A stretch of 64,000 nucleotides of DNA. Origin: Alcanivorax sp. (GTDB lineage: Bacteria > Pseudomonadota > Gammaproteobacteria > Pseudomonadales > Alcanivoracaceae). The notes beneath the pieces were generated by a model that made no database searches, had not been told where the DNA came from, and saw only the letters and a list, made by a program, of their open reading frames with translations. Both the position numbers and the translations under genes were made by a program. Location: positions 1 to 64,000 of the forward strand of contig JAIUME010000003.1 of the NCBI GenBank assembly GCA_022565695.1, given 5' to 3'. Position 1 is the first letter of the stretch; every line of letters begins with the position of its first letter. Below are positions 1 through 64,000 of this stretch, one piece after another.

Positions 1-32
1 CTGTTCTCAAATTTCTCAACAGTCATACGGCT

Positions 33-87
33 GGGGGTCAGTGATCACATTTCTCATCCGTCATTATAAATGTGATACCTGACCCCC
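33..87. repeat. Degenerate REP palindrome pair downstream of metE
   Basis: A REP-like sequence on the + strand (33-56) faces an inverted copy (68-87). Both carry the GGGGTCAG...TCACATTT core found at 3.4-4.6 kb and 9.1 kb, with a few substitutions. The pair can fold into an imperfect hairpin just past the metE stop codon, so it may also act as a transcription end or mRNA stabiliser. That role is inferred. Confidence 0.6.
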
Positions 88-112
88 GATTTCGACTTTC
101 GATTTTTCGACC

Positions 113-2413
113 TCAGGCGGCGTTGCGCAGTTGCCGCGCCGCTTCCACCATGGCCAGCAGGGCTTCCTCCGTTTCCGGCCAGCCGCGTGTCTTCAGCCCG
201 CAATCGGGATTGACCCAGAGCCGTTCTGCCGGCAATTGCCGTGCTGCCTTTTGCATCAGGTTTACCATCCAGTCCACCTCGGGAATGTTCGGCGAGTGAA
301 TGTCGTACACGCCCGGGCCGATATCGTTGGGGTAGTGGAATTTCTCGAAGGCTTCCAGCAGCTCCATGTTCGAGCGGGATGTCTCGATGGTGATCACGTC
401 CGCGTCCAGTGCCGCGATGGCTTCGATGATGTCGTTGAACTCCGAATAGCACATGTGGGTATGGATCTGGGTGCTGTCGGCCACGCCGGTGGTGCTCAGG
501 CGGAAGCAGGCCACGGCCCAGTCCAGATAGGCGGCCCAGTCTGCGCGGCGCAGGGGCAGGCCTTCGCGGAACGCGGGTTCGTCGATCTGGATCACATGAA
601 TGCCGGCGGCTTCCAGATCATTCACTTCATCGCGCAGGGCCAGGGCCAGTTGTTCGCAGGTGCGCTGGCGCGGCTGGTCATCGCGCACGAAAGACCACTG
701 CAGGATGGTGACCGGGCCGGTGAGCATGCCTTTGACCGGCTTGTCGGTGAGTGATTGCGCGAAGGCGGTCCAGTCCACGGTCATGGGCGCCGGGCGTGAC
801 ACGTCACCGAAGATAACCGGCGGCTTCACACAACGGGAGCCGTAGCTCTGCACCCAGCCGTTGCGGGTGAAGGCAAAGCCGTCCAGCAGTTCGCCGAAGT
901 ATTCCACCATGTCGTTGCGTTCCGGTTCGCCGTGTACCAGCACGTCGAGCCCGGCCTGTTCCTGGAAGCGGATACAGCGGGTGATTTCCGCACGAATGGC
1001 ATCGGTGTAGCCCTTGTCGTCCAGGGTGCCTTTTTTCCAGTCCCGGCGCAGTGCGCGGATTTCCCGTGTCTGCGGGAAGGAGCCGATGGTGGTGGTGGGG
1101 TAGGCGGGCAGCTTCAGCGCCGCCTGTTGCAGGGCGATGCGCTCAGCAAAGGCTGTGCGCTGCTGGCTGATCTCACCGATACGACGGAAGCGTTCCTGCA
1201 CGGCGGCGTTGTGGATGCGCGGTGAGGCACGCCGTGCGGCCAGCGCTTCGCGCTGGGCGTGCAGCGCCTCGGCGCAGACATCCGGGTCGACCAGTGCCTG
1301 ACCCAGCAGGGCCAGTTCATCGAGTTTCTGGTGGGCAAAGCTGAGCCAGCTTTTCAGTTCGTCATCCAGCTTGTTCTCGTGGGCAAGGTCCACCGGTACA
1401 TGCAGCAAGGAGCAGGAGGGCGCCAGCCAGAGGCGCTCGCCCAGTGCCTCGGCGGCAGGTTTGACCAGCGCCAGCGCGGCATCCAGATCAGTGCGCCAGA
1501 TATTGCGGCCATTGATGATACCGGCCGACAGGATCTGATCGTCGCGCAGACGCGGTAATACTGCAGCCAGTTGCTTGGGCGCCCGCACCAGATCCAGATG
1601 CAGGCCGGCCACCGGCAGCGCCAGGGCGGTGAACAGGTTGTCCTCCAGGCCGCCGAAGTAGGTGGCCAGCAGCACCTTCACCGGGCTGGCGGCAAGCTGC
1701 TCGTAGACCCGCACGAAGGCGCGCTGCCAGGCATCCGGCAGGTCCAGCGTCAGGATGGGTTCGTCGATCTGCACCCACGTCACGCCCTGTCCGGCAAAGC
1801 GTTGCAGTACCTGGCGGTAGACCGGAATCAGGCGGGCCAGCAGGTCCAGTTTGGCGGCATCAGCCGCGCCGTCATAGGCGTCGCCTTTGCCCAGATACAG
1901 CCAGGTCAGCGGGCCGGGAATCACAGGGCGTGCCTGATGGCCCTGCTGCTGGGCCTCCGTGACCTGCTGGAACAGCTCCTCGCGGGCGATGCGGAAGGTC
2001 TGCTCAGGGTGCAGCTCCGGGACGATGTAGTGGTAGTTGGTATCAAACCATTTGGTCATCTCGCAGGCGGCAGCCGGTTCGCCACTGGGCGCGCGGCCCC
2101 GGGCCATGCGGAACAGGGTATCCAGGCTGACCGGCTGATCCTCGGCCTGGGCAAAGCGGGGCGGCACAGCGCCCAGCAGGGTGGTCCATTCCAGAATCTG
2201 GTCATACCAGGCGAAGTCGCCCACTGGCACGCTGTCCAGCCCGGCGGCTGCCTGGACGGCCCAGTGGCGGGCGCGCAGTTCGCGGCCCACATGGGCCAGT
2301 TCGGAGGCTTGCAGGGTGCCAGCCCAGTAGGCTTCTTGGGCTTTCTTGAGTTCGCGGTGGGCGCCGATACGGGGGAAACCCGGATTGTGCAGGGTTGGGC
2401 GATGGCTGCTCAT
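113..2413 (-). CDS. metE: Cobalamin-independent methionine synthase MetE
   Basis: This enzyme transfers the methyl group of 5-methyltetrahydropteroyl-polyglutamate to homocysteine in the last step of methionine synthesis in the cytosol. The 766-residue product has the family length. It starts [17 protein letters not shown], matching the usual N-terminal GFPRIG region, so the ATG at 2413 is preferred over an upstream start at 2467. The C-terminal catalytic barrel shows the zinc-ligand motif HTHMCYSEF and the second Cys in NPDCGLKTR. The IQIDEPA motif of the family is also present. It is transcribed away from metR across a 99-bp gap containing two MetR-like palindromes, so homocysteine-responsive activation by MetR is likely. 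A degenerate REP pair follows the stop codon. Confidence 0.97.
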
Positions 2414-2469
2414 GTGCGGTCTTTTCCATGGTTGATAACGATGGCGGCTATTGTGGTGCAGTAGCATCT

Positions 2470-2513
2470 TGAGTAAAAATCAATGTACGCATCCCATGTA
2501 TGAGATTTGCTCA
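2470..2513. promoter_or_regulatory. Two MetR-type operators between metE and metR
   Basis: Two 13-bp palindromes, TGAGTAAAAATCA (2470-2482) and TGAGATTTGCTCA (2501-2513), resemble the MetR consensus TGAA-N5-TTCA. Their centres are 31 bp apart, about three helical turns, and the second overlaps the metR start codon. This layout suits activation of metE together with autorepression of metR. The assignment rests on the consensus and the gene context. Confidence 0.6.
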
Positions 2514-3430
2514 TGATAGATGTTCGCCATCTGGAGACCCTGAGCGCCATCCGCGAGGGCGGCAGCCTGGTGGAGGCCGCCGAGCGCCTGCATGTCACCC
2601 AGTCTGCGCTGTCCCACCAGCTGCGCGATCTGGAGGACCGGCTGGGCCTGCAACTGTTGAACCGGCGGACCCGCCCGGTGCGCTTCACCACCGCCGGGCT
2701 GCGCATCCTGGCCTTGGCCGATGAGGTGCTGCCACGCCTGCGCGGCACCGAGCGCGAGCTGAAGCGGCTGGCGGCAGGCCAGACCGGCCGCCTGCACCTG
2801 GCTATCGAATGCCATTCCTGCTTTCAGTGGCTGATGCCGACCCTGGATGTATTCCGCAGCCAGTGGCCCGAGGTGGAACTGGACCTGTCGGCGGGGTTTT
2901 CCTTCGCGCCGCTGCCCGCATTGGTGCGCGGCAATCTGGATCTGGTGATTACCTCTGACCCGATCGACATGGAGGCCGTCAGCTACATCCCCCTGTTCCG
3001 GTACGAGCTGGTGCTGGCCGTGGCGCGCGATGCCTCACTGGCAGCGGCGCGCTTCGTACGCCCCGACCAACTGGCGGACCAGACACTGATTACCTACCCG
3101 GTGGAACGCGACCGCCTGGATGTCTTCACCGCCTTTCTCGACCCGGCCGGCGTTGAACCCGCAGCACTGCGCACAGCAGAACTGACACCGATGATGGCGC
3201 AGCTGGTCGCAAGCGGTCGGGGCGTGGCGGCGTTGCCGAACTGGGCGCTGACGGAATACCTGTCCCAGAAATTGCTGGCCACCTGCCGCCTGGGCGAGGA
3301 GGGCGTGTGGCGCACGCTCTATGCGGCGGTGCGTGTGGAAGAAGAGCAGGCGGCCTACATCCAGGATTTTCTCGCCATGGCGCGGGAGTTGTGTTTCCGC
3401 GATCTCAGCGGTATCCGTATGCCCCGTTAG
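2513..3430 (+). CDS. metR: LysR-type activator of methionine synthesis MetR
   Basis: This is a LysR-family transcription factor of 305 residues. The N-terminal winged helix-turn-helix begins MIDVRHLETLSAIREGG and continues through QSALSHQLRDLE. The effector domain contains the MetR-specific stretch AIECHSCFQWLMPTL, close to that of the E. coli protein, which uses homocysteine as co-inducer. The ATG at 2513 matches the family N-terminus; a TTG at 2507 would add two residues. The gene is divergent from metE. Its stop codon runs directly into a group of tandem REP fragments. Confidence 0.95.
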   Translation: MIDVRHLETLSAIREGGSLVEAAERLHVTQSALSHQLRDLEDRLGLQLLNRRTRPVRFTTAGLRILALADEVLPRLRGTERELKRLAAGQTGRLHLAIECHSCFQWLMPTLDVFRSQWPEVELDLSAGFSFAPLPALVRGNLDLVITSDPIDMEAVSYIPLFRYELVLAVARDASLAAARFVRPDQLADQTLITYPVERDRLDVFTAFLDPAGVEPAALRTAELTPMMAQLVASGRGVAALPNWALTEYLSQKLLATCRLGEEGVWRTLYAAVRVEEEQAAYIQDFLAMARELCFRDLSGIRMPR

Positions 3431-3490
3431 TGGGGGTCACGTTAGTGGGGGTCAGGTCTCACGTTAGTGGGGTCAGGTCTCCCATTTCTC
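3426..3490. repeat. Tandem partial REP repeats after metR
   Basis: The unit GTTAGTGGGGGTCA recurs at about 3426, 3441 and 3463, growing into GGGGTCAGGTCTC and, in the last copy, CATTTCTCA. This is a partly duplicated REP array that begins inside the metR stop codon and ends in the remnant RAYT tail. Confidence 0.7.
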
Positions 3491-3632
3491 ACGAAACGCC
3501 TTCACGGCTCGACTGACAGAGCTGCGGCTTACGCCGACGTACTGCCCAATGGTCGCTAGCGTATAGTGACCATCAAGCCAAGCCTGTGCCATGGCGTCCT
3601 GCCGGTCGTCATGGTGCGTTTCGTAGGAGCGG
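3473..3632 (-). pseudogene. RAYT transposase C-terminal remnant
   Basis: The minus strand encodes about 48 residues (HHDDRQDAMAQAWLDGHYTL and onward) that differ from the intact transposase tail at only a handful of positions, including VSRSSVSRAV for VSRSTVSRAV. Its TGA stop also falls inside a REP copy. Nothing of the catalytic domain is present. It is either the leftover of a second RAYT copy or a 168-bp tandem duplication of the 3-prime end plus REP of the neighbouring gene. Confidence 0.75.
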
Positions 3633-3635
3633 CTG

Positions 3636-3659
3636 GGGGGTCAGGTCTCACATTTCTCA
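3636..3659 (+). repeat. REP element overlapping the RAYT stop codon
   Basis: This is a full copy of the REP (GGGGTCAGGTCTCACATTT followed by CTCA). The RAYT stop codon TGA (complement of 3641-3643) lies within it. It is inverted relative to the copy at 4617-4641, so the transposase gene is bracketed by facing REPs. Confidence 0.8.
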
Positions 3660-4492
3660 CGAAATGCCCTTACGGCTCGACTGACAGTGCTGCGGCTTAC
3701 GCCAAAGTATTCGCCGATGGTCGCCAGCGTATAGTGACCGTCAAGCCAGGCCCGTGCCATGGCGTCCTTCCGGTCGTCATGGTGCGTCTGGTAGCAGCGT
3801 AATGTTTTGATGGGTTCGAGCTGTTGTGCACGAGGAATCTCTGTCAGAAGACGTTCAGAGTCGAGAGCGTCATGCATGCTTTCTACGAAGGCGTCTGAGC
3901 CAAGGTAGATCTGGTTCTTGAGTTGCGTCCAGGGCGCAGGCTGATTTCTGCCGTCGCCCACGAACTGTTGGTAGCGCCGGACGGCTTCGCCGAACCGGCT
4001 GCCGAAACACGCTAAAATCCAGTCCCTGGTCAGGCAGGGGTGCGGCGGCGCCAGACCGGCGGTTGCTCGGTAGCTGCTCCACCGCCATCCGCCGGGTTCA
4101 CGCACCATTCCCGCCCGTACCGGATTGAGCACAATATATCGTGCCAGTTCCAGCAGGTAGCTTTCCTTCTCCACGAGAATGGCTTTGTAGCGCCCTTGAA
4201 ACAAGTGTCCGACACGCTGATGTCGACGGTTGAAATACTGGGAATATATGCCATTGAGCTGGCGCATGCCGGATGACAGGGTGGCTGAACCGGTTTCAAC
4301 AAGCAGGTGGTAGTGGTTGTCCATAAGGCACCATGCGTGACAGTGCCAGTGATACTGCTCACAGACATCGTTAAGTGTACTCAGAAAGCGGTGTCTATCT
4401 GTGGTGTCGGCGTATATGTCAGCCTGCGCATTGCCGCGCGCGGTGACATGATAGAGCGCCCCGGCGAACTCAATGCGAAGTGGTCTGGCCAT
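3641..4492 (-). CDS. REP-associated tyrosine transposase (RAYT)
   Basis: This is a single-copy-type Y1 transposase related to IS200/IS605 TnpA, thought to cut and paste single-stranded REP sequences. In the 283 residues I see the HUH-type metal motif DNHYHLLVE (His60 and His62) and the catalytic tyrosine in RYIVLNPVRAGMV (Tyr119). A C-terminal helix-turn-helix follows (LATIGEYFGVSRSTVSRAV). The start MARPLRIEFAGALYHVTARG is typical of the family. The gene is framed by inverted REPs at 3636 and 4617, and the same REP occurs elsewhere in the window, which makes it the likely cognate substrate. A duplicated fragment of its 3-prime end lies immediately downstream. Cognate recognition is inferred. 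Confidence 0.93.
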   Translation of the reverse strand: MARPLRIEFAGALYHVTARGNAQADIYADTTDRHRFLSTLNDVCEQYHWHCHAWCLMDNHYHLLVETGSATLSSGMRQLNGIYSQYFNRRHQRVGHLFQGRYKAILVEKESYLLELARYIVLNPVRAGMVREPGGWRWSSYRATAGLAPPHPCLTRDWILACFGSRFGEAVRRYQQFVGDGRNQPAPWTQLKNQIYLGSDAFVESMHDALDSERLLTEIPRAQQLEPIKTLRCYQTHHDDRKDAMARAWLDGHYTLATIGEYFGVSRSTVSRAVRAFREKCET

Positions 4493-4855
4493 CTGTCTCG
4501 CGATCCTTTCTGATCAACCGGTTGGCAGTGTGCCATGAGTGCAGCAAAGTGTTTGTCAGCCAGAGACAAAAAGATGGGTAAGCGGAAGCTTACTTTTTAC
4601 CTGTCTGTCTGCCTGTAATGTGAAATGTGAGACCTGACCCCTTTGGTTCTTTGGTTTGCGTTCGCCCGAAGCGGCGATGCGGTTGTTTTCCTCTCCCGTG
4701 TTGTCTGACGTCTCCGCATTTCCTGCTGACATGTCCCCTGTCTGAGGGACATGCCAGCCGGGCAAATATTGCGCACAATCTCGGGTGGCCTCTCATGAAT
4801 CGGGACATCGACTCAAGAGGGACATGATGCAGGGTTGAGATTGGGGCGTTTTTTG
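4493..4855. other. Intergenic leader with REP and GGGACAT repeats
   Basis: This 363-bp stretch separates the divergent RAYT and OmpA-like genes. It holds the inverted REP at 4617-4641. Four copies of a 7-mer follow: ATGTCCC (4731) facing GGGACAT (4746), then GGGACAT at 4802 and 4819, 17 bp apart. No convincing gene was seen in it. Confidence 0.6.
4617..4641 (-). repeat. REP element upstream of RAYT
   Basis: This is the inverse complement of the REP at 3636-3659 (it reads TGTGAGACCTGACCCC on the + strand). It closes an element of about 1 kb: REP, RAYT, inverted REP. Confidence 0.8.
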
Positions 4856-5914
4856 ATGTTTCGTTTTTTGCTTGTCGGGTTGTTGCTGGTGGCGACGCTG
4901 CCAGCGCTGGCCGGGCAAGGGTTTTACCTTGGCGGTGCCCTGGGCTGGGCGATGACGGATGTCGACAGTGCTACGGTGCAGGCGCGCATGGCCGCAGCCG
5001 GTATTCCAGGCGATGTGCGTGTTGATGATGAAAACCGCCCGGGTGGCAAGGTGTTCGCCGGGTACGGTTGGCGCTATCTGGCGCTGGAGGGCGGCTACGT
5101 CCATCTGGATACCCCGGAGAGTGATTTCCAGAATGTCGGCGCGATCAGCGTTGACGATCTCGGCGATGTGGCGCCGGCCTCTGGCAATGGCGCGGAATTG
5201 GCGCTGATGGCGCGCTATCCCGTTACGGATCGCGTTGCGGTCTTGCTGCGTGGTGGTCTGTTCCACTGGGAATACAGCCTGCGCGCGGATACCCGAAAGC
5301 GCTTTACCGGCACGGACCCGACCTGGGGCGCTGGGCTGGAATGGGCCAGCGCAGGCCCCTGGCGGGCACGGCTGGGCTGGGACCGCTATCAGGTCGGGCC
5401 GGACGATACCGATCTGGTCAGCGTGGCGCTGGTGCGCCAGTTTGGCCGGGCGCCTGTCGCCGTAGCGCAACATGAGCAGGCGCCTGTCCTGGAAAAAACA
5501 CCGGCACAGGAAACAACAACTCAAGTGCCCGCCGCCGCGCTGCAACCTGACACCACCCCGGAAACTGACACGGGGCCCTTCACCCTGGGCCTGCTCACCT
5601 TCCGCTTCGGCGAACGGGAGCCGGAGACCGCTGCGTTGTCGGAGGTTGCCGCCTACCTGCAACGCCATCCCGATGTGCCGGTGACGGTGCGCGGTCATAC
5701 CGACAGTCAGGGGCCTCAGGCCTACAACGAACAACTCGCCCTGGCCCGTGCCCGGGCGGTGGCGGATCTGCTGGTGGAGCAGGGCGTCGCGGCAGAGCGC
5801 CTGGAAGTGACCGGCGCGGGCAGCCAGGAGCCGCTGGCGGACAACGACACACCTGAAGGCCGGGCCATGAACCGCCGGGTGGAAATCACCTTGAAAAAAG
5901 GGGGCGCAGAATGA
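4856..5914 (+). CDS. OmpA-like outer-membrane protein
   Basis: The product (352 residues) has a signal peptide (MFRFLLVGLLLVATLPALAG). An N-terminal beta-barrel-like domain follows to about residue 200, with alternating aromatic strands such as GQGFYLGGALGW. A Pro/Thr-rich linker leads to a C-terminal OmpA/MotB-type peptidoglycan-binding domain (VTVRGHTDSQGPQAYNEQLA, MNRRVEI). The ATG at 4856 gives a clean signal peptide; a TTG at 4835 would add seven residues. The stop overlaps the next gene by ATGA, suggesting translational coupling to the DUF1566 lipoprotein. It probably anchors the outer membrane to the cell wall; the ligand of the barrel is unknown. Confidence 0.88.
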   Translation: MFRFLLVGLLLVATLPALAGQGFYLGGALGWAMTDVDSATVQARMAAAGIPGDVRVDDENRPGGKVFAGYGWRYLALEGGYVHLDTPESDFQNVGAISVDDLGDVAPASGNGAELALMARYPVTDRVAVLLRGGLFHWEYSLRADTRKRFTGTDPTWGAGLEWASAGPWRARLGWDRYQVGPDDTDLVSVALVRQFGRAPVAVAQHEQAPVLEKTPAQETTTQVPAAALQPDTTPETDTGPFTLGLLTFRFGEREPETAALSEVAAYLQRHPDVPVTVRGHTDSQGPQAYNEQLALARARAVADLLVEQGVAAERLEVTGAGSQEPLADNDTPEGRAMNRRVEITLKKGGAE

Positions 5915-7548
5915 AGAGAGGCATCGTCTGGACGCTGCTGGTTTTGGGGCTGGCGGGCTGCGGCGCCGAATCGAAGGTCGGTATTTCCAGGCTGCTCGCG
6001 CCGGACAATGTGCAGGTGCAAGCGAGCCAGGGTCAGGTAGAAGTCCGTTGGGATGCGGTGGCGAATGCCACAGGCTATAACCTCTACTACGCCACCGAAA
6101 GTATTGGTGATATCGATAATTTCGGCAGCATCGCCAGTGGTGAGCTTGTGCTGGATGTGACCAGCCCGCATACGGTCACCGGGCTTGAAAATGGCACCAC
6201 TTATTATTTCCAGGTTACTGCGCTGAACGATCAGGCGGAGAGCGCTGGCAGTGATGAGGTAACGGCGGTACCGATACCGCCGCCCTCCGTACCGCTCGGT
6301 GGCCTGAATGATACCGGCATTGACTGGTGCGCGACGGAAGCCGAGGCGCTTCTCCCCTGTGACGATGATGACGTGGAAGACTTCCCGGTCCAGGACGGGA
6401 TGCTGGGCCGGGATGCGCAGGCACGGGATGATCCGGCCTTTGTGAAAGTCGGCAGCGGTGCAGCGGGCTTTGATTATACCCGCGTGTGCAACAGCGGCGA
6501 GCTGGCCGGGCAAGGTGATTGTCCGGAGAACCCGGTACTGGGCCACGGCCCCGATGAGTGGGCCTGCACCCGAGATAACGTGACGGGGCTGATCTGGGAG
6601 GTCAAGGTGGATGACGCCGCGCACCTGCGTCACAGGGCGCACAGCTACTCCTGGTACAACCCCGACCCGGACACCAACGGCGGGGGCGCCGGGGTGCAGA
6701 ACGGGGGCAGCTGCACCGGTAGCGCCTGTGACACCCTGGCTTATGCGGCGGCGGTCAATGCGCTGAACGACGGTGAAGGCCTGTGTGGCATCAACGACTG
6801 GCGCCTGCCCGACCGGAGGGAACTGCATTCCATTGTTCATTACGGGAGCACCTCTGGAGTATGGCTGGATACCACCCACTTTCCGAATACTGCCTCCAGC
6901 GCTTACTGGTCGTCGACGCCTTCCTCACCCCGTGCCGATCTGGCATGGGCCATCGTCGCGTCTACAGCAGCAGTGAATCTTTACAGCAAGGACGTCCATA
7001 GCAGTGCTGTGCGCCTGGTGGGGGGCATTGAGCCGATGGCAGGCGGTGAAACCGTGTGTGGCACAACGGAAAATGAACACATCACGGCCAGCACACCGAC
7101 GCAAGATTTTGTCCAGCATGACGATGGTACGGTGACCCATATCCCCACCGGACTCATGTGGAAACGGTGTCGCGAGGGAGAGACCTGGGATGCAGCGGCC
7201 AGCAGCTGTGTGGGCGACGCAACCGGCTTTGGCTGGCAGCAGGCTCTGCAACGGGCCCAGGCCGTCAATGCGCAAAATGGCGGCGAGGGGTTTGCCGGTC
7301 ACAATGACTGGCGGATGCCGAATCTCAAAGAACTGGCGTCCATTCTGGAACAGCGCTGTGCGGCGCCTGCCACGAATGTGGCGATTTTTCCGGAGGATCT
7401 CGGTCGGGCGACCTGGTCGTCGTCGCCCACTTTTTCTTCGTCCAGGCTCGGTTGGTGGCGTGCCAACTTCAGCAATAGCAACGTCAGCATAAGCTCCACG
7501 GACGAGGAGCCTCTCCTCAGGCTGCGCCTGGTACGTGTTGCGGAGTGA
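5911..7548 (+). CDS. FN3/DUF1566 surface lipoprotein
   Basis: This is a 545-residue exported lipoprotein with lipobox LAGC near residue 17. A fibronectin type III domain spans about residues 30-120 (VRWDAVANATGYNLYYA, TTYYFQVTALN). Two DUF1566 (Lcl C-terminal) domains follow. The first is around 220-380 (GLIWEV, GINDWRLPDRRELHSI, AYWSSTP) and the second around 395-545 (GLMWKRC, GHNDWRMPNLKELASIL, TWSSSP). DUF1566 proteins are usually secreted, and adhesion roles have been proposed. The gene overlaps the OmpA-like gene by four bases, so the two may form one envelope unit. Precise function is unknown. Confidence 0.85.
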   Translation: MKRGIVWTLLVLGLAGCGAESKVGISRLLAPDNVQVQASQGQVEVRWDAVANATGYNLYYATESIGDIDNFGSIASGELVLDVTSPHTVTGLENGTTYYFQVTALNDQAESAGSDEVTAVPIPPPSVPLGGLNDTGIDWCATEAEALLPCDDDDVEDFPVQDGMLGRDAQARDDPAFVKVGSGAAGFDYTRVCNSGELAGQGDCPENPVLGHGPDEWACTRDNVTGLIWEVKVDDAAHLRHRAHSYSWYNPDPDTNGGGAGVQNGGSCTGSACDTLAYAAAVNALNDGEGLCGINDWRLPDRRELHSIVHYGSTSGVWLDTTHFPNTASSAYWSSTPSSPRADLAWAIVASTAAVNLYSKDVHSSAVRLVGGIEPMAGGETVCGTTENEHITASTPTQDFVQHDDGTVTHIPTGLMWKRCREGETWDAAASSCVGDATGFGWQQALQRAQAVNAQNGGEGFAGHNDWRMPNLKELASILEQRCAAPATNVAIFPEDLGRATWSSSPTFSSSRLGWWRANFSNSNVSISSTDEEPLLRLRLVRVAE

Positions 7549-7671
7549 TCTGCCCGCCCCGGGCGTCTTGATGAACTGCGGTCCCAGACACAATTAAATC
7601 GCCATGCATCTGTTAATCTTGCCACAGTGTGCCATCCAAGGGGATGACTGAACATGGGGCGAGAAACAACG

Positions 7672-9066
7672 ATGAGAACCATACTACGCAGTGGCTCAAT
7701 GATCATGGTGGCGTCAGCAATGCTGGCGCTGGGTGCCTGCCAGCAGCTGCCGACTGGTGGTGCGGCGGATGGGGCAGTGGATCGTCTGACGCCGGGGGAA
7801 ACACGCCGCGGCGAACTGACGTCCCGCAGCAGCTATAACGTCAATGATGGCAGCCGCTTCCAGCGGTATGCGGTGCCACTTGAGGCGGGCCAGGTGGTGC
7901 GCTTTGATCTGACCGGTGCATTGAACGGCAGCCTGTCCCTGCACGCGCCGGATGGCGAATTTCTGGCGGCCAGCCACGCCGGCCACGGCGGGCAGGACGG
8001 GGTATCCCTAAGCCAGCGCGCAGACGAGGGTGGTGTCTATGTGTTGTCCGTAAGCGGCCAGGATCATCGCAGCTATGGCCCTTTCCGGCTCAGCAGTCGT
8101 CTGGTGACGGTGGGGGAAGGCGGGCCATTGCAGGTCGGTGACGAACTGGCGGGCTGGCTTGATGGGGCAGTGGATACCTATGTCCTGGAGATAGCGGAAC
8201 AGGGTCTGTATCAGATCACCATGCGCTCCGATGATCTGGATGCCTACCTGACCCTGCGCGGCACAACCGCTGAAGGGGAGCAGCTGCATCTGGAAGATGA
8301 TGACAGCGCCGGTGGCCTGGACGCGCTGCTGACCGCCTATTTGCCCCCGGGCCGTTACGAGGTTGATGCCGGCTGGACGCAGCAGCAGAGCCGCGGTCTT
8401 TACATGCTGGCGATGACCTCGCTGCCAGTACCGGCGGGTGTCACGCTGCAACAGGGTGGCGCCCTGGTGCCCGGGCAGACCGTGGAGGGCTGGATGGCGG
8501 GTGCGCCAATCCCTTACACGCTGGTGGTCAATGAGACTGCCCGGGTGCGTATCGACATGACATCCACGGCGCTGGATCCGTATCTGGAGCTGATGGGCGA
8601 CACAGTAATGCGAGCGGACGACGATGGCGGGGAGGGCTTCGATGCCCGAATCGAGACGTTGTTGCCAGCGGGGACCTATCAGGTGCTGGCCAGCGATGTC
8701 AGCGGTGAACAGGGCCTGTTTGCGCTCACCGCGACCGTCACGCCGTTTGATCTGGCCGCCGCGCTCAATGGCTTGCCACTGCTCCGTCCCGGTGCCGATG
8801 GTCAGCATGCGCTGTCCGGGGCAGCGGATCACTACCGGCTGGTGATCCCCGAACAGGGCCGCTACACAGTGGAAATGCACTCCCGGCAACTGGATGCGTT
8901 TCTGGAGCTATATGGCGACACAGGCGCCTGGCAAGACGATGATGGCGGCACCAATACCGATGCCTTGCTCAACCTGGTGCTCCCGGCAGGCGAGTACCTG
9001 CTGGTCGCCCGGGCCTTCGACCACTCCGAAGAGGGCGACTACCAGCTGCTTGTACGGCGGCAATGA
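7672..9066 (+). CDS. Lipoprotein with repeated PPC-type domains
   Basis: The product (464 residues from the ATG at 7672; an ATG at 7654 is possible) has a lipoprotein signal ending MLALGAC. Its body is built from at least three related beta-rich modules. Each contains a pattern like DAYLTLRG, DPYLELMGD or DAFLELYGD, then an acidic DDDGG-type turn and LLPAGTY/LVLPAGEY. These resemble bacterial pre-peptidase C-terminal (PPC) domains, which usually accompany secreted proteases, but no protease domain is present. The acidic turns could bind calcium (inference). It lies between two groups of REP sequences, 100 bp after the DUF1566 gene. Confidence 0.75.
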   Translation: MRTILRSGSMIMVASAMLALGACQQLPTGGAADGAVDRLTPGETRRGELTSRSSYNVNDGSRFQRYAVPLEAGQVVRFDLTGALNGSLSLHAPDGEFLAASHAGHGGQDGVSLSQRADEGGVYVLSVSGQDHRSYGPFRLSSRLVTVGEGGPLQVGDELAGWLDGAVDTYVLEIAEQGLYQITMRSDDLDAYLTLRGTTAEGEQLHLEDDDSAGGLDALLTAYLPPGRYEVDAGWTQQQSRGLYMLAMTSLPVPAGVTLQQGGALVPGQTVEGWMAGAPIPYTLVVNETARVRIDMTSTALDPYLELMGDTVMRADDDGGEGFDARIETLLPAGTYQVLASDVSGEQGLFALTATVTPFDLAAALNGLPLLRPGADGQHALSGAADHYRLVIPEQGRYTVEMHSRQLDAFLELYGDTGAWQDDDGGTNTDALLNLVLPAGEYLLVARAFDHSEEGDYQLLVRRQ

Positions 9067-9067
9067 A

Positions 9068-9171
9068 GGACTGGGGTCAGGTCTCACATTTCTCAAGAAG
9101 GACTGGGGTCAGGTCTCACATTTCTCATGAGGTGCGATGCAATGAGAAATGTGAGACCTGACCCCCAGTCC
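9068..9171. repeat. REP cluster: two direct copies and one inverted
   Basis: REP copies lie at 9069-9095 and 9101-9127 in direct orientation (32-bp period) and at 9143-9170 inverted. The second and third form a near-perfect hairpin with a 27-bp stem and a 15-base loop, resembling a BIME. It sits just after the stop codon of the PPC lipoprotein gene and may end or stabilise its mRNA. Confidence 0.85.
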
Positions 9172-9244
9172 TCCGGTCACTGGAGGCGGTGGCTGGAATC
9201 GGGCTACCATGCAGTCATCACGGTGCATGAGATGGATCAGGCCC

Positions 9245-9601
9245 ATGGCGACAGCAAAGGACAAGCGACGTTATCCCAGAACGGCCCGAGAGGTAGCCCT
9301 GGCGCTGATTCTGCGGCCCCGAATACCGGGCTCCCCGGAAGGCTCTCGTGGATTGCACGTCAGTACGCGGGATATCTCTCTGGCAGGCATCAGTGTCCTG
9401 CTGCCTGAACCCATCAGGCCGGACACCGATGTCGAGCTGTCACTGGTGCTGTCGGAAGACGATGACCGGCTCTGTCACTTGCATGGCACGGTCGCCTGGT
9501 GTGGTCACACCGATGGTCAACTGCTCGCCGGCATCGCGCTGGATCTGGCGCGTGCCGACGGTGGCCGTTGGGCGCGCAGCTTCAGCGAATCATCTTCTTG
9601 A
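9245..9601 (+). CDS. PilZ domain protein
   Basis: This 118-residue single-domain protein has the c-di-GMP-binding signature of PilZ: RRYPR near the N-terminus and DISLAGISV about 40 residues later, a match to the RxxxR and D/NxSxxG motifs. The rest fits a small beta-barrel. The ATG at 9245 leaves MATAKDKRRYPR; in-frame starts at 9209 and 9227 would only add an unlikely lead. Its 3-prime end overlaps the convergent aldehyde dehydrogenase gene by 20 bp. It probably changes the activity of a partner protein in response to c-di-GMP; the partner is not evident. Confidence 0.85.
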   Translation: MATAKDKRRYPRTAREVALALILRPRIPGSPEGSRGLHVSTRDISLAGISVLLPEPIRPDTDVELSLVLSEDDDRLCHLHGTVAWCGHTDGQLLAGIALDLARADGGRWARSFSESSS

Positions 9602-10991
9602 TCAGATTCACCTTGTCCTTGTAGGGCGCATAGCGGAACTTGATATCGAACAGCGTGGTGGCCTTGAGGATGCCGCGCTGGTGCGAGAACACATCAAACG
9701 AATTCCGGCCATGATAGGCGCCCATGCCGCTCTCGCCGACACCGCCAAACGGCAGGTTCGGGTTGGCCACGTGCATCACGGTGTTATTGATGCAGCCGCC
9801 GCCGAACTGGGTGTTGTCCAGCACTTGCCGTTCCACCTGTTCGCTGGCTGTGAACAGATACAGGGCCAACGGATGCTCCGGTAGCTTCTTCAGGTTGGCC
9901 AGCAGTTCCTCAATGGAACGATAGGTCAGTAGTGGCAGGATCGGCCCGAAGATTTCTTCCTGCATGACAGCGTCGTCCATGGAGACATCACGCAGAAGCG
10001 TCGGAGCAATATATTTCTGCGCACGATCCGAGTCGCCGCCCACCAGCACCTTGTCCTGATCAATCAGCCCTGCGACACGATCAAAATGCCGTTCATTGAT
10101 CATGCGTCCCAGGTCCGGGCTCTGGCGCGGGTCGTCGCCATAGAATTCTTTCAGGGTGTCGACCATGGTCTTTGCGAAGGCGTCCTTGATGTCCTCATGC
10201 ACATGCACATGATCGGGGGCGACACAGGTCTGCCCGACGTTGAGCATCTTGCCCGCCAGAATACGACGCGCCGCTACTTTCAGATTGGCATCCTTGTGCA
10301 CGATGGTGGGACTTTTACCGCCCAGTTCCAACGTCACCCTGGTCAGATGTTTTGCGGCCGCTGCCATGACGATACGGCCCACACGCGGGCTGCCGGTGAA
10401 GAAAATATGGTCGAAGCGTTGTTCCAGCAGTGCGTTGGTCACCTCGGTGCTGCCCTTGAACACCGTGACATACTCATCGCTGAAGCATTGTTTGATGATC
10501 TTCTCGACCACATTGGCCACGGTGGGATTGAGCGATGACGGCTTGAGCACCGACGTATTGCCTGCGGCGATGCTGCCGATCAGTGGTTGTATCAACAGCA
10601 GGAACGGATAGTTGTAAGGGCCGAGCAAAAAGGTCACGCCCTGGGGCGTGGATTCGATCCGGCTGCGGCCGGGTTGCGCCCACATGGAGGTGCCGACGCG
10701 GCGCGGTTTCATCCAGCCTTTCAGGTGTTTCAGGGTGTGCTTGAGGTCTTCAATCGCGGTGCTGATCTCGATATAGGCTTCAAATGCAGGACGGCCGATG
10801 TCGGCTTTCAGGGCGTCCTGAATCTCACCCTGATAGGCCACGATGGCATCCTTGAGTTTGCGCAGCTGCTGCATCCGGAAGGCATGGCCGCGCGTGGCGC
10901 CGGATTCAAAGTACAGACGTTGTCGGGCAACGGCATCGGCGGCCCAGTCATCCGTCTGGTTGAGAGTCTGGCTTTCCGGTAACACACCCAT
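9582..10991 (-). CDS. Class-3-type aldehyde dehydrogenase (fatty or aryl aldehydes)
   Basis: This is an NAD(P)-dependent aldehyde dehydrogenase of 469 residues. It shows the cofactor motif FFTGSPRVG, the general-base Glu in VTLELGGKSP, and the nucleophile Cys in NVGQTCVAPDHV. The hydrophobic/basic tail ending NLIKKMIR resembles ALDH3 and coniferyl-aldehyde dehydrogenases. The ATG at 10991 has a good AGGAG Shine-Dalgarno sequence. Long-chain aldehydes from alkane oxidation are a reasonable substrate in this organism, but sequence alone does not settle that. The upstream 185 bp shows no gene. Confidence 0.9.
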   Translation of the reverse strand: MGVLPESQTLNQTDDWAADAVARQRLYFESGATRGHAFRMQQLRKLKDAIVAYQGEIQDALKADIGRPAFEAYIEISTAIEDLKHTLKHLKGWMKPRRVGTSMWAQPGRSRIESTPQGVTFLLGPYNYPFLLLIQPLIGSIAAGNTSVLKPSSLNPTVANVVEKIIKQCFSDEYVTVFKGSTEVTNALLEQRFDHIFFTGSPRVGRIVMAAAAKHLTRVTLELGGKSPTIVHKDANLKVAARRILAGKMLNVGQTCVAPDHVHVHEDIKDAFAKTMVDTLKEFYGDDPRQSPDLGRMINERHFDRVAGLIDQDKVLVGGDSDRAQKYIAPTLLRDVSMDDAVMQEEIFGPILPLLTYRSIEELLANLKKLPEHPLALYLFTASEQVERQVLDNTQFGGGCINNTVMHVANPNLPFGGVGESGMGAYHGRNSFDVFSHQRGILKATTLFDIKFRYAPYKDKVNLIKKMIR

Positions 10992-11176
10992 GACGCGTCT
11001 CCTGATTAGTGGCGTAATCAGCGAGTGTTCCACGCGCTGGCACCGCACTCCATAGGCCAGCGGCAGGCGCTTGACATAAAGCATCAGCCACAGGCACACA
11101 AAGTGACGGTTTTTCCCGTAAATAAACAAAAAAATGAAAACTGTTGCGGCAAGCCAGAGAGCGGCGTGGGGTGATA

Positions 11177-13030
11177 TCAATGCCCGGGGAGTTGCAGCGC
11201 GAAGCAGGTGCCTGCCTCACCGGGCAGCCACAGGGTCCGGGCACCAATGGCTGCGGCCCGGTTCTGGATATTGGTGAGCCCGCGACCGCCACGCCCGTTC
11301 TGTTGCGCATCGGGTGAAAACACCTGGCCGTTGTCGCAGAGCTGGATGGTGATGCCATCGCCATCACGGCGAGTGCTGAAGTGCAGGGTGTCGGCCCGGT
11401 TATGTTTGAGAATATTGGTGATCACTTCCTGGATGATGCTCAGTACATGCTGCACGGCTTCCGGGGTCAGCCAGGGCAGAGCCGGCAGGGTGTCCATCTG
11501 CCAGTGCAGTGACAGGCCGGCGGCATCGAGCCGGGGTTGCAGGCGATGGCGGAGCGTGGCCAGCGATGTGGTCAGATCGCCATCCACCGGGGTCAATGAA
11601 TCGATCGTCAGTTTCAGTTCGTCGATACTTTCTTGCAGGGTACGGGTCAGAGTGTCCTCGTTGCCCCGATGTTGCTGCGCCATACGCAAGGCACTGGTCA
11701 GGGTGGCCCCCAGGCCGTCGTGCATGTCGCGCATCAGGCGTTGCCGTTCCCGGAGCAGCAGGTCGCGGCGTTCGGCGTCGCGGAGCTTGCGATAGCTCTC
11801 TTCGAGTTCCGCCTCACGTTGCGCCAGCGTATCAGCGAGAATGCGGCGGTGGTTTTCCAGCGCATCCACACCCAGCCGGTAACGCCGGTGCAGGATATAA
11901 CTGAACAGCATGCAGAAGGTGATTTCCCAGTACACCAGCAGATAAGGGTGCGCCAGATTGATCTGGTAATGCATCAGCATCAGGTCGTGGATCGCCAGCG
12001 GCAACCCGATCAGGTTGCAGACCGCCAGCACCTGGGCGGCACGCACGCCGCTGCGCCAGGCGATCACGGCCACCAGCGGGAAGGCCCCCAGGGACAACAG
12101 CAGGGTAATGCTGTAGATCGCACCGGCCAGGGAAAGGATCTGCGCCGAGCCGTGCAGCCACGGCAGGCTGGTCAGCAGTGCCAGCCCCAGGGCGCCGCCC
12201 AGTGTGTATTCCAGCCAGGGCAGGCGTCGCTGGCACAGGCGCAGGTTGAACAGCAGGCTGATCAGGATCAGCCCCAGCATCGCGTTGATGGTCAGCCAGC
12301 CGAACCATGCCGAGGACATCAGCCGGGTGTCCAGCGGCCCGGCAAAATGCAGGCTGCGGAACGCGAACAGCAGTGCCGCCAGCAGGAACAGGCGCGACAG
12401 GGTGCGCTCGGCAGGGGATTGCCGCAGTGTCAGCCCGAACACGGCCAGGGTGATGAAAACGATGGCAATGGCGCTGGGCAGCACGGCCTGCAACAGTAGC
12501 CGGGTCTGGTAGCGCCACAGCAGGGCATCAGCGTCGCCGATATACACACGGCTCAGGCCGCCGCCCAGGCCCGCCAGGGAATCCATGCGCAGCAGCAGCT
12601 CGGCGGGCGCACCGCTGCCATCGCGGCGATCCAGTGGCAGCCATACCGGCCGGTTGAAGCCGTTCCAGTACAGGTCGCCGGTGGACTGCCAGAGCAAGCG
12701 GCCGTCGCCGTAGATTGCGAGCTGGCCGACCGTCTGCCAGCGTGGCAGGTACAGTGCCGTACCGGTCGGGGTTGCCTCCGTAGACAGTCGGTACCAGGTG
12801 GTGACCACGCCGCTGCCCTGACCATCCCGTGGCAGGGCCACATCCGGCAAGGACACGGTCTGCCAGCCGTTATCCGGCAGGGCGGGCGCCTGTGGCGGCG
12901 GTGCGTGAATCGACGCGCTGGCGTCTGACTGTGTCAGCCGCTCCACCTGGCGCTGCGGCTCGCTGGCCTGGACGCCGCTCCATGCCAGGCAGAGCCCGAT
13001 CAGTATTATCAGCCGGCCCCGCGCGACCAT
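11177..13030 (-). CDS. Membrane histidine kinase, 7TMR-DISM type
   Basis: This is a 617-residue sensor kinase. A signal-like hydrophobic segment (residues 5-22) precedes an extracytoplasmic beta-sandwich (about 50-170, WYRLS...LYLPRW) like the 7TMR-DISM extracellular domain. Seven or so membrane helices follow (about 180-385). A short coiled coil leads to the HisKA_3 phosphoacceptor, His437 in RDMHDGLGATLTSAL. The ATPase domain shows EVITNILKHN and GRGGRGLTNIQNRAAAIGA. The gene starts two bases after the response regulator stop codon, so the pair is one operon. Signals for such DISM sensors are often carbohydrates or small carboxylates, but this one is unknown. Confidence 0.9.
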   Translation of the reverse strand: MVARGRLIILIGLCLAWSGVQASEPQRQVERLTQSDASASIHAPPPQAPALPDNGWQTVSLPDVALPRDGQGSGVVTTWYRLSTEATPTGTALYLPRWQTVGQLAIYGDGRLLWQSTGDLYWNGFNRPVWLPLDRRDGSGAPAELLLRMDSLAGLGGGLSRVYIGDADALLWRYQTRLLLQAVLPSAIAIVFITLAVFGLTLRQSPAERTLSRLFLLAALLFAFRSLHFAGPLDTRLMSSAWFGWLTINAMLGLILISLLFNLRLCQRRLPWLEYTLGGALGLALLTSLPWLHGSAQILSLAGAIYSITLLLSLGAFPLVAVIAWRSGVRAAQVLAVCNLIGLPLAIHDLMLMHYQINLAHPYLLVYWEITFCMLFSYILHRRYRLGVDALENHRRILADTLAQREAELEESYRKLRDAERRDLLLRERQRLMRDMHDGLGATLTSALRMAQQHRGNEDTLTRTLQESIDELKLTIDSLTPVDGDLTTSLATLRHRLQPRLDAAGLSLHWQMDTLPALPWLTPEAVQHVLSIIQEVITNILKHNRADTLHFSTRRDGDGITIQLCDNGQVFSPDAQQNGRGGRGLTNIQNRAAAIGARTLWLPGEAGTCFALQLPGH

Positions 13031-13032
13031 GA

Positions 13033-13671
13033 TCAGGATGTCCTGTCCAGCAGCTTCAGGCGGTGGGCCTTGCTGACGGCACCTGCCCGCGAGCGCACAT
13101 CCAGCTTCTGGTAAACGCGCCGGATGTAAGTCTGTACCGTCCACGGCGATACCCCGAGCTGCTCGGCGATATCAGCCATGACATAGCCCTGGCTGATCAG
13201 CGTGAGCACCGTATGCTCGCGGTCGGACAGTGCAGCATGGGAGGTGTCGGCCGGTGGGCAGATGTCGGTCAGCAGGTGGCGGGCGATCATCGGGCTGATG
13301 GGCGAGCCGCCGGCATGCAGCATGCGGAGATGTTCAGGCAGGCTGGCGGGCAGGCTTTCCTTGAGCAGGTAACCGGCGGCCCCGGCCCGAATGCTGTCCA
13401 GAACGCGTTGCTCGTCAGCAAACAGGGTGGCGACCATGATCGCGCAGTCTGGCCAATGCTGCCGTGCGGCCCGGATGACCTCTATCCCGGAGCCATCCGG
13501 CAGACCCAGATCGACCAGCAGCACATCACAGGCAGGCCGTGCCAGCAGCGCATGGGCGCCGGCACAGTCTGTGGCTTCGGCATCAAGCCGGATGTCATTG
13601 GTGGCGGCAACCGCAGCGCGCACGGCGGCGCGGAATGCCGGGTCGTCCTCGACCATGGCCAGGCTGATCAC
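13033..13671 (-). CDS. NarL/FixJ-family response regulator
   Basis: The 212-residue regulator has a receiver domain with acidic pocket EDD (residues 8-10), phospho-Asp54 in LLVDLGLPDG and Lys in YLLKES. A LuxR-type helix-turn-helix follows (LSDREHTVLTLISQGYVMADIAEQLGVS, VQTYIRRVYQKL). It pairs with the downstream HisKA_3 kinase. A 266-bp structured palindrome lies 37 bp upstream of its start, so the promoter is either within or displaced by that element. Confidence 0.93.
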   Translation of the reverse strand: MISLAMVEDDPAFRAAVRAAVAATNDIRLDAEATDCAGAHALLARPACDVLLVDLGLPDGSGIEVIRAARQHWPDCAIMVATLFADEQRVLDSIRAGAAGYLLKESLPASLPEHLRMLHAGGSPISPMIARHLLTDICPPADTSHAALSDREHTVLTLISQGYVMADIAEQLGVSPWTVQTYIRRVYQKLDVRSRAGAVSKAHRLKLLDRTS

Positions 13672-13707
13672 GTCCGGTCCCCCCGGAAGTTGTCGTTATT
13701 TTGCCTT

Positions 13708-13973
13708 GGGCACCTATGAATAACGCCTTGCGTCCTCTGCGTGGCCTGAAGCGTGCAGATGCAAGGCGCGTCGCGCAGGGAATGGCCGTCGCCCTTTTCA
13801 AGCGGCGCAACGCAGCAGATGTGCGCTTCAGGCCACGCCCTGCGGGGCGTTCGGGCTGGCCCGCACTCTGCGTTGCAGTTTCTCGACATAGCGCCACTAT
13901 GCCTTCGAAACGGCGCCTTGATTGCGGGCCAGCCCGAACGCCAGAGGACGCAAGGCGTTATTCATAGGTGCCC
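13708..13973. repeat. 266-bp three-armed palindromic element (MITE-like)
   Basis: The ends are 32-bp perfect inverted repeats (13708-13739 and 13942-13973, starting GGGCACCTATGAATAACGCC). Inside are two further inverted pairs: 13739-13753 with 13824-13838 (15 bp, GCGTGGCCTGAAGCG) and 13847-13865 with 13923-13941 (19 bp, GCGTTCGGGCTGGCCCGCA). The arms are contiguous, so one strand folds as a closed three-way junction. The second arm contains a further CATAG/CTATG hairpin. No coding capacity and no clear target-site duplication was found. It could be a non-autonomous mobile element, a structured RNA or a recombination site. Confidence 0.8.
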
Positions 13974-14018
13974 TAAGCATACCTGTGATGGCGCTGAAGA
14001 GGGAGTCAGAAGCGGGAG

Positions 14019-14678
14019 TCAGGCCCCGCGCAGCTTTTCTACGAAGGCGTTTTCACGCTCCAGCAGGCTGGTAAAGGTCGGGCGCGCCATCACCTTGTCC
14101 ACATGGGCCGCCAGCGCAGGATAGTGCTGTGGGTCCAGGCGCTCGCCGCCGTGGGCAAAGTTGACGAACTGTGACACGACGGCAATGTCGGCGATGGAAA
14201 ACTGCTCGCCCGCAAACCATTCACGGCCCTTGATCTGGCTTTCCAGGTAGGCGAAATGCGGCGGCAGCTTTTCGCCCAGGGCTTTTGCGATGCGTTCTTC
14301 ATCGCTCGGTTTGCCCATCAGTTTCATGATCACCCGGTTGCGGAACACGGTAAACGTGGTCAGTGGCGCCAGCTCATAGTCGGCGTACTTCTCCAGCCAC
14401 AGGGCGTGGGCGTAGTCATGGGCGTCCATGGGGTAGAGCGACGGGGTTTCCGGAAAGGCTTTTTCGACATAGGCGCAGATGACGGCGGAATCCGCCAGCA
14501 GCTGCCCATCATGCTCCATGGCGGGGATACGGCGCAGCGGGTTGATGTTGCTGTAGTCTTCGGGAGCATTGAAGGGATCGACATGCACCGATTCGAAGGG
14601 GATCTCCTTTTCGGCCAGAAATACCCGGGCCTTGCGAACAAAGGGCGACAACGCCGCACCGTAGAGTTTGATAGCCAT
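14019..14678 (-). CDS. Glutathione S-transferase family protein
   Basis: This 219-residue protein has the GST two-domain plan. The N-terminal thioredoxin-like fold begins MAIKLYGAALSPFVRKARVFL and carries the conserved cis-Pro (RRIPAMEHDG) and ADSAVICAYVE. The helical C-terminal domain contains FSIADIAVVSQF. A serine in SPFVRKA could be the catalytic residue, as in beta/theta-like classes. The ATG at 14678 places the beta-strand at the start; the frame stays open to 14768 but that lead has no homology signature. The substrate is unknown, and detoxification of electrophiles is the general role. Confidence 0.9.
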   Translation of the reverse strand: MAIKLYGAALSPFVRKARVFLAEKEIPFESVHVDPFNAPEDYSNINPLRRIPAMEHDGQLLADSAVICAYVEKAFPETPSLYPMDAHDYAHALWLEKYADYELAPLTTFTVFRNRVIMKLMGKPSDEERIAKALGEKLPPHFAYLESQIKGREWFAGEQFSIADIAVVSQFVNFAHGGERLDPQHYPALAAHVDKVMARPTFTSLLERENAFVEKLRGA

Positions 14679-14775
14679 GCCGGTCCATACCTTATGTCTG
14701 CGTGATTGATGCGAGGTATCAGAACAAGGCATGGCCCGGCGGTCAATGGCAGGAAGGGGTGACCGCATTTTCTCC

Positions 14776-14803
14776 TTGACGTTATCGCCGTGCCTGTTAT
14801 CCT
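14776..14803 (+). promoter_or_regulatory. Promoter of the tRNA-Glu/tRNA-Gly unit
   Basis: A -35 box TTGACG (14776-14781) is separated by 16 bp from a -10 box TATCCT (14798-14803). A GC-rich discriminator (GCGCCGC) follows, as at stable-RNA promoters. Confidence 0.7.
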
Positions 14804-14839
14804 TTGCGCCGCTTTCGGGGATGCCCGGCAGCGCACCGC

Positions 14840-14915
14840 GTCCCCTTCGTCTAGAGGCCTAGGACACCGCCCTTTCACGGCGGTAACAGGGGTTCGAATC
14901 CCCTAGGGGACGCCA
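14840..14915 (+). tRNA. tRNA-Glu (UUC)
   Basis: A complete cloverleaf is visible. The acceptor GTCCCCT pairs with AGGGGAC, the anticodon stem CCGCC/GGCGG encloses the loop CTTTCAC with anticodon TTC, the T-loop is GGTTCGAATCC, and the CCA is encoded. The next tRNA follows after one base. Confidence 0.97.
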
Positions 14916-14916
14916 T

Positions 14917-14991
14917 GCGGGAATAGCTCAGTGGTAGAGCACAACCTTGCCAAGGTTGGGGTCGCGAGTTCGAATCTCGTTTCCCGCTCCA
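14917..14991 (+). tRNA. tRNA-Gly (GCC)
   Basis: The acceptor GCGGGAA pairs with TTCCCGC, the D-loop contains AGCTCAGTGGTAGAGC, the anticodon arm CAACCTTGCCAAGGTTG has anticodon GCC, and CCA is encoded. It is co-transcribed with tRNA-Glu. Confidence 0.97.
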
Positions 14992-15001
14992 GATATACAA
15001 A

Positions 15002-15031
15002 AAAAGCCGGCTCATTGAGCCGGCTTTTTTT
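15002..15031. terminator. Bidirectional Rho-independent terminator
   Basis: The stem AAGCCGGCTC/GAGCCGGCTT with a three-base loop is flanked by A and T runs on either side. It can end both the tRNA unit and the convergent M23 peptidase operon. Confidence 0.9.
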
Positions 15032-15047
15032 GTGTCTGCTGCCCGGC

Positions 15048-16337
15048 TCATGTGTCGGGTGGTGCATTGCGCGTCTGTCGCTGTGCCAGCCGCAGGTCGC
15101 TGCGGTCCAGTAGCGCCGCCAGATGTGCGGCGCGTTGTTTGAAATCATCCAGCTCGGCATCGGCCAGGCGTTGTGCCATGGGGATGTCCGCAGTCATCGG
15201 GTCCACCGGCCGGTTATTGACGTGCAGTTCGAAGTGCAGGTGCGGCCCGGTACTGCGCCCCGTATTCCCGGACAGCGCAATGCGATCGCCCCGGCTGACG
15301 TGCTGGCCCCGGCCAACCAGAATGTGATCCAGGTGCAGGTAACGTGTCTTGAAGGCGCCGTGGTGTTCGATTTCCACATACTTGCCAGCGAAGGGATGAT
15401 TGCCGGTGCGGATTACCACGCCATCGCCGGTGCTCAGTATCGGGGTGCCGATGGGCATGGCGAAGTCAACGCCGTGATGCGGGGCAACACGCCCGGTGAC
15501 CGGGTGCTTCCGGCGCAGGTTGAACGGGGAGCTGATGCGGTACCGGGCCACGGTGGGGTAGCGCAGGAAGGCGCGGTTCAGGCTTTCGCCATGGCTGTCG
15601 TAGTAGTTGCCGTCAGCGTGCAGGAATGCATTGTGGGCGGTGCCCCGGGCCAGCAGGCGCACCCCTTCGATGCGGCGGCGACCTGTGGGCTCGTCGTTCT
15701 CGGTGAACTCACTGCCCAGCACCAGGGCAAAGGTGTCACCGGCGCGCAGGTCGCGGCGAAAATTGATGCGCTCATCGAAGATGCGCTGGGCTTCGAGAAT
15801 ATGCCGGTCACGCAATCCTGCGTCCCTGGCGGTCTGATAGAAGGTGCCCTGGATGACCCCGGCGTAGGTTTGCTGGCGCCAGTGGGTGGGTAGTACCGCT
15901 TCCTCGAACTCGAACAGCGCCTCGGTCACACGGTGATAATGAATGCGGTGACCGGGATGCAGGATCAGGGTAAGTCGCGTCAGCGTGCTGTGGTCACTGT
16001 CGAAGGTGAAGAGCAACTGTTGCCCGGGATGCAGCAGATCCAGAGCCAGCAATTCCGTATCGGCGGCGAGCACGCCACGCAGCGCAGCGTGGTCCACCCC
16101 GAGATCATGAAAAATGCCGCCCAGCGTGTCCCCCGGCTTGACCTGATACAGCTGCTCGGCCGGCTGGGTCGGCGAGACAGGTAGAGAGAACTGGCGCGCC
16201 AGCCAGCCATCGGGCAGGTGCACCAGATGGCCGGTAACCGGGGCAGGGCGCAGTGCAATCAGTGTCGCAACCAACAGCAATAGCCCGAACAGGGTCGACA
16301 GGGCCAGGCGATGCGGGCCGGGCCAGTGCTTCAGCAT
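15048..16337 (-). CDS. M23 zinc metallopeptidase (MepM-like murein endopeptidase)
   Basis: This is a 429-residue envelope protein. A membrane anchor lies near residues 12-30. A LysM/OapA-like region follows (YQVKPGDTLGGIFHDLG), then an M23 domain with the metal ligands HHGVDF (H and D) and HLHFELHV. Such enzymes cut cell-wall cross-links to allow growth. The ATG at 16337 lies seven bases inside the end of the preceding Fur-family gene, so the two are translationally coupled. Pairing of a zinc-requiring endopeptidase with a zinc regulator suggests the gene responds to zinc supply. E. coli mepM also neighbours zinc-uptake genes. Confidence 0.88.
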   Translation of the reverse strand: MLKHWPGPHRLALSTLFGLLLLVATLIALRPAPVTGHLVHLPDGWLARQFSLPVSPTQPAEQLYQVKPGDTLGGIFHDLGVDHAALRGVLAADTELLALDLLHPGQQLLFTFDSDHSTLTRLTLILHPGHRIHYHRVTEALFEFEEAVLPTHWRQQTYAGVIQGTFYQTARDAGLRDRHILEAQRIFDERINFRRDLRAGDTFALVLGSEFTENDEPTGRRRIEGVRLLARGTAHNAFLHADGNYYDSHGESLNRAFLRYPTVARYRISSPFNLRRKHPVTGRVAPHHGVDFAMPIGTPILSTGDGVVIRTGNHPFAGKYVEIEHHGAFKTRYLHLDHILVGRGQHVSRGDRIALSGNTGRSTGPHLHFELHVNNRPVDPMTADIPMAQRLADAELDDFKQRAAHLAALLDRSDLRLAQRQTRNAPPDT

Positions 16338-16786
16338 GTCCGGGCTTCCTGGCAGCGTGCGCACAGGCCGCGCAGGGTCAGGCTGATCTGATCCGTCTGG
16401 TGGGCCTGCCAGGCGGGGTCGGAGGCCAGTTGCTCCAGCAGGCGGTTCAGGGCGGCATCAGGTGCTTCCGGCTGGTACAGGTTATGGCAGCGGCGGCATT
16501 CAAAATGGCTTTCACAGCGACGTTCAGGGCGGGTCAGCCAGGCAAACCGGGTAATGCGGTCCTCGCTGATCTGGTCGTTGAGCAGACCGGCGGCTACCAG
16601 ACGGTGGAGCAGGCGGTACAGGGTTACCCGGTGGACGGCGACGCCTTCGTCTCGCAGTGCCTCGGCAGCCTGGCGGTGGCACAGGTAATGGCCCGGACGC
16701 GCCATGAACAGGTTGAGAAGCGTTTCGCTGGCCAGTGTGCGGCGCAGGCCGGCCTCGGCAAGATGGGCATGTGCAGGGGAATTCAT
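16331..16786 (-). CDS. zur: Fur-family regulator, Zur-like
   Basis: The product has 151 residues. The N-terminal winged helix contains AVHRVTLYRLLHRLVAAGLL, the Fur-family DNA-recognition region. The C-terminal half has HFECRRCHNL and LCARCQEA, giving two CxxC pairs for the structural zinc. Overlap with the M23 peptidase gene and the absence of a Fur-type HHDH sensing run favour a zinc regulator, but Fur-family subtypes are hard to separate by eye. A 17-bp perfect inverted repeat lies upstream at 16878-16914. Confidence 0.75.
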   Translation of the reverse strand: MNSPAHAHLAEAGLRRTLASETLLNLFMARPGHYLCHRQAAEALRDEGVAVHRVTLYRLLHRLVAAGLLNDQISEDRITRFAWLTRPERRCESHFECRRCHNLYQPEAPDAALNRLLEQLASDPAWQAHQTDQISLTLRGLCARCQEARTC

Positions 16787-16811
16787 GGATGTCTTGTCGG
16801 TCGGGTTAGTT

Positions 16812-16835
16812 GGTGTTGAGTGTGGTGTTGAGTGT
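16812..16835. repeat. 12-bp tandem duplication upstream of zur
   Basis: GGTGTTGAGTGT occurs twice in direct succession, followed by degenerate copies to about 16858. Confidence 0.7.
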
Positions 16836-16877
16836 GTCGTTGCGTGTGTTATTGAGTGCGGGCAGTCTAGCGAGACC

Positions 16878-16914
16878 AGCCCCGCTAACGCAACCCTGTT
16901 GCGTTAGCGGGGCT
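16878..16914. repeat. Perfect 17-bp inverted repeat between zur and alkB
   Basis: AGCCCCGCTAACGCAAC and its complement are separated by three bases. There is no T run, so it is not a standard terminator. It lies in the divergent zur/alkB region and could be an operator (its core AACGCAAC-N3-GTTGCGTT is dyad-symmetric) or a structured element. Confidence 0.75.
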
Positions 16915-17002
16915 TGCACCAATACTGCTCACGACAGAATTGCCCACTTCAGAGCGCAGGCGTAATCTGGTTGTATAAAAAACAATCAGCCGGAGGTGTG
17001 TC

Positions 17003-18115
17003 ATGGCCGAGGCAATGCTGCAACAGGACTGGACCGACAAGCGCCGCTATCTGTGGCTGCTGAGCACGCTCACCATGTTATTGCCCCTGGGCGCCATCGG
17101 GCTGGTGAATCTGACCGGCCACCCCGTGTTCTGGTGGTTTGGCCCCCTGTTTGTCTTCGTCGTCATCCCCATTCTCGACGTGATGCTCGGTGAGGAAACC
17201 GAGAACCCCCCGGAGTCCGTGGTGCCACGGCTGGAGCAGGAGCGTTACTACCGCATTGCCGTCTGGATTGCGGTGGCATTCCAGTACTGGGCGTTTCTGG
17301 TGGCCGTGCAGGTGATCGCCACGGCCAGCCTGCCCTGGTACAGCTATCTTGGCCTCGCGATTACCACCGGTACTGCCATGGGGATTGCCATCAATACCGC
17401 CCATGAACTGGGGCACAAGACCAACGACTTTGAGCGTTGGCTGGCCAAGCTGGCGCTGGCGCCGGTGTTTTACGGGCACTTCTTCGTGGAGCATAACCGT
17501 GGACACCATGTGCGCGTGTCGACGCCAGAGGATCCTGCCTCGTCCCGCTTTGGCGAAAGCTTTTACCGGTTTCTGCCGCGCACCGTCTTCGGCAGCTTGC
17601 GGTCGGCCTGGGAGCTGGAGGCAAAGCGGCTGGAGAAAGAGGGCAAGTCGGTCTGGCACATCGATAACCACAATCTCCAGGCCTGGGGGCTCTCGGTGCT
17701 GCTGTGGGGCGGATTACTGGTGATGTGGGGATGGGTGGTGCTGCCGTTCCTGCTGATCCAGTCGGTGTTCGGTTTCCAGTTACTGGAAGTCGTGAATTAC
17801 CTGGAGCATTACGGCCTGTTGAGGCAGAAGAAAGACAATCGCCGTTACGAGCCCTGCCGTCCGGAACACTCCTGGAACAGCAATCGCCGGGTGACGAATA
17901 TCTTCCTGTATCAGTTGCAGCGGCACTCTGATCATCATGCGTATCCGACCCGCTCCTATCAGTCGTTGCGGCATTTCGACGAGGCACCACAGTTGCCCGG
18001 CGGCTATGCGTCGATGATCGTGCTGGCGTGGATTCCGCCGCTGTGGTTCCGGGTGATGGACAAGCGGGTGATCGCCCATTACAAGGGCGATATGGAGCGT
18101 ATCAACATGGCTTGA
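17003..18115 (+). CDS. alkB: Alkane 1-monooxygenase AlkB
   Basis: This integral-membrane di-iron hydroxylase inserts oxygen at the terminal carbon of n-alkanes, using electrons from rubredoxin. The 370-residue protein has about six membrane helices and all the AlkB histidine boxes: HELGHK, EHNRGHH and LQRHSDHH. It also has the AlkB signature NYLEHYGL. No rubredoxin domain is fused. A strong CGGAGG site precedes the ATG at 17003. A TATAAA at 16974-16979 may be its -10. It is convergent with a TetR gene that reads toward it. The chain-length range cannot be told from the sequence. Confidence 0.96.
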   Translation: MAEAMLQQDWTDKRRYLWLLSTLTMLLPLGAIGLVNLTGHPVFWWFGPLFVFVVIPILDVMLGEETENPPESVVPRLEQERYYRIAVWIAVAFQYWAFLVAVQVIATASLPWYSYLGLAITTGTAMGIAINTAHELGHKTNDFERWLAKLALAPVFYGHFFVEHNRGHHVRVSTPEDPASSRFGESFYRFLPRTVFGSLRSAWELEAKRLEKEGKSVWHIDNHNLQAWGLSVLLWGGLLVMWGWVVLPFLLIQSVFGFQLLEVVNYLEHYGLLRQKKDNRRYEPCRPEHSWNSNRRVTNIFLYQLQRHSDHHAYPTRSYQSLRHFDEAPQLPGGYASMIVLAWIPPLWFRVMDKRVIAHYKGDMERINMA

Positions 18116-18139
18116 ACGGGGGCTGCGCCGTGGCGGTCA

Positions 18140-18829
18140 TCAGCGCCCGAGCTGGTTGTTGACGGACATCAGAATGAAGCGGGCGGCCTGCACCACGTCG
18201 GCGACAGGCTCTCTGTAGCCGTTGAGCATCCAGCGCATGGCTATGTTCACCAGTGCACCGATCAGCCCGGTGGCCAGCAGGTAATCCCGGGTGTCGTCGC
18301 GCTGGTGTTCGGGATGTAAACCGCGCAACACCGCCACCAGGAAGTTGGCGAACTCATCCATGACCTGCCGGTACTGGGCGTCTGTCTGCCGATTCACCCC
18401 CATGATTTCCATCATGATGACGCGCGCCGCATGGGGGTTGTCGTGCAGGAATTCGAAGTAGGCGGTGAGCGCGGCTTCGGCCATCGCATCCGGCTCGCCG
18501 CTGCGGTAGGCGATGGCGCGGCTCACCAACTGCCGGATCTGATCGGTGATCAGCTGATAGATTTCGCTGAGCAGGGCCTCGCTGTTGCTGAACGACTCGT
18601 AAAAGTAGCGTTCTGTGAGCCCGGCCTCCGCACAGATGGCGCGCACTGAAGTGCCGTGAAAGCCGATGCTGCCGAAGATGATCGTGCCCGCCCGGAGCAA
18701 CTTTTCTCTGCGCTCGGCCCGCCGCTTTTCAATGCTCACGCCGCGGTAGGCGCGGCCGGGGGGCGTCGTCTTGTCGGGCTCTGCAGATGAGGGCTTGGCA
18801 GATTTGGCAGTGCTGGGTGTCTGTGTCAT
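18140..18829 (-). CDS. TetR-family regulator of the adjacent monooxygenase
   Basis: A 229-residue TetR-type repressor. After a disordered Ser/Lys/Pro-rich lead, the helix-turn-helix contains TSVRAICAEAGLTERYFYESF. The C-terminal ligand domain is helical. It is divergent from the flavin monooxygenase gene, with two matching 18-bp palindromes in the shared promoter, so it most likely represses both itself and that gene. The ligand is plausibly an alkane-derived metabolite (inference). Confidence 0.9.
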   Translation of the reverse strand: MTQTPSTAKSAKPSSAEPDKTTPPGRAYRGVSIEKRRAERREKLLRAGTIIFGSIGFHGTSVRAICAEAGLTERYFYESFSNSEALLSEIYQLITDQIRQLVSRAIAYRSGEPDAMAEAALTAYFEFLHDNPHAARVIMMEIMGVNRQTDAQYRQVMDEFANFLVAVLRGLHPEHQRDDTRDYLLATGLIGALVNIAMRWMLNGYREPVADVVQAARFILMSVNNQLGR

Positions 18830-18839
18830 GGCGCCATGT

Positions 18840-18884
18840 TGACATGGCTTATTGTCAGAAGTAAAGTGACATCATTCATTGTCA
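18840..18884. promoter_or_regulatory. Two TetR-type operators
   Basis: TGACATGGCTTATTGTCA (18840-18857) and TGACATCATTCATTGTCA (18867-18884) share the pattern TGACAT-N6-ATTGTCA with dyad symmetry. Their starts are 27 bp apart. They sit between the divergent tetR and monooxygenase genes. Confidence 0.75.
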
Positions 18885-18944
18885 GTTTTTGCTTGCAGGC
18901 CAACTTGCAGGCCCATGCGCCCCTGGCGCCCGGAGGATCAGAGC

Positions 18945-20492
18945 ATGAATACCGCAGCACGGATTACATCAAGGCAGCGCAAAAAGAAAACGGGTCCCGG
19001 CCGTCCGGAATTTGATGTGGCGATCATCGGCAGCGGCTTTGCCGGCCTGTGCATGGCCATCAAGCTCAAGGAGCAGGGCCGCGACAACTTCGTGATCCTC
19101 GAGCGTGCTCAGGATGTCGGCGGCACCTGGCGCGACAATCAGTATCCCGGCGCAGCCTGCGATGTACCTTCACACCTGTATTCCTTTTCCTTTGCGCCGA
19201 ACCCGGACTGGTCGCGGAAATACCCGACCCAGCCCGAGCTGTATGCCTACTTGCGGAAGATCGCAGCCGACTATGATCTGCTGCGTCATATTCGTTTCGA
19301 CAACACGCTTGAGGCGGCGCAGTACGACGAAGACAACCGGCTCTGGGCGGTGCGCACCAGCCAGGGCAGCCTGACCAGCCGTGCGCTGGTCATGGGCAAC
19401 GGCGGTCTGGCGGAGCCGAAGCTGCCGGAGATTCCCGGCGTGGAAACCTTCCAGGGCAAGACCTTCCACTCGTCCCGCTGGGACCACGAGTATGAGCTCA
19501 GTGGCAAACGTGTTGCCGTGATCGGCACTGGCGCGTCGGCCATCCAGCTGGTGCCGGAAGTGGCGAAAGTGGCGGGGCAGCTGGATGTCTATCAGCGCAC
19601 ACCGAACTGGATCATCCCGCGCCCGGATCGCGATTACTCCGGGTTGGAAAAGACCCTGTTCCGTCGCATTCCCGCCAGCCGCAGGCTGCATCGCAATGCC
19701 ATCTACTGGAGCCACGAGGCCCGCGTCATGGGTCTGGTGTTGCACCCGGCGCTGATGAAGGTATTCCAGAAAGTGGCCGAGCGGCACATTCGCAAGCAGG
19801 TAAAGGATCCGGTGCTGCGCGACCAGGTGACGCCGGATTACACCATCGGCTGCAAGCGTATTCTGATTTCCAATGACTGGTATCCCGCGCTGCAGAAGCC
19901 CCACGTCAGCCTGGTGACCGACGGCATTCGGGAGATTCGCGCCCACAGTATTGTGGCCGCCGATGGGCAGGAACGTGAGATCGACGCCATCATCTACAGC
20001 ACCGGCTTTTATGCCACGGAGAATCCCATTGCCTCTGTGGTCACTGGCCGCGACGGCAAGACGCTGGCGGATGTCTGGCAGGATGGTGAAGAGGCCTATC
20101 TGGGGACGCTGGTCAGTGGTTTCCCGAATCTGTTCCTGATTGTCGGTCCCAATACGGGCCTGGGGCACAGCTCCATGGTGTTCATGATCGAGACACAGGC
20201 AAGCTACATCCTGCGTCTGCTTGGCGAGATGGACGCGCAGGCCAGCCAGACCCTGGAAGTGCGGGAGTCAGTGCAGCAGGACTATAACGAACGCCTGCAG
20301 GCACAGCTGGGGAATTCCATCTGGGCCACGGGTTGCGACAGCTGGTACAAGCACAGGAGCGGCAAGATCACCGCCCTGTGGCCCGGCTTTACGTTCCAGT
20401 TCTGGCTGCGGGCCCGTCGTTTTGATCGTGGGGACTATCTGTTTGAGAGCCAGGACGTACCCCGCGAAGCGCAGGCGGGGGCCACCGTCTGA
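18945..20492 (+). CDS. Flavin-dependent (Baeyer-Villiger-type) monooxygenase
   Basis: A 515-residue FAD/NADPH monooxygenase. It has the FAD dinucleotide fold IIGSGFAGLCMA near residue 28, the second fold VIGTGASAIQ, and the BVMO fingerprint FQGKTFHSSRWDH. The YPGAACDVPSHLY stretch is typical of this group. The start at 18945 has a GGAGG site; the frame is open to 18879 but that region holds the operators. In hydrocarbon degraders, enzymes of this group include AlmA, linked to long-chain alkane use, and ketone or steroid monooxygenases. The neighbouring alkB supports an alkane role but does not prove it. Confidence 0.9.
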   Translation: MNTAARITSRQRKKKTGPGRPEFDVAIIGSGFAGLCMAIKLKEQGRDNFVILERAQDVGGTWRDNQYPGAACDVPSHLYSFSFAPNPDWSRKYPTQPELYAYLRKIAADYDLLRHIRFDNTLEAAQYDEDNRLWAVRTSQGSLTSRALVMGNGGLAEPKLPEIPGVETFQGKTFHSSRWDHEYELSGKRVAVIGTGASAIQLVPEVAKVAGQLDVYQRTPNWIIPRPDRDYSGLEKTLFRRIPASRRLHRNAIYWSHEARVMGLVLHPALMKVFQKVAERHIRKQVKDPVLRDQVTPDYTIGCKRILISNDWYPALQKPHVSLVTDGIREIRAHSIVAADGQEREIDAIIYSTGFYATENPIASVVTGRDGKTLADVWQDGEEAYLGTLVSGFPNLFLIVGPNTGLGHSSMVFMIETQASYILRLLGEMDAQASQTLEVRESVQQDYNERLQAQLGNSIWATGCDSWYKHRSGKITALWPGFTFQFWLRARRFDRGDYLFESQDVPREAQAGATV

Positions 20493-20682
20493 TCATTGGC
20501 ATGGCGAGCAGGGTGGATGCGACGCGCTTTCCGGGGCTGTGATGTGCGATAATCAACGCCGGATTTCACTCAAGTGTCACAGAGCGAGGCGTTGCAATGA
20601 TCCAGATTCAGGCCATTACGGCAGACTCGGCAGCTATGTCGTGGGCTCCTACCCGAGAGGTGGCTCGGTGGCGGGTTCAGCT

Positions 20683-20931
20683 GTGATCGTGCCCTGGGAG
20701 GAGATCGGCGCTGACACCCTGCAGAACCTGATCGAGGAGTTCGTGTCCCGTGATGGCACGGACTACGGCGAGCAAGAGGTGGCGCTGGAACGTCGTGCAG
20801 AACAGGTGCGCCATCTCTTGCGGCGCGGTGAGGCCGTGATCTGGTTCGATGATGCGACGGAGTCCGTTACCATCATGTCGAAGCAGCAGCTCAACGATAT
20901 GGCGCCGCCCGAAGACCCGCTTTTTCCCTGA
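20683..20931 (+). CDS. yheU: UPF0270/YheU family protein
   Basis: An 82-residue cytosolic protein whose sequence IVPWEEIGADTLQNLIEEF and FVSRDGTDYGEQE matches the YheU family closely (E. coli begins near LIPWQDL and has REGTDYGE). The function of this family is unknown. GTG at 20683 gives the family N-terminus; GTG at 20668 has a better Shine-Dalgarno (GAGAGGTGG) and would add five residues. The frame is open further upstream but shows no similarity. Confidence 0.85.
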   Translation: MIVPWEEIGADTLQNLIEEFVSRDGTDYGEQEVALERRAEQVRHLLRRGEAVIWFDDATESVTIMSKQQLNDMAPPEDPLFP

Positions 20932-20957
20932 ATGGCTGATACCGACAGAGGGCATCT

Positions 20958-20990
20958 GCCCTCTTCACCAGCCCTCTTCACCAGCCCTCT
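20958..20990. repeat. 13-bp tandem duplication
   Basis: GCCCTCTTCACCA is repeated twice plus seven bases, in the spacer between convergent yheU and the MAPEG gene. Confidence 0.75.
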
Positions 20991-21005
20991 GCGGTCAGCG
21001 TCCGG

Positions 21006-21416
21006 TCAGCCCAGCCCCAGCACCTTGCAACCGATCAGGTGCACTGCCATCCCCACCATCACCAGCCAACTCAATGCGATACCTGCCTGACGTGCCTTGT
21101 TGACGTCACTGGGCCGCGTCATGCCTGCGGCATGCAGCAGGCGACCCAGGAAAAAGAGACCGCCGTAGAGATGCAGGGCCGCGCCGGAGGTGCCGGTGAG
21201 TTCCAGCACGGCGAGGCCGATCAGTACCAGCGGAACGTATTCCGTGGCGTTGCCGTGGGCGCGGATGGCCTGGGTCAGTGTCCTGTTGCCACCGTCGCCG
21301 AGGGATACTTTGCCGCCCAGGCGCTGACGCACGACGTTGGCCGCCAGAACGGTCATCAGCAGCAGGAACAGGCCGGTGTACAGGGCCGTCACGGGTAATA
21401 GCAGTTCTGCATTCAT
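21006..21416 (-). CDS. MAPEG family membrane protein
   Basis: A 136-residue protein with four hydrophobic helices and the MAPEG signature region RAHGNATEYVPLVLIGL. This is the family of microsomal glutathione transferases and E. coli YecN. The ATG at 21416 overlaps the mnmC stop (ATGA) and has a GGAG site. The family suggests glutathione- or eicosanoid-type chemistry, but bacterial members are mostly uncharacterised. Confidence 0.9.
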   Translation of the reverse strand: MNAELLLPVTALYTGLFLLLMTVLAANVVRQRLGGKVSLGDGGNRTLTQAIRAHGNATEYVPLVLIGLAVLELTGTSGAALHLYGGLFFLGRLLHAAGMTRPSDVNKARQAGIALSWLVMVGMAVHLIGCKVLGLG

Positions 21417-23353
21417 GGTATCCACTCCGGTTGTTTTTTGCGTTGTCTGAGAATAAAGCGTTCTGGCGCCAGCGCACGGACTATCTCGTCGTCCGTCGGG
21501 CGGGGCTCGTCATTGACAAGCGCGGCGATCAATTCGGCGCACAGGGTGCTGCCGGTGATGCCACGGCTGCCGTGGGCGATGCTCATATACAGGCCCGGAA
21601 GATGCCGGTGCGGCTTGTCGGTGGCATCGGGGACTGGCCCGGCCAGCGGCAGGAAATCGGTGCTCTGGCAGCGCAAGCCGACACGCTGCCCGCTGACGGT
21701 GGTCTGCTCACCGCCCAGGGCCCGCCAGTGTTCCGGGAGATGGTGTTGCAGCTCGCTCAGGTTGCGCCGGTCATCGTCGGGATCTGTATCGAGATCGTGG
21801 CGGCGCAGATCGAAGGTGGCGCCGACACAGTGCAGCCCTTTGATGGCCGGGGTCAGATAACCGCTGTGGCAGATCGCTTGTGTCCACGATTGGCTGGCGT
21901 CGGTGGCCTGACAATAAGTGACCTGTCCACGAATCAGTTTCAGGGGCAGCCAGTGCAGGCCGGCGAGATCTCTTGCCGCACCGGCGTTGGCCAGCACGAC
22001 GATGTCAGCGTGTCGGGCTTTGTTGAGGTCGGTGTCGCTGTCATGGCCCAGGGTCCAGCCGCCGTCATCAGCAGGTGCCAGGGCGCGCACGGCCTGCTGT
22101 TGCAGACTGATCAACGGATGGTCGAGCAGGTGGGCACACCAGGCGGGTGGCGAAATATAACCGCCACGGCTCAGGGTAATGCCGCGACCGTTTTCAGTGC
22201 GGCCTTCAGTGCGGCCTTCAATGCGAGATAGCAACGCAGCGGGCCAGTGGCCGCTGTCCAGAGCGGCTTGTTGCTTGTCATGGTGGCGAGGCTCCGCAGG
22301 GTATTGCAGCACGCCGGTCAGGGCGCCCTGATCACTGTTGGCAGGAAAGCCGTGCCGCGCGAGCCAGTGCAACGTGTGCAGATAGCTGCTCTGGTAAAAG
22401 CGATTCTGTGGTGTGGCGTGGGCGCTGGGGGTGGTGTAGACCACCCCCGCCAGGTTGCCGGAAGCGCCGTTGGCGATGCCGGCCGGGTCGAGCACCGTAA
22501 CGCGCCAGCCTTGCTCTGCCAGCGCCCGGGCGCAGGTGGCACCCGCGAGCCCGGCACCGATGATGGCGGCGTGCCCGACGCGACGGCTCTGCGGCTGCCA
22601 AAGCGATGTGTCGGTGATGTTCTGGCCAGCCGGTGCGCCGGTGAAGTGGCCGGTCAGCATCTCCCGTTTGCGCCCGAAGCCGGGAACCCGCTGCATGGCA
22701 AAGCCCTCTGCTATCAGCCCTCGTCGGACAAACCCGGCGGCGGTGAAGGTGGCAACGCTGGCACCGGGGGCGCTCAGACGGGCCAGTTGCTGGAACAGCG
22801 CCGGTTGCCACATGGCCGGATTGCGGGCCGGGGCGAAGCCATCAAGAAACCAGGCATCCATGCGGGCATCGGTGGCCGCCAGCGCTGCCAGGGCATCGGC
22901 GAAGATCAGGGTCAGGACGATGCGGCCCCCGCTTAGCGAGAGGCGGTGAAAGCCCGGCGTCAGGGGTGGATAGTGTGCGGTGAGTTCTGCGGCCAGCTCG
23001 GCAAAGGCGGGCCAATGCTGCACGGCGCGGCACAGGTCGCCGTGGCCAAGGGGGTGCTTTTCCACGGACACAAAATGCAGCGTCGCGTCTGCGGGGGCAT
23101 CGTCCAGAAACGCCTGTGCGGCACAGAGAAAGTTCAGGCCGGTGCCAAAGCCGGTTTCGCCGATAACGAAGCGGGCGCAGGCGGGCAAGGCGCGAAACCG
23201 TTCGCTGAGCCGGTTGCCCTGCAGGAAGACGTGGCGTGTTTCGGCCGGGCCGTCATCGCGGGAAAAATACGGATCGTCGAAATCCGGGGCGATGGGAACA
23301 TCCGCCTGCCAGTCAAGCCGTGCAGGCGTGATCGGGGGAAAGCGCTGGCTCAT
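21413..23353 (-). CDS. mnmC: tRNA mnm5s2U modification enzyme MnmC
   Basis: A bifunctional enzyme that finishes 5-methylaminomethyl-2-thiouridine at the tRNA wobble base. The N-terminal methyltransferase (DUF752) has FVIGETGFGTGLNFL and WFLDGFAPARNPAMW. The C-terminal FAD oxidase starts with IIGAGLAGATCARAL at about residue 262. Length (646) and domain order fit E. coli MnmC. Near residue 385 a 12-bp tandem duplication encodes EGRTEGRTENG, a small local expansion. It overlaps its neighbours by four bases on each side. Confidence 0.96.
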   Translation of the reverse strand: MSQRFPPITPARLDWQADVPIAPDFDDPYFSRDDGPAETRHVFLQGNRLSERFRALPACARFVIGETGFGTGLNFLCAAQAFLDDAPADATLHFVSVEKHPLGHGDLCRAVQHWPAFAELAAELTAHYPPLTPGFHRLSLSGGRIVLTLIFADALAALAATDARMDAWFLDGFAPARNPAMWQPALFQQLARLSAPGASVATFTAAGFVRRGLIAEGFAMQRVPGFGRKREMLTGHFTGAPAGQNITDTSLWQPQSRRVGHAAIIGAGLAGATCARALAEQGWRVTVLDPAGIANGASGNLAGVVYTTPSAHATPQNRFYQSSYLHTLHWLARHGFPANSDQGALTGVLQYPAEPRHHDKQQAALDSGHWPAALLSRIEGRTEGRTENGRGITLSRGGYISPPAWCAHLLDHPLISLQQQAVRALAPADDGGWTLGHDSDTDLNKARHADIVVLANAGAARDLAGLHWLPLKLIRGQVTYCQATDASQSWTQAICHSGYLTPAIKGLHCVGATFDLRRHDLDTDPDDDRRNLSELQHHLPEHWRALGGEQTTVSGQRVGLRCQSTDFLPLAGPVPDATDKPHRHLPGLYMSIAHGSRGITGSTLCAELIAALVNDEPRPTDDEIVRALAPERFILRQRKKQPEWIP

Positions 23354-24060
23354 TCTTCGGTGGTGACGGCAGCATTGGCGGCAGCGAAATCCAGCAGCGC
23401 AGTACGCATGTCGGCATCCAGTGCGTCACTGCTCTGGGCCAGCGCGTCGTCTGACAGGCCGCTCACTGTGGCGGTTGCGGTGGCGGCCAGGAACACCGGC
23501 GGCAGAGCGGTAACGGTCAGAATGGTGAGCGCATCAGCGCCAGGATAGTGCTGCAACAGGTGGCCCACGGCAATGGGATGGCTGATCTGCTCGGTAACGT
23601 CCATGCGTTCCTCGCTGACCATGACGTCCCGAGCGCCCTGGCGCAGTGCACGTTCGCCGAGGCTCTGGCGCTGTTGCCCATACTGGCCTGCCACCAGACG
23701 GGACGGCGCCATGTCTTCCCAGCCGGAGGGGATGGGAAACAGGTGGATATCCAGACGCTGCTCGCGTCCGTCGTCGCGTGTGCGTACATAGCGCAGCAGG
23801 CGCAAATCCCGATCCTCCATCTGCATCTCGCCCTGGAAGCTGAAGCTGCCGAGCTCGGAGGGCGCCTGCCAGACCTCAAGGTCCACATCCACAGCGGGCA
23901 TTTCCCAGGGAATCTGCTCGTTCATGCGTTCCTGATCACTCATGTACTCGCGGGCGCAGCCGGGGAGGCACAACAAGACGATAGAAAGGAGGCTCGCCGG
24001 TGCAAGAAGGCGCCGGCCTGTCAGGGTGCTCAGCAGCGAGCGATGTGCGGGGTGAATCAT
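23350..24060 (-). CDS. Predicted lipoprotein of unknown function
   Basis: A 236-residue protein with a long basic lead, a hydrophobic stretch and lipobox LPGC near residue 35. The mature part is acidic, with no motif I recognise. The four-base overlap with mnmC suggests co-transcription. It is probably anchored in the cell envelope. Confidence 0.7.
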   Translation of the reverse strand: MIHPAHRSLLSTLTGRRLLAPASLLSIVLLCLPGCAREYMSDQERMNEQIPWEMPAVDVDLEVWQAPSELGSFSFQGEMQMEDRDLRLLRYVRTRDDGREQRLDIHLFPIPSGWEDMAPSRLVAGQYGQQRQSLGERALRQGARDVMVSEERMDVTEQISHPIAVGHLLQHYPGADALTILTVTALPPVFLAATATATVSGLSDDALAQSSDALDADMRTALLDFAAANAAVTTEE

Positions 24061-24146
24061 CTGGGCGCTGTCCTTGTGTCATCACCGGTTCACGGCGCTG
24101 TGACAGCATTGTAGCCGAGGGGTGCGCCGTCAGCCATGTGCGCTCT

Positions 24147-24518
24147 TCAGAGCTTGAGCAGTTGCAACAGATCCAGCAGCGCGGGGCTGAGCAGTGCGGG
24201 GCCAAGAAAGGCTTCCAGTGGCGGCAATGCCAGTAGCAACAGGGCGAGGACGATCCCGGCGCGTGCACCGGCACGGCGCAGACACAGTGCGAAGAAACTC
24301 AATGCCACGGCGCTGGCCAGGCCGCCGTAGAAGAGCGCCAGGCCGATCAGTAATGTGTCCACGGATAACGCAGCCAGGGTGATGCCGAGCAGGACGGCGG
24401 CAATACAGGCATATTCTGCACGACGCCATTTTTGCGCCGACGTGGCGCGGGGCCGACAGTCGGTCAGCCAGTCTGGCGAATGCTTTTTTTCTGATAAGTA
24501 CTTTATTGAGATATTCAT
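24147..24518 (-). CDS. Small membrane protein, unknown
   Basis: A 123-residue protein with a polar N-terminal 35 residues and three hydrophobic segments (about 37-55, 58-80, 86-105). The tail is leucine-rich. A GGGGA sequence eight bases before the ATG could serve as Shine-Dalgarno. No family was recognised. The longer overlapping frame at 24130-24708 lacks protein-like composition. Confidence 0.55.
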   Translation of the reverse strand: MNISIKYLSEKKHSPDWLTDCRPRATSAQKWRRAEYACIAAVLLGITLAALSVDTLLIGLALFYGGLASAVALSFFALCLRRAGARAGIVLALLLLALPPLEAFLGPALLSPALLDLLQLLKL

Positions 24519-24804
24519 ATGGGCAATCCCCGATCAGGCCTGACCAGATGTTGTTGTTGAACGGTGCAATGGCGGGCATGAGCCTTGCACGATCCAGGCC
24601 ATCTTTGCGGCCTTTTCTGACATGCGCATGACACACTGCACGACGCGCTGTCTGAAACGAAAGTACCAGCGAGTGAGGCCGTCCACAACGCGATGCGACG
24701 AATGGCAACTGTCGTCGTACCGGACATGGCCGCAGGCGTCCCGCTGTATATACTGACGCACAATGTGCCGACTCTTGGATTTTCTGCGTATATCAGGAGA
24801 CATG
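24519..24804. other. Divergent intergenic region
   Basis: This 286-bp stretch lies between the small membrane protein and the patatin gene. Both promoters should be here, but I see no convincing -35/-10 pair, repeat or RNA gene. Confidence 0.5.
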
Positions 24805-27063
24805 ATGCAGCCCACCCCGCTATTGAAGCTGTCCCGGCGACTGATGTTGTGCGGTGTGATGTTGTGCGGCGGCATAGTGTGTCCGGGTGGATCGGTTCTG
24901 GCGCAGGGGGAGGGGGAAAAGCAGGACCAGGAAGCGGTGCTGGGGCTGGTGCTCAGTGGCGGCGGCGCCCGGGGGTTGGCCCATGTCGGCGTGATCCGTG
25001 CGCTGGAAGAAAACGGTATCCGTGCCGAACGCATTGCGGGCACCAGCATGGGCGCCATTGTTGGCGGGCTGCACGCAACGGGTATGAGCACTGATGATCT
25101 GGAGGTGGTGGCCCGCTACACCGACTGGGCGTTTGCTTTTACTGATCGCTCCCCGCGCCGGGATCAGCCGTATATTTTCCGGCAGCTGGATGCCGGGCTG
25201 GCGGCAGACTACCGGCTGCATATCTCGGGGGGGCGCATCGCCTTGCCGCGGGGCGTGCTGCAGGGACAGCACATGAATCGCATGCTGGATGACCTGTTTG
25301 CAGACCATGACCGGGTGGACGATTTTGATGCCCTGGCCATCCCGTTCCGCGCGGTGGCGGCAGATCTGGTCAGCGGCCAGCAGGTCGTGCTGCAGCAGGG
25401 TCGGCTCAGCAAGGCCGTGCGGGCCAGCATGTCGATACCGGGCCTGCTTGATCCGGTGGAGTGGCAGAGCCGCTTGCTGGTGGATGGCGGTATCGTCAAC
25501 AACATCCCCGTGGATGTGGCCAGGAGCATGGGTGCTACGCGGCTGATTGTGGTGGATGTGGGGACGCCGCGCCGCGAGGCAGATGATATTGCCAATGTCC
25601 TGGATGTGGTGGACCAGCTCACCGCATTGATGGTGCGTGGTAACAGCGAGATGCAGCTGGCTTCTCTGGGGCCGGATGACCTGCTGATTCGGCCCCGGCT
25701 CGAGGAGATATCCAATACCGGTTTTGGCGATGCAGAAGCGGCCATCGCCGCCGGTTACGAGGCCACCATAGCGGCGCTTGCTGCACATGGCATGCTCGCC
25801 CCACATGCTGGCGAGCCAGCAGAATTGATCTCGGAGCCGGTAGCGGCAAGTTCGGCGCCGGTCATTCATTTTATCGAGATCGACAACGATGGCCCGGTGG
25901 ATGATCGGGTGATTCGCAACCTGTTGCGGCAGAAAGTGGGGGAGCCGCTGGATAGTCCGCGGCTGAATCAGGATATCTCTGCCATTTATGGCCTCGATTA
26001 TTTCAAGCAGATCCACTACCGGGTGGTGGAACGGGATGGTCTCACCGGGCTTTATCTGCAATGCAACAGCCGTGATGAGGGCAATACCTTTCTGCGTGTC
26101 GGGCTGCGTATCAGTGATGATTTTCGCGGTGAGTCGGACTTCGGCCTGGGTGCCAGCCTGCGTATGGCGGGGCTGAATCAGCTTGGCGGCACGGCGTTTG
26201 CACGCGCGGACATCGGCACCTCGCCGCGTCTGGAAGGGCGCTTCGTGCAGCCGCTGGGCTATCGCATGCGTTATTTCATCGAGCCGCAGTTGTTGTATCA
26301 GGCCGAGCGGATTGACCTGTTTGACGAGAGTATTCAGGAAGAGGCCATCTCCTCTTACCAGCGTCGCGAGCGGCAGGCTGGCCTGGCCCTGGGGCGTCAG
26401 CTTTACCGTCAGCGTGGTGAAGTGCGCACCGGGGTGGTGCGCAAACGCGGTGATGTTGATTTCCGTAGCGGCCAGGATCTGGGTGAGGGGAACTATGACG
26501 ATGGCTATTATCTGATCGGATTGGGTTGGGACACGCTGGATGATCTGGCGTTTCCGCGCCGTGGTTTGCGGACCTCCCTGCAGTGGCAATGGCATGACCC
26601 TGACTTGCATGCGGAGCGCCGTTTCCGGCGTTTTGTCGGCGAGGCCTCGTTGGCCGTCAGTACCGGACGCATGAGCTGGCTGCTGGAGGGCGACCTGAGT
26701 GTCAGTGACAGTGATGAGGTGGATTTCGCCAATATCGTGCCGATTGGCGGCTTTCTCGAACTGTCGGGTTTGCCGCCACGCAGTCGCTGGGGGCTGCATC
26801 GTGCATTGACCCGGGTGGTGGCGCTGGTGCCGCTGGGCACGGAGGGCCCGATGCCGTCGCGAATGCCCTTGTTTGCTGGTGCATCACTGGAGCGGGGTAA
26901 TGTCTGGGAGCAGCGCCGTGACATGCGCGCCGGCAATGCCATTACGGCCGGCAGCGTGTTTCTGGGTGCCGGTACACCGATTGGTCCGGCTTATCTGTCG
27001 CTGGGTATGGCGGAAGGCGGGGACTATGCCATCAACCTGTTTGTCGGGCAGGTGTTCCGATAA
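24805..27063 (+). CDS. Patatin-like autotransporter (PlpD type, type Vd secretion)
   Basis: A 752-residue protein with a signal peptide ending near VLAQG. The patatin lipase domain shows the oxyanion loop SGGGARGLAHVG, the nucleophile Ser81 in GTSMG and the Asp of DGGIVNN. A POTRA-like domain follows (FIEIDNDGPVDDRVIRNLL, around 350-430). The C-terminal 16-strand-type barrel ends in phenylalanine-rich VGQVFR. This order matches P. aeruginosa PlpD, a phospholipase A1 brought to the surface by its own barrel. ATG 24805 fits the AGGAG spacing better than ATG 24802. The signal peptide contains a 15-bp tandem duplication (24842-24871). Confidence 0.92.
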   Translation: MQPTPLLKLSRRLMLCGVMLCGGIVCPGGSVLAQGEGEKQDQEAVLGLVLSGGGARGLAHVGVIRALEENGIRAERIAGTSMGAIVGGLHATGMSTDDLEVVARYTDWAFAFTDRSPRRDQPYIFRQLDAGLAADYRLHISGGRIALPRGVLQGQHMNRMLDDLFADHDRVDDFDALAIPFRAVAADLVSGQQVVLQQGRLSKAVRASMSIPGLLDPVEWQSRLLVDGGIVNNIPVDVARSMGATRLIVVDVGTPRREADDIANVLDVVDQLTALMVRGNSEMQLASLGPDDLLIRPRLEEISNTGFGDAEAAIAAGYEATIAALAAHGMLAPHAGEPAELISEPVAASSAPVIHFIEIDNDGPVDDRVIRNLLRQKVGEPLDSPRLNQDISAIYGLDYFKQIHYRVVERDGLTGLYLQCNSRDEGNTFLRVGLRISDDFRGESDFGLGASLRMAGLNQLGGTAFARADIGTSPRLEGRFVQPLGYRMRYFIEPQLLYQAERIDLFDESIQEEAISSYQRRERQAGLALGRQLYRQRGEVRTGVVRKRGDVDFRSGQDLGEGNYDDGYYLIGLGWDTLDDLAFPRRGLRTSLQWQWHDPDLHAERRFRRFVGEASLAVSTGRMSWLLEGDLSVSDSDEVDFANIVPIGGFLELSGLPPRSRWGLHRALTRVVALVPLGTEGPMPSRMPLFAGASLERGNVWEQRRDMRAGNAITAGSVFLGAGTPIGPAYLSLGMAEGGDYAINLFVGQVFR

Positions 27064-27094
27064 GTGATGTCACGGTGATATCACCTTTCAATAC

Positions 27095-27120
27095 AATGGG
27101 TTCCGAGTAATGGGTTCCGA
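27095..27120. repeat. 14-bp period tandem duplication
   Basis: AATGGGTTCCGA occurs twice, separated by GT, just after the patatin gene. Confidence 0.7.
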
Positions 27121-27197
27121 TTTGTGCACTGACCGACCATTCATCCCTTTTGCTTACTTTTTTATCGCTAAACACATGCGCTCTGATCTTTTTTTCG

Positions 27198-27203
27198 TAT
27201 AAT
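27198..27203 (+). promoter_or_regulatory. Consensus -10 box TATAAT
   Basis: A perfect TATAAT lies 76 bp before the start codon of the small secreted protein gene. The -35 region is weak. Confidence 0.5.
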
Positions 27204-27278
27204 GCTTCGCATAACTATGAGCCTCATTGATGAGATGAGGTGGCAATTTTTTTGTTCCATATGGCGCCGGGGGGCGTT

Positions 27279-27749
27279 ATGACAATCAGGGTTCTTGCTC
27301 TCTTCAGTCTTTTCCTGGCGTTTCAGGCGCATGCCGCCTCGCCATCTTCTCAGTCTTCCTCACTGCACCCCACACTGAGTGCTGCATTGTGTCATGCGGC
27401 GTCGGAAGACAGCGCGCTGGCCCCGCAAATGGAAGCGATGCTGGAAACCGGGCTGATCAGCTACGACCAGGCGGGTGATGTATTGAATCTGGATTGCCAG
27501 TCAGGCTCCTTGCTGGAGCGTGTGGTGGCGGGACACCATGCTGAAAATCTCGAGTATCTGGCCATCGATCTGGGGCTGGACATCGACCAGCCGCAGGTGC
27601 GCATGGGTACGCGCCTGGTCTCTTTCGTTGCCTTCCTCGAGGCACGTGCAGCGCAGGCCGAACCTGCGCTGAAAGCCTTCATCAATGAATATCTGACGCA
27701 TTTTCGTGATGCCGAATTCAATCCGAATCTGGCGTTGAGTATGTACTGA
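27279..27749 (+). CDS. Small secreted protein, unknown
   Basis: A 156-residue protein. A clear signal peptide (MTIRVLALFSLFLAFQAHA) is cut near AHA. The mature chain is mostly helical and has two cysteines (LCHAA and LDCQS) that could form a disulfide. GGGGGG before the ATG serves as Shine-Dalgarno. No family was recognised. A strong terminator follows. Confidence 0.75.
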   Translation: MTIRVLALFSLFLAFQAHAASPSSQSSSLHPTLSAALCHAASEDSALAPQMEAMLETGLISYDQAGDVLNLDCQSGSLLERVVAGHHAENLEYLAIDLGLDIDQPQVRMGTRLVSFVAFLEARAAQAEPALKAFINEYLTHFRDAEFNPNLALSMY

Positions 27750-27793
27750 CCTGTGCTGATTTGTTCTGCTTCTGCCTGATAGCAGTTTGACAT

Positions 27794-27823
27794 GGCCCCA
27801 ATGATTCATTGGGGCCTTTTTTT
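27794..27823 (+). terminator. Rho-independent terminator
   Basis: GGCCCCAATG/CATTGGGGCC with a three-base loop is followed by seven T. It ends the upstream secreted-protein gene. Confidence 0.92.
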
Positions 27824-27854
27824 AATGAAAATCCCGGTTTTAATGAAAGTCCCG
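27821..27854. repeat. 17-bp tandem duplication over the dnaE2 stop
   Basis: TTTAATGAAAATCCCGG is followed directly by TTTAATGAAAGTCCCGG. The second copy includes the dnaE2 stop codon. Confidence 0.75.
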
Positions 27855-30800
27855 GGACCGGCTGTTCAGGTCAGCAAGGGCGGTGCTCATGTCCTCCACG
27901 GCACCTGCAATCAGATGGATGATGCCCTCAGGCGTCTTTTCCACCGTACCTGTCACGATCAGCAGCTTGCCGCCGAGCAACGGGCGGCGAAAGCGCTCCT
28001 GAATGGTTTGCCACAGCACCACATTGGTATTGCCGGTTTCGTCTTCCAGCGTCATGAACATGACACCGGAGGCCGTGCCGGGGCGTTGGCGGTTGGTGAC
28101 CAGGCCGGCCACACGGACCAGCCTGCCACTGTCGACCCGGCGCAGTTGCCGCGCGCTGCGGCAGCGTTGAAAAGGAGCCTGGTGGCGCAGTAGCGCCAGA
28201 GGATGACGCCCCAGGCTCAGGCCGAGACTGCGGTAATCGCTGAGCAGCGATGTCACTTCAGAGGGCGCGTCCAGATGAATGTTGTCATGCAGGGGCGTGG
28301 TCTGGTCCGGCGCGTCGCAGGGTTCGCCGAACAGTGGCAGGGTTTCCTGCACGGCCTGCATTTCCCAATGGCCCTGGTGGCGGTGGCCGGTCATGCGCGC
28401 CAGGGCATTGGCGGCAACCAGTGCTTCGCGCTCGCGTTTGCCCAGCTGTGCACGCCGGCACAGGTCGGCCACATCGGTAAAGCGGGCCTGTTGCCGGGCC
28501 ACGGCAATGCGTGTCGCAGCCTCCTCATTGAAACCGCTGATCTGGCGCAAGCCCAACCGCAGGGCAGGTTGCATACCGTAAGCCCGCCTCGCGGTATCTT
28601 CCAGGGTATGGTCCCAGCCGCTGTGGTCTACGCACACGGGGCGGATTTCAATGCCGTGCTGGCGGGCATCCTGAATCAGCTGGGAGGGTGAGTAGAACCC
28701 CATGGGCAAGCTGTTGAGCAGGCCGCAGTAAAAAGCGCTGGTGTGATGGCGTTTCAGCCAGGCCGAGACATAGACCAGCAGGGCAAAACTGGCGGCGTGG
28801 GATTCCGGAAAGCCATAACCGCCAAAGCCTTTCATCTGCTCGAAAATGCGCTCCGCGTAGGCATCGTCATAACCGTTGGCCCGCATGCCGCTAATGACCT
28901 TGTCACGAAACTGCATCAACTCGCCACTCTTGCCCCAGCGGGCCATGGCGCGGCGTAACAGATCTGCTTCGCCGCCGCTGAAGCCCGCAGCGACCATGGC
29001 CAGTTGAATGACCTGTTCCTGGAAGATCGGTATGCCCAGCGTGCGGGAGAGCACATCGCGAATCCGATGGTCCGGATAGTCCACCGGTTCCAGGCCATCC
29101 CGGCGGCGCAGATAGGGGTGCACCATATCGCCCTGAATCGGTCCGGGGCGCACGATGGCAACCTCGATAACCAGGTCGTAGAACCGGCGTGGTTTCAGGC
29201 GCGGCAGCATGTTCATCTGCGCCCGGGATTCCACCTGGAACACGCCGACGCTGTCGCCTTTGCAGAGCATGTCGTAGGTGTGTACGTCTTCTTTGGGGAT
29301 GTCTTGCAGTGTCAACGGTGGCTGGCCCGGGTGCCGGGCATAGCCATTGATCAGGTCGAGCATCTTGCGAATGGCCGTGAGCATGCCCAGCGCCAGCACA
29401 TCCACTTTCATCAACCCGAGCGCTTCCAGATCATCCTTGTCCCACTGAATGATGGTGCGATCCGGCATGGCCGCGTTTTCCACTGGCACCAGTGTGGCCA
29501 CCGGGTCCTGACTGATGACAAAGCCGCCCACATGCTGGGACAGGTGCCGTGGAAAACCCAGCAGTGACAACACCAGATGACGATACTGGCGCGCGAGTCG
29601 CGTGTCGTGCAGGCCGGCTTCACGAAACCGTTCGGCCAGGGTTTCCGGTTTGTCCCACCAGGCAAGTTGTTTGCTGAGCAGATCCAGGCGATGGCGATCA
29701 AAGCCCAGTGCCCGGCCGACATCGCGCACGGCAGAGCGCATGCGATAGCTGATCACGGTAGCGGCCAGCGCGGCCCGCTCGCGCCCGTATTTGCCGTAGA
29801 TGTACTGGATCACCTCTTCGCGCCGTTCGTGCTCGAAGTCCACATCGATATCCGGGGGCTCATTGCGCTCACGGTTGATGAAACGTTCAAATAACAAGCT
29901 GCTGCGAGCCGGGTCCACTTCGGTGATGAACAGGCAATAGCAGACGGCCGAGTTGGCTGCCGAGCCGCGCCCCTGGCAGAGAATGTCGCGGCTGCGGGCG
30001 AAGGCCACGATGTCCTGCACAGTGAGAAAGTAATATTCGTATTCCAGCTCGCGGATCATGGCGAGCTCTTTGTCGATCTGTTGCCGCACGTTATCCGGGA
30101 CACCTTCGGGCCAGCGTCTTGCCGCGCCGTCTTCGGTCAACTGGCGCAGATGTGCGGCGGGTGTCAGCCCTTCAGGCACCACCTCTGCCGGATACTGGTA
30201 GCGCAGCTCGTTCAGGGAGAATCGGCAGCGTGCCGCGATATGCAGGCTCTCGGCCAGCAGGGCAGGCGGGTAGAGCGCCTGCAGCCGCTGTAACGGGCGC
30301 AGGTGGCGTTCCGCATTGGCAAACCGCAGCCGCCCCAACGCCTGCACGGTAGTGTGGTGGCGCAGGGCGGTCACCACATCCAGCAATGGCTGGCGAGCAG
30401 GCGTGTGCATGTGAACATCGTTGCTGGCCACCATGGGCAACTGGCAGGTGTCTGCCAGTGCCCGCAGGTACTCGTACTGGCGCACATCGTCGCCGTCCTG
30501 CAGCAGCTCGCAGGCGATCCACAGCCGGTGCCTGAACAGTGGCATCAGGCGGGTCAGTTGCGTGCGGGCAGTATCGGTGTCCCAGCCGGGCAGCCACAGG
30601 CACAACAGGCGTTGGCTGTGTGCGGCGAGCAAGGGCCAGTCAGCCTGATAGGTGCCTTTGGCGCTGTGGCGGCGGGCATGGGTAATCAGCGTGGAGAGAT
30701 CGGCGTAAGCGGCGCGGTCCGGCACCAGTAGCACCAGCCGGGTGCCATCCTTCAGGGTCAGCGTACTGCCGATGATCAGTGCCAGGCCAGACGCGATGGC

Positions 30801-30956
30801 GGCCTGGTGCGCCCGGACAACACCGGCCAGTGAGCATTCATCCGTGATGGCCAGCGCCTGGTAGCCGAGGCTGGCGGCCTGCCAGACCAGCTCATCCGGC
30901 TGACTGGCACCGGTGAGAAAGGTAAAGGAGGAGGTGACGTGCAGCTCGGCGAACAT
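27840..30956 (-). CDS. dnaE2: Error-prone DNA polymerase DnaE2 (ImuC)
   Basis: A translesion C-family polymerase of the SOS mutasome, 1038 residues. The N-terminal PHP domain begins MFAELHVTSSFTFLTGASQP. The palm contains the catalytic acids in PDIDVDFEHERRE, and an OB-fold region near the C-terminus reads VRVAGLVTNRQRPGTASG. The ATG at 30956 has GGGAG; a GTG at 31064 would add 36 residues without homology. A LexA box lies 174 bp upstream. Its usual partners imuA and imuB lie 8-11 kb away instead of in the same operon. Confidence 0.95.
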   Translation of the reverse strand: MFAELHVTSSFTFLTGASQPDELVWQAASLGYQALAITDECSLAGVVRAHQAAIASGLALIIGSTLTLKDGTRLVLLVPDRAAYADLSTLITHARRHSAKGTYQADWPLLAAHSQRLLCLWLPGWDTDTARTQLTRLMPLFRHRLWIACELLQDGDDVRQYEYLRALADTCQLPMVASNDVHMHTPARQPLLDVVTALRHHTTVQALGRLRFANAERHLRPLQRLQALYPPALLAESLHIAARCRFSLNELRYQYPAEVVPEGLTPAAHLRQLTEDGAARRWPEGVPDNVRQQIDKELAMIRELEYEYYFLTVQDIVAFARSRDILCQGRGSAANSAVCYCLFITEVDPARSSLLFERFINRERNEPPDIDVDFEHERREEVIQYIYGKYGRERAALAATVISYRMRSAVRDVGRALGFDRHRLDLLSKQLAWWDKPETLAERFREAGLHDTRLARQYRHLVLSLLGFPRHLSQHVGGFVISQDPVATLVPVENAAMPDRTIIQWDKDDLEALGLMKVDVLALGMLTAIRKMLDLINGYARHPGQPPLTLQDIPKEDVHTYDMLCKGDSVGVFQVESRAQMNMLPRLKPRRFYDLVIEVAIVRPGPIQGDMVHPYLRRRDGLEPVDYPDHRIRDVLSRTLGIPIFQEQVIQLAMVAAGFSGGEADLLRRAMARWGKSGELMQFRDKVISGMRANGYDDAYAERIFEQMKGFGGYGFPESHAASFALLVYVSAWLKRHHTSAFYCGLLNSLPMGFYSPSQLIQDARQHGIEIRPVCVDHSGWDHTLEDTARRAYGMQPALRLGLRQISGFNEEAATRIAVARQQARFTDVADLCRRAQLGKREREALVAANALARMTGHRHQGHWEMQAVQETLPLFGEPCDAPDQTTPLHDNIHLDAPSEVTSLLSDYRSLGLSLGRHPLALLRHQAPFQRCRSARQLRRVDSGRLVRVAGLVTNRQRPGTASGVMFMTLEDETGNTNVVLWQTIQERFRRPLLGGKLLIVTGTVEKTPEGIIHLIAGAVEDMSTALADLNSRSRDFH

Positions 30957-31129
30957 GATCTGCTCCCGCCGGTAACCGGAGATAAACCAATGGGTCCGGG
31001 GAGCAAAGCGCCGTCCGTGGCGCCGGCCCGACAGCGGGGACTGAGGGCCTGGGAGATGGATCACGGCGGAAACCTGAAGAGGTGTTGCAGTACCTGAACA
31101 GCTGCCGTGTGCTCACCGGACAGCCAGAA

Positions 31130-31149
31130 TACTGTCCAGATGGACAGTA
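31130..31149. promoter_or_regulatory. LexA (SOS) box of dnaE2
   Basis: TACTGTCCAGATGGACAGTA is a full dyad of the CTGT-N8-ACAG type. It lies 174 bp from the chosen start codon, implying a long leader or a second start. Confidence 0.88.
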
Positions 31150-31171
31150 TGTCAAGCAGGGATGGGCCGGG

Positions 31172-31193
31172 CTTTCAATGGGTTTTCAATGGG
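31172..31193. repeat. 11-bp tandem duplication
   Basis: CTTTCAATGGG is followed by TTTTCAATGGG between dnaE2 and the next gene. Confidence 0.6.
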
Positions 31194-31253
31194 CCTGCAA
31201 CAGGCCCCAAAAACACCGCACACACGCCGGTGCTGTCTGTGCTCTACAGGTGC

Positions 31254-32288
31254 TTACAGCAGGGCCAGCGTGGAATCGGCATGCCAGAAGGGGGACAGGC
31301 GCCGCCGCAGGGTCTCTTCGAGAATGCCCTTTTCCTTAAGCACAGCGATGATATCCGGGGCGTAATGCATGATTTCGTCGTTGACCATTTTCTTGGTCAC
31401 GCCCATCTCGCTCACCAGCTTGTCCAGCGTGGTGTCGCCATATTTATGGAAGAAGAAGTCCACGCCGGCATCCAGCAGATTGCCGAAATAGCGGGTTTCG
31501 CGAAATTGCTTCCAGGCTTCCAGGCCCGTGACCATCACATCTTCCAGCTCGTCACGGGTGATATAACGGCGCAGGCTGGCGACTTTCTCTTCCTTTATCT
31601 CATCCCAGAAATCGAGAATGCCCTGGCGCAGCTCGCCGCTTTCCACGGCTTTTTCAAGCCGCTTCTCACTTTGCTGGATGATGCTGCGGGTGTTGTGGGC
31701 GATATACTTCTTGATGCTGCTCTCGGCGGATTTCTCCAGCCCGGGGGCGGCTCTGCTGACTGCTGATTTGCCGAGCTTGAGCAGTGAGCTGGCACCCGGA
31801 ATATTGCCGGCCATGTTGCCCGCCATATTGGTCCCCTGGGACACAAAGCCCTGGATGCCGCGATACAGCATGTCGGAGATCAGGTTGAGCGTCAGCGGGC
31901 TACCGCCGATCTCACTGATCAGGCGCTGGCGCAGGGCCTTCATTTCCAAGGCCACGTCGAGCAACTCGGCGACTTCCTGGTCGGTAATCAGATCCTCGAA
32001 GCTGTTCTTGTCATGGCCCGGATGGTTGTACAGGCGGTCGGCGATTTCACCGATCAGCTCGGGAATGGCGCCGGAGATGTCCATCTCGATGGCGTAGCGG
32101 CGGGCCGTAATGCGCACTTTATCGGCGCTGACCACATCATTGAGCTTGAGGCTCTTGGCCACCTTGAAGAACTGGTTCACCTCTTCCTTCAGCAGCTTCT
32201 TGAATTCCTTTTCATCCAGCTGGGCAATGACCCAGGCTATCTGGGCGTTGAGGAGCTGTTCTGCTTTATCCCGCTGCGCATCCGTCAT
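31254..32288 (-). CDS. Conserved helical protein, unknown
   Basis: A 344-residue, charged, helix-rich protein without signal peptide. A Gly/Ala-rich stretch in the middle (around 150-185, GNMAGNIPGASS) could insert into or touch a membrane. Composition and codon use are those of a real gene. No family or catalytic motif was recognised. It stands alone between dnaE2 and the DUF2157 gene. Confidence 0.75.
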   Translation of the reverse strand: MTDAQRDKAEQLLNAQIAWVIAQLDEKEFKKLLKEEVNQFFKVAKSLKLNDVVSADKVRITARRYAIEMDISGAIPELIGEIADRLYNHPGHDKNSFEDLITDQEVAELLDVALEMKALRQRLISEIGGSPLTLNLISDMLYRGIQGFVSQGTNMAGNMAGNIPGASSLLKLGKSAVSRAAPGLEKSAESSIKKYIAHNTRSIIQQSEKRLEKAVESGELRQGILDFWDEIKEEKVASLRRYITRDELEDVMVTGLEAWKQFRETRYFGNLLDAGVDFFFHKYGDTTLDKLVSEMGVTKKMVNDEIMHYAPDIIAVLKEKGILEETLRRRLSPFWHADSTLALL

Positions 32289-32546
32289 GATTTGGTGTTC
32301 CCTGTATTTGAGTGTACGGCCCTGTGCTCATTGAGGGCGCTCATGTCGAGGAGCTTAGAGATTCTGCCCGGTTTGTGCCTTGGCCGCAGTGACGCGGCGA
32401 GGCGGTTGCGTCAGACACGGCTGTCACTCATTGCTGCCGGGCGATGTGACGGCTGCCGCTGATTGGCAGCGCAGCACTGGCGCTCAATGGCATTGCATAG
32501 CATGCTTGCATACACCGCAGGGAACAGGGAAGCAGCCGATTTGCGC

Positions 32547-33881
32547 ATGATACGGTTTTTCAGGGGCGAACTGACCGAAGAGGTCCGGGACTGGGTCAAT
32601 GATGGCCTGATCAGTGCGGAGCAGGGTGAGGCAATTCTGGCGCGCCATGACCGGTCTCTGGTGGAGACCGATCGGCCCTCTCTGGGCTATCGCGTCCTCT
32701 CGGCGCTGGCCATTCTGTTTGCTGGCGCTGCCTTGCTGCTGCTGTTGTCACATAACTGGGATCAGTTATCCCGTCTCGGTCGTATGCTGGGCCTGATTGC
32801 TGCCACGGGGCTGCTGAACGGGCTGGGGGTGCGTCAGTGGGTTCGCGGGCAACGGGATCAGGCCGTTCTGTGGTTCTTTGCCGGCGGCATTGTCTACGGC
32901 GCCAGCATTATGCTGATCGCCCAGATCTATCATCTTGGTGAGCACTTCCCCGATGGCCTGTTGTTCTGGGCGCTGGGCGTATTACCCCTGGCCCTGCTCA
33001 CGGCCAGCCGTCTGTTGCATGTCTTGCAGTTGGCGCTGATCACGATCTGGATGCTGACCCAGTGGCGTTACGGGCTGCCCTGGTTGCTGCCCCTGTTCGC
33101 CGGTGCTGCGTTGTATCAGGTGCTGTATCGCAGCCGCTCTGCCGTATTGTTGCACTGGTCCCTGCTTTTACTGCTGATCTGGCTGAATGGTCTCTATGCC
33201 TGGTGGTACGGCTACTTCCATCAATGGATCAGCAGCGCGGGCAGTATGCATCTGGTGCTGACACTGCTGCTGTTGTTGCTGATGCATGCGGTGGCGCTGA
33301 CCCAGCTGTCGCACCCTTCGCGGGGGCGGCGGGAGGATGCGCACAGTGTCAGTCGCTGGTGGTTCCGGTTTCTGGTGCCGCTGCTGTTCCTGTTCAGTTA
33401 CAGCCGTGTCTGGTTCGATTTTATCCGTGACTGGACGATGTTCGGTGGCATGGTGGTGCTGCCGCCGCTACTACTGACCATGGTGCTGGTGGCTGTGCTG
33501 GCCAGCCGCGTGCCGTCCGCCCGGCGTCTGGAGCTTCTGGCAACCGGCGGTGCCCTGACACTGGTGCTGGCGGTGATCCACTACGCCCCGCAAAGCATGG
33601 CGCTGGCTGTGGCGCTGGCGGTGATGGTCAATCTGTTGTTGCTGATCATGGGGATTGCGTTGATGCATCAGGGGCTGCGCGAACGCCGTGCCCGACGCTT
33701 CCATGGCGGTATCCTGTTGCTGCTGGCGTTGGGTCTGATGCGCTACATATCGCTGATCGGTGATTACCTCAGCAGTGCGCTGATGTTTGCCATTGCCGGG
33801 GGCGTGCTGTTTGCGGCGGCGCGTTACTGGAAGCGCCAGGCGAGCCAGGCTGCCCCGGTGCATACGGAGGAGGCGCCATGA
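32547..33881 (+). CDS. DUF2157 multi-pass membrane protein
   Basis: A 444-residue protein. The N-terminal cytosolic DUF2157 motif reads ELTEEVRDWVNDGLISAEQG, and about a dozen membrane helices follow from residue 50. Function unknown. DUF2157 genes commonly sit beside GDYXXLXY genes, as here, so the two probably work together in the inner membrane. Start uncertain: ATG 32547 places the domain at the N-terminus; ATG 32502 is possible. Four-base overlap with the next gene. Confidence 0.85.
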   Translation: MIRFFRGELTEEVRDWVNDGLISAEQGEAILARHDRSLVETDRPSLGYRVLSALAILFAGAALLLLLSHNWDQLSRLGRMLGLIAATGLLNGLGVRQWVRGQRDQAVLWFFAGGIVYGASIMLIAQIYHLGEHFPDGLLFWALGVLPLALLTASRLLHVLQLALITIWMLTQWRYGLPWLLPLFAGAALYQVLYRSRSAVLLHWSLLLLLIWLNGLYAWWYGYFHQWISSAGSMHLVLTLLLLLLMHAVALTQLSHPSRGRREDAHSVSRWWFRFLVPLLFLFSYSRVWFDFIRDWTMFGGMVVLPPLLLTMVLVAVLASRVPSARRLELLATGGALTLVLAVIHYAPQSMALAVALAVMVNLLLLIMGIALMHQGLRERRARRFHGGILLLLALGLMRYISLIGDYLSSALMFAIAGGVLFAAARYWKRQASQAAPVHTEEAP

Positions 33882-34561
33882 GTCAGTCACATCATCGTCT
33901 TCGGGATATGGCGGATAACGTTGAACATGCTGCCGTGGATCTCAGGAATCGGGCGCTCTCTGACAAGCCCATGAACTGGCGCGCCTGGTTGCTGATGCTG
34001 GTGGTGCTGGGGCAACTGCTGGTGCTGGCCGGTGTCTATCTCGGCGCCCGCTATCCCCTCTGGGTGGGTGAGGAGGTGACGCTGGAAGTGGTGCCGGTGG
34101 ATCCCCGCGATATGTTCCGTGGTAATTATGCGCGGCTGGAGTATGCGGTCTCCGTAGTGCCGGCGGCGCTGTTCGATGCCGGGGATTCGAACGCCCTGCC
34201 GGCGTTGCGTCGCGGTGAGCGGGTGTATGTGTCCGTGTCCCGGGGCGATGACGGCTTCTGGCATGCGACAGGTTTGTCCCGTGTGCAGCCTGAAGAGGGT
34301 GTGTTTCTCCGTGGGCGGATAGTCTGGTCTTCCGGTGCGTTTTATCGTGTGCGCTATGGCATCGAGGCCTGGTTCGCGCCGAAAGAAAAGGCGCTGGCGC
34401 TGGAGCGGGATCTCGTCAGCGGCGGCGTCGCACGCATCCGGGTGGCACCGGGCGGGCGCGCTGCATTGGCGGCGCTGGAGGCGGATGCTTCTGAGATGGA
34501 GGCCTCTGAAATGGATGCCTCTGAGATAGACAGCCCCGCCTCAGAGGCCGATCCCGGATAG
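33878..34561 (+). CDS. GDYXXLXY-type membrane-anchored protein
   Basis: A 227-residue protein with one membrane helix (about 35-58) and then a periplasmic domain carrying DPRDMFRGNYARLEY. This is the family GDYxxLxY signature with Asn in place of Asp. The C-terminal tail is a threefold 15-bp repeat encoding (D/E)ASEM units. It is coupled to the DUF2157 gene by ATGA. The 3-prime end overlaps the convergent pirin gene by 21 bp. Confidence 0.85.
   Translation: MSQSHHRLRDMADNVEHAAVDLRNRALSDKPMNWRAWLLMLVVLGQLLVLAGVYLGARYPLWVGEEVTLEVVPVDPRDMFRGNYARLEYAVSVVPAALFDAGDSNALPALRRGERVYVSVSRGDDGFWHATGLSRVQPEEGVFLRGRIVWSSGAFYRVRYGIEAWFAPKEKALALERDLVSGGVARIRVAPGGRAALAALEADASEMEASEMDASEIDSPASEADPG
34484..34528 (+). 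repeat. 15-bp coding tandem repeat (three copies)
   Basis: GATGCTTCTGAGATG, GAGGCCTCTGAAATG and GATGCCTCTGAGATA encode DASEM, EASEM and DASEI at the C-terminus of the GDYXXLXY protein. Confidence 0.8.
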
Positions 34562-35236
34562 CAGAAGATAGCTGTCGGGTGAGAGATGGAGGGATACATC
34601 GTGAGCGTGGAACAGGGTGTCTGCCTCAATGCGCACTTGCCCGGTGACGCCCCCGCTGCCTTCCGTTAGACGCGCGGCGCCGTGCACGAGATACCCCAGG
34701 CAATGGCCACCCACCGTGGCCGCCAGCGTGTCGTTTTCCTCCGTGATCATGACATCCAGCCAGTTCGTGTCGGCGGCGGGGGAGGCATCCCCATACACCC
34801 GTGTACGACACCCGGCTTGCGGCTGATGGACGCGGTAATCCGTTGCGGCCGGTGATTGTGCTGGCTGGAACCAGATCTGAATCATGTGATTGAAGCTGTC
34901 GTCGGGATTGACCTCATTGTGGGCGAAGCCGGTGGTGCCAGCCCGTTGTACCTGCACATCCCCCGCTGACAGCACTTGTCCGTCTCCCACACTGCCGCGA
35001 TGCAGCAGGCGTCCGCGTATCAGGCAGGTGACAATATCGATGTTCCGATGGTGGTGTTCGCCGGTGCTGCCGTGGGGGCGAAAGAACGCATCGGCCAGAT
35101 AGACCAGATTGCCGAGCCCTTCACTGGTATCCGCCAGGCGCTTGCCGGTGAACTGTGCCGGGCTCATGACATAGAGCCGTTCTTTCAGGCCTGCGAAGCC
35201 GGTCAGTGGCAGGTCATCCCGGGTGATGATGTGCAT
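34541..35236 (-). CDS. Pirin-like cupin protein
   Basis: A 231-residue bicupin. The metal-binding region reads GEHHHRNIDIVTCLIRG, giving the His-x-His and His ligands of pirins such as E. coli YhhW, a quercetin dioxygenase in vitro. The C-terminal cupin is degenerate. It follows the AraC gene by one base, so they form an operon; the regulator may control it. Confidence 0.88.
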   Translation of the reverse strand: MHIITRDDLPLTGFAGLKERLYVMSPAQFTGKRLADTSEGLGNLVYLADAFFRPHGSTGEHHHRNIDIVTCLIRGRLLHRGSVGDGQVLSAGDVQVQRAGTTGFAHNEVNPDDSFNHMIQIWFQPAQSPAATDYRVHQPQAGCRTRVYGDASPAADTNWLDVMITEENDTLAATVGGHCLGYLVHGAARLTEGSGGVTGQVRIEADTLFHAHDVSLHLSPDSYLLLSGIGL

Positions 35237-35237
35237 G

Positions 35238-36224
35238 TCAGCGCCTCAGTTTGCCTGGTGTGGTGCCGGTCCAGCGACGGAAGGCACGATTGAAGGCGCT
35301 TTGTTCGGAAAATCCCAGCAACAGGGCCACATCGCTGAGCGACAGGGAGGTGTCTGCCAGATACTCCCGCGCCAGTTGGGTGCGTGCCCGATCCAGAAAC
35401 TGTTGCCAACTGATGCCGTGGGCAGTCAGGCGACGCTGCAAGGTGCGTGGTGAGACATGCAGTGCCCTGGCTGCCGTGGGCAATGTCGCGCGGCCCTCGG
35501 CCAGCAAGCGGGGCAGCAATTGCTGCAGGGCGCGATCAAACGCGTCGTTGTCCGGCAACGCCTGCAACAGGGCCTGGGCCTGGCGATCCAGCAGGGCGCG
35601 CAGGGCCGGGTCCCGGTGGGGCATGGGAATGCCCAGGTATTCCGCCGGGAAACGTACCCGCACATGGCTGTTGCCGAACTGCACCGGGCAGCCGAAGAAG
35701 TCATGGTAGGCCTGCTCGTCCCCGGGCCGCTGCGGCGTGCCGGTAAAGGTCACCAGCGAGGGCGGTGGCGGGTTTTCCACCTGACGGCGAAGGAAGGTGA
35801 TCAGCGCGGCGATGGCGACACCGTCGCCCATCTGCCCCAGGAAGCCGGTGGCGCCTTGCCAGCGGATTTCCACCTCATGGCCGGTGGCCATGATCTGGGC
35901 AATGTTGATGCCATAGAACAGTTTCTCGTACCGCTGATAGGCGAGCATGGCTTCGCCCAGCGTCTCCGTGGCCAGCACCAGATAACCGAGCACACCCACA
36001 TGATGGGGCTGCACCCCGGCACCGATGTGCAGCTCCGGCGCCACGGCGGCCGGGCGTAGCGCCACCGCCTTTTCCAGTAACGCCCGCCATTGCGGGCCCG
36101 GAATGATGTCATCCGGCGCGCGCCAGGCCAGTGCGGCACGGATTTCCGGGGCCGGCAGGTTCTCGCGGTCCAGCCAGTCGGTCAGCAATCCGGTCCAGGC
36201 GCCGGTCAGGCGTAGCACACTCAT
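35238..36224 (-). CDS. AraC-family regulator (OruR-like)
   Basis: A 328-residue regulator. The N-terminal domain is of the arabinose-binding type found in OruR-like regulators (VGVLGYLVLATETLGEAMLA). The C-terminal double helix-turn-helix has LHVSPRTLQRRL and SLSDVALLLGFSEQSAFNRAFRRWTG. It is upstream of pirin and divergent from the sterol-desaturase gene, so either may be its target. Confidence 0.92.
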   Translation of the reverse strand: MSVLRLTGAWTGLLTDWLDRENLPAPEIRAALAWRAPDDIIPGPQWRALLEKAVALRPAAVAPELHIGAGVQPHHVGVLGYLVLATETLGEAMLAYQRYEKLFYGINIAQIMATGHEVEIRWQGATGFLGQMGDGVAIAALITFLRRQVENPPPPSLVTFTGTPQRPGDEQAYHDFFGCPVQFGNSHVRVRFPAEYLGIPMPHRDPALRALLDRQAQALLQALPDNDAFDRALQQLLPRLLAEGRATLPTAARALHVSPRTLQRRLTAHGISWQQFLDRARTQLAREYLADTSLSLSDVALLLGFSEQSAFNRAFRRWTGTTPGKLRR

Positions 36225-36355
36225 TCAAGGGCTCTCATGCAGCGTCTGTGATGGGTCTCGTGACGTTGATAGTCAAAAATAAGTCGTCATCTGTCAATAT
36301 GCCGGTGCAGGTTTGACCAACAATGGTGATCATCATGTGACCGGTGGGAGCCACC

Positions 36356-37315
36356 ATGCCTTTTGTCGAAATGATCAATACCATGCTGGCCGACAGCGGC
36401 CTGCTGGCCCTGTGGGACAGAATGCCGGCGTGGCTGGCGCTGGATCTGCGGCAGCTGGTGTTCGTGCTGGCCACACCGTTGTTCATCGGTGTGGCGCTGT
36501 GGGAATACCGGCGTATCCGCCATGACGCGGCACGGATGAATGTGCCGGAGGCGGTGCGCAACTTTCTGCTGGGGGCGGGTTACCAGGTGACGGAGCTGCT
36601 GTTTGCCGGGTTGATCGCGTTTCCGGTCTATACGCTGGCCTATCATTACCGCCTGTTCGACGTGGCGCTGAGCTGGCAGGCGTTGCTGGCGACCTTTATC
36701 GGTGTGGAATTCTGCTTTTACTGGATGCATCGCAGCAGCCACCGGGTGCGCTGGTTCTGGGCCGCACATGTGGTGCATCACTCCTCGCAGCGGATGAATT
36801 TCTCCACGGCGATGCGCCAGAATGCCACCAATATCTTCAATGGCGGCTGGCTGTTCTATGTGCCGTTGGCGGTGCTGGGGCTGAATCCGGTCTGGATCGG
36901 CGTGGTCTTCGCGCTATCGCTGGTGTACCAGTTCTTCATTCACACGACGCTGGTGAACAAGCTGCATCCGGCCATCGAGTTCGTGTTCAACACGCCAAGC
37001 CATCACCGCATGCATCATGGCAAGAATCCGGGCTGCATTGACCGCAATTATGGCGGAGTGCTGATCATCTGGGACCGGCTGTTCGGCACCTTTGTCGAGG
37101 AGCAGGATATGCACGCTATCGAGTATGGCATTACCCGACCGCCGCCACGGGATGATCTGATCACCCTGTGGACGCACGAATATCAGGACATGTTCCGGGA
37201 CATGCGCCAGCCCGGCAGCCTCTGGCGCCGCCTGCAACATCTGTGGCGCGCGCCAGAGTGGGAGCGGAATGAGGCTATTCCTGCACCTCGAAAGTCAGAT
37301 CGGCGGCGCTGCTGA
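36356..37315 (+). CDS. Fatty-acid hydroxylase / sterol desaturase family protein
   Basis: A 319-residue membrane di-iron oxygenase. Histidine clusters are HRSSH, HVVHHSS and HHRMHH, with four or so membrane helices. Substrates in the family include sterols, carotenoids and alkylglycerols; none can be chosen here. ATG 36356 has GGGAG. Its last 41 bp overlap the convergent reductase gene. Confidence 0.9.
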   Translation: MPFVEMINTMLADSGLLALWDRMPAWLALDLRQLVFVLATPLFIGVALWEYRRIRHDAARMNVPEAVRNFLLGAGYQVTELLFAGLIAFPVYTLAYHYRLFDVALSWQALLATFIGVEFCFYWMHRSSHRVRWFWAAHVVHHSSQRMNFSTAMRQNATNIFNGGWLFYVPLAVLGLNPVWIGVVFALSLVYQFFIHTTLVNKLHPAIEFVFNTPSHHRMHHGKNPGCIDRNYGGVLIIWDRLFGTFVEEQDMHAIEYGITRPPPRDDLITLWTHEYQDMFRDMRQPGSLWRRLQHLWRAPEWERNEAIPAPRKSDRRRC

Positions 37316-38504
37316 GACGAGACAGCAACGCGTTGCCCATCAGTGATGCCGGTGTCCAGAAACCACCGGGCACATCGTCGGCAATATCTTTCGCCAGGGA
37401 CGCGGCGGCCTGCCCGAGGAGTTTTGCGGTGGAGCCGTAACCCGGATCGCCTGCGCCGGTAACACGCACTTGCAGCCTGGCGCCGCTGTCGGTTTTGCCG
37501 ACAAAGCGCAGATCGTAGAAGCCGGCTTTCTGGGCGGCCGGGGTCGGGCCTTCGCCGGGCTTGGGCACGACAAACTTCTCCAGCACCCAGCGTGACGGCG
37601 CCAGCGCCGCAGCGGCCAGAAAGGCGCCGGTGCCGGTGGTCAGACCCAGTGCTTTCATGCGGCCGGCAAAGCCTTTGCCGGTGAGCATGGCTTCGTCATA
37701 GCGGAAGTCGTCGCCGTAGGCATTGCCCAGCAGGGCGTTGCTGCGGTGCACGATGCGGGTGTTGATCCCGGCCATCACGAAAGGCCCGGCCCAGGCATCG
37801 AAATCCGCATCGAAGGTTGGCGTGGACACATTGGCCTGGCGCACGGTAAATCCGTGATCGGGCGGGCACAGGGCGTAGGGATTGGACAGCTGCTTGCGCA
37901 AGGCGCTATCGCTGGCGGCTTCGCGGGCCACGTTCATCATGCTCGCAACGGTGCCCCCGGAGGCGCCACCCTTGGCGGCTTTGACGCGCATCTTCACGTC
38001 TGTGCAGGGGGCGCCGAAACGGGCCTGGGCCTGTTGCTGCAGAAAGAAAACCCCGAAGTCGGAAGGAATCGAATCAAAGCCACAGCAGTGCACGATGCGT
38101 GCACCGGAGGCTTTGGCCGCCGCTTCATAGCGGCTGATCATGCGCGGAATCCACTGCACCTCACCGGTCAGATCACAATAGTGGGTGCCGGTGTCGGCGC
38201 ACACCTTGACCAGCGGCTCGCCATACAGGGCGTAGGGCCCCACGGTGGAGACGACCACACGGGTCTGCTGGCACAGCTGGCGCAGGCTGTCTTCGTCAGC
38301 GGCGTCAGCAACGATGACTGGCAGGCTGACGGCCTGGCTGCCCAGGTCACTGCGCACCTGCTCCAGTTTTTCCCGGGAGCGGCCTGCCAGGGCCCATTTC
38401 AGGTCACCGTCGGTGCCGAAGGTGTCTGTCAGATAACGGACAAGAATCTGGCCGACAAAGCTGGTGGCGCCGAACACCACCAGATCAAATTGTGCTGTGC
38501 TCAT
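37275..38504 (-). CDS. Saccharopine dehydrogenase-family reductase (trans-acting enoyl reductase-like)
   Basis: A 409-residue protein with an N-terminal NAD(P)-binding fold LVVFGATSFVGQILVRYL and the family stretches HYCDLTGEVQWIPRMI and HCCGFDSIPSDFGVFFLQ. The closest known relatives by these motifs are mycobacterial trans-acting enoyl reductases and eukaryotic SCCPDH. ATG 38504 has AGGAGT. Probably acts on a lipid or polyketide double bond (inference). A second family member is at 47837-48895. Confidence 0.88.
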   Translation of the reverse strand: MSTAQFDLVVFGATSFVGQILVRYLTDTFGTDGDLKWALAGRSREKLEQVRSDLGSQAVSLPVIVADAADEDSLRQLCQQTRVVVSTVGPYALYGEPLVKVCADTGTHYCDLTGEVQWIPRMISRYEAAAKASGARIVHCCGFDSIPSDFGVFFLQQQAQARFGAPCTDVKMRVKAAKGGASGGTVASMMNVAREAASDSALRKQLSNPYALCPPDHGFTVRQANVSTPTFDADFDAWAGPFVMAGINTRIVHRSNALLGNAYGDDFRYDEAMLTGKGFAGRMKALGLTTGTGAFLAAAALAPSRWVLEKFVVPKPGEGPTPAAQKAGFYDLRFVGKTDSGARLQVRVTGAGDPGYGSTAKLLGQAAASLAKDIADDVPGGFWTPASLMGNALLSRLSSAADLTFEVQE

Positions 38505-38516
38505 GGGGACTCCTGT

Positions 38517-38544
38517 TGGTTTGCCGCATGTGGTTTGCCGCATG
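38517..38544. repeat. Perfect 14-bp tandem duplication
   Basis: TGGTTTGCCGCATG occurs twice in succession between the divergent reductase and thioesterase genes. Confidence 0.85.
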
Positions 38545-38659
38545 GCTGCTAAAAAAGCAACGAGCCGACATGGTACGCCAGATAACGGCCGCTTTCCTGC
38601 ATTGGCCAGCAACTCGCGCTATGCTGGTGCGACGACATGAGAGGAAGAGGACGCCGGGG

Positions 38660-39109
38660 ATGAGCGACTTATTTGAAGATAAGTTCGAAGGTAAGTTTGA
38701 AGGTACGTCTGAAACGACGCCCGAAGGCTTTACACCCCTGTTCCGCAGTAGCCCGTTTACGGACCTGCTCGGGCCGCTCTACAACATGCAGACGGCATCG
38801 GGCCTGATCATCGGCCTGCGTATCGAAGAGAAGCACTGCAATGCCCGCGGGCTGATGCACGGGGGTGTCTTCAGCAGCCTGGCCGATATTGCGCTGGGCT
38901 ATAACGCGGCCTTTTCCACCGACCCACCCACGCCCATGGTGACGGCGAGCCTGACGATCGACTATGCCGGCAGTGCGCGCCTGGGAGACTGGATCGAAGT
39001 GGATACCGATGTGCAGAAGGTTGGCCGCAGCATGGCGTTTGCCAACTGCTATTTCCGTGTTGGTGGTGTGCGTGTGGCACGCGCCAGCGCTGTATTCAAT
39101 GTGCCTTGA
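38660..39109 (+). CDS. PaaI-type hotdog thioesterase
   Basis: A 149-residue acyl-CoA thioesterase. The hotdog core shows NARGLMHGGVFSSLADIALG, with the usual HGG followed by a conserved Asp, and MVTASLTIDYAGSARLGDWIE. The N-terminus holds a 12-bp repeat (three copies, EDKF/EGKF/EGTS). The last codons lie in a 15-bp period tandem duplication (39098-39126). Substrate unknown. Confidence 0.9.
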   Translation: MSDLFEDKFEGKFEGTSETTPEGFTPLFRSSPFTDLLGPLYNMQTASGLIIGLRIEEKHCNARGLMHGGVFSSLADIALGYNAAFSTDPPTPMVTASLTIDYAGSARLGDWIEVDTDVQKVGRSMAFANCYFRVGGVRVARASAVFNVP

Positions 39110-39142
39110 TGGAATGTGCCTTGATGTGTCCTTAGGCGCCTG

Positions 39143-40774
39143 TCAGAAGATGCCCTGCACAAACCACTGTTCGGCGGGTTTTCCTGATGCCTGGCCGGAC
39201 GTCAGGTCCGGGTTGCCATGCCGCAGTCTGAACAACCAGCACAGGCTGCCGCTGGCAGGGTGATGGGCAATGTAGTAATCCCGGGCCGTGCAGCCCGGCA
39301 GGGTGTCCGCATGCCACCACTGGGTGGCCAGTCGCCGATCCGCTAACAACGGCAACAGCGGGCTGCCGCGCCAGCATAATCCGCTCCGCCCACTCTGAGG
39401 CGCCGGTTCCGGTGGATCGAGCAACCACAGGGGTTGCCGGCACCAGGGCGGGTCTGTGCCTGTTCGGGAGGCGCTGCCGGGTGTATCGGCATCTGTGTTG
39501 ATGCGTGCAATGTGTGAGATGTGTGCCAGCGGGTCGTCCTCGCTCTGCGCCAGCTCTGGCAGATGATGGTCTGTGCAGCGCAGACGGCTGAGCTGCAACT
39601 GCGGCAGGCTGGCCAGTTTTTCCAGCAGGGCGATGCCATTGCTGCGGGCACCGGGTTCATGCAGCAGTGTCTCGCTCTCCGCGCTGGCGGCGCAGGGGCG
39701 GGCGCAGGTCAGGGTCAGTTTGAGCACGGGTGCGCGCAGCCGATGCTGTTCCAGGCGCCGCTCGCTGAGGGTCAGCCAGAGACCGGCATCGGCACCGGGG
39801 ACGGCGCGGCGGATAATCAGACTTTCGGCCTCGCCCTGATGATCCTGCAACTGCCAGCGAATGGCGCGAGTCGCCTGGTGACGCCAACGCAGGTAGTCGC
39901 TCAGGGCCAGCAACTGCTGCTGCATGACCGGCAACAGGTGTTGGCTGGCGCTGACGGCGTCGGCAAATTCGGTGCTGATCTGAAAGCGTTCCGGTGCCGG
40001 CAGTGACACACGTGGGTCCGGGCGCTCGCCCAGCAGTTGCTCACACCACAGCAGCAGTGCCTTGCCGAAGCGTTTGCCCAGTGCCTGTCGAGGCAGTGCC
40101 AGCAGATCGCCCAGTGTGCGAAAGCCCGGTGTCTGTAGCGCCTCTCGCAATGGTTGTGCCAGCGCCAGTGACGCGATGTCTTGTTGCAGCAGCGCGCTGC
40201 AGAACGTGGCGCGGTAGGCGTTGATATCCTCGGTCTGTTCCGCAGCGCGCAGGGTTTGCAGGCTGACGTCGGCGGGGGCATGGCTGAGCTGCCAGGCTGC
40301 CAGGGGAGTATGGCCCAGGCCGGTGCGCCAGGTATGACCGCTGGCAGCCAGTCGGGCATGCAGGGCCACCAGCAGGTTTTCGCTGCCCTGGAACAGACGC
40401 AGACTGCCGCCGATGTCCAGCAACAGCCCGGCATCTCCCAGTTCATCATCGGGCGGGCGCGGTGCATACAGGCTGACGCCGGGCGTAAAGCGCAGCAGCT
40501 GCCAGCCCAGTTGCTGCAGGTATTGCTGTTCCCGGACCGGGTCCCGTTCTGTCAGTTGCAGGTTATCCGCCAGTGCATGGGCCGTGGCCAGTTTCATCCC
40601 GGGCACCAGCCCCAGCGCCTGGCTTTGCGGGCAGCAACGGTGAATGCGCTGCTGCAGGACAATGGCGCGGGGAGGTGCCGGGTCCGGGAGTGAGTGGCTG
40701 ACGTGGCAGCGGATCTCCAGCGGCCACTGGGGCAGGCGCACCGCGCACCATAAAGGACGAGGCGAGCGGGTCAT
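39143..40774 (-). CDS. imuB: SOS mutagenesis protein ImuB (Y-family polymerase-like)
   Basis: A 543-residue Y-family relative that acts as the hub of the mutasome, binding the sliding clamp and DnaE2. The palm and finger regions are recognisable (CPQSQALGLVPGMKLATAHAL, LLLDIGGSLRLFQG), but the catalytic acids of true Y polymerases are not in place, as known for ImuB. ATG 40774 with GAGGAG follows the imuA stop by 16 bases. Its LexA control comes from the imuA promoter. Confidence 0.92.
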   Translation of the reverse strand: MTRSPRPLWCAVRLPQWPLEIRCHVSHSLPDPAPPRAIVLQQRIHRCCPQSQALGLVPGMKLATAHALADNLQLTERDPVREQQYLQQLGWQLLRFTPGVSLYAPRPPDDELGDAGLLLDIGGSLRLFQGSENLLVALHARLAASGHTWRTGLGHTPLAAWQLSHAPADVSLQTLRAAEQTEDINAYRATFCSALLQQDIASLALAQPLREALQTPGFRTLGDLLALPRQALGKRFGKALLLWCEQLLGERPDPRVSLPAPERFQISTEFADAVSASQHLLPVMQQQLLALSDYLRWRHQATRAIRWQLQDHQGEAESLIIRRAVPGADAGLWLTLSERRLEQHRLRAPVLKLTLTCARPCAASAESETLLHEPGARSNGIALLEKLASLPQLQLSRLRCTDHHLPELAQSEDDPLAHISHIARINTDADTPGSASRTGTDPPWCRQPLWLLDPPEPAPQSGRSGLCWRGSPLLPLLADRRLATQWWHADTLPGCTARDYYIAHHPASGSLCWLFRLRHGNPDLTSGQASGKPAEQWFVQGIF

Positions 40775-40800
40775 GTCATGGCTCCTCATGTCACGGCTCC
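40771..40800. repeat. 15-bp tandem duplication at the imuA/imuB junction
   Basis: TCATGTCATGGCTCC is followed by TCATGTCACGGCTCC. It duplicates the imuB ribosome binding site and start region. Confidence 0.75.
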
Positions 40801-41774
40801 TCTGCCGAGGCGGCACGGCGTCGTTGTCGCTTGACTGGCGAGGCAGCAGGCCGGCTGTCTGCCGGTACCGGCTTTGTCGGTGAGGGGGTCGTCGGTGAGG
40901 GAGTCGTCAGTGAAGCAGACGGTATATCAAGTGCCAGGGCGGGCTCTGGCAGTTGTTTGACCGGGGTGCCCAGACGATAGATCGCCGGTTCAGGCTCGGG
41001 GGGCTCCGCATGGGGGCGGGGCGCCTGCGGGCGTATCGGGGCGGCAACGGTCTGCGCCAGGGGCGCTGGCAGGCCGGCAGCGCGGCCCCCGGGATGCCGC
41101 AAGGCGTCCGGTCGCCAGGGCAGGGTGATCTGCTGACCGGCCCAGCCGCCAGGCTGTTTGAGCACGGTAAGACGGGCTTCATCGAGGGGGCTGTTGTGTG
41201 CCCCCGGCAGCGCTTGCCAGTGCAGGCGCAGTGGCGCCGGGGAGCCCTGTTGGCTGAAGCGCTGGTCGCGAATCAGCGTCAACCAGCAGCGGCCTTGCTG
41301 CGCGGCCAGATGCAGACGGCGCAGATGGCGGGGGTCTTTCAGGCTGGCGGGTGCCCAGAAGACCAGGGCGCTGACACTGTCCGAGGCGGCGGCTTCCAGG
41401 CAGGCGCGCAACACATGGCGGTCCTCGCCGCTACTGCGAATCACCAGCAGCCGTGTGATATCGACGCCGGCCCGGCGCAGGGCTGCGGCATTGGGCCGGG
41501 CTGGCGGGTTGGCCAGGATGATCATGCCGCTGTCGACACGGGCCAGTGCCGGCAACAGCAAGCGCAATAATCCGGGGTTGGGGGTCGGGCTGAGTAATTC
41601 GGTGAGCCCCTGTGCGGGCCAGCCGCCGTGATGCAGGGCCTGATCCAGCGCGCTGACGCCGGTCTGCCACACCGGTGGTGCAGCATCGGGCAGGGCGTCG
41701 CGCCCCCGCCAGATATCGGCACGGTGCAGCAGTTCATGGAGCGTGTCAGGGGGCGTGGCGATCTGGTTTGTCAT
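40791..41774 (-). CDS. imuA: SOS mutagenesis protein ImuA
   Basis: A 327-residue RecA-like protein without an intact Walker A motif. The start of the core reads WQTGVSALDQALHHGGWPAQGLTELL, with SGMIILANPPARPNAAAL later. The C-terminal 90 residues are Pro/Thr/Ser-rich and contain a 15-bp repeat (40876-40905, coding TTPSP units). First gene of the imuAB operon, with a LexA box 11 bp before the start. Known role: with ImuB and DnaE2, damage-induced mutagenesis. Confidence 0.92.
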   Translation of the reverse strand: MTNQIATPPDTLHELLHRADIWRGRDALPDAAPPVWQTGVSALDQALHHGGWPAQGLTELLSPTPNPGLLRLLLPALARVDSGMIILANPPARPNAAALRRAGVDITRLLVIRSSGEDRHVLRACLEAAASDSVSALVFWAPASLKDPRHLRRLHLAAQQGRCWLTLIRDQRFSQQGSPAPLRLHWQALPGAHNSPLDEARLTVLKQPGGWAGQQITLPWRPDALRHPGGRAAGLPAPLAQTVAAPIRPQAPRPHAEPPEPEPAIYRLGTPVKQLPEPALALDIPSASLTTPSPTTPSPTKPVPADSRPAASPVKRQRRRAASAEEP

Positions 41775-41784
41775 GGCCTCAGAA

Positions 41785-41804
41785 TACTGTCTATATGGAC
41801 AGTA
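41785..41804. promoter_or_regulatory. LexA (SOS) box of imuAB
   Basis: TACTGTCTATATGGACAGTA is nearly identical to the E. coli SOS box and to the one at 31130. It lies 11 bases before the imuA start. Confidence 0.95.
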
Positions 41805-41821
41805 TTTCAAGAGGCGTCAGG

Positions 41822-42286
41822 CTACGGCCAGCTACAAAAGGGGGTCTGACTGAGCTGGCTGTTGTAATAGCGGGCATCCCCGGTGACTTCTTCGCCGATC
41901 CACGCGGGCAGCTCGAAGGCGTCATCTTCATGGTTCAGCTCGATCTCGGCCACAATCAGGCCGTCGTTATCGCCATGGAACACATCCACTTCCCAGACAT
42001 GCTCTCCGGCGGGCAGGCGATAACGGGTCTTCTCGATGCGCCCGGCAGAACACAGTGCCAGCATTTCGAGGGCGTCTGCCACGGGCACCGTGTATTCGAA
42101 CTCTGCCCGGCGCGCGCCATCGTTGCGGCCCTTGACGGTGAGCCAGGCCTGATCGCCCTGAATGCGCACCCGCACCGTGGCCTCCGGGGTGTGGCTCAGA
42201 TAGCCCTGGCGCAGCGTCAGGCCGGGCTGGTTTGCCAGCATGGCGGTATTGCGGACCAGGAATTTGCGTTCGATTTCCATGCCCAT
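41822..42286 (-). CDS. CYTH-domain protein (triphosphate tunnel enzyme)
   Basis: A 154-residue single-domain protein. The N-terminal EIERKFLV motif, alternating basic strands (TVRVRIQGDQAWLTVKG) and EIEL/E residues of the tunnel are those of CYTH enzymes, which often hydrolyse inorganic triphosphate. Start at 42286 or 42280 (MEIERKF). It is downstream of Blc and DUF4279 genes in the same direction. Confidence 0.92.
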   Translation of the reverse strand: MGMEIERKFLVRNTAMLANQPGLTLRQGYLSHTPEATVRVRIQGDQAWLTVKGRNDGARRAEFEYTVPVADALEMLALCSAGRIEKTRYRLPAGEHVWEVDVFHGDNDGLIVAEIELNHEDDAFELPAWIGEEVTGDARYYNSQLSQTPFCSWP

Positions 42287-42311
42287 GATCTGTTGTTCCT
42301 CATTTCTGCGG

Positions 42312-42731
42312 TCAGGCGTCAGGCGCTGCGGGGCTGGCGTCGAGTCCCAGCTGATCGAATGTCAGTGTAAGCGAAAGCGCCCGGTAGCGGTCCATCAGTT
42401 CGCCCGGCAGATAGAAATCCGGATCATCCATGAAAAAATAGTGAGACACGCCGATACCACAGCGGTAGCGCTGGCGCAGGGCGGTGAGGTTGTCACCCAG
42501 CGCTTCCAGTTTGCTCAGCAGTGCTTCGAAGTGTTCACGGTGGCTGGCGTGCTGGTCCAGATTGCTGGCCAGTATCCAGCGATTCTCCATGCGCCGTGCT
42601 TCCGGGGTCAGCGCGCTGTACGACTCTCCCTGGCGCCAGATGTCGTCCGGTGTGCGATCAGCGATCCGGGTAATCACATCGGGGTCGTCGTCGAAGCCGA
42701 ACACGGCAAAATACACGTGGTGCTCAATCAT
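42312..42731 (-). CDS. DUF4279 protein
   Basis: A 139-residue cytosolic protein with features of DUF4279: VYFAVFGFDDDPDVITRIAD at the start and SNLDQHASHREHFEALLSKL in the middle. Function unknown. Four-base overlap with the lipocalin gene. Confidence 0.8.
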   Translation of the reverse strand: MIEHHVYFAVFGFDDDPDVITRIADRTPDDIWRQGESYSALTPEARRMENRWILASNLDQHASHREHFEALLSKLEALGDNLTALRQRYRCGIGVSHYFFMDDPDFYLPGELMDRYRALSLTLTFDQLGLDASPAAPDA

Positions 42732-43306
42732 TGCGGGCGCAACTCACGATTGATGCGCAGCTCATCCACGGCGAACCCCAGTGCGGCGGCATGGTCTTCC
42801 AGCAGGGCGTATTCGCGGGCGCTGATGTCCGGCGTGCGGGCCAGGAACCATAAATAGTTGCGATTGGGGGCGCCGACCATGGCGAGCTGGTAATCGTCAT
42901 CCAGATACAGGATCCAGTAGTCGCCCCTGGCCAGGCCTGGCAGAAGGCGACTGATCCAGGTGTCGAACTGTACGGTCAGGCGCGCCGGTTGGCTGCTGTC
43001 GGTCACCTCAGCCATGCCGGTGGCCTGGCGGGGCTCGTCCCCCTCACGTTGGCAAGTGTTGATGACCTGCAGGCGCTGCGCGTCCAGCAGGACATAGTCG
43101 GCGGTCGAGTCATAGCAGCCCCGCTGGAAGAATTGCGGCAGGCGAGCGATCTCATACCAGGTGCCGGTATAGCGTTGCAGATCCACATCATCAACGACGG
43201 CCAGCGGCTCGTGGCTGCGGCTGCAGGCGCTGAGCCCCAGTATGCAGAGGCTGGCCATCAGCAGGGCGCTTGTTGGCCAGGACGTCGGCCAGGACAGGTA
43301 TCGCAT
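42728..43306 (-). CDS. blc: Outer-membrane lipocalin Blc
   Basis: A 192-residue lipoprotein with lipobox LSAC near residue 28. Lipocalin signatures are YTGTWYEIARLPQFFQRG and NYLWFLARTP. Bacterial Blc binds fatty acids and lysophospholipids at the outer membrane. First gene of an operon blc - DUF4279 - CYTH. Confidence 0.93.
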   Translation of the reverse strand: MRYLSWPTSWPTSALLMASLCILGLSACSRSHEPLAVVDDVDLQRYTGTWYEIARLPQFFQRGCYDSTADYVLLDAQRLQVINTCQREGDEPRQATGMAEVTDSSQPARLTVQFDTWISRLLPGLARGDYWILYLDDDYQLAMVGAPNRNYLWFLARTPDISAREYALLEDHAAALGFAVDELRINRELRPQ

Positions 43307-43671
43307 TGTTATTCTCGGTGGTTAACAGTTCTCGGTCTCGGTCAACAGTGGTTCAGGGGTGGCGAGGCCACGGCCCTACTGTAGCAGCTTATGATTGTGT
43401 GGCGGGAGGGCGCTTGTCGGGCTGACAGGCTCGCGCAAATTGCTGGCGGGCGGGGCTACAGCGCAATGGCTGCATGCTATACTCCGCAGCCGCTGGCCCT
43501 GCTGGCGCCAGCATGCCTGAACAGTGGGCCTGGCCAGCAGGCCCGGACAGGCCAGTAATGGCCCGGACTGCCTTCTGAAAACAGACATCACGCTGCGCAT
43601 GACTGACCTGGTCCATATTGAATCCTGTGCATTGTGGATGTGCAGCATGAATGTGCGGGAGAGGCTCATTG
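43307..43671. other. Intergenic region with ccm promoter
   Basis: This 365-bp stretch separates divergent blc and ccmA. It holds an extended -10 promoter (TGC-TATACT, 43475-43483). After it come several GGCC-rich small palindromes (43490-43570, such as CTGGCGCCAG and GGGCCTGGCC). No gene was seen. Confidence 0.6.
43455..43483 (+). promoter_or_regulatory. Promoter of ccmABCDE
   Basis: A TATACT -10 (43478-43483) with an upstream TGC (extended -10) is paired with a poor -35 (GCTACA, 43455-43460) at 17 bp. The leader to the ccmA GTG is about 180 bases. Confidence 0.55.
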
Positions 43672-44382
43672 GTGAATGACCCGAATGACAGGCATGGCAA
43701 TGCGCCTTTGTCGCAGGTGGAACTGTCGCAGGTGGACCTGTCGCAGGTGGGCCTGCTGCAGGTGGATGCGCTGGGCTGTGAGCGCGATGACCGCACCCTG
43801 TTTGCCGGGCTGAGTTTCACTGCCGGCGCCGGGGATATCTGGCAGGTGGCGGGGCCCAACGGCGCGGGCAAGACCACGCTGCTGCGCATTCTGGCGGGCC
43901 TGTTCGGGTTTTATGACGGCCGTCTGCGCTGGCAGTTACCGGCAACGCTGCGCGAAAGCATGCTGTATCTGGGACATCGCGCGGGGCTGCGTGAAGAGCT
44001 GACACCGCTGGAAAACCTGAGCTGGCTCAGTGCACTGCATGGCCAGAAGCAGGATGCTGCATTGATGGCAGCCTTGTCTGCGGTGGGGCTGGGCGGATTC
44101 GAGGATCTGCCGGTGGCGCACCTGTCCGCCGGGCAGAAGCGTCGTGTGGCGCTGGCCCGGCTGTGGTTGCCCGGCAAGCCGGTCTGGATTCTGGACGAGC
44201 CGTTTACCGCGATTGATGCCGACGGCGTCGCGCTGGTCGAGGCGCAGCTGCGCAGCCACGCTGCGGCGGGTGGGCTGGTGATCTATACGTCCCACCACCA
44301 GCTGGCGGCAGATACGCGACAGATACTGCTGGGCCAGGGCGAAGCGCGTATCAATACAGCCCACGCGGGAGCCGCAGCATGA
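43672..44382 (+). CDS. ccmA: Heme exporter ATP-binding protein CcmA
   Basis: The ATPase of the CcmABCD complex, which releases heme-loaded CcmE in cytochrome c maturation. In 236 residues: Walker A GPNGAGKTTLLRILAG, signature LSAGQKRRVALARL, Walker B VWILDEPFTAID. The GTG start at 43672 has GAGAGG. About 30 residues precede the usual N-terminus, including a four-copy 15-bp repeat (43709-43768) coding LSQV(E/D/G)-like units; a later start is conceivable. Confidence 0.94.
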   Translation: MNDPNDRHGNAPLSQVELSQVDLSQVGLLQVDALGCERDDRTLFAGLSFTAGAGDIWQVAGPNGAGKTTLLRILAGLFGFYDGRLRWQLPATLRESMLYLGHRAGLREELTPLENLSWLSALHGQKQDAALMAALSAVGLGGFEDLPVAHLSAGQKRRVALARLWLPGKPVWILDEPFTAIDADGVALVEAQLRSHAAAGGLVIYTSHHQLAADTRQILLGQGEARINTAHAGAAA

Positions 44383-45047
44383 AGGGCTTCAGCGCGACCT
44401 TGCGACGGGAAGTGCTGTTGGCGATGCGCTCGCCAGCGGAGGTGATCAATCCGTTGTTCTTCTTTGTTGTGGTCGTCAGCCTGTTTCCGCTGGCGGTCTC
44501 GCCGGCACCTGAGCTGTTGCGGGAGATGGCGCCGGGGGTGATCTGGGTGGCGGCGCTGCTGGCCGTGATGCTGTCGCTGGACGGGTTGTTCCGCACCGAT
44601 GAGGAAACCGGGGTGCTGGACCAGCTGCTGGTGGCGCCGGTAGAGCTGTATTTCACCGTGCTGGCCAAGATTCTCGCCCACTGGTTACTGGTGGGTTTGC
44701 CACTGGTGCTGGTGGCGCCAGTGCTCGGTTATATGTTGCAGCTGCCGGTATCCGTGCTGGGCACTCTGATGTCGGGGCTACTGCTGGGCACACCATCGTT
44801 AATGGTGATCGGTGCCATTGGCGCATCCCTCACGGTAGGTTTGCGCCGGGGGAGTATGCTGTTGGCACTGCTGGTGTTGCCGCTGTACATCCCGGTGCTG
44901 GTGTTTGGCGCGGGCAGCCTGGGCCGCGCGCTTGAAGCACTGCCGGTGAATCCGGTGCTGGCCGTGCTGGGTGCCGTGCTGGCCCTGGCGCTGAGCCTGG
45001 GGCCCTTTGCGATAGCGCTGGGGCTGCGCATTTCCACTGGCGACTGA
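44379..45047 (+). CDS. ccmB: Heme exporter permease CcmB
   Basis: A 222-residue membrane protein with six helices and the CcmB regions SPAEVINPLFFFVVV and LLVAPVELYFTVLAKILAHW. Coupled to ccmA by ATGA. Partner of CcmA and CcmC. Confidence 0.95.
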   Translation: MKGFSATLRREVLLAMRSPAEVINPLFFFVVVVSLFPLAVSPAPELLREMAPGVIWVAALLAVMLSLDGLFRTDEETGVLDQLLVAPVELYFTVLAKILAHWLLVGLPLVLVAPVLGYMLQLPVSVLGTLMSGLLLGTPSLMVIGAIGASLTVGLRRGSMLLALLVLPLYIPVLVFGAGSLGRALEALPVNPVLAVLGAVLALALSLGPFAIALGLRISTGD

Positions 45048-45080
45048 CACGCCGTATCAAGCACAAAGAGTTTGAACGTT

Positions 45081-46043
45081 ATGCAGGAATCGCGGGCAGT
45101 ACACAGATCACAGACCACGGGTAGCGCGAAGCTGCCGGGTCATTTTTACCTGATCAGTCTGGTGGCGCTGCTGGCGGCGGTGCTGACCTGGTTTATCTGG
45201 TCGGCGCCGGTGCGGCCGCGCACTGTCTGGCTCGGTGGTGGCTGGGTGTTCGGGGTAGCCTTTTATTTCGGCGCCCTGCGCTACCCGGACCTGTACTGGC
45301 GCACCCTGGAGCGCTGGTATCATGAACTGGGTTCGCCACGTTATTTCTATCGCTTCAGCGGCCTGTGGCTGCCATGGCTGGTGGGTATTGCCGTGGTGCT
45401 GTGCCTCACAGGCCTGATCTGGGGGCTGGCCTTTGCGCCACCCCATCATGAGCAGGGCAACAGTTATCGCATCATCTATTTGCATGTGCCGGCGTCCAGC
45501 GCCGCGTTGATGGGCTACATGGCCATGGGCGTTGCCGGCCTGGTGGCCCTGGTCTGGCGCCTGAAAATGGCTGAAATCATGATCAAGGCCATCGCCCCGT
45601 TCGGCGCGGTGATGGCGGCCATCTCCCTGATCAGCGGCGCTATCTGGGGCCGGCCGACATGGGGCACTTACTGGATATGGGATGCCCGCCTCACCTCCAT
45701 GCTGATTCTGCTGTTTCTGTATCTGGGCGTGATTGCCCTGCAGAATGCGATCCGCGACCCGCGCCAGGCGGGGCGGGCAGCGAGCCTGCTCAGCGTGGTG
45801 GGGGTGATCAACGTGGTTATCGTGCGTTATTCCGTGGACTGGTGGCAGAGCCTGCACCAGGGCAGTTCCATGAGCATGTTCGGTACGGCGGGCAGCGCCA
45901 TTCACCCGAGCATGCTGGCGCCGCTGTTGTTGTCCATGTTCGGCATCTACTTCCTGTACGCGGTCACGGTGCTGATCCGCGCCCGCACAGAAATTCTCTG
46001 GCGTGAGCGCAAGAGTAACTGGGTGCGCGAGGAGGTGAGCTGA
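45081..46043 (+). CDS. ccmC: Heme lyase component CcmC with N-terminal extension
   Basis: CcmC loads heme onto CcmE in the periplasm. The core carries the tryptophan-rich WWD-type motif RPTWGTYWIWDARLTS and heme-ligand histidines (YLHVPASSA and SIDWWQSLHQG-like region). The usual N-terminus aligns only from about WYHELGSPRYFYRFSG (near residue 80). The preceding 75 or so residues, with two extra hydrophobic segments (FYLISLVALLAAVLTWF and WLGGGWVFGVAFYFG), are not part of standard CcmC. The frame is continuous and no in-frame ATG lies near the standard start. ATG 45081 is chosen over TTG 45072. Confidence 0.9.
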   Translation: MQESRAVHRSQTTGSAKLPGHFYLISLVALLAAVLTWFIWSAPVRPRTVWLGGGWVFGVAFYFGALRYPDLYWRTLERWYHELGSPRYFYRFSGLWLPWLVGIAVVLCLTGLIWGLAFAPPHHEQGNSYRIIYLHVPASSAALMGYMAMGVAGLVALVWRLKMAEIMIKAIAPFGAVMAAISLISGAIWGRPTWGTYWIWDARLTSMLILLFLYLGVIALQNAIRDPRQAGRAASLLSVVGVINVVIVRYSVDWWQSLHQGSSMSMFGTAGSAIHPSMLAPLLLSMFGIYFLYAVTVLIRARTEILWRERKSNWVREEVS

Positions 46044-46228
46044 TGTATTTCGATTCTTTCGCCGAACTCTGGCAGATGGGCGTGCACGGCCCGTTTGTCT
46101 GGAGCGCATTCGGTATTTGTGTTGCCCTGATTCTCCTGAATGTGGGCGTTGCGGTGTACCAGGGTCGTCGGGTACGTCGTGATCTGAAGCGCATCATTCG
46201 ACGACAGATAATGCAGGAGAAGCAATGA
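46043..46228 (+). CDS. ccmD: Cytochrome c maturation protein CcmD
   Basis: A 61-residue single-pass protein (helix about 19-38) with a basic C-terminal tail ([14 protein letters not shown]), as usual for CcmD, which stabilises CcmC-CcmE. It starts on the last base of the ccmC stop. Confidence 0.9.
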
Positions 46229-46701
46229 ATCCGGTACGCAAACAACGTCTGCTGATTACGCTCGGGGCCCTCGCAGGCCTGGCACTGGCGACAGGGTTGT
46301 TGCTGTATGCGATATCCGCAAATATCAATCTGTTCTATACCCCGCAGCAGGTTGCAGAGGGTGAGGCGCCGGTGGGCCAGCGTATGCGCGTAGGGGGGCT
46401 GGTGGTGGAGGGCTCGGTACGCCGTGATCAGGAGACCCTGGAAAACGCCTTCGACCTGACTGACGGCCTGGGCACCTTTACCGTTTATTATGTCGGCATC
46501 CTGCCGGATCTGTTTCGCGAAGGGCAGGGCATCGTGGCCAATGGCACCCTGATCAGCACAACCCGCTTTGATGCCACGGAAGTGCTGGCCAAGCATGATG
46601 AGCAATATATGCCACCGGAAGTGCTGGAAGCCTTGCAACGTGCCGGCCACCCGAGTGTGGATGGCTCTGCGTATGAAGTGGAAGAGGGCGTTTCCTACTG
46701 A
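46225..46701 (+). CDS. ccmE: Heme chaperone CcmE
   Basis: A 158-residue periplasmic OB-fold protein anchored by an N-terminal helix. The heme-binding region [14 protein letters not shown] contains the covalent-ligand His and the conserved Tyr. The operon stops here: ccmF, dsbE/ccmG and ccmH do not follow. Confidence 0.96.
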
Positions 46702-46751
46702 CGAGCAGATGGCTGATGAGGTCTGATGTAGATCACTTCAAATATATACTT

Positions 46752-46769
46752 GATAATCATTATCATTAT
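46752..46769. promoter_or_regulatory. Fur box upstream of bfd
   Basis: GATAATCATTATCATTAT matches the Fur consensus made of GATAAT-type hexamers. It lies 43 bp before the bfd start, predicting iron repression. Confidence 0.9.
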
Positions 46770-46811
46770 GGTTAGTATCTGTACCTGAGATCAGATAACC
46801 GGATGCGGACC

Positions 46812-47081
46812 ATGTACGTTTGTCTCTGCAAGGGCGTCACTGACAACCAGATACGGGAAGCGGCCCACCAGGGCTGCGGTAGTTTGCGCGATCTTCGTCG
46901 GGAACTCGGGGTAGGTGGTCAGTGTGGAAAGTGTGTCCGGGAGGCGCATGAGGTGCTCAGGGATACCCGTGCCCTGACATCTGCGCAGTCCCAGGCAGCC
47001 GCAACGTACGGTGGTCACTGCACCGGTGCTACGCCAGCCATGCCCGTCATGCCCATCATGTACGTGCCACAGCCAGCTTGA
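46812..47081 (+). CDS. bfd: Bacterioferritin-associated ferredoxin Bfd
   Basis: An 89-residue [2Fe-2S] protein that reduces bacterioferritin iron for release. Cluster ligands lie in MYVCLCKGVTD and GGQCGKCVRE. A Met/Pro-rich tail after residue 65 (AMPVMPIMYVPQPA) is longer than usual. Fur box upstream, bfr downstream. Confidence 0.95.
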   Translation: MYVCLCKGVTDNQIREAAHQGCGSLRDLRRELGVGGQCGKCVREAHEVLRDTRALTSAQSQAAATYGGHCTGATPAMPVMPIMYVPQPA

Positions 47082-47255
47082 TCTCGTTTTATCCGGTCTC
47101 CCCTGACCAACCCTGACGGCTCTCTGCAGTGATGCTGCTGAGAGTCGTTTTTATTCCTGCTTCGTCTTCCTGTCGCCGCTGTGAATGCGCGGTTGCAGTC
47201 ATCTCCGGCTCCCCCGACAATAGCGTCACCCGCGATGTTCTGATGGAGACAAGCT

Positions 47256-47729
47256 ATGCGTGGTGACGCAAAAGTCATTGAATTTCTGAACAAGGCACTG
47301 GCCAATGAGCTGGTGGCGATCAACCAGTACTTCCTGCACGCACGCATGTACAAGGACTGGGGGCTGGAGAAGCTGGCCGAGAAGGAATACGAAGAGTCCA
47401 TCGACGAAATGAAGCATGCGGATCAGCTGATCCAGCGCATTCTGTTCCTGGAAGGGCTGCCCAACCTGCAGGACCTGGGGCGCCTGAAAATCGGCGAAAA
47501 CACGCGCGAAATGCTCGAGTGTGATCTCAAGCTGGAGCACGAAGCCGTGCCGCTGCTGAAAGAAGCCATCGCTTACTCTGATTCCGTCAAGGACTATGTG
47601 TCCCGCGATGTGTTCAACAGCATCCTGGAGTCAGAAGAAGAGCATATCGACTGGCTGGAAACCCAATTGGGCCTGATCGACAAGGTTGGCCTGGAAAATT
47701 ATCTGCAGAAACAGATGGAAACGGCCTGA
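47256..47729 (+). CDS. bfr: Bacterioferritin
   Basis: A 157-residue heme-containing iron-storage protein. All ferroxidase ligands are visible: Glu18, Glu51, His54, Glu94, Glu127 and His130, with heme ligand Met52 in DEMKHAD. Ends at a strong terminator. 174 bp from bfd. Confidence 0.97.
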
Positions 47730-47770
47730 TTCCTGCGATGATTTTCTGACCATCTGTGGTTTCAAATACG

Positions 47771-47807
47771 ACGCCCTGTGTGACATGCCTGTCACACAGG
47801 GCGTTTT
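47771..47807 (+). terminator. Rho-independent terminator of bfr
   Basis: A 14-bp stem ACGCCCTGTGTGAC/GTCACACAGGGCGT with a six-base loop is followed by a T run. Confidence 0.93.
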
Positions 47808-47836
47808 TCGTTGAGCGCCTGTCGTTAAACGCTTTT

Positions 47837-48895
47837 TCAGATATCCGAGACGGCAAATTCACCGGAACCCGGTAGCTGTGTGATCAATTCGGCCCCGAGC
47901 AGCGCTGCCGGAGTGCTGTAGCCACCACGGGTGTCCTGGCTGTTCAGCAAATGCGCGGTGACGGCCAATGCCCCGTCGATGGTCAGGCTGTAGCCGTTGG
48001 CCGTACGGATCCGCACGACCTTGCCTGTGCCGTCTGCATTGCGCGCCTCACCCCACACCCAGGTAGGCAGCCTGGCACGGGTGCTGGCATCCGGCCCTTT
48101 CACGTTGCGATCAATGAACCCCTTGAGCTTTCCCTGCAGCCACTGGCTGCCCAGCAGGGGCCGCACCAGATTGCCCAGGCGTGCGCCGAGAATGGCCGCA
48201 GCGGGCAATGGCACCCAGGTATCGATATTGGCAATGCCGGTGGTGCTGTAAGCGGTGGACACATCCCCCCAGGGAATGGTCATGGCGCGGCGGGGGCCCT
48301 GACCGAAGTCGATGCGTCGGCGGCCCCAGGCGAGGGGCATATCCTGAATGCGGCCATCGCGACGTATCTGGCAGCCGTTGCCCAGCCCTTCCACAACGGT
48401 TTTTGCGGTGCCGGGGGACAGGCCTGAAGCGGTTTCGAAGCCCAGCGACAGATGGGTGGCATCCGGCACCAGTTCTTTCAGGCGCAGTGCCACACAATCC
48501 GTGGGAATGACGTCGAAGCCGACGCCCGGGCAGAGCAGGACACCGGCCGCCCGGGCCCGCTCGTGCTGGGCGCGGGCATGCTCGAACACGGGGATCTCGC
48601 CGGTGATATCGAGGTAATGAGCGCCGGCGGCAAGGCAGCCCTCAATCATCGGGCTGCTGGTGGCGGAGAAGGGGCCGGCGCAATGCAGCACCAGATCAAT
48701 GCCCGCAAGCCCCGCGGCCACTGACGCCGGGTCGTCCAGCGTAAAGGCACGCCAGGGCAGCCCCAACCCTGACGCCAGTGGTTGCAGCCGGTTTTCGTTG
48801 CGGCCAGCCAGGACCGGTTTCAGGCCCCGGCTGACGGCTTCCCGGGCGATCAGTTCGCCGGTGTAGCCGTTTGCACCATAGATCATCCATTGCAT
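47837..48895 (-). CDS. Second saccharopine dehydrogenase-family reductase
   Basis: A 352-residue NAD(P)-binding protein: WMIYGANGYTGELIAREAV at the start, HCAGPFSATSSPMI, HYLDITGEIPVFEHA and CPGVGFDVIPTDCVALRL. It shares the order of motifs with 37275-38504 but is shorter and clearly diverged. The frame is open to 49048, but ATG 48895 starts the Rossmann fold. Substrate unknown. Confidence 0.88.
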   Translation of the reverse strand: MQWMIYGANGYTGELIAREAVSRGLKPVLAGRNENRLQPLASGLGLPWRAFTLDDPASVAAGLAGIDLVLHCAGPFSATSSPMIEGCLAAGAHYLDITGEIPVFEHARAQHERARAAGVLLCPGVGFDVIPTDCVALRLKELVPDATHLSLGFETASGLSPGTAKTVVEGLGNGCQIRRDGRIQDMPLAWGRRRIDFGQGPRRAMTIPWGDVSTAYSTTGIANIDTWVPLPAAAILGARLGNLVRPLLGSQWLQGKLKGFIDRNVKGPDASTRARLPTWVWGEARNADGTGKVVRIRTANGYSLTIDGALAVTAHLLNSQDTRGGYSTPAALLGAELITQLPGSGEFAVSDI

Positions 48896-49013
48896 GGTCG
48901 TATCCCCGTTGAAACAAAACCCGATTATGCATGCCTGACGTCCCGGCACCCTGTCCGACGGGGACACTCGCAAAGCCTTTGATGCGAATACGAAAAATTG
49001 CTGCCGCGCACGC

Positions 49014-49042
49014 TTGACGAACGCGGACCTATTCGGAATAAT
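49014..49042 (+). promoter_or_regulatory. Promoter of tRNA-Arg
   Basis: TTGACG (49014-49019) and AATAAT (49037-49042) with 17-bp spacing, followed by a GC-rich start region. Confidence 0.65.
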
Positions 49043-49103
49043 GCGCATCCTCTTGAGGCGTCAGGCAACATAGCGGTCTCGAGAAGGCGATATGACGGTT
49101 TAT

Positions 49104-49180
49104 GCACCCGTAGCTCAGTTGGATAGAGCGTCTGGCTACGAACCAGAAGGTCGGAGGTTCGAATCCTTCCGGGTGTACCA
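49104..49180 (+). tRNA. tRNA-Arg (ACG)
   Basis: The acceptor GCACCCG pairs with CGGGTGT (one G-U pair). The anticodon arm TCTGGCTACGAACCAGA shows anticodon ACG, and CCA is encoded. Confidence 0.97.
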
Positions 49181-49188
49181 AAAAAACA

Positions 49189-49218
49189 GGGTCTGCAGCG
49201 ATGCAGGCCCTTTTTTTT
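49189..49218 (+). terminator. Terminator of tRNA-Arg
   Basis: GGGTCTGCA/TGCAGGCCC stem (one G-T pair), loop GCGA, then eight T. Confidence 0.88.
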
Positions 49219-49403
49219 GGGAACGGTTTCTCGTGCCGCAACCTGCTGATTTACATGGTGTGATAGTTCTGGTCACCCCTGCCTGTAATTGCTTATTGTC
49301 GACAATCCCGGTACATTTCGCCGCTCTGGGGCATGGGTGAGCACAAGTCCAAAAGGCTTGCTGTCACTGATGATCCGGCCACTTCAGGAAAGGGGTGTTT
49401 GTG

Positions 49404-49670
49404 ATGGACGAGTTGATGACACAGGGCCTGGAGCTGATGCTCACCGGTATCGGTGTAGTGTTCGTTTTTCTGATTACCCTGGTTGTTCTGATGACGCTGA
49501 TGTCAGCGCTGGTCAACCGCTTCCTTCCCGAGCCGGCACCTGTCCCGGCACCGGCCGACGCCGGTGATACTGATCCCTCTGCCGCTTCCGGCGGCGCACA
49601 GCCTGTGTCCCCCCGGGTGCTGGCCATCATTCAGGATGCCGTGCGTCAGCACCGCGCGCGCCGTTCATAA
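49404..49670 (+). CDS. oadG: Oxaloacetate decarboxylase gamma chain OadG
   Basis: An 88-residue single-helix subunit (GIGVVFVFLITLVVLMTLM) with a Pro/Ala linker. It holds together the alpha and beta chains of the sodium pump. ATG 49404 has AGGGG eight bases away. Gene order G-A-B is typical. Confidence 0.9.
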   Translation: MDELMTQGLELMLTGIGVVFVFLITLVVLMTLMSALVNRFLPEPAPVPAPADAGDTDPSAASGGAQPVSPRVLAIIQDAVRQHRARRS

Positions 49671-49703
49671 CCGCTTGCACAGAACACAATCAAGGGTCTG
49701 GCC

Positions 49704-51482
49704 ATGAGTGAGAAAAAGCCGCTTGGCATTACCGATGTGGTGTTGCGCGACGCCCATCAGTCGCTGTTTGCCACCCGGTTACGGATCGACGACATGCTGC
49801 CGATTGCCGGCAAGCTGGACGAGGTCGGTTTCTGGTCTCTGGAATCCTGGGGTGGGGCGACCTTTGACGCCTGCATTCGCTATCTGGGCGAAGACCCCTG
49901 GGATCGTATCCGTGAGCTCAAGGCCGCCATGCCGAAAACGCCCCAGCAAATGCTGCTGCGTGGTCAGAACCTGCTCGGTTATCGCCACTACGCCGATGAT
50001 GTTGTGGACAAATTTGTCGAACGGGCGGCGGTGAATGGTGTAGACGTGTTCCGCGTCTTTGATGCCATGAATGATATGCGCAACATTCATCGCGCCATTG
50101 ATGCCGTGCTCAGGCAGGACAAGCATGCACAGGGAACCATGTCCTATACCGTGAGCCCGGTTCACACCATTGATATGTGGGTGGATCTGGGCCGCAAGAT
50201 CGAGGACATGGGCGCACACTCCATCTGTATCAAGGATATGGCGGGGCTGCTCAAACCCTATGTGGCCTACGAACTGGTGAGCAAACTGAAAGCTGCCGTG
50301 AATATCCCCATTCACATGCAGTGCCATGCCACCACCGGCTTGTCCACCTCCACCATCCTCAAGGCAGCCGAAGCGGGAATCGACAATGTGGATACCGCGA
50401 TTTCGTCGATGTCGATGACCTATGGCCACAGCCCCACGGAATCCGTGGTGGCCATTCTCGAGGGCACCGAGCGTGATACCGGCCTGGATATTCTGTTGCT
50501 GGAAGAGATAGCGGCCTACTTCCGCGAAGTGAGAAAAAAATACGCGAAATTCGAGGGCAGCCTGCGGGGTGTCGATTCACGCATTCTGGTGGCGCAAGTG
50601 CCTGGCGGTATGCTGACCAACATGGAAAGCCAGCTGCGCGAGCAGAATGCCGGCGACCGTCTTGATGAAGTACTGGAAGAAATCCCCCGCGTGCGCGAGG
50701 ACCTGGGCTTCATTCCGCTGGTGACGCCGACGTCGCAGATCGTCGGCACCCAGGCCGTGCTGAATGTGCTGGCGGGCGAACGCTACAAGGCGTTCTCGAA
50801 AGAAACCCGCGCCGTACTGCGCGGTGAGTACGGTGCCTCGCCAGCCCCCTTCAATCAGACACTGCAGGAACGCGCCCTGGAAGGGGACGCGCTGATGACG
50901 TGCCGGCCGGCAGATGTGCTGGACAATGAAATGGACCGGCTGACGGATGAGCTGACCGCCGAAGCGAAAGAGAAGGGCATCACCCTGGCCGAGGGTGAGC
51001 GCCGCGTTGATGACGTGCTCACCTACGCCCTGTTCCCGCAGATCGGCCTGAAGTTCCTGGCCCATCGCGGCGACCCGGATGCCTTCGAACCGGTGCCCAC
51101 TGGCAAGGAAGGCAGCCTGGTGACCACCGACGACGGCGAAGAAATCTATACCGTCAAGGTGGAGGGCAACGACTATACCGTGACCGTCAGCAACGGTGGC
51201 GATGTCACGGGTATTCGTGCGCTCAATGATGGTGCTGATGCCGCCCCCGCCGCGTTGCCCGAGGGCAAGGGTGAGCCGGTGCCGGCGCCCCTGGCAGGCA
51301 ACATCTTCAAGGTGCTGGTGAAGCCCGGGCAGCAGGTAAAGGAAGGGGAAAAAATCATGGTGCTTGAGGCCATGAAAATGGAAACCGATGTTTCCGCCCC
51401 GCGCGCCGGCACCATTGCCGCCGTCAATGTAAAGGAAGGCGATGCGGTGACCGTGGGCGATGCCCTGGTCTCCCTTGCCTGA
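49704..51482 (+). CDS. oadA: Oxaloacetate decarboxylase alpha chain OadA
   Basis: A 592-residue carboxyltransferase. The pyruvate-carboxylase-type barrel begins [14 protein letters not shown]; the metal ligand region reads [13 protein letters not shown] biotinyl domain at the end has Lys558 in LEAMKMETD. It removes CO2 from oxaloacetate via biotin, and OadB couples this to sodium export. Substrates such as methylmalonyl-CoA are less likely by gene order. Confidence 0.95.
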
Positions 51483-51492
51483 CGGAGGCTCC

Positions 51493-52791
51493 ATGGAACG
51501 TCTGGAAAAACTCTGGCACAGCACGGGCATCTATCACATGGAGCCCGGCCAGGCGCTGATGATCCTGATCTGCCTGGCATTGCTGTACATGGCCATCGTG
51601 CGCAAGTTCGAGCCACTGTTGCTGCTGCCCATCGGTTTCGGTGGCCTGCTGGCCAATATCCCTGTGGCCGGGCTAGCGGAATCTGCAGTCAGCCAGGCGC
51701 TGCATCTGGGCAGCCCCGAGGTGGTGGCGGGTATGGCGCAGTTGCTGGGCCTGGATGCCGAGAGCGGCACCCGCACGCTGTATAGCGCCTACTATGCCGC
51801 AGAGCCGGCACTGCGCAGCCAGCTGCATGAGCTGGCGCTGGCTGCCAACTATACCGATGGCCTGCTGCATCTGATTTATGAAGTGGGTCTGGCTACCGGC
51901 GTATTCCCGCTGCTGATTTTTCTGGGTGTCGGCGCAATGACCGACTTCGGACCGCTACTGGCCAACCCCCGCACATTGCTGCTGGGCGCGGCGGCCCAGT
52001 TCGGTATCTTTGCTGCGCTGATTGGTGCTCTGGCACTGAACTATGTGGGGCTGGATTTCTCGGTTGCCCAGGCGGCCTCCATCGGCATCATCGGCGGGGC
52101 AGACGGCCCCACGGCGATCTACGTGACCTCGCGCCTGGCACCGGAGTTACTTGGCGCCGTAGCGGTGGCGGCCTATTCCTACATGGCACTCGTACCGCTG
52201 ATACAACCCCCCATCATCCGCCTGCTGACGACCCGCAAGGAACGCGAAATTCGTATGGAGCAACTGCGCCCGGTCAGCCGCGCAGAGAAAATCATCTTCC
52301 CGATCCTGCTGCTGCTTCTGGTGGCACTGGTGCTGCCTGACGCGGCCCCGCTGCTCGGCATGTTCTGCCTCGGTAACCTGATGAAGGAATCCGGTGTGGT
52401 CAGCCGTCTGGTGGACACCACCAGCAACGCACTGATCAATGTGGTAACGATTCTGCTGGGCCTCGCCGTGGGCGCCAAGCTCGGCGCTGAAGGTTTCCTG
52501 GTACCGCAGACGCTGGGTATCATCGTGCTGGGCCTGGCCGCGTTCTGCATCGGTACGGCCAGTGGTGTGCTGATGGGCAAGCTGATGAGCAAACTGTCGC
52601 GCACGCCAATCAACCCGATCATCGGCGCCGCCGGGGTTTCCGCTGTGCCGATGGCGGCCCGCGTTGCCAACAAGGTAGGCCTGGAAGCCAACAACCAGAA
52701 CTTCCTGCTCATGCACGCCATGGGCCCGAACGTCGCCGGCGTCATCGGCTCCGCAGTCGCCGCCGGCGTCCTCCTCAACTTCGTCGGTTAA
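51493..52791 (+). CDS. oadB: Oxaloacetate decarboxylase beta chain OadB
   Basis: A 432-residue sodium-transporting membrane subunit. Sodium-site motifs are [17 protein letters not shown] and the [13 protein letters not shown] and [18 protein letters not shown] regions. ATG 51493 has CGGAGG. About 60 residues near the N-terminus ([10 protein letters not shown]...) are an insertion also seen in gammaproteobacterial forms. A terminator follows. Confidence 0.95.
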
Positions 52792-52810
52792 CCCATCGCT
52801 CAACCAGAAA

Positions 52811-52836
52811 AAAGGCGCCCTCAGGCGCCTTTTTCA
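52811..52836. terminator. Terminator between oadB and fpr
   Basis: AAAGGCGCC/GGCGCCTTT with a four-base loop, A run before and T run after. It works in both directions for these convergent genes. Confidence 0.9.
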
Positions 52837-52853
52837 CATTCTCCAACCCCCCC

Positions 52854-53627
52854 TCACTTCTCAACAAACGCACGCTCAATAACATAATGCCCAAGTTCCC
52901 CACCCCGGGTTTCACGAAAGCCACGCCCATCCAGCAACGCGCAGATATCCTTGAGCATGGCCGGGCTCCCACACAGCATGAAGCGATCATGCTCCGGATC
53001 CATATCCGGCAACCCGACATCGCTGAACAGTTTGCCGTTGTCCATCAGCGTCGTCAGACGGCCCTGATTGCGAAACGGCTCGCGGGTGACGGTGGGATAG
53101 TAGATCAGCTTGTCACGCACCATCTCCCCGAAGAACTCGTTGTGCGGCAATTCGTTCTCGATCACATCCCGATAGGCCAGCTCAGACACATGGCGCACGC
53201 CATGGGTCAGGATGACCTTGTCATACTGCTCGTAGACTTCCGGGTCCTTGATGATGCTCATGAAGGGCGCGAGGCCGGTGCCGGTGCTGAGCAGGTAGAG
53301 ATTGCGGCCCGGCAGCAGGTGATCGGGGACCAGTGTGCCGGTGGGCTTGCGGCTGACCAGTACTTCATCGCCCACCTGGATTTGCTGCAGGCGCGAGGTC
53401 AGCGGGCCGTCGGGGACCTTGATGCTGAAGAACTCCAGCTCTTCTTCGTAATTGGCGCTGACGATGCTGTAGGCGCGCAGCAGGGGACGCTGTTCGACTT
53501 GCAGCCCGATCATGGTGAAGTGCCCGTTCTTGTAACGGAAGCCGGGATCGCGGCTGGTGGTGAAGCTGAACAGGGTGTCATTCCAGTGGCGCACGCTGGT
53601 GACGGTCTCGGTGTTCAAGTTCGACAT
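52854..53627 (-). CDS. fpr: Ferredoxin-NADP reductase Fpr
   Basis: A 257-residue flavoprotein moving electrons between NADPH and ferredoxin. FAD binding: LRAYSIVSANYEEELEF; NADP binding: LLSTGTGLAPFMSIIKD and MLCGSPAMLKD. It ends HYVIERAFVEK, as in the bacterial subclass II family. ATG 53627 has AGGAG. Divergent from a LysR gene. Confidence 0.95.
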   Translation of the reverse strand: MSNLNTETVTSVRHWNDTLFSFTTSRDPGFRYKNGHFTMIGLQVEQRPLLRAYSIVSANYEEELEFFSIKVPDGPLTSRLQQIQVGDEVLVSRKPTGTLVPDHLLPGRNLYLLSTGTGLAPFMSIIKDPEVYEQYDKVILTHGVRHVSELAYRDVIENELPHNEFFGEMVRDKLIYYPTVTREPFRNQGRLTTLMDNGKLFSDVGLPDMDPEHDRFMLCGSPAMLKDICALLDGRGFRETRGGELGHYVIERAFVEK

Positions 53628-53785
53628 GCCTGAAGCTCCTGATGACGTGGCGCACAGCAGCCTGTGCAGACTGGCGTGCGGAGAGAGTGACACTGTAACC
53701 AGTGGCGTTTAATCGGTAAAATGGGATATTCTGATTTAGCTTATTGATAAATACGATTGATGATGGCATCGCTGATGGGGCGCTC

Positions 53786-54670
53786 ATGCGGTACACACTG
53801 AGGCAACTGGAAGTATTTCTGGCCACGGCGCGGCTGGAGAACATCACCCGCGCGGCGGCGAGCCTGGCCATGTCACAGTCGGCGGCCAGTGGCGCCCTGC
53901 GGGAAATGGAGCAGCAGTTCGGCATCGCGCTGTTTGACCGTGCCGGCAAGCGGCTGCGGCTGAATGATCTGGGCCGTGCGTTGCTGCCGCGTGCCGAGGG
54001 TTTGCTGGAGCAGGCCGGGGAGCTGGAGCAGATGTTGGCCGGCCACAGTGAGGGCGGTGAGTTGCGCGTGGGGGCGACGCTGACCATCGGCAACTACCTG
54101 GCAGTGGGCATCATGGCGCGTTACATGAGTGAGGTGCCTGATGCGCGGGTGGTGCTGGAGGTGGACAATACCGAGCATATCGCCGAGGCGGTGCTGCATT
54201 TTCGTCTGGATGTGGGGCTGATCGAGGGCGAGTTTCATCACCCGGACCTGGACGTGACGCCCTGGCGGGATGATGACCTGATGGTGTTCTGTGCGCCGGA
54301 TCATCCGCTGGCGGGCAGGACGGCGCTCTCGGATGCGGACCTGGAGGCGGCCACCTGGATTCTCCGCGAACCCGGTTCAGGCACCCGGCAGACGTTTGAT
54401 CGTGCCATGCATGGCGTGTTGCCGGGGTTGAACGTCCTGCTGGAGCTGCAGCACACTGAGGCAATCAAGCGTGCCGTGGAGGCTGGGCTGGGTATTGGCT
54501 GTCTGTCCCGGGTGACCCTGGTGGAGGCGTTCCGTCGGGGTAGCCTGGTGCCGTTGCCTGTGCCGCACCGGGATTTTTCCCGGCAGTTCTATTTTGTGCT
54601 GCACCGGCAGAAATACCGCAGCCATGGTATTGCCCGCTGGCTTGGGCTGTGTGCCAGCGCTGCCGCCTGA
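53786..54670 (+). CDS. finR: LysR-family regulator, FinR-like
   Basis: A 294-residue regulator with an N-terminal winged helix (MRYTLRQLEVFLATARLENITRA begins it; QSAASGALREME is the recognition helix) and a LysR effector domain. FinR of Pseudomonas activates fpr under oxidative or sulfite stress; the same divergent arrangement is the basis for the name. YeiE/CysB-like alternatives are possible. ATG 53786 has GGGG nearby. Confidence 0.72.
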   Translation: MRYTLRQLEVFLATARLENITRAAASLAMSQSAASGALREMEQQFGIALFDRAGKRLRLNDLGRALLPRAEGLLEQAGELEQMLAGHSEGGELRVGATLTIGNYLAVGIMARYMSEVPDARVVLEVDNTEHIAEAVLHFRLDVGLIEGEFHHPDLDVTPWRDDDLMVFCAPDHPLAGRTALSDADLEAATWILREPGSGTRQTFDRAMHGVLPGLNVLLELQHTEAIKRAVEAGLGIGCLSRVTLVEAFRRGSLVPLPVPHRDFSRQFYFVLHRQKYRSHGIARWLGLCASAAA

Positions 54671-54718
54671 CACGGCCATCAACACGACAAACAACTACAA
54701 CAACCGGATGCTGTTCTC

Positions 54719-56077
54719 GTGGATGCTGAAATCATTGTACTGGGTGCGGGCTTTGCAGGCTTGAGTGCCGCCGATGCGTTGACCCGTGCCGGACGCAAGG
54801 TGCTGTTGCTGGAGGCCCGTGATCGGGTTGGCGGGCGTACGCTCACGGAACACTACGGTGATGATCTGTGGCTGGATCTTGGCGGCCAGTGGCTGGGGGT
54901 GGGACAGACACAGATGTACGCGCTGGCCGCGCGTTTCGGCAAGACCATCTGGCCGATGCATGTGGCGGGTCGCAATGTCCTGCATGTGAACGAGCGTCGG
55001 CGTACCTATCGCGGGCTGATTCCCTGGCGCGTGTCCCCCTGGGCACTGGCGAATATCAGCTGGGGATTCCTGCGGCTGGAGCAGATGGCCCGGCGGGTCC
55101 CTGTGGAGGCGCCCTGGCAGGCGGCGAACGCCGCGGTGCTGGATGCCCAGTCAGTGGGGGACTGGATGCGGCGTAACCTGCACAGCCGTGTGGCATTTGA
55201 TGTCTTGCGGGTAGCGGTGGAGAGCGTTTTTGCCACGCATCCGGATGATATCAGCCTGCTGCATGCCCTGTTTTATATGCACAGCGGCGGCGGTCTGGCG
55301 TCGTTGACGTCATCCCGTAACGGCGCGCAACAGGATCGAGTCTCCGGTGGTTTGCAGGGGCTGGCGGGTGCGTTGGCTGCGGGCTTGCAGGAACAGGATG
55401 TGCCGGTGTTGCTTGATCAGCCGGTGCTGTCGGTGGTGCAGTCCGGCAACCGGGTCAAGGTACATACCGCCCGGGGTGTGTACGAGGCTGCGCGAGTGAT
55501 CTCCACCTTGCCGCCGGTGTTGGCGGCACAGGTGGATTTCCGGCCCGGCCAGCCGGCTGCACGGGAGCAGTGGTGCCAGGAGCTGGCGCCAGGCCGGGTC
55601 ATCAAGTGTTTTGCGGTCTATGACCGGCCGTTCTGGCGAGAGGAGGGGTTGTCGGGTTCGGCGGTGGGTGATGCGCCGCCTATGCATGTGGCGTTTGATG
55701 CGACGCCGCCGGACACCGAACAGGGCATTCTGATGGGCTTTATCGAGGGCCGTGCCGCTGAGCAGTGGGCGCTGGCCAGCGTTGAGGAGCGGCAGCAAGT
55801 GGTGACGGCGGCGTTCGCGCGATTCTTTGGCCCGCGTGCGCGCCAGCCACGGCGCTATCTTGATCATGTCTGGGCCAACGAGACCTGGTCCAGAGGCTGC
55901 TACGCCGGGGTCGCGCCGCCGGGGCTGCTCAGCCGCCTGGGTGCATCGGTGCGCACGCCCCACGGGCGTGTCCACTGGGCAGGCACAGAAACGGCCAGCC
56001 ACTGGAATGGCTATATGGAAGGCGCCGTGCGTTCGGGGTTGAGGGCTGCCGAGGAGGTCATGCAGGCCGGGATTTGA
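54719..56077 (+). CDS. FAD-dependent amine oxidase family protein
   Basis: A 452-residue flavoenzyme. The FAD site is IIVLGAGFAGLSAADALTRAG, with ARDRVGGRTLTEH after it, and the C-terminal GRVHWAGTETASHWNGYMEGA is the monoamine-oxidase signature. No signal peptide. It starts with GTG at 54719, 48 bp after the LysR gene. Amine or other substrate cannot be set. Confidence 0.9.
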   Translation: MDAEIIVLGAGFAGLSAADALTRAGRKVLLLEARDRVGGRTLTEHYGDDLWLDLGGQWLGVGQTQMYALAARFGKTIWPMHVAGRNVLHVNERRRTYRGLIPWRVSPWALANISWGFLRLEQMARRVPVEAPWQAANAAVLDAQSVGDWMRRNLHSRVAFDVLRVAVESVFATHPDDISLLHALFYMHSGGGLASLTSSRNGAQQDRVSGGLQGLAGALAAGLQEQDVPVLLDQPVLSVVQSGNRVKVHTARGVYEAARVISTLPPVLAAQVDFRPGQPAAREQWCQELAPGRVIKCFAVYDRPFWREEGLSGSAVGDAPPMHVAFDATPPDTEQGILMGFIEGRAAEQWALASVEERQQVVTAAFARFFGPRARQPRRYLDHVWANETWSRGCYAGVAPPGLLSRLGASVRTPHGRVHWAGTETASHWNGYMEGAVRSGLRAAEEVMQAGI

Positions 56078-56137
56078 CCCCCGCGCCGGTGTCATTGATG
56101 ATCAGGGCTGACTTGTTACTCTGGACCTAGCGACCCG

Positions 56138-56809
56138 ATGGCGCGCCTGCACCCCCGTCTTGAAGATGCCTTGCCGCTGTTGCCGGCGAATCGTCCTGTT
56201 CATCTTGTCACCCGTCATTCAGTACGCGAGCTGGCCCGCAATGGCTTTGCCGATTACCGGCTGCCGCTGACACCGGAGGGTGTGGCCATGGCGCGGGACT
56301 GGGGCCGGCGTATGCCGCGATCGGTGTCTGCGTTCTACTCCAGCCCGGTGGGGCGTTGTGTGGATACGGCCGTGGCGATGCATGAAGGGGGCAGGGAGGT
56401 CGGCCTGGTCAGCCATGAACTGTTGCTGGATCACGAGCCGTGCCTGGTGGAGCCGGGGTGCTACGTACAGGATATCGAGCGCGTGGGGCCCCTGTTCTTC
56501 GAACTGGGCGCGGTGGGCTTCGTTAATCGGCATCTGCGCGGTGATCTGCAAGGCGTGCTGGCGCCGGAGGCCGGGCTCCGCAAGATGGGCGAATACCTGC
56601 TCGCCCGTGAGCCGGTGCCAGGGGCGATGGCCGTCCATGTGACCCACGATACGATTCTGGCCGCCTTCGTGGCCGGGCTGATGGCACGCAGCGAAATCAG
56701 CGATCAGGACTGGCCCTGGATGATGGAAGGGCTCTGGCTGTGGTTTGATGACGGCGAGTTGCACTGGGTGTGGCGTGGTGAGCCTGGACGACGGACGTTG
56801 CCCGGCTGA
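56138..56809 (+). CDS. Histidine phosphatase superfamily protein
   Basis: A 223-residue protein. The catalytic motif TRHSVRELA replaces the usual RHG with RHS, the second arginine is in YSSPVGRCVDTA, and the second His is in HVTHDT. It likely removes phosphate from a small molecule or protein. Related to phytase-like or multiple-phosphatase branches; substrate unknown. Confidence 0.85.
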   Translation: MARLHPRLEDALPLLPANRPVHLVTRHSVRELARNGFADYRLPLTPEGVAMARDWGRRMPRSVSAFYSSPVGRCVDTAVAMHEGGREVGLVSHELLLDHEPCLVEPGCYVQDIERVGPLFFELGAVGFVNRHLRGDLQGVLAPEAGLRKMGEYLLAREPVPGAMAVHVTHDTILAAFVAGLMARSEISDQDWPWMMEGLWLWFDDGELHWVWRGEPGRRTLPG

Positions 56810-56854
56810 ACGTATCGGCTGGACCGTGATGCCACCGTCCAGCCGACAGGATCA

Positions 56855-58207
56855 TCAATCGGCGTAAAACAGATATTCCAGCATGCGTTCTTCTGCTGTG
56901 CCCATACCACTGCCCGGCATGCCATCAGCGGTGTGGAATGTGCTGAAGAACACCTGTCCTGCATTTTCTCCATGGGGAAAGCGAAGCGTCAGCACCCGGC
57001 TGCCACCCAGGTCAGTGACTAATGGCGTGACCGCGGGATCAGTGGGTGCCAGTACATCATCGCCGTAACCGGTCAGCAGAAAGCGGCCATTGCTGTCTAC
57101 GCAAGCGTTGCCGTTACCGCAGGGCATCGTGCGGAGCCAGCCGCGCAGCGCACTGTCTGTGACTTGCACCCGGTCTCCCCAATCAACGCTCCCGGCCCCT
57201 TCGTCCGGATCAACATAACCGTAAAACGACTGAGAGACCCATTTACTGGACAGGTCAGTGACGTACAGCAGGCCTCCCTGCCTGACAAACTCCGTAAGGG
57301 CGTTCTGCCAGTCGGCATAATCAGGCTCAGGTGCATCGCAGTTGACGTAGAGGATGTCGTATTCCATCAGGGGCAGCAGGCCACCGGCCCCCGGTGTAAA
57401 CAGCGCCTCCATGTCTGGATAGTCTTCACCAATGCCCCCATAGGGGCGCGAGCCGATATACAGGTCGAAGGTCTCGCTGCCCAGCCAGTCCGGCTCCTGA
57501 CATACCCCAGGCAGGTCACAGATGTCGTAGCCCTCTGTCATTGCCATGGCGGTGCGCGGCTGCCCATCTGTGTGGTGGGTGTGCTGATGAGAGTGTTGAT
57601 GCGCGTGTTGCGAAGAGGAATGTCTATCCGCAGGCATGGACCTGGCCAGCGCAGTGCTGCCTGTCCCCGGATTGCTCGTCATGCCAAGGTGTATCAGCAC
57701 CTCCTCGATCTGATCGTATATCCCCGTGATAACGGCGATGCGCGGTGCGCCCGCGTTTGCATCGGCCGGGAAAGGGAGAGCGCCAATATAGCTGCCCAGC
57801 GCGTCGGTACTGGCCTGGCCCGACCATTTGCCTTTGGAGAAAGCCAGCGGCAAGGTGCCCGGCAAGGGGTCCACGGCGCCGAATTCAAGTACGAAAAAGC
57901 CGTGCTCATCGGTGCAGCCCCACGGTTCGCTGCCGGCGGGTGGCGCCGCACAGCCCGTCTGCGCGCTGCGCATCGTGGGCATACTCAGGCCGCTGCCGGA
58001 GCCGGTGTAATAAACCGTGACCCCGGGTATGGGGGTTTCGCCATTGGGCGCTGTGATCTGGCCGCTGAGGCCGGTTGCGCCGGGCTCGGGTGGTACCGCC
58101 TGCTCAGGGCGATCAGTCGCGCTGCCCCCACTGCTTCCGCCACCGCCGCAGGCGGCCAGCAACAGAGCGAGCAGTCCCGGCAGGGTGCTAATGGTCATAC
58201 TTTTCAT
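56855..58207 (-). CDS. His-rich lipoprotein with glutamine-amidotransferase-like fold
   Basis: A 450-residue lipoprotein (lipobox LLAAC, then a Gly/Ser run). A carboxypeptidase-regulatory-like beta domain follows (LSGQITAPNGETPIPGVTVYY). A histidine-rich linker (HAHQHSHQHTHH, about 203-214) leads to a C-terminal domain resembling class I amidotransferase-like ThuA/DUF4350 folds (YDILYVNCDAP, FVRQGGLLYVTDLS). Eight or more cysteines suggest disulfides. The histidines could bind metal (inference). ATG 58207 is preferred to 58231. Confidence 0.7.
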   Translation of the reverse strand: MKSMTISTLPGLLALLLAACGGGGSSGGSATDRPEQAVPPEPGATGLSGQITAPNGETPIPGVTVYYTGSGSGLSMPTMRSAQTGCAAPPAGSEPWGCTDEHGFFVLEFGAVDPLPGTLPLAFSKGKWSGQASTDALGSYIGALPFPADANAGAPRIAVITGIYDQIEEVLIHLGMTSNPGTGSTALARSMPADRHSSSQHAHQHSHQHTHHTDGQPRTAMAMTEGYDICDLPGVCQEPDWLGSETFDLYIGSRPYGGIGEDYPDMEALFTPGAGGLLPLMEYDILYVNCDAPEPDYADWQNALTEFVRQGGLLYVTDLSSKWVSQSFYGYVDPDEGAGSVDWGDRVQVTDSALRGWLRTMPCGNGNACVDSNGRFLLTGYGDDVLAPTDPAVTPLVTDLGGSRVLTLRFPHGENAGQVFFSTFHTADGMPGSGMGTAEERMLEYLFYAD

Positions 58208-58479
58208 GATGGTAACCCCGTTCAATATCATCCTTGTGTGCCCCCGTGCCGACAGGTCCCCGGGACGCCCCTTTTAATGCCACAGTCGGCCTGTGTGCTT
58301 CCAGTAACGCGATCACAACCTCATAATCAGCGTGGTAAACAGCCTCCGGGGTAACAAGTCCCCCAGCTTGAAAAGTCTGAATGTGCCCTCATCATCACGT
58401 CAGGCCGTATAGGCTGTACAGGCAGGCTATACAGGCCTGATGGCATTTCTGGCTGTCTATCCGTAGCAAGGGGTATCTT

Positions 58480-59412
58480 TTGACTGCACTTTCCATCCGT
58501 CACCTCACCAAGACCTACGCTAACGGGGTTCAGGCACTGAAGGACATCAGTCTGGATGTCCGCAAAGGCGAGTTCTTTGCATTGCTCGGCCCCAATGGGG
58601 CTGGCAAGTCCACGACCATCGGTATCGTCAGCTCACTGGTCAACAAGAGCGGTGGCGAGGTGACGGTGTTCGGGCACTCCCTGGACGAGGAGCGGGGCAA
58701 GGCCAAACGCCTGATTGGTGTGGTGCCACAGGAATTCAATTTCAATCAGTTCGAGAAGGTCTTCGATATTGTCGTGACCCAGGCCGGGTTCTACGGCATC
58801 CCCGCCGCGCAGGCGCGCCAGCAGGCGGAAAAGTACCTGCGCAAGCTGGGCCTGTGGGACAAGCGTGACAGTGCGGCGCGGCAACTCTCTGGCGGCATGA
58901 AACGCCGCCTGATGATCGCCCGTGCGCTGGTGCATGAGCCGGAGTTGCTGATTCTGGACGAGCCGACGGCGGGCGTGGATATCGAGTTGCGACGCTCCAT
59001 GTGGGATTTCCTCACAGAGCTGAACGGCCTGGGCAAGACCATCATCCTCACCACCCATTACCTTGAGGAAGCGGAATCCCTGTGTCGGCGGATCGCGATT
59101 ATCGATCACGGCGTGATTGTCGAAAACACGGATATGAAATCCCTGCTGGAAAAGCTGCAGGTGGAAACCTTTATTCTGGATCTGGCTGAGCCGGTGACCG
59201 AAGCGCCGGAGCTCAACGGCTTCGAAGTACGTTGGCGTGATGAGCGCACGCTGGAAGTGGCAGTGCCCAAGAGCGAGGCACTCAACAGTGTCTTTCAACA
59301 ACTGGCGGCGAAAAATATTTCCGTGATGAGTATGCGCAACAAGGCCAACCGCCTGGAAGAGCTGTTCCTGAGGCTGGTGGAACGTAACCTGCCCGAGGAG
59401 TCGACGTCATGA
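58480..59412 (+). CDS. yadG: ABC transporter ATPase YadG
   Basis: A 310-residue ABC-2 type ATPase very close to E. coli YadG: LLGPNGAGKSTTIGI (Walker A), QLSGGMKRRLMIARAL (signature), LLILDEPTAGVDIEL (Walker B) and MRNKANRLEELF near the end. A TTG start at 58480 is supported by AAGGGG seven bases away. Exported substrate unknown. Confidence 0.93.
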   Translation: MTALSIRHLTKTYANGVQALKDISLDVRKGEFFALLGPNGAGKSTTIGIVSSLVNKSGGEVTVFGHSLDEERGKAKRLIGVVPQEFNFNQFEKVFDIVVTQAGFYGIPAAQARQQAEKYLRKLGLWDKRDSAARQLSGGMKRRLMIARALVHEPELLILDEPTAGVDIELRRSMWDFLTELNGLGKTIILTTHYLEEAESLCRRIAIIDHGVIVENTDMKSLLEKLQVETFILDLAEPVTEAPELNGFEVRWRDERTLEVAVPKSEALNSVFQQLAAKNISVMSMRNKANRLEELFLRLVERNLPEESTS

Positions 59413-60182
59413 GCCTGTACCAGCAATGGGTAGCGTTCCTGACGCTGGTGGTGAAGGAGATTCGCCGTTTTCTGCGCATCTGGCCGCAGACGCTGCTGCC
59501 GCCTGCCATCACCATGGCGTTGTACTTTGTCATCTTCGGGAATCTGATCGGCAGCCGCATCGGTGAGGTCGGCGGTTTCGATTACATGCAGTACATCGTG
59601 CCGGGGCTGATCATGATGAGTGTGATCCAGAACAGCTACGGCAATGTGGTCAGCTCTTTTTATGGCACCAAGTTCCAGCATTCCATCGAGGAAATGCTGG
59701 TGTCGCCCATGTCATCCGTGGTGATTCTCAGCGGCTATGTCGCCGGTGGTGTGGCAAGAGGCCTGGCGGTGGGCTTTATCGTCACTTGTCTGGCGCTGTT
59801 CTTCACCGACCTGCGACCCGAGCATGCCTGGATCACGCTGCTGGTGGTAATCATGACGGCGATCCTGTTTTCCCTGGCCGGGTTCATCAATGCCGTGTTT
59901 GCCAACAGTTTTGATGATATTTCCATTATCCCCACCTTTGTGCTGACACCGCTGACCTACCTCGGGGGCGTGTTCTACTCTCTGGACCAGTTGTCCGATT
60001 TCTGGCGTGGTGTGTCGTTGTTGAATCCGGTGGTCTATATGGTCAACACCTTCCGTTATGGCATTCTCGGCGTCAGTGATGTCAATGTGGCGGCCTCCCT
60101 CGCGGCGGTGTTCGTGATCACGGCGGCGATGTTCTGTTTCTGCCTGTGGTTACTGCATCGCGGCACCGGTATCCGGCACTGA
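59409..60182 (+). CDS. yadH: ABC-2 type permease YadH
   Basis: A 257-residue permease with six helices and the ABC-2 pattern FVIFGNLIGSRIG and NPVVYMVNTFRYGILG. Coupled to yadG by ATGA. Confidence 0.93.
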   Translation: MSLYQQWVAFLTLVVKEIRRFLRIWPQTLLPPAITMALYFVIFGNLIGSRIGEVGGFDYMQYIVPGLIMMSVIQNSYGNVVSSFYGTKFQHSIEEMLVSPMSSVVILSGYVAGGVARGLAVGFIVTCLALFFTDLRPEHAWITLLVVIMTAILFSLAGFINAVFANSFDDISIIPTFVLTPLTYLGGVFYSLDQLSDFWRGVSLLNPVVYMVNTFRYGILGVSDVNVAASLAAVFVITAAMFCFCLWLLHRGTGIRH

Positions 60183-60215
60183 CGGCTAATCAGGCATGAT
60201 CATTCAGGAACGACT

Positions 60216-61043
60216 ATGACAAACCCCTATGGCGACATTCCGCTGGGCCAGCAGACCGACTATGTGGACCAGTATGATGCCGCACTGCTGAGCCCGATTC
60301 CGAGAGCGCTGGCGCGGGAGACACTGGCGTTGCCTGCCGGGGCATTGCCGTTCCGGGGCGTTGATGTCTGGAACGCCTATGAATTGTCCTGGCTCGATCA
60401 GCAGGGCAAGCCGGTGGTGGCCATGGCGCAGATCACCGTACCCTGTGACAGCGACTGTCTGGTGGAATCCAAATCCCTGAAGCTCTACCTGAACGGCTTT
60501 GCCAACACCCGGTTTGCCGGGGAGCAGGCGGTGGCCGTCACGATGGCCGCCGATCTCAGTGCAGCCGCTGGTGGCCCGGTCACCGTGCGTCTGCAATCCC
60601 TGGGGGATGCAGCGGATGACCGACTGCAATTGCCCGCAGGCGAGTGCGTGGACGGGCTGCCGGTGGCGATCGACGGTTTCGATTATGCACCAGCGTTGCT
60701 TGCCACAACGGAAGGCTCGGTACACACGGCGCAGCTGTATTCTCACCTGGTGCGCAGCCTCTGCCCGGTAACGCGCCAGCCGGACTGGGCGACGGTCGTT
60801 GTGCGTTACACCGGCAAGCCCATCGCGCCGGAAAGCCTGCTGCGTTATCTGGTGTCTTTCCGGAATCACAGCGGCTTTCATGAGCAGGTGGTGGAGCTGG
60901 TGTATCAGGATATTCAACGTCAGTGTGCGCCGGAACATCTCAGTGTGCAGGGCCTGTTTACCCGGCGGGGTGGGCTGGACATCAATCCTTTCCGTAGCAG
61001 CCTGGACGAGCCAGCGCCGATACTGCGCACGCCACGCCAGTAA
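60216..61043 (+). CDS. queF: NADPH-dependent preQ0 reductase QueF
   Basis: A 275-residue enzyme that reduces 7-cyano-7-deazaguanine to preQ1 in queuosine synthesis. The QueF motif ESKSLKLYLNGF and the catalytic Cys in SLCPVTRQPDWATV are present. The length fits the two-domain (YqfF-like long) class. Confidence 0.96.
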   Translation: MTNPYGDIPLGQQTDYVDQYDAALLSPIPRALARETLALPAGALPFRGVDVWNAYELSWLDQQGKPVVAMAQITVPCDSDCLVESKSLKLYLNGFANTRFAGEQAVAVTMAADLSAAAGGPVTVRLQSLGDAADDRLQLPAGECVDGLPVAIDGFDYAPALLATTEGSVHTAQLYSHLVRSLCPVTRQPDWATVVVRYTGKPIAPESLLRYLVSFRNHSGFHEQVVELVYQDIQRQCAPEHLSVQGLFTRRGGLDINPFRSSLDEPAPILRTPRQ

Positions 61044-61138
61044 GCGCGCCGGGCCACAGGCTGGCATCGCCTCCCGTGAGCAGGCATTATGCTGGCTGTC
61101 GGGCCTGTGTTGCCCCCTGATCCTGTCTGGAGTCTCGA

Positions 61139-61459
61139 ATGAAAAAGTTCTTTGCCAGTCTGTTGTTTCTGGCGCTGCTCGCCGGTTGCAGCAGTGAGCC
61201 GCAACTTGATGCCAGCACCGAAGAGGCGTTCGAACAATCCCTTGAAGCGGTGGCTGCGGAAATGGATGAGGAACAGCGCCAGGAGTTTGCAGAAGCACTG
61301 TTGATCGTGATGCTGCACAACATTACCCGCGACGACATGATGGCTGCCCAGCGCGATACCCCGCCGGAAGAGATGGCATCGCCCTATGCCGGGCTGGACA
61401 AGATGACAGCGCAGGAAGTGATTGCGGAAGCGAAGAAAATTCGCGACGCGGCACGCTAG
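61139..61459 (+). CDS. Small lipoprotein (DUF6694-like)
   Basis: A 106-residue lipoprotein (lipobox LLAGC, residue 17). The mature part is a helical, acidic domain with MTAQEVIAEAKKIR at the end, as in the DUF6694 family. Function unknown. Confidence 0.8.
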   Translation: MKKFFASLLFLALLAGCSSEPQLDASTEEAFEQSLEAVAAEMDEEQRQEFAEALLIVMLHNITRDDMMAAQRDTPPEEMASPYAGLDKMTAQEVIAEAKKIRDAAR

Positions 61460-61469
61460 CCGGAACAGG

Positions 61470-62957
61470 TCAGAAACCCAGTGGCCAGCCCGTCCAGAGC
61501 CACAGCATCAGTAGCAGTATCCAGCCGCCCAGCAGCAGCACACTGTAAGGCAGCATCATGCTGATCAGTGTGCCGACGCCGGTATCCGGCTGATAACGGC
61601 GGGCAAAGCCCAGCACCAGAACGAAGTACGGCATCAGCGGTGTGATGATGTTGGTGCTGGAATCGCCGACACGGTAGGCGGCCTGGGTCATCTCGGGGCT
61701 GATGCCCAGCAGCAACAACATCGGCACCAGCACCGGTGCGATCAATGTCCATTTGGCGCTGGCGCTGCCGATCAGCAGATTCAGCAACGCCATCATCAGG
61801 ATCATGGATACCAGCAGCACACTGGCGGGCAACGCCAGGTCACCGAGAAACGCGGCACCGCGTATCGCCAGCACCAGACCTGTTTCTGACCAGCTGAACC
61901 AGGCCACAAACTGCGCTGCGAAGAACATCAGCACCAGATAGCCTGCCAGCATGCGCAAAGTGTCTTCCATGCTTTCGATGACGCTTTGGCCGTCAGGCAG
62001 ACTGCCGCTGGCGCGCCCGTAAACGATACCGCTCACGGCTGCCGCCAGGGCAATCAGGATGACACTCTGGCTGATCAGGGGGCCGGTTATCAGCGCGCCT
62101 TGCGCATCGCGTAACGGGCCGCTCTCTGGCCAGGCCAGCAGGATACACAGCAGTATGAAACCCAGCAGCGCCAGCCCCGCACGGCGCAAGGCCCGGCTAT
62201 CGGCCGTGTTGCCATCGTCGGATACGGTGAGCACTGTGCCCCCCCGACTGGCAAGCCAGGGCTCGATCCAGCGCACGGTAACCAGCGTCACGACGCAGAC
62301 CACAAAAAGGGTAGAGACCAGCAGGAACCAGTAGTTGGCGGTGGCGTTGACGTCTGCACCGGGCTCGGCAATCTGCGCTGCCGCCGTGCTTATGCCGCCC
62401 AGTATCACATCTATCGGGCCGACCAGCAGATTGGCGCTGAAGCCGCCGGCTACCGCCGCGAAGCCTGCGGCGATGCCCGCCAGAGGATGACGCCCGGCGA
62501 ACTGGAACAGCAACGCTGCCAGCGGGATCAGCACCACATAGCCGGCATCCACGGCCAGGCTCGACATGACCCCGGCCAGCGCAATGACCGGCACCAGCAA
62601 TGCCTGCGGCGCGCGCCGCACCAGGGCGCTCAGGGCTGCCCCGAGCAGCCCGCTGCGTTCTGCGATGCCGACGCCGAGCATGGCTACGACCACGATCCCT
62701 ACCGGGGCAAAGCCGGTGAAGTTGGTGACAGCCCCCGTGAGGATTTCCCGCAAGCCGGCGGCAGACAGCAGGCTGCGCACGCGAACCACCTCACCAGAGA
62801 CCGGATGGGTGGCGTCGACGCCCAGCAGCGCCAACAGCAGGGACAGTGGCAGCAGCAGGGCGCAGAGCAGGACGAACAGCAGAGCAGGGTGGGGGATACG
62901 GTTACCGGCGCGTTCCAGTGCGGTGAGCCAGCGTTGCAGTCCCGATGCCGCAGGCAT
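61470..62957 (-). CDS. AbgT-family transporter
   Basis: A 495-residue transporter with about eleven helices. AbgT motifs: GNRIPHPALLFVLLCALL, SSLAVDAGYVVLIPLAALLF, GFSANLLVGPIDV and YRVGDSSTNIITPLMPYF. Family members carry p-aminobenzoyl-glutamate or export sulfonamides. It starts on the last base of the cyclase stop codon, so the two are coupled. Confidence 0.93.
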   Translation of the reverse strand: MPAASGLQRWLTALERAGNRIPHPALLFVLLCALLLPLSLLLALLGVDATHPVSGEVVRVRSLLSAAGLREILTGAVTNFTGFAPVGIVVVAMLGVGIAERSGLLGAALSALVRRAPQALLVPVIALAGVMSSLAVDAGYVVLIPLAALLFQFAGRHPLAGIAAGFAAVAGGFSANLLVGPIDVILGGISTAAAQIAEPGADVNATANYWFLLVSTLFVVCVVTLVTVRWIEPWLASRGGTVLTVSDDGNTADSRALRRAGLALLGFILLCILLAWPESGPLRDAQGALITGPLISQSVILIALAAAVSGIVYGRASGSLPDGQSVIESMEDTLRMLAGYLVLMFFAAQFVAWFSWSETGLVLAIRGAAFLGDLALPASVLLVSMILMMALLNLLIGSASAKWTLIAPVLVPMLLLLGISPEMTQAAYRVGDSSTNIITPLMPYFVLVLGFARRYQPDTGVGTLISMMLPYSVLLLGGWILLLMLWLWTGWPLGF

Positions 62958-64000
62958 CAGAGCACCACTTCCTTCTTGATGCGCAGGGCGGCCTTGCCCA
63001 TGATCTCGATGACCCGCCCGACATCTTTCTGCCGCAGGCGGCTGCTGTCGATATGCAGCGAGAAGCCTTCGGCTTCGGTATCCGCCTGGACGGAATCACG
63101 GGTGCGCAGATCACGGGCGGCGCCCGCCAGTGCGCGCAGAATGCGGTCACGGTCGAAATTACGGATGCGCCTGACATCCAGGTGCAGCCCGAAGCCCTCC
63201 GTTTGCACGGAGACGAATTTGTCGCGCCCGGCAGCGTCCGCCTTGAGTTCCTGCACTTCATAGACCGGAATCGGGCGGTTGAAACCCTTGACCTCTATCT
63301 CGCCCATATTGCGGCAGATGACGCGATCCTTGACCAGCTCATAGGTGGCCTCGGAAATGAGGATGCGACCGGCGCGCGCCTGGGACTCGAGCCGACTGGC
63401 GAGGTTCACATCGGTACCGAGAATGGTGTAGTCCATCCGCGACTCGGCGCCGAAGTTGCCGACCGTGATATAGCCACTGTTGATGCCGATGCGGATTTCC
63501 AGTTTCTGGGTGATACCCTCTCGTTGCCAGCGCTGGCGCAGCAGCTTCATCTGCCGCTGCATTTCCACCGCCATGGCGACACAGTTGAAGGCATCTTCTT
63601 TCGAGCCCCGACTGACCGGGTCGCCGAAGAACACCATCACAGCATCGCCGATGAACTTGTCGACGGTGCCACCATAGCGCAGCGCAATCCGGGTCATCTC
63701 GTTGAGGTAGCTGTTGAGCAGGCGGGTCAGCTTGTCGAGGGGCAGGTCTTCGGAAATGTTGCTGAAGCCCTTGATATCCGAGAAGAACACCGTCAGCCGT
63801 TTGCGGCGTGTTTCCAGCTTGGCGTCACGCTTGCCGGAGAATAACTGCCCCCAGATCTGCGGCGGCAGGTACTTGGCCAGTTTGCGTGACAGGTCCACGG
63901 CCTGTTTCTGCTGGCGGGCCATATAGGCCTGAGCCATGCGCACGTTATGTGTCTGGTTGAGCGCATAGAGCGAGGAGCCGCCGACATAGATACCCAGCCC
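62957..64000 (-). CDS. Class III adenylate/guanylate cyclase (5-prime end outside window)
   Basis: The frame runs open to the window edge, giving at least 347 residues of the C-terminal part. A catalytic domain includes metal-binding Asp in FFSDIKGFS, IGDAVMVFFGDP, and DYTILGTDVNLASRLE. The region upstream (VRMAQAYMARQQKQAVDLSRKL) is a likely coiled linker after an unseen sensor. After the cyclase domain are two related modules, starting near EGFGLHLDVRRIRNFDRDRI and EGFSLHIDSSRLRQKDVGRV, not part of standard cyclases. Product (cAMP or cGMP) not determined. Confidence 0.9.
   Translation of the reverse strand, partial: GLGIYVGGSSLYALNQTHNVRMAQAYMARQQKQAVDLSRKLAKYLPPQIWGQLFSGKRDAKLETRRKRLTVFFSDIKGFSNISEDLPLDKLTRLLNSYLNEMTRIALRYGGTVDKFIGDAVMVFFGDPVSRGSKEDAFNCVAMAVEMQRQMKLLRQRWQREGITQKLEIRIGINSGYITVGNFGAESRMDYTILGTDVNLASRLESQARAGRILISEATYELVKDRVICRNMGEIEVKGFNRPIPVYEVQELKADAAGRDKFVSVQTEGFGLHLDVRRIRNFDRDRILRALAGAARDLRTRDSVQADTEAEGFSLHIDSSRLRQKDVGRVIEIMGKAALRIKKEVVL

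Follow-up and report, generated by a model that had tools for sequence, protein, structure and literature searches.

What kind of sequence is the strongly folded stretch that separates a glutathione S-transferase (GST)-like gene from a pair of two-component genes in the Alcanivorax sp. contig JAIUME010000003.1? A first-pass annotation of the window, by which we mean the whole stretch of 64,000 nucleotides that was analyzed, had described a perfect 32-bp outer stem enclosing two abutting inner stems, and had suggested an unrecognized MITE type, a structured RNA, or a site for a recombinase or integrase. The architecture and the gene context are both borne out: the two arms of the outer stem are exact reverse complements, the three helices abut at a junction whose bases can be assigned to either helix, and a response regulator gene and a histidine kinase-like gene lie next to the element on the minus strand (Table 1). 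The structure is far beyond chance. A random 64-kb sequence at the window's GC content of 61.9% would contain about 5e-12 perfect 32-bp inverted repeats within 250 bp, and shuffled sequences never folded equally well (RNA, z = -13.2 on the plus strand and -15.9 on the minus strand, 0 of 100 shuffles each; DNA, z = -12.1, 0 of 200 shuffles). Both strands fold alike because the element is nearly palindromic; it is 70% identical to its own reverse complement across almost its full length, and hairpin A resembles an inverted hairpin B. The element contains short overlapping ORFs only, with nothing evident encoded, and the Rfam covariance models give no family at the gathering score in 13708-13973, the only families found in the window being three tRNAs.

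Table 1. Features of the element and its surroundings in the window
Feature	Coordinates	Strand	Remarks
Histidine kinase-like gene	11177..13042	-	C-terminal ATPase domain; gene ends at 11177, and 13042 is not a called start
Response regulator gene (receiver and LuxR-type HTH)	13033..13671	-	Downstream of the insertion
Left target-site copy, CTTG	13705..13708	+	CTAG in the empty sites
Outer stem, 5' arm, 32 bp	13708..13739	+	Exact inverted repeat
Mobile element proper	13709..13972	.	264 bp between the target-site copies; delimited from the target duplications and the empty sites of relatives
Left terminal inverted repeat, GGCACCTATGAATAACGCC, IS5-like	13709..13727	+	Resembles the ends of IS5-family ISs in relatives
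Hairpin A	13739..13838	.	15 perfect basal pairs (14 if the shared junction base is assigned to the outer stem)
Junction linker between hairpins, CCTGCGG	13839..13845	.	CCTNCGG in most copies of alignment A1
Hairpin B	13846..13942	.	20 perfect basal pairs (19 if the shared junction base is assigned to the outer stem)
Outer stem, 3' arm, 32 bp	13942..13973	+	Exact inverted repeat
Right terminal inverted repeat	13954..13972	-	Perfect mate of the left repeat
Right target-site copy, CTAA	13973..13976	+	CTAG in the empty sites
GST-like gene	14019..14768	-	Upstream of the insertion, on the same strand as the two-component genes

The element in the window starts directly after TATGCT; the same spacer in relatives carries GGTATGCTAGGG. 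Judged by its sequence, TATGCT may be a -10 box; a scan of the window's spacer for consensus promoters found none. If the -10 reading is right, the mRNA of the two-component operon would start with the folded element. The insertion would be expected to alter the transcription of this operon.

Copies, empty sites and insertion sequences with matching ends

Within its own genome (3.53 Mb in 22 contigs) the element occurs only as the copy in the window; the two matches recorded there are this copy and its own reverse complement. Matches at E <= 0.001 were found in 27 of 57 genomes, the own genome included, and nine of these have 13 or 14 matches each. Because no more than 13 candidates were scored in any genome and fragments are included, these are lower bounds rather than exact copy numbers. 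Six of the seven genomes of the own genus match, with 1 to at least 13 matches each, and a genome from another family of the same order (G038) has at least 13. The search that the first-pass annotation had proposed, with the 20-mer GGGCACCTATGAATAACGCC, returned nothing: there were no exact matches in the genome_contigs collection, which may omit the own genome, and with up to three mismatches only the two arms were found in the own genome. A 24-position pattern taken from the core recovered 104 stretches from the same collection, and 79 of the 80 examined as loci fit the core model. Judged by record titles, their hosts include Alcanivorax, Pseudomonas saliphila, two Gilvimarinus species, Bermanella, and metagenome-assembled genomes labeled Xanthomonadaceae, Thiotrichaceae and Aeromonadales; the core is thus present in several gammaproteobacterial families. 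No match was found to the exact core pattern in viral contigs, to the window copy by distant blastn in the phage collection, or to the window copy and a second copy (L010) by distant blastn in the plasmid collection. The copies are scattered through their genomes rather than arranged in arrays, and the one-contig genome G006 has 14 full-length copies by the filter used, with a median identity of 94%. The first-pass annotation would have given up its reading for a single copy without similar elements in relatives and without compensatory changes; the single copy is real in the own genome, but relatives do carry the element and compensatory changes exist.

The surroundings could be read for 113 distinct copies, and none of these is located within an ORF. 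The neighboring genes are codirectional for 45 of these copies, divergent for 34, convergent for 18 and undetermined for 16; among the 51 neighboring gene pairs of the window, 31 are codirectional, and the convergent and divergent ones number 10 each. An in-house ORF caller, trained on the window, served to determine placement, disregarding ORFs mostly within the element and excluding 45 incomplete copies as well as copies near locus ends. In six loci (L006, L021, L081, L107, L109 and L111) the adjoining predicted ORF stops about 4 bp inside the border of the element, and the TAG or TAA of the target looks like the stop codon of that ORF.

The first-pass annotation had also called for a check of empty sites and target duplications, and both were found. 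The orthologous spacers between the GST and regulator genes of G002, G004 and G005 lack the element, i.e., all three directly comparable spacers (L153, L154 and L155) are empty. They have the sequence GGTATGCTAGGGC in two cases and GGTATCCTAGGGC in one, and read TATG-CTAG-GGCAACA and TATC-CTAG-GGCAACA, respectively; on the minus strand of the window the site reads TATGC-TTAG-(element)-CAAG-GCAAAA. In L156 and L157 (G003 and G006), where the two genes are further apart, the comparison reported no match for the element region. The 4-bp flanks on the left and right are identical in 24 of 78 copies, the window copy being among the 78, against a mean of 5.5 and a maximum of 14 in 5000 shuffles of the flanks. 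The commonest identical pairs are CTAG, CAAG, CTTG and TTAA, and the duplication is of a 4-bp YTAR type; a YTAR-type target preference is known for IS5 elements beyond the MITEPsy1 work taken up below. No flank is common to any two of the 78 copies, a set obtained from 96 places by dropping 17 with one end or part of the core missing and the near-duplicate L061; three copies were shifted by one base and four were read by eye. An automatic parse, with several misread ends, had given 30 of 79 copies (17.6 expected) for a 2-bp duplication and 1 of 79 for a 3-bp duplication, and was superseded by the 4-bp reading.

Ends found in the element family recur in two insertion sequences (ISs). The first, about 1.15 kb long, is found in G022 and G057, with incomplete stretches of it at the ends of G021 contigs; it has the ends GGAACCTCTGAAAAAC and GGAAGGTCTGAATAAC and encodes a 313-aa IS5-family transposase (NF033581, 353 bits at a cut-off of 140). 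Ten 97% identical matches to this protein, covering residues 1-313 or 2-313, are present in G057. In the best alignments its end matches those of the elements with the commonest end type (T1, see below) over about 19-22 bp at 95-100%. Eight fetched loci have both IS ends in the expected places (L128, L129, L137, L142, L146, L148, L150 and L151), and the flanks of seven, read by eye, are identical 4-bp sequences, CTAG, TTAG or TTAA; two of the loci, L142 and L146, seem to be duplicates of a single stretch. The second IS (L135) is about 1.35 kb long, encodes a 383-aa transposase that matches the same NCBIfam model, and carries a different end type, T2 (CAGGCTGCTGAAAAAC), with CTAG on both sides. 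The similarity between the element and the ISs is confined to the outer 20 bp or so; when the 32 copies of alignment A1 were compared with both ISs by blastn (E <= 0.01), no match exceeded 30 bp. Because only these outer positions match, the core of the element is no deletion product of these ISs; its interior does not correspond to an internally deleted IS, and the sequences compared do not indicate descent from these ISs.

A search for the IS transposase with G022 and G057 as positive controls gave no match in the own genome, G006, G033 or G013; G003 has a 49% identical transposase without these ends, and G025 has fragments only. Among 13 host genomes of distant copies, a search without a positive control gave weak matches in two. 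None of the transposase loci examined in G006 bears ends of the element type. Other candidate partners were rejected: DUF4096 transposases (two matches, in one of 12 genomes, G006) and DDE_Tnp_1 transposases (six matches, in three of seven genomes) lack the ends of the element, and a pair of ends 1.27 kb apart in L049 encloses no recognizable transposase-like ORF and looks like two solo ends. G006 also contains three copies of another DUF772 transposase gene (L126, L136 and L141), each with a 454-aa frame and with different ends.

In our assessment the element is very probably a non-autonomous IS5-type transposable element (MITE) that inserted at CTAG between the GST and response-regulator genes, presumably with the help of an IS5-family transposase provided in trans. 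Its perfect 32-bp arms include an IS-like end of about 19 bp; it is short (264 bp), free of a transposase, present in multiple copies in relatives and as a single copy in its own genome; sites without it exist in relatives; and it has ends and target in common with an IS that encodes an IS5-family transposase. Against this reading count the 54 of 78 copies without identical 4-bp flanks, the frequent absence of a partner transposase from present-day hosts, and the restriction of the similarity with the IS to the ends. The duplication is evident for the family, but the flanks of the window copy itself, CTTG and CTAA, are not identical. The element very likely works like an IS5 MITE, and an IS5-family transposase would be expected to move it in trans. 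The first-pass suggestion of an unrecognized MITE type thus agrees with the copies, the empty sites, the target duplications and the ISs with matching ends.

The conserved fold and its alternative explanations

The covariation that the first-pass annotation had asked about is present in alignment A1, which holds 32 copies less than 90% alike drawn from 64 full-length ones. Of 2907 cells 96.7% pair, and 68 of 91 pairs show changes on both sides, including 28 of 31 in the outer stem (helix 1), 13 of 22 in hairpin A (helix 2) and 15 of 19 in hairpin B (helix 7). Double changes fill 364 cells against 75.6 with shuffled partners, and pairing falls to 33-45% when the partner is slid by 1-3 columns; these controls are generous, in that the structure was derived from the same sequences and the shuffles ignore relatedness. 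On the evidence of this alignment the fold is under strong constraint. In 22 disjoint comparisons of closest copies, a change in one arm alone was counted 96 times, a compensatory double change 38 times and any other double change twice. The doubles are far above coincidence and the singles are many, which makes both copying between the arms and selection possible.

Over all 91 predicted pairs G-T combinations outnumber A-C combinations by 183 to 49, with the excess in the hairpins (124 to 8 in hairpin A, 41 to 15 in hairpin B). When only the 81 pairs with a Watson-Crick share of 75% or more are counted, the numbers are 34 and 31 (outer stem, 7 and 15; hairpin A, 19 and 5; hairpin B, 8 and 11), where the cut removed ten pairs and was chosen after the count over all pairs was known. 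The structure had been predicted as RNA on this strand, which in itself favors G-U over A-C. As the two combinations are about equal in the mostly Watson-Crick pairs, though not over all pairs, the outer stem is likely constrained at the DNA level, and its perfect palindrome would be a feature of the DNA; the hairpins are less clear, and hairpin A leans towards RNA.

This leaning bears on the second suggestion of the first-pass annotation. We consider it quite unlikely that the element is primarily a conserved structured RNA, either an sRNA or a leader element, that is mobile only incidentally and whose pairs are kept by selection on the RNA. The abundance of double changes, the G-T excess over the 91 pairs, one T-G pair that is present in all 32 copies, and the conserved unpaired positions within both hairpins would all fit such an RNA, and at the window locus the element would fall in the 5' leader of the operon. 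However, the G-T excess is what a prediction in RNA mode favors and nearly vanishes in the 81 mostly Watson-Crick pairs, the near-palindromic element folds alike on both strands, the 113 placed copies have no single gene arrangement, and there is no Rfam match. The structured-RNA suggestion is not required and keeps a small probability: the very strong covariation and the G-T preponderance in the hairpins, above all in hairpin A, stand, but the outer stem consists of transposon ends without a G-U excess. A module domesticated by the host as a terminator, RNase III site or attenuator, and kept for its effect on neighboring genes, is unlikely as well. The strong fold and the persistence of copies in genomes without a visible partner transposase speak for it, and such effects are reported for other MITEs, namely Correia and ERIC, in the available text of PMC10969869; but three relatives lack the element at the window locus, the number of matches varies from 0 to at least 13 between congeners, and a terminator would be expected between convergent genes, a preference that we do not see (18 of 97 placed distinct copies).

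By far the least probable in our view is a site for a recombinase, an integrase (as in attC) or a single-strand transposase (as in REP/REPIN elements). The cloverleaf-like fold of the single strand and the likeness of hairpins A and B in inverted orientation are compatible with such a site. REP hairpins, in the REPIN/RAYT system, are associated with a Y1 transposase and are not known to be accompanied by a target duplication, but the present family shows a 4-bp duplication of the kind made by DDE transposases and shares its terminal repeats of about 20 bp with ISs that encode such a transposase. In addition, the copies are scattered, not arrayed, and no plasmid, phage or viral match was found at the sensitivity used. 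The duplicated flanks thus lead away from the recombinase or integrase site that the first-pass annotation had also proposed.

Core, differing end types and variant copies

In a comparison of 100 distinct cores, the one core is bordered by eight different end types, of which six recur in at least two cores. T1 (GGRNCCTCTGAATAACTCC), the type of the Alcanivoracaceae, is found in 70 of the 100; T2 (CAGGCTGTTGAAAAACCCC) in 13, from G017, some Alcanivorax, Gilvimarinus and a Pseudomonadales record; T3 (GGGCACCTCTATTAATTG) in five, from Thiotrichaceae, Bermanella, Aeromonadales and other records; T4 (GGAACCTCTGATTAATTATG) in three, excluding L085, whose nearest match is T4 without being of the type; T5 (GGAAGCTCTGATCAATTCG) in three, with a Xanthomonadaceae record; T6 (GGACCCTCTGATTAACTCC) in two; and T7 and T8 in one each, from P. 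saliphila and G038, respectively. The core in L093 fits none of the end types. T1 and T4 to T8 may be gradual variants, much of CTCTGA being common to them; T2, the CAGGCTG type, is clearly different from the others and has its own IS, the second one described above. Wherever both ends could be read, in 96 cores, the left and the right end have the same nearest type; the remaining four cores are cut by locus ends.

In a tree of the 100 distinct cores, 30 of whose 97 inner branches are well supported, the distribution of T2 needs four changes, at least three of them forced by well-supported branches, which means three or more gains or losses of T2. The Gilvimarinus copies are nested, with well-supported branches, in an Alcanivoracaceae group, which suggests from the core sequences that they were passed horizontally. 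As a pattern, the separate evolution of the ends and of an interior that forms a conserved core is well supported.

Shorter and longer variants of the element also occur. Copies with both ends and hairpin A only were found in L082, L205, L257, L261 and L267, and copies with both ends and hairpin B only in L096, L097, L102 and, as a second copy, L089. Such single-hairpin copies are present in several genomes, so that the element can spread without either one of its hairpins, unless the single-hairpin copies formed in place. Two long copies, in L065 (G006, 1637-1748) and L100 (G003, 1652-1763), have the same 27-bp sequence, inverted, in both hairpin tips, and by its sequence this module looks like the result of copying between the hairpins. 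The long copy in L065 and the hairpin-B-only copy in L102 (G003) have similar flanks on both sides and probably go back to a single insertion that lost or gained sequence at its site. G006 and G033 contain solo ends without a second end; solo ends of about 20 bp and of the GGGAACCTCTGAATAACTCC type lie at L049 1624 and 2870, L034 3032, L035 3011, L051 2969 and L053 2898, with no evident mate or core nearby, and the one at L049 1624 starts at the stop codon of a gene. In L039, L041 and L042 (G013) and L046 (G003) the draft contigs stop about 20 bp or less from the end of the element, a pattern that assembly collapse of a longer or an identical repeat sharing this end would produce.

One could go further and regard the core as a selfish unit that parasitizes IS5-family transposons generally and switches both of its ends together to suit the transposase of its host, with the palindrome as the means, through copying of one arm into the other. 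We put this forward tentatively and think it rather doubtful. A change in one arm would be copied to the other by hairpin-templated repair or replication, and the ends would stay matched while drifting or jumping to a new specificity. The number of end types, the absence of mixed ends among the 96 copies, the three or more forced changes of T2, the preponderance of compensatory over other double changes, and the 27-bp module in both hairpin tips count in favor of such a unit. Alternatively, the matching of the outer 20 bp may be explained by selection exerted by the transposase.

Relation to known systems

The usual view of a MITE is that of a remnant of a single parent IS. In the present family, a folded core of about 225 bp that is unlike both ISs sharing its ends has been retained in several gammaproteobacterial families, with terminal repeats that vary. 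If this is confirmed, the non-autonomous element would be a long-lived lineage and its transposases would be exchangeable, and the 100 distinct cores would form a natural data set on how palindromes keep their arms matched. An intergenic repeat family of Alcanivorax and its relatives is thereby accounted for; the published literature that we searched, which extended to papers outside subscription, contains no recognized description of it.

The NF033581 ISs of the Alcanivoracaceae (L129, L128, L137 and others, and L135) have the terminal 20 bp or so and the CTAG/YTAR-type target in common with the element; unlike the element, they are about 1.15 or 1.35 kb long and encode a transposase, their two ends are not identical to each other (L129 has 3 mismatches over 19 positions), and their interiors show no similarity to it over 30 bp. 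Correia, ERIC and similar bacterial MITEs have other ends and targets than the present element. They resemble it, by the available text of PMC10969869, in being short, mobile and palindromic, with foldable transcripts and with effects on neighboring genes; an inner pair of hairpins common to different end types, as found here, is not mentioned for them in that text.

The closest parallel is MITEPsy1 of Pseudomonas syringae, which is 100 nt long and paired with ISPsy2 of the IS5 family (PMC3189936, in the part available). Like our element it has IS5-type ends (GGAAGGTCTGAAAAAGCC and GTATCCTCTGAAAAAGCC, similar to those of ISPsy2), a 4-nt CTAG or YTAA duplication and no transposase, and because its transposition in vivo was demonstrated by trapping, the type of movement that we propose is known from experiment. 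The two differ in length, about 265 bp here against 100 nt there (52-99 nt for MITEPsy1 homologues, which are 71-91% identical), the comparison being with the published description of MITEPsy1 rather than its full sequence. The three-way junction and the exchange of ends that we describe for the Alcanivorax family are not mentioned for MITEPsy1 in the available text of that paper.
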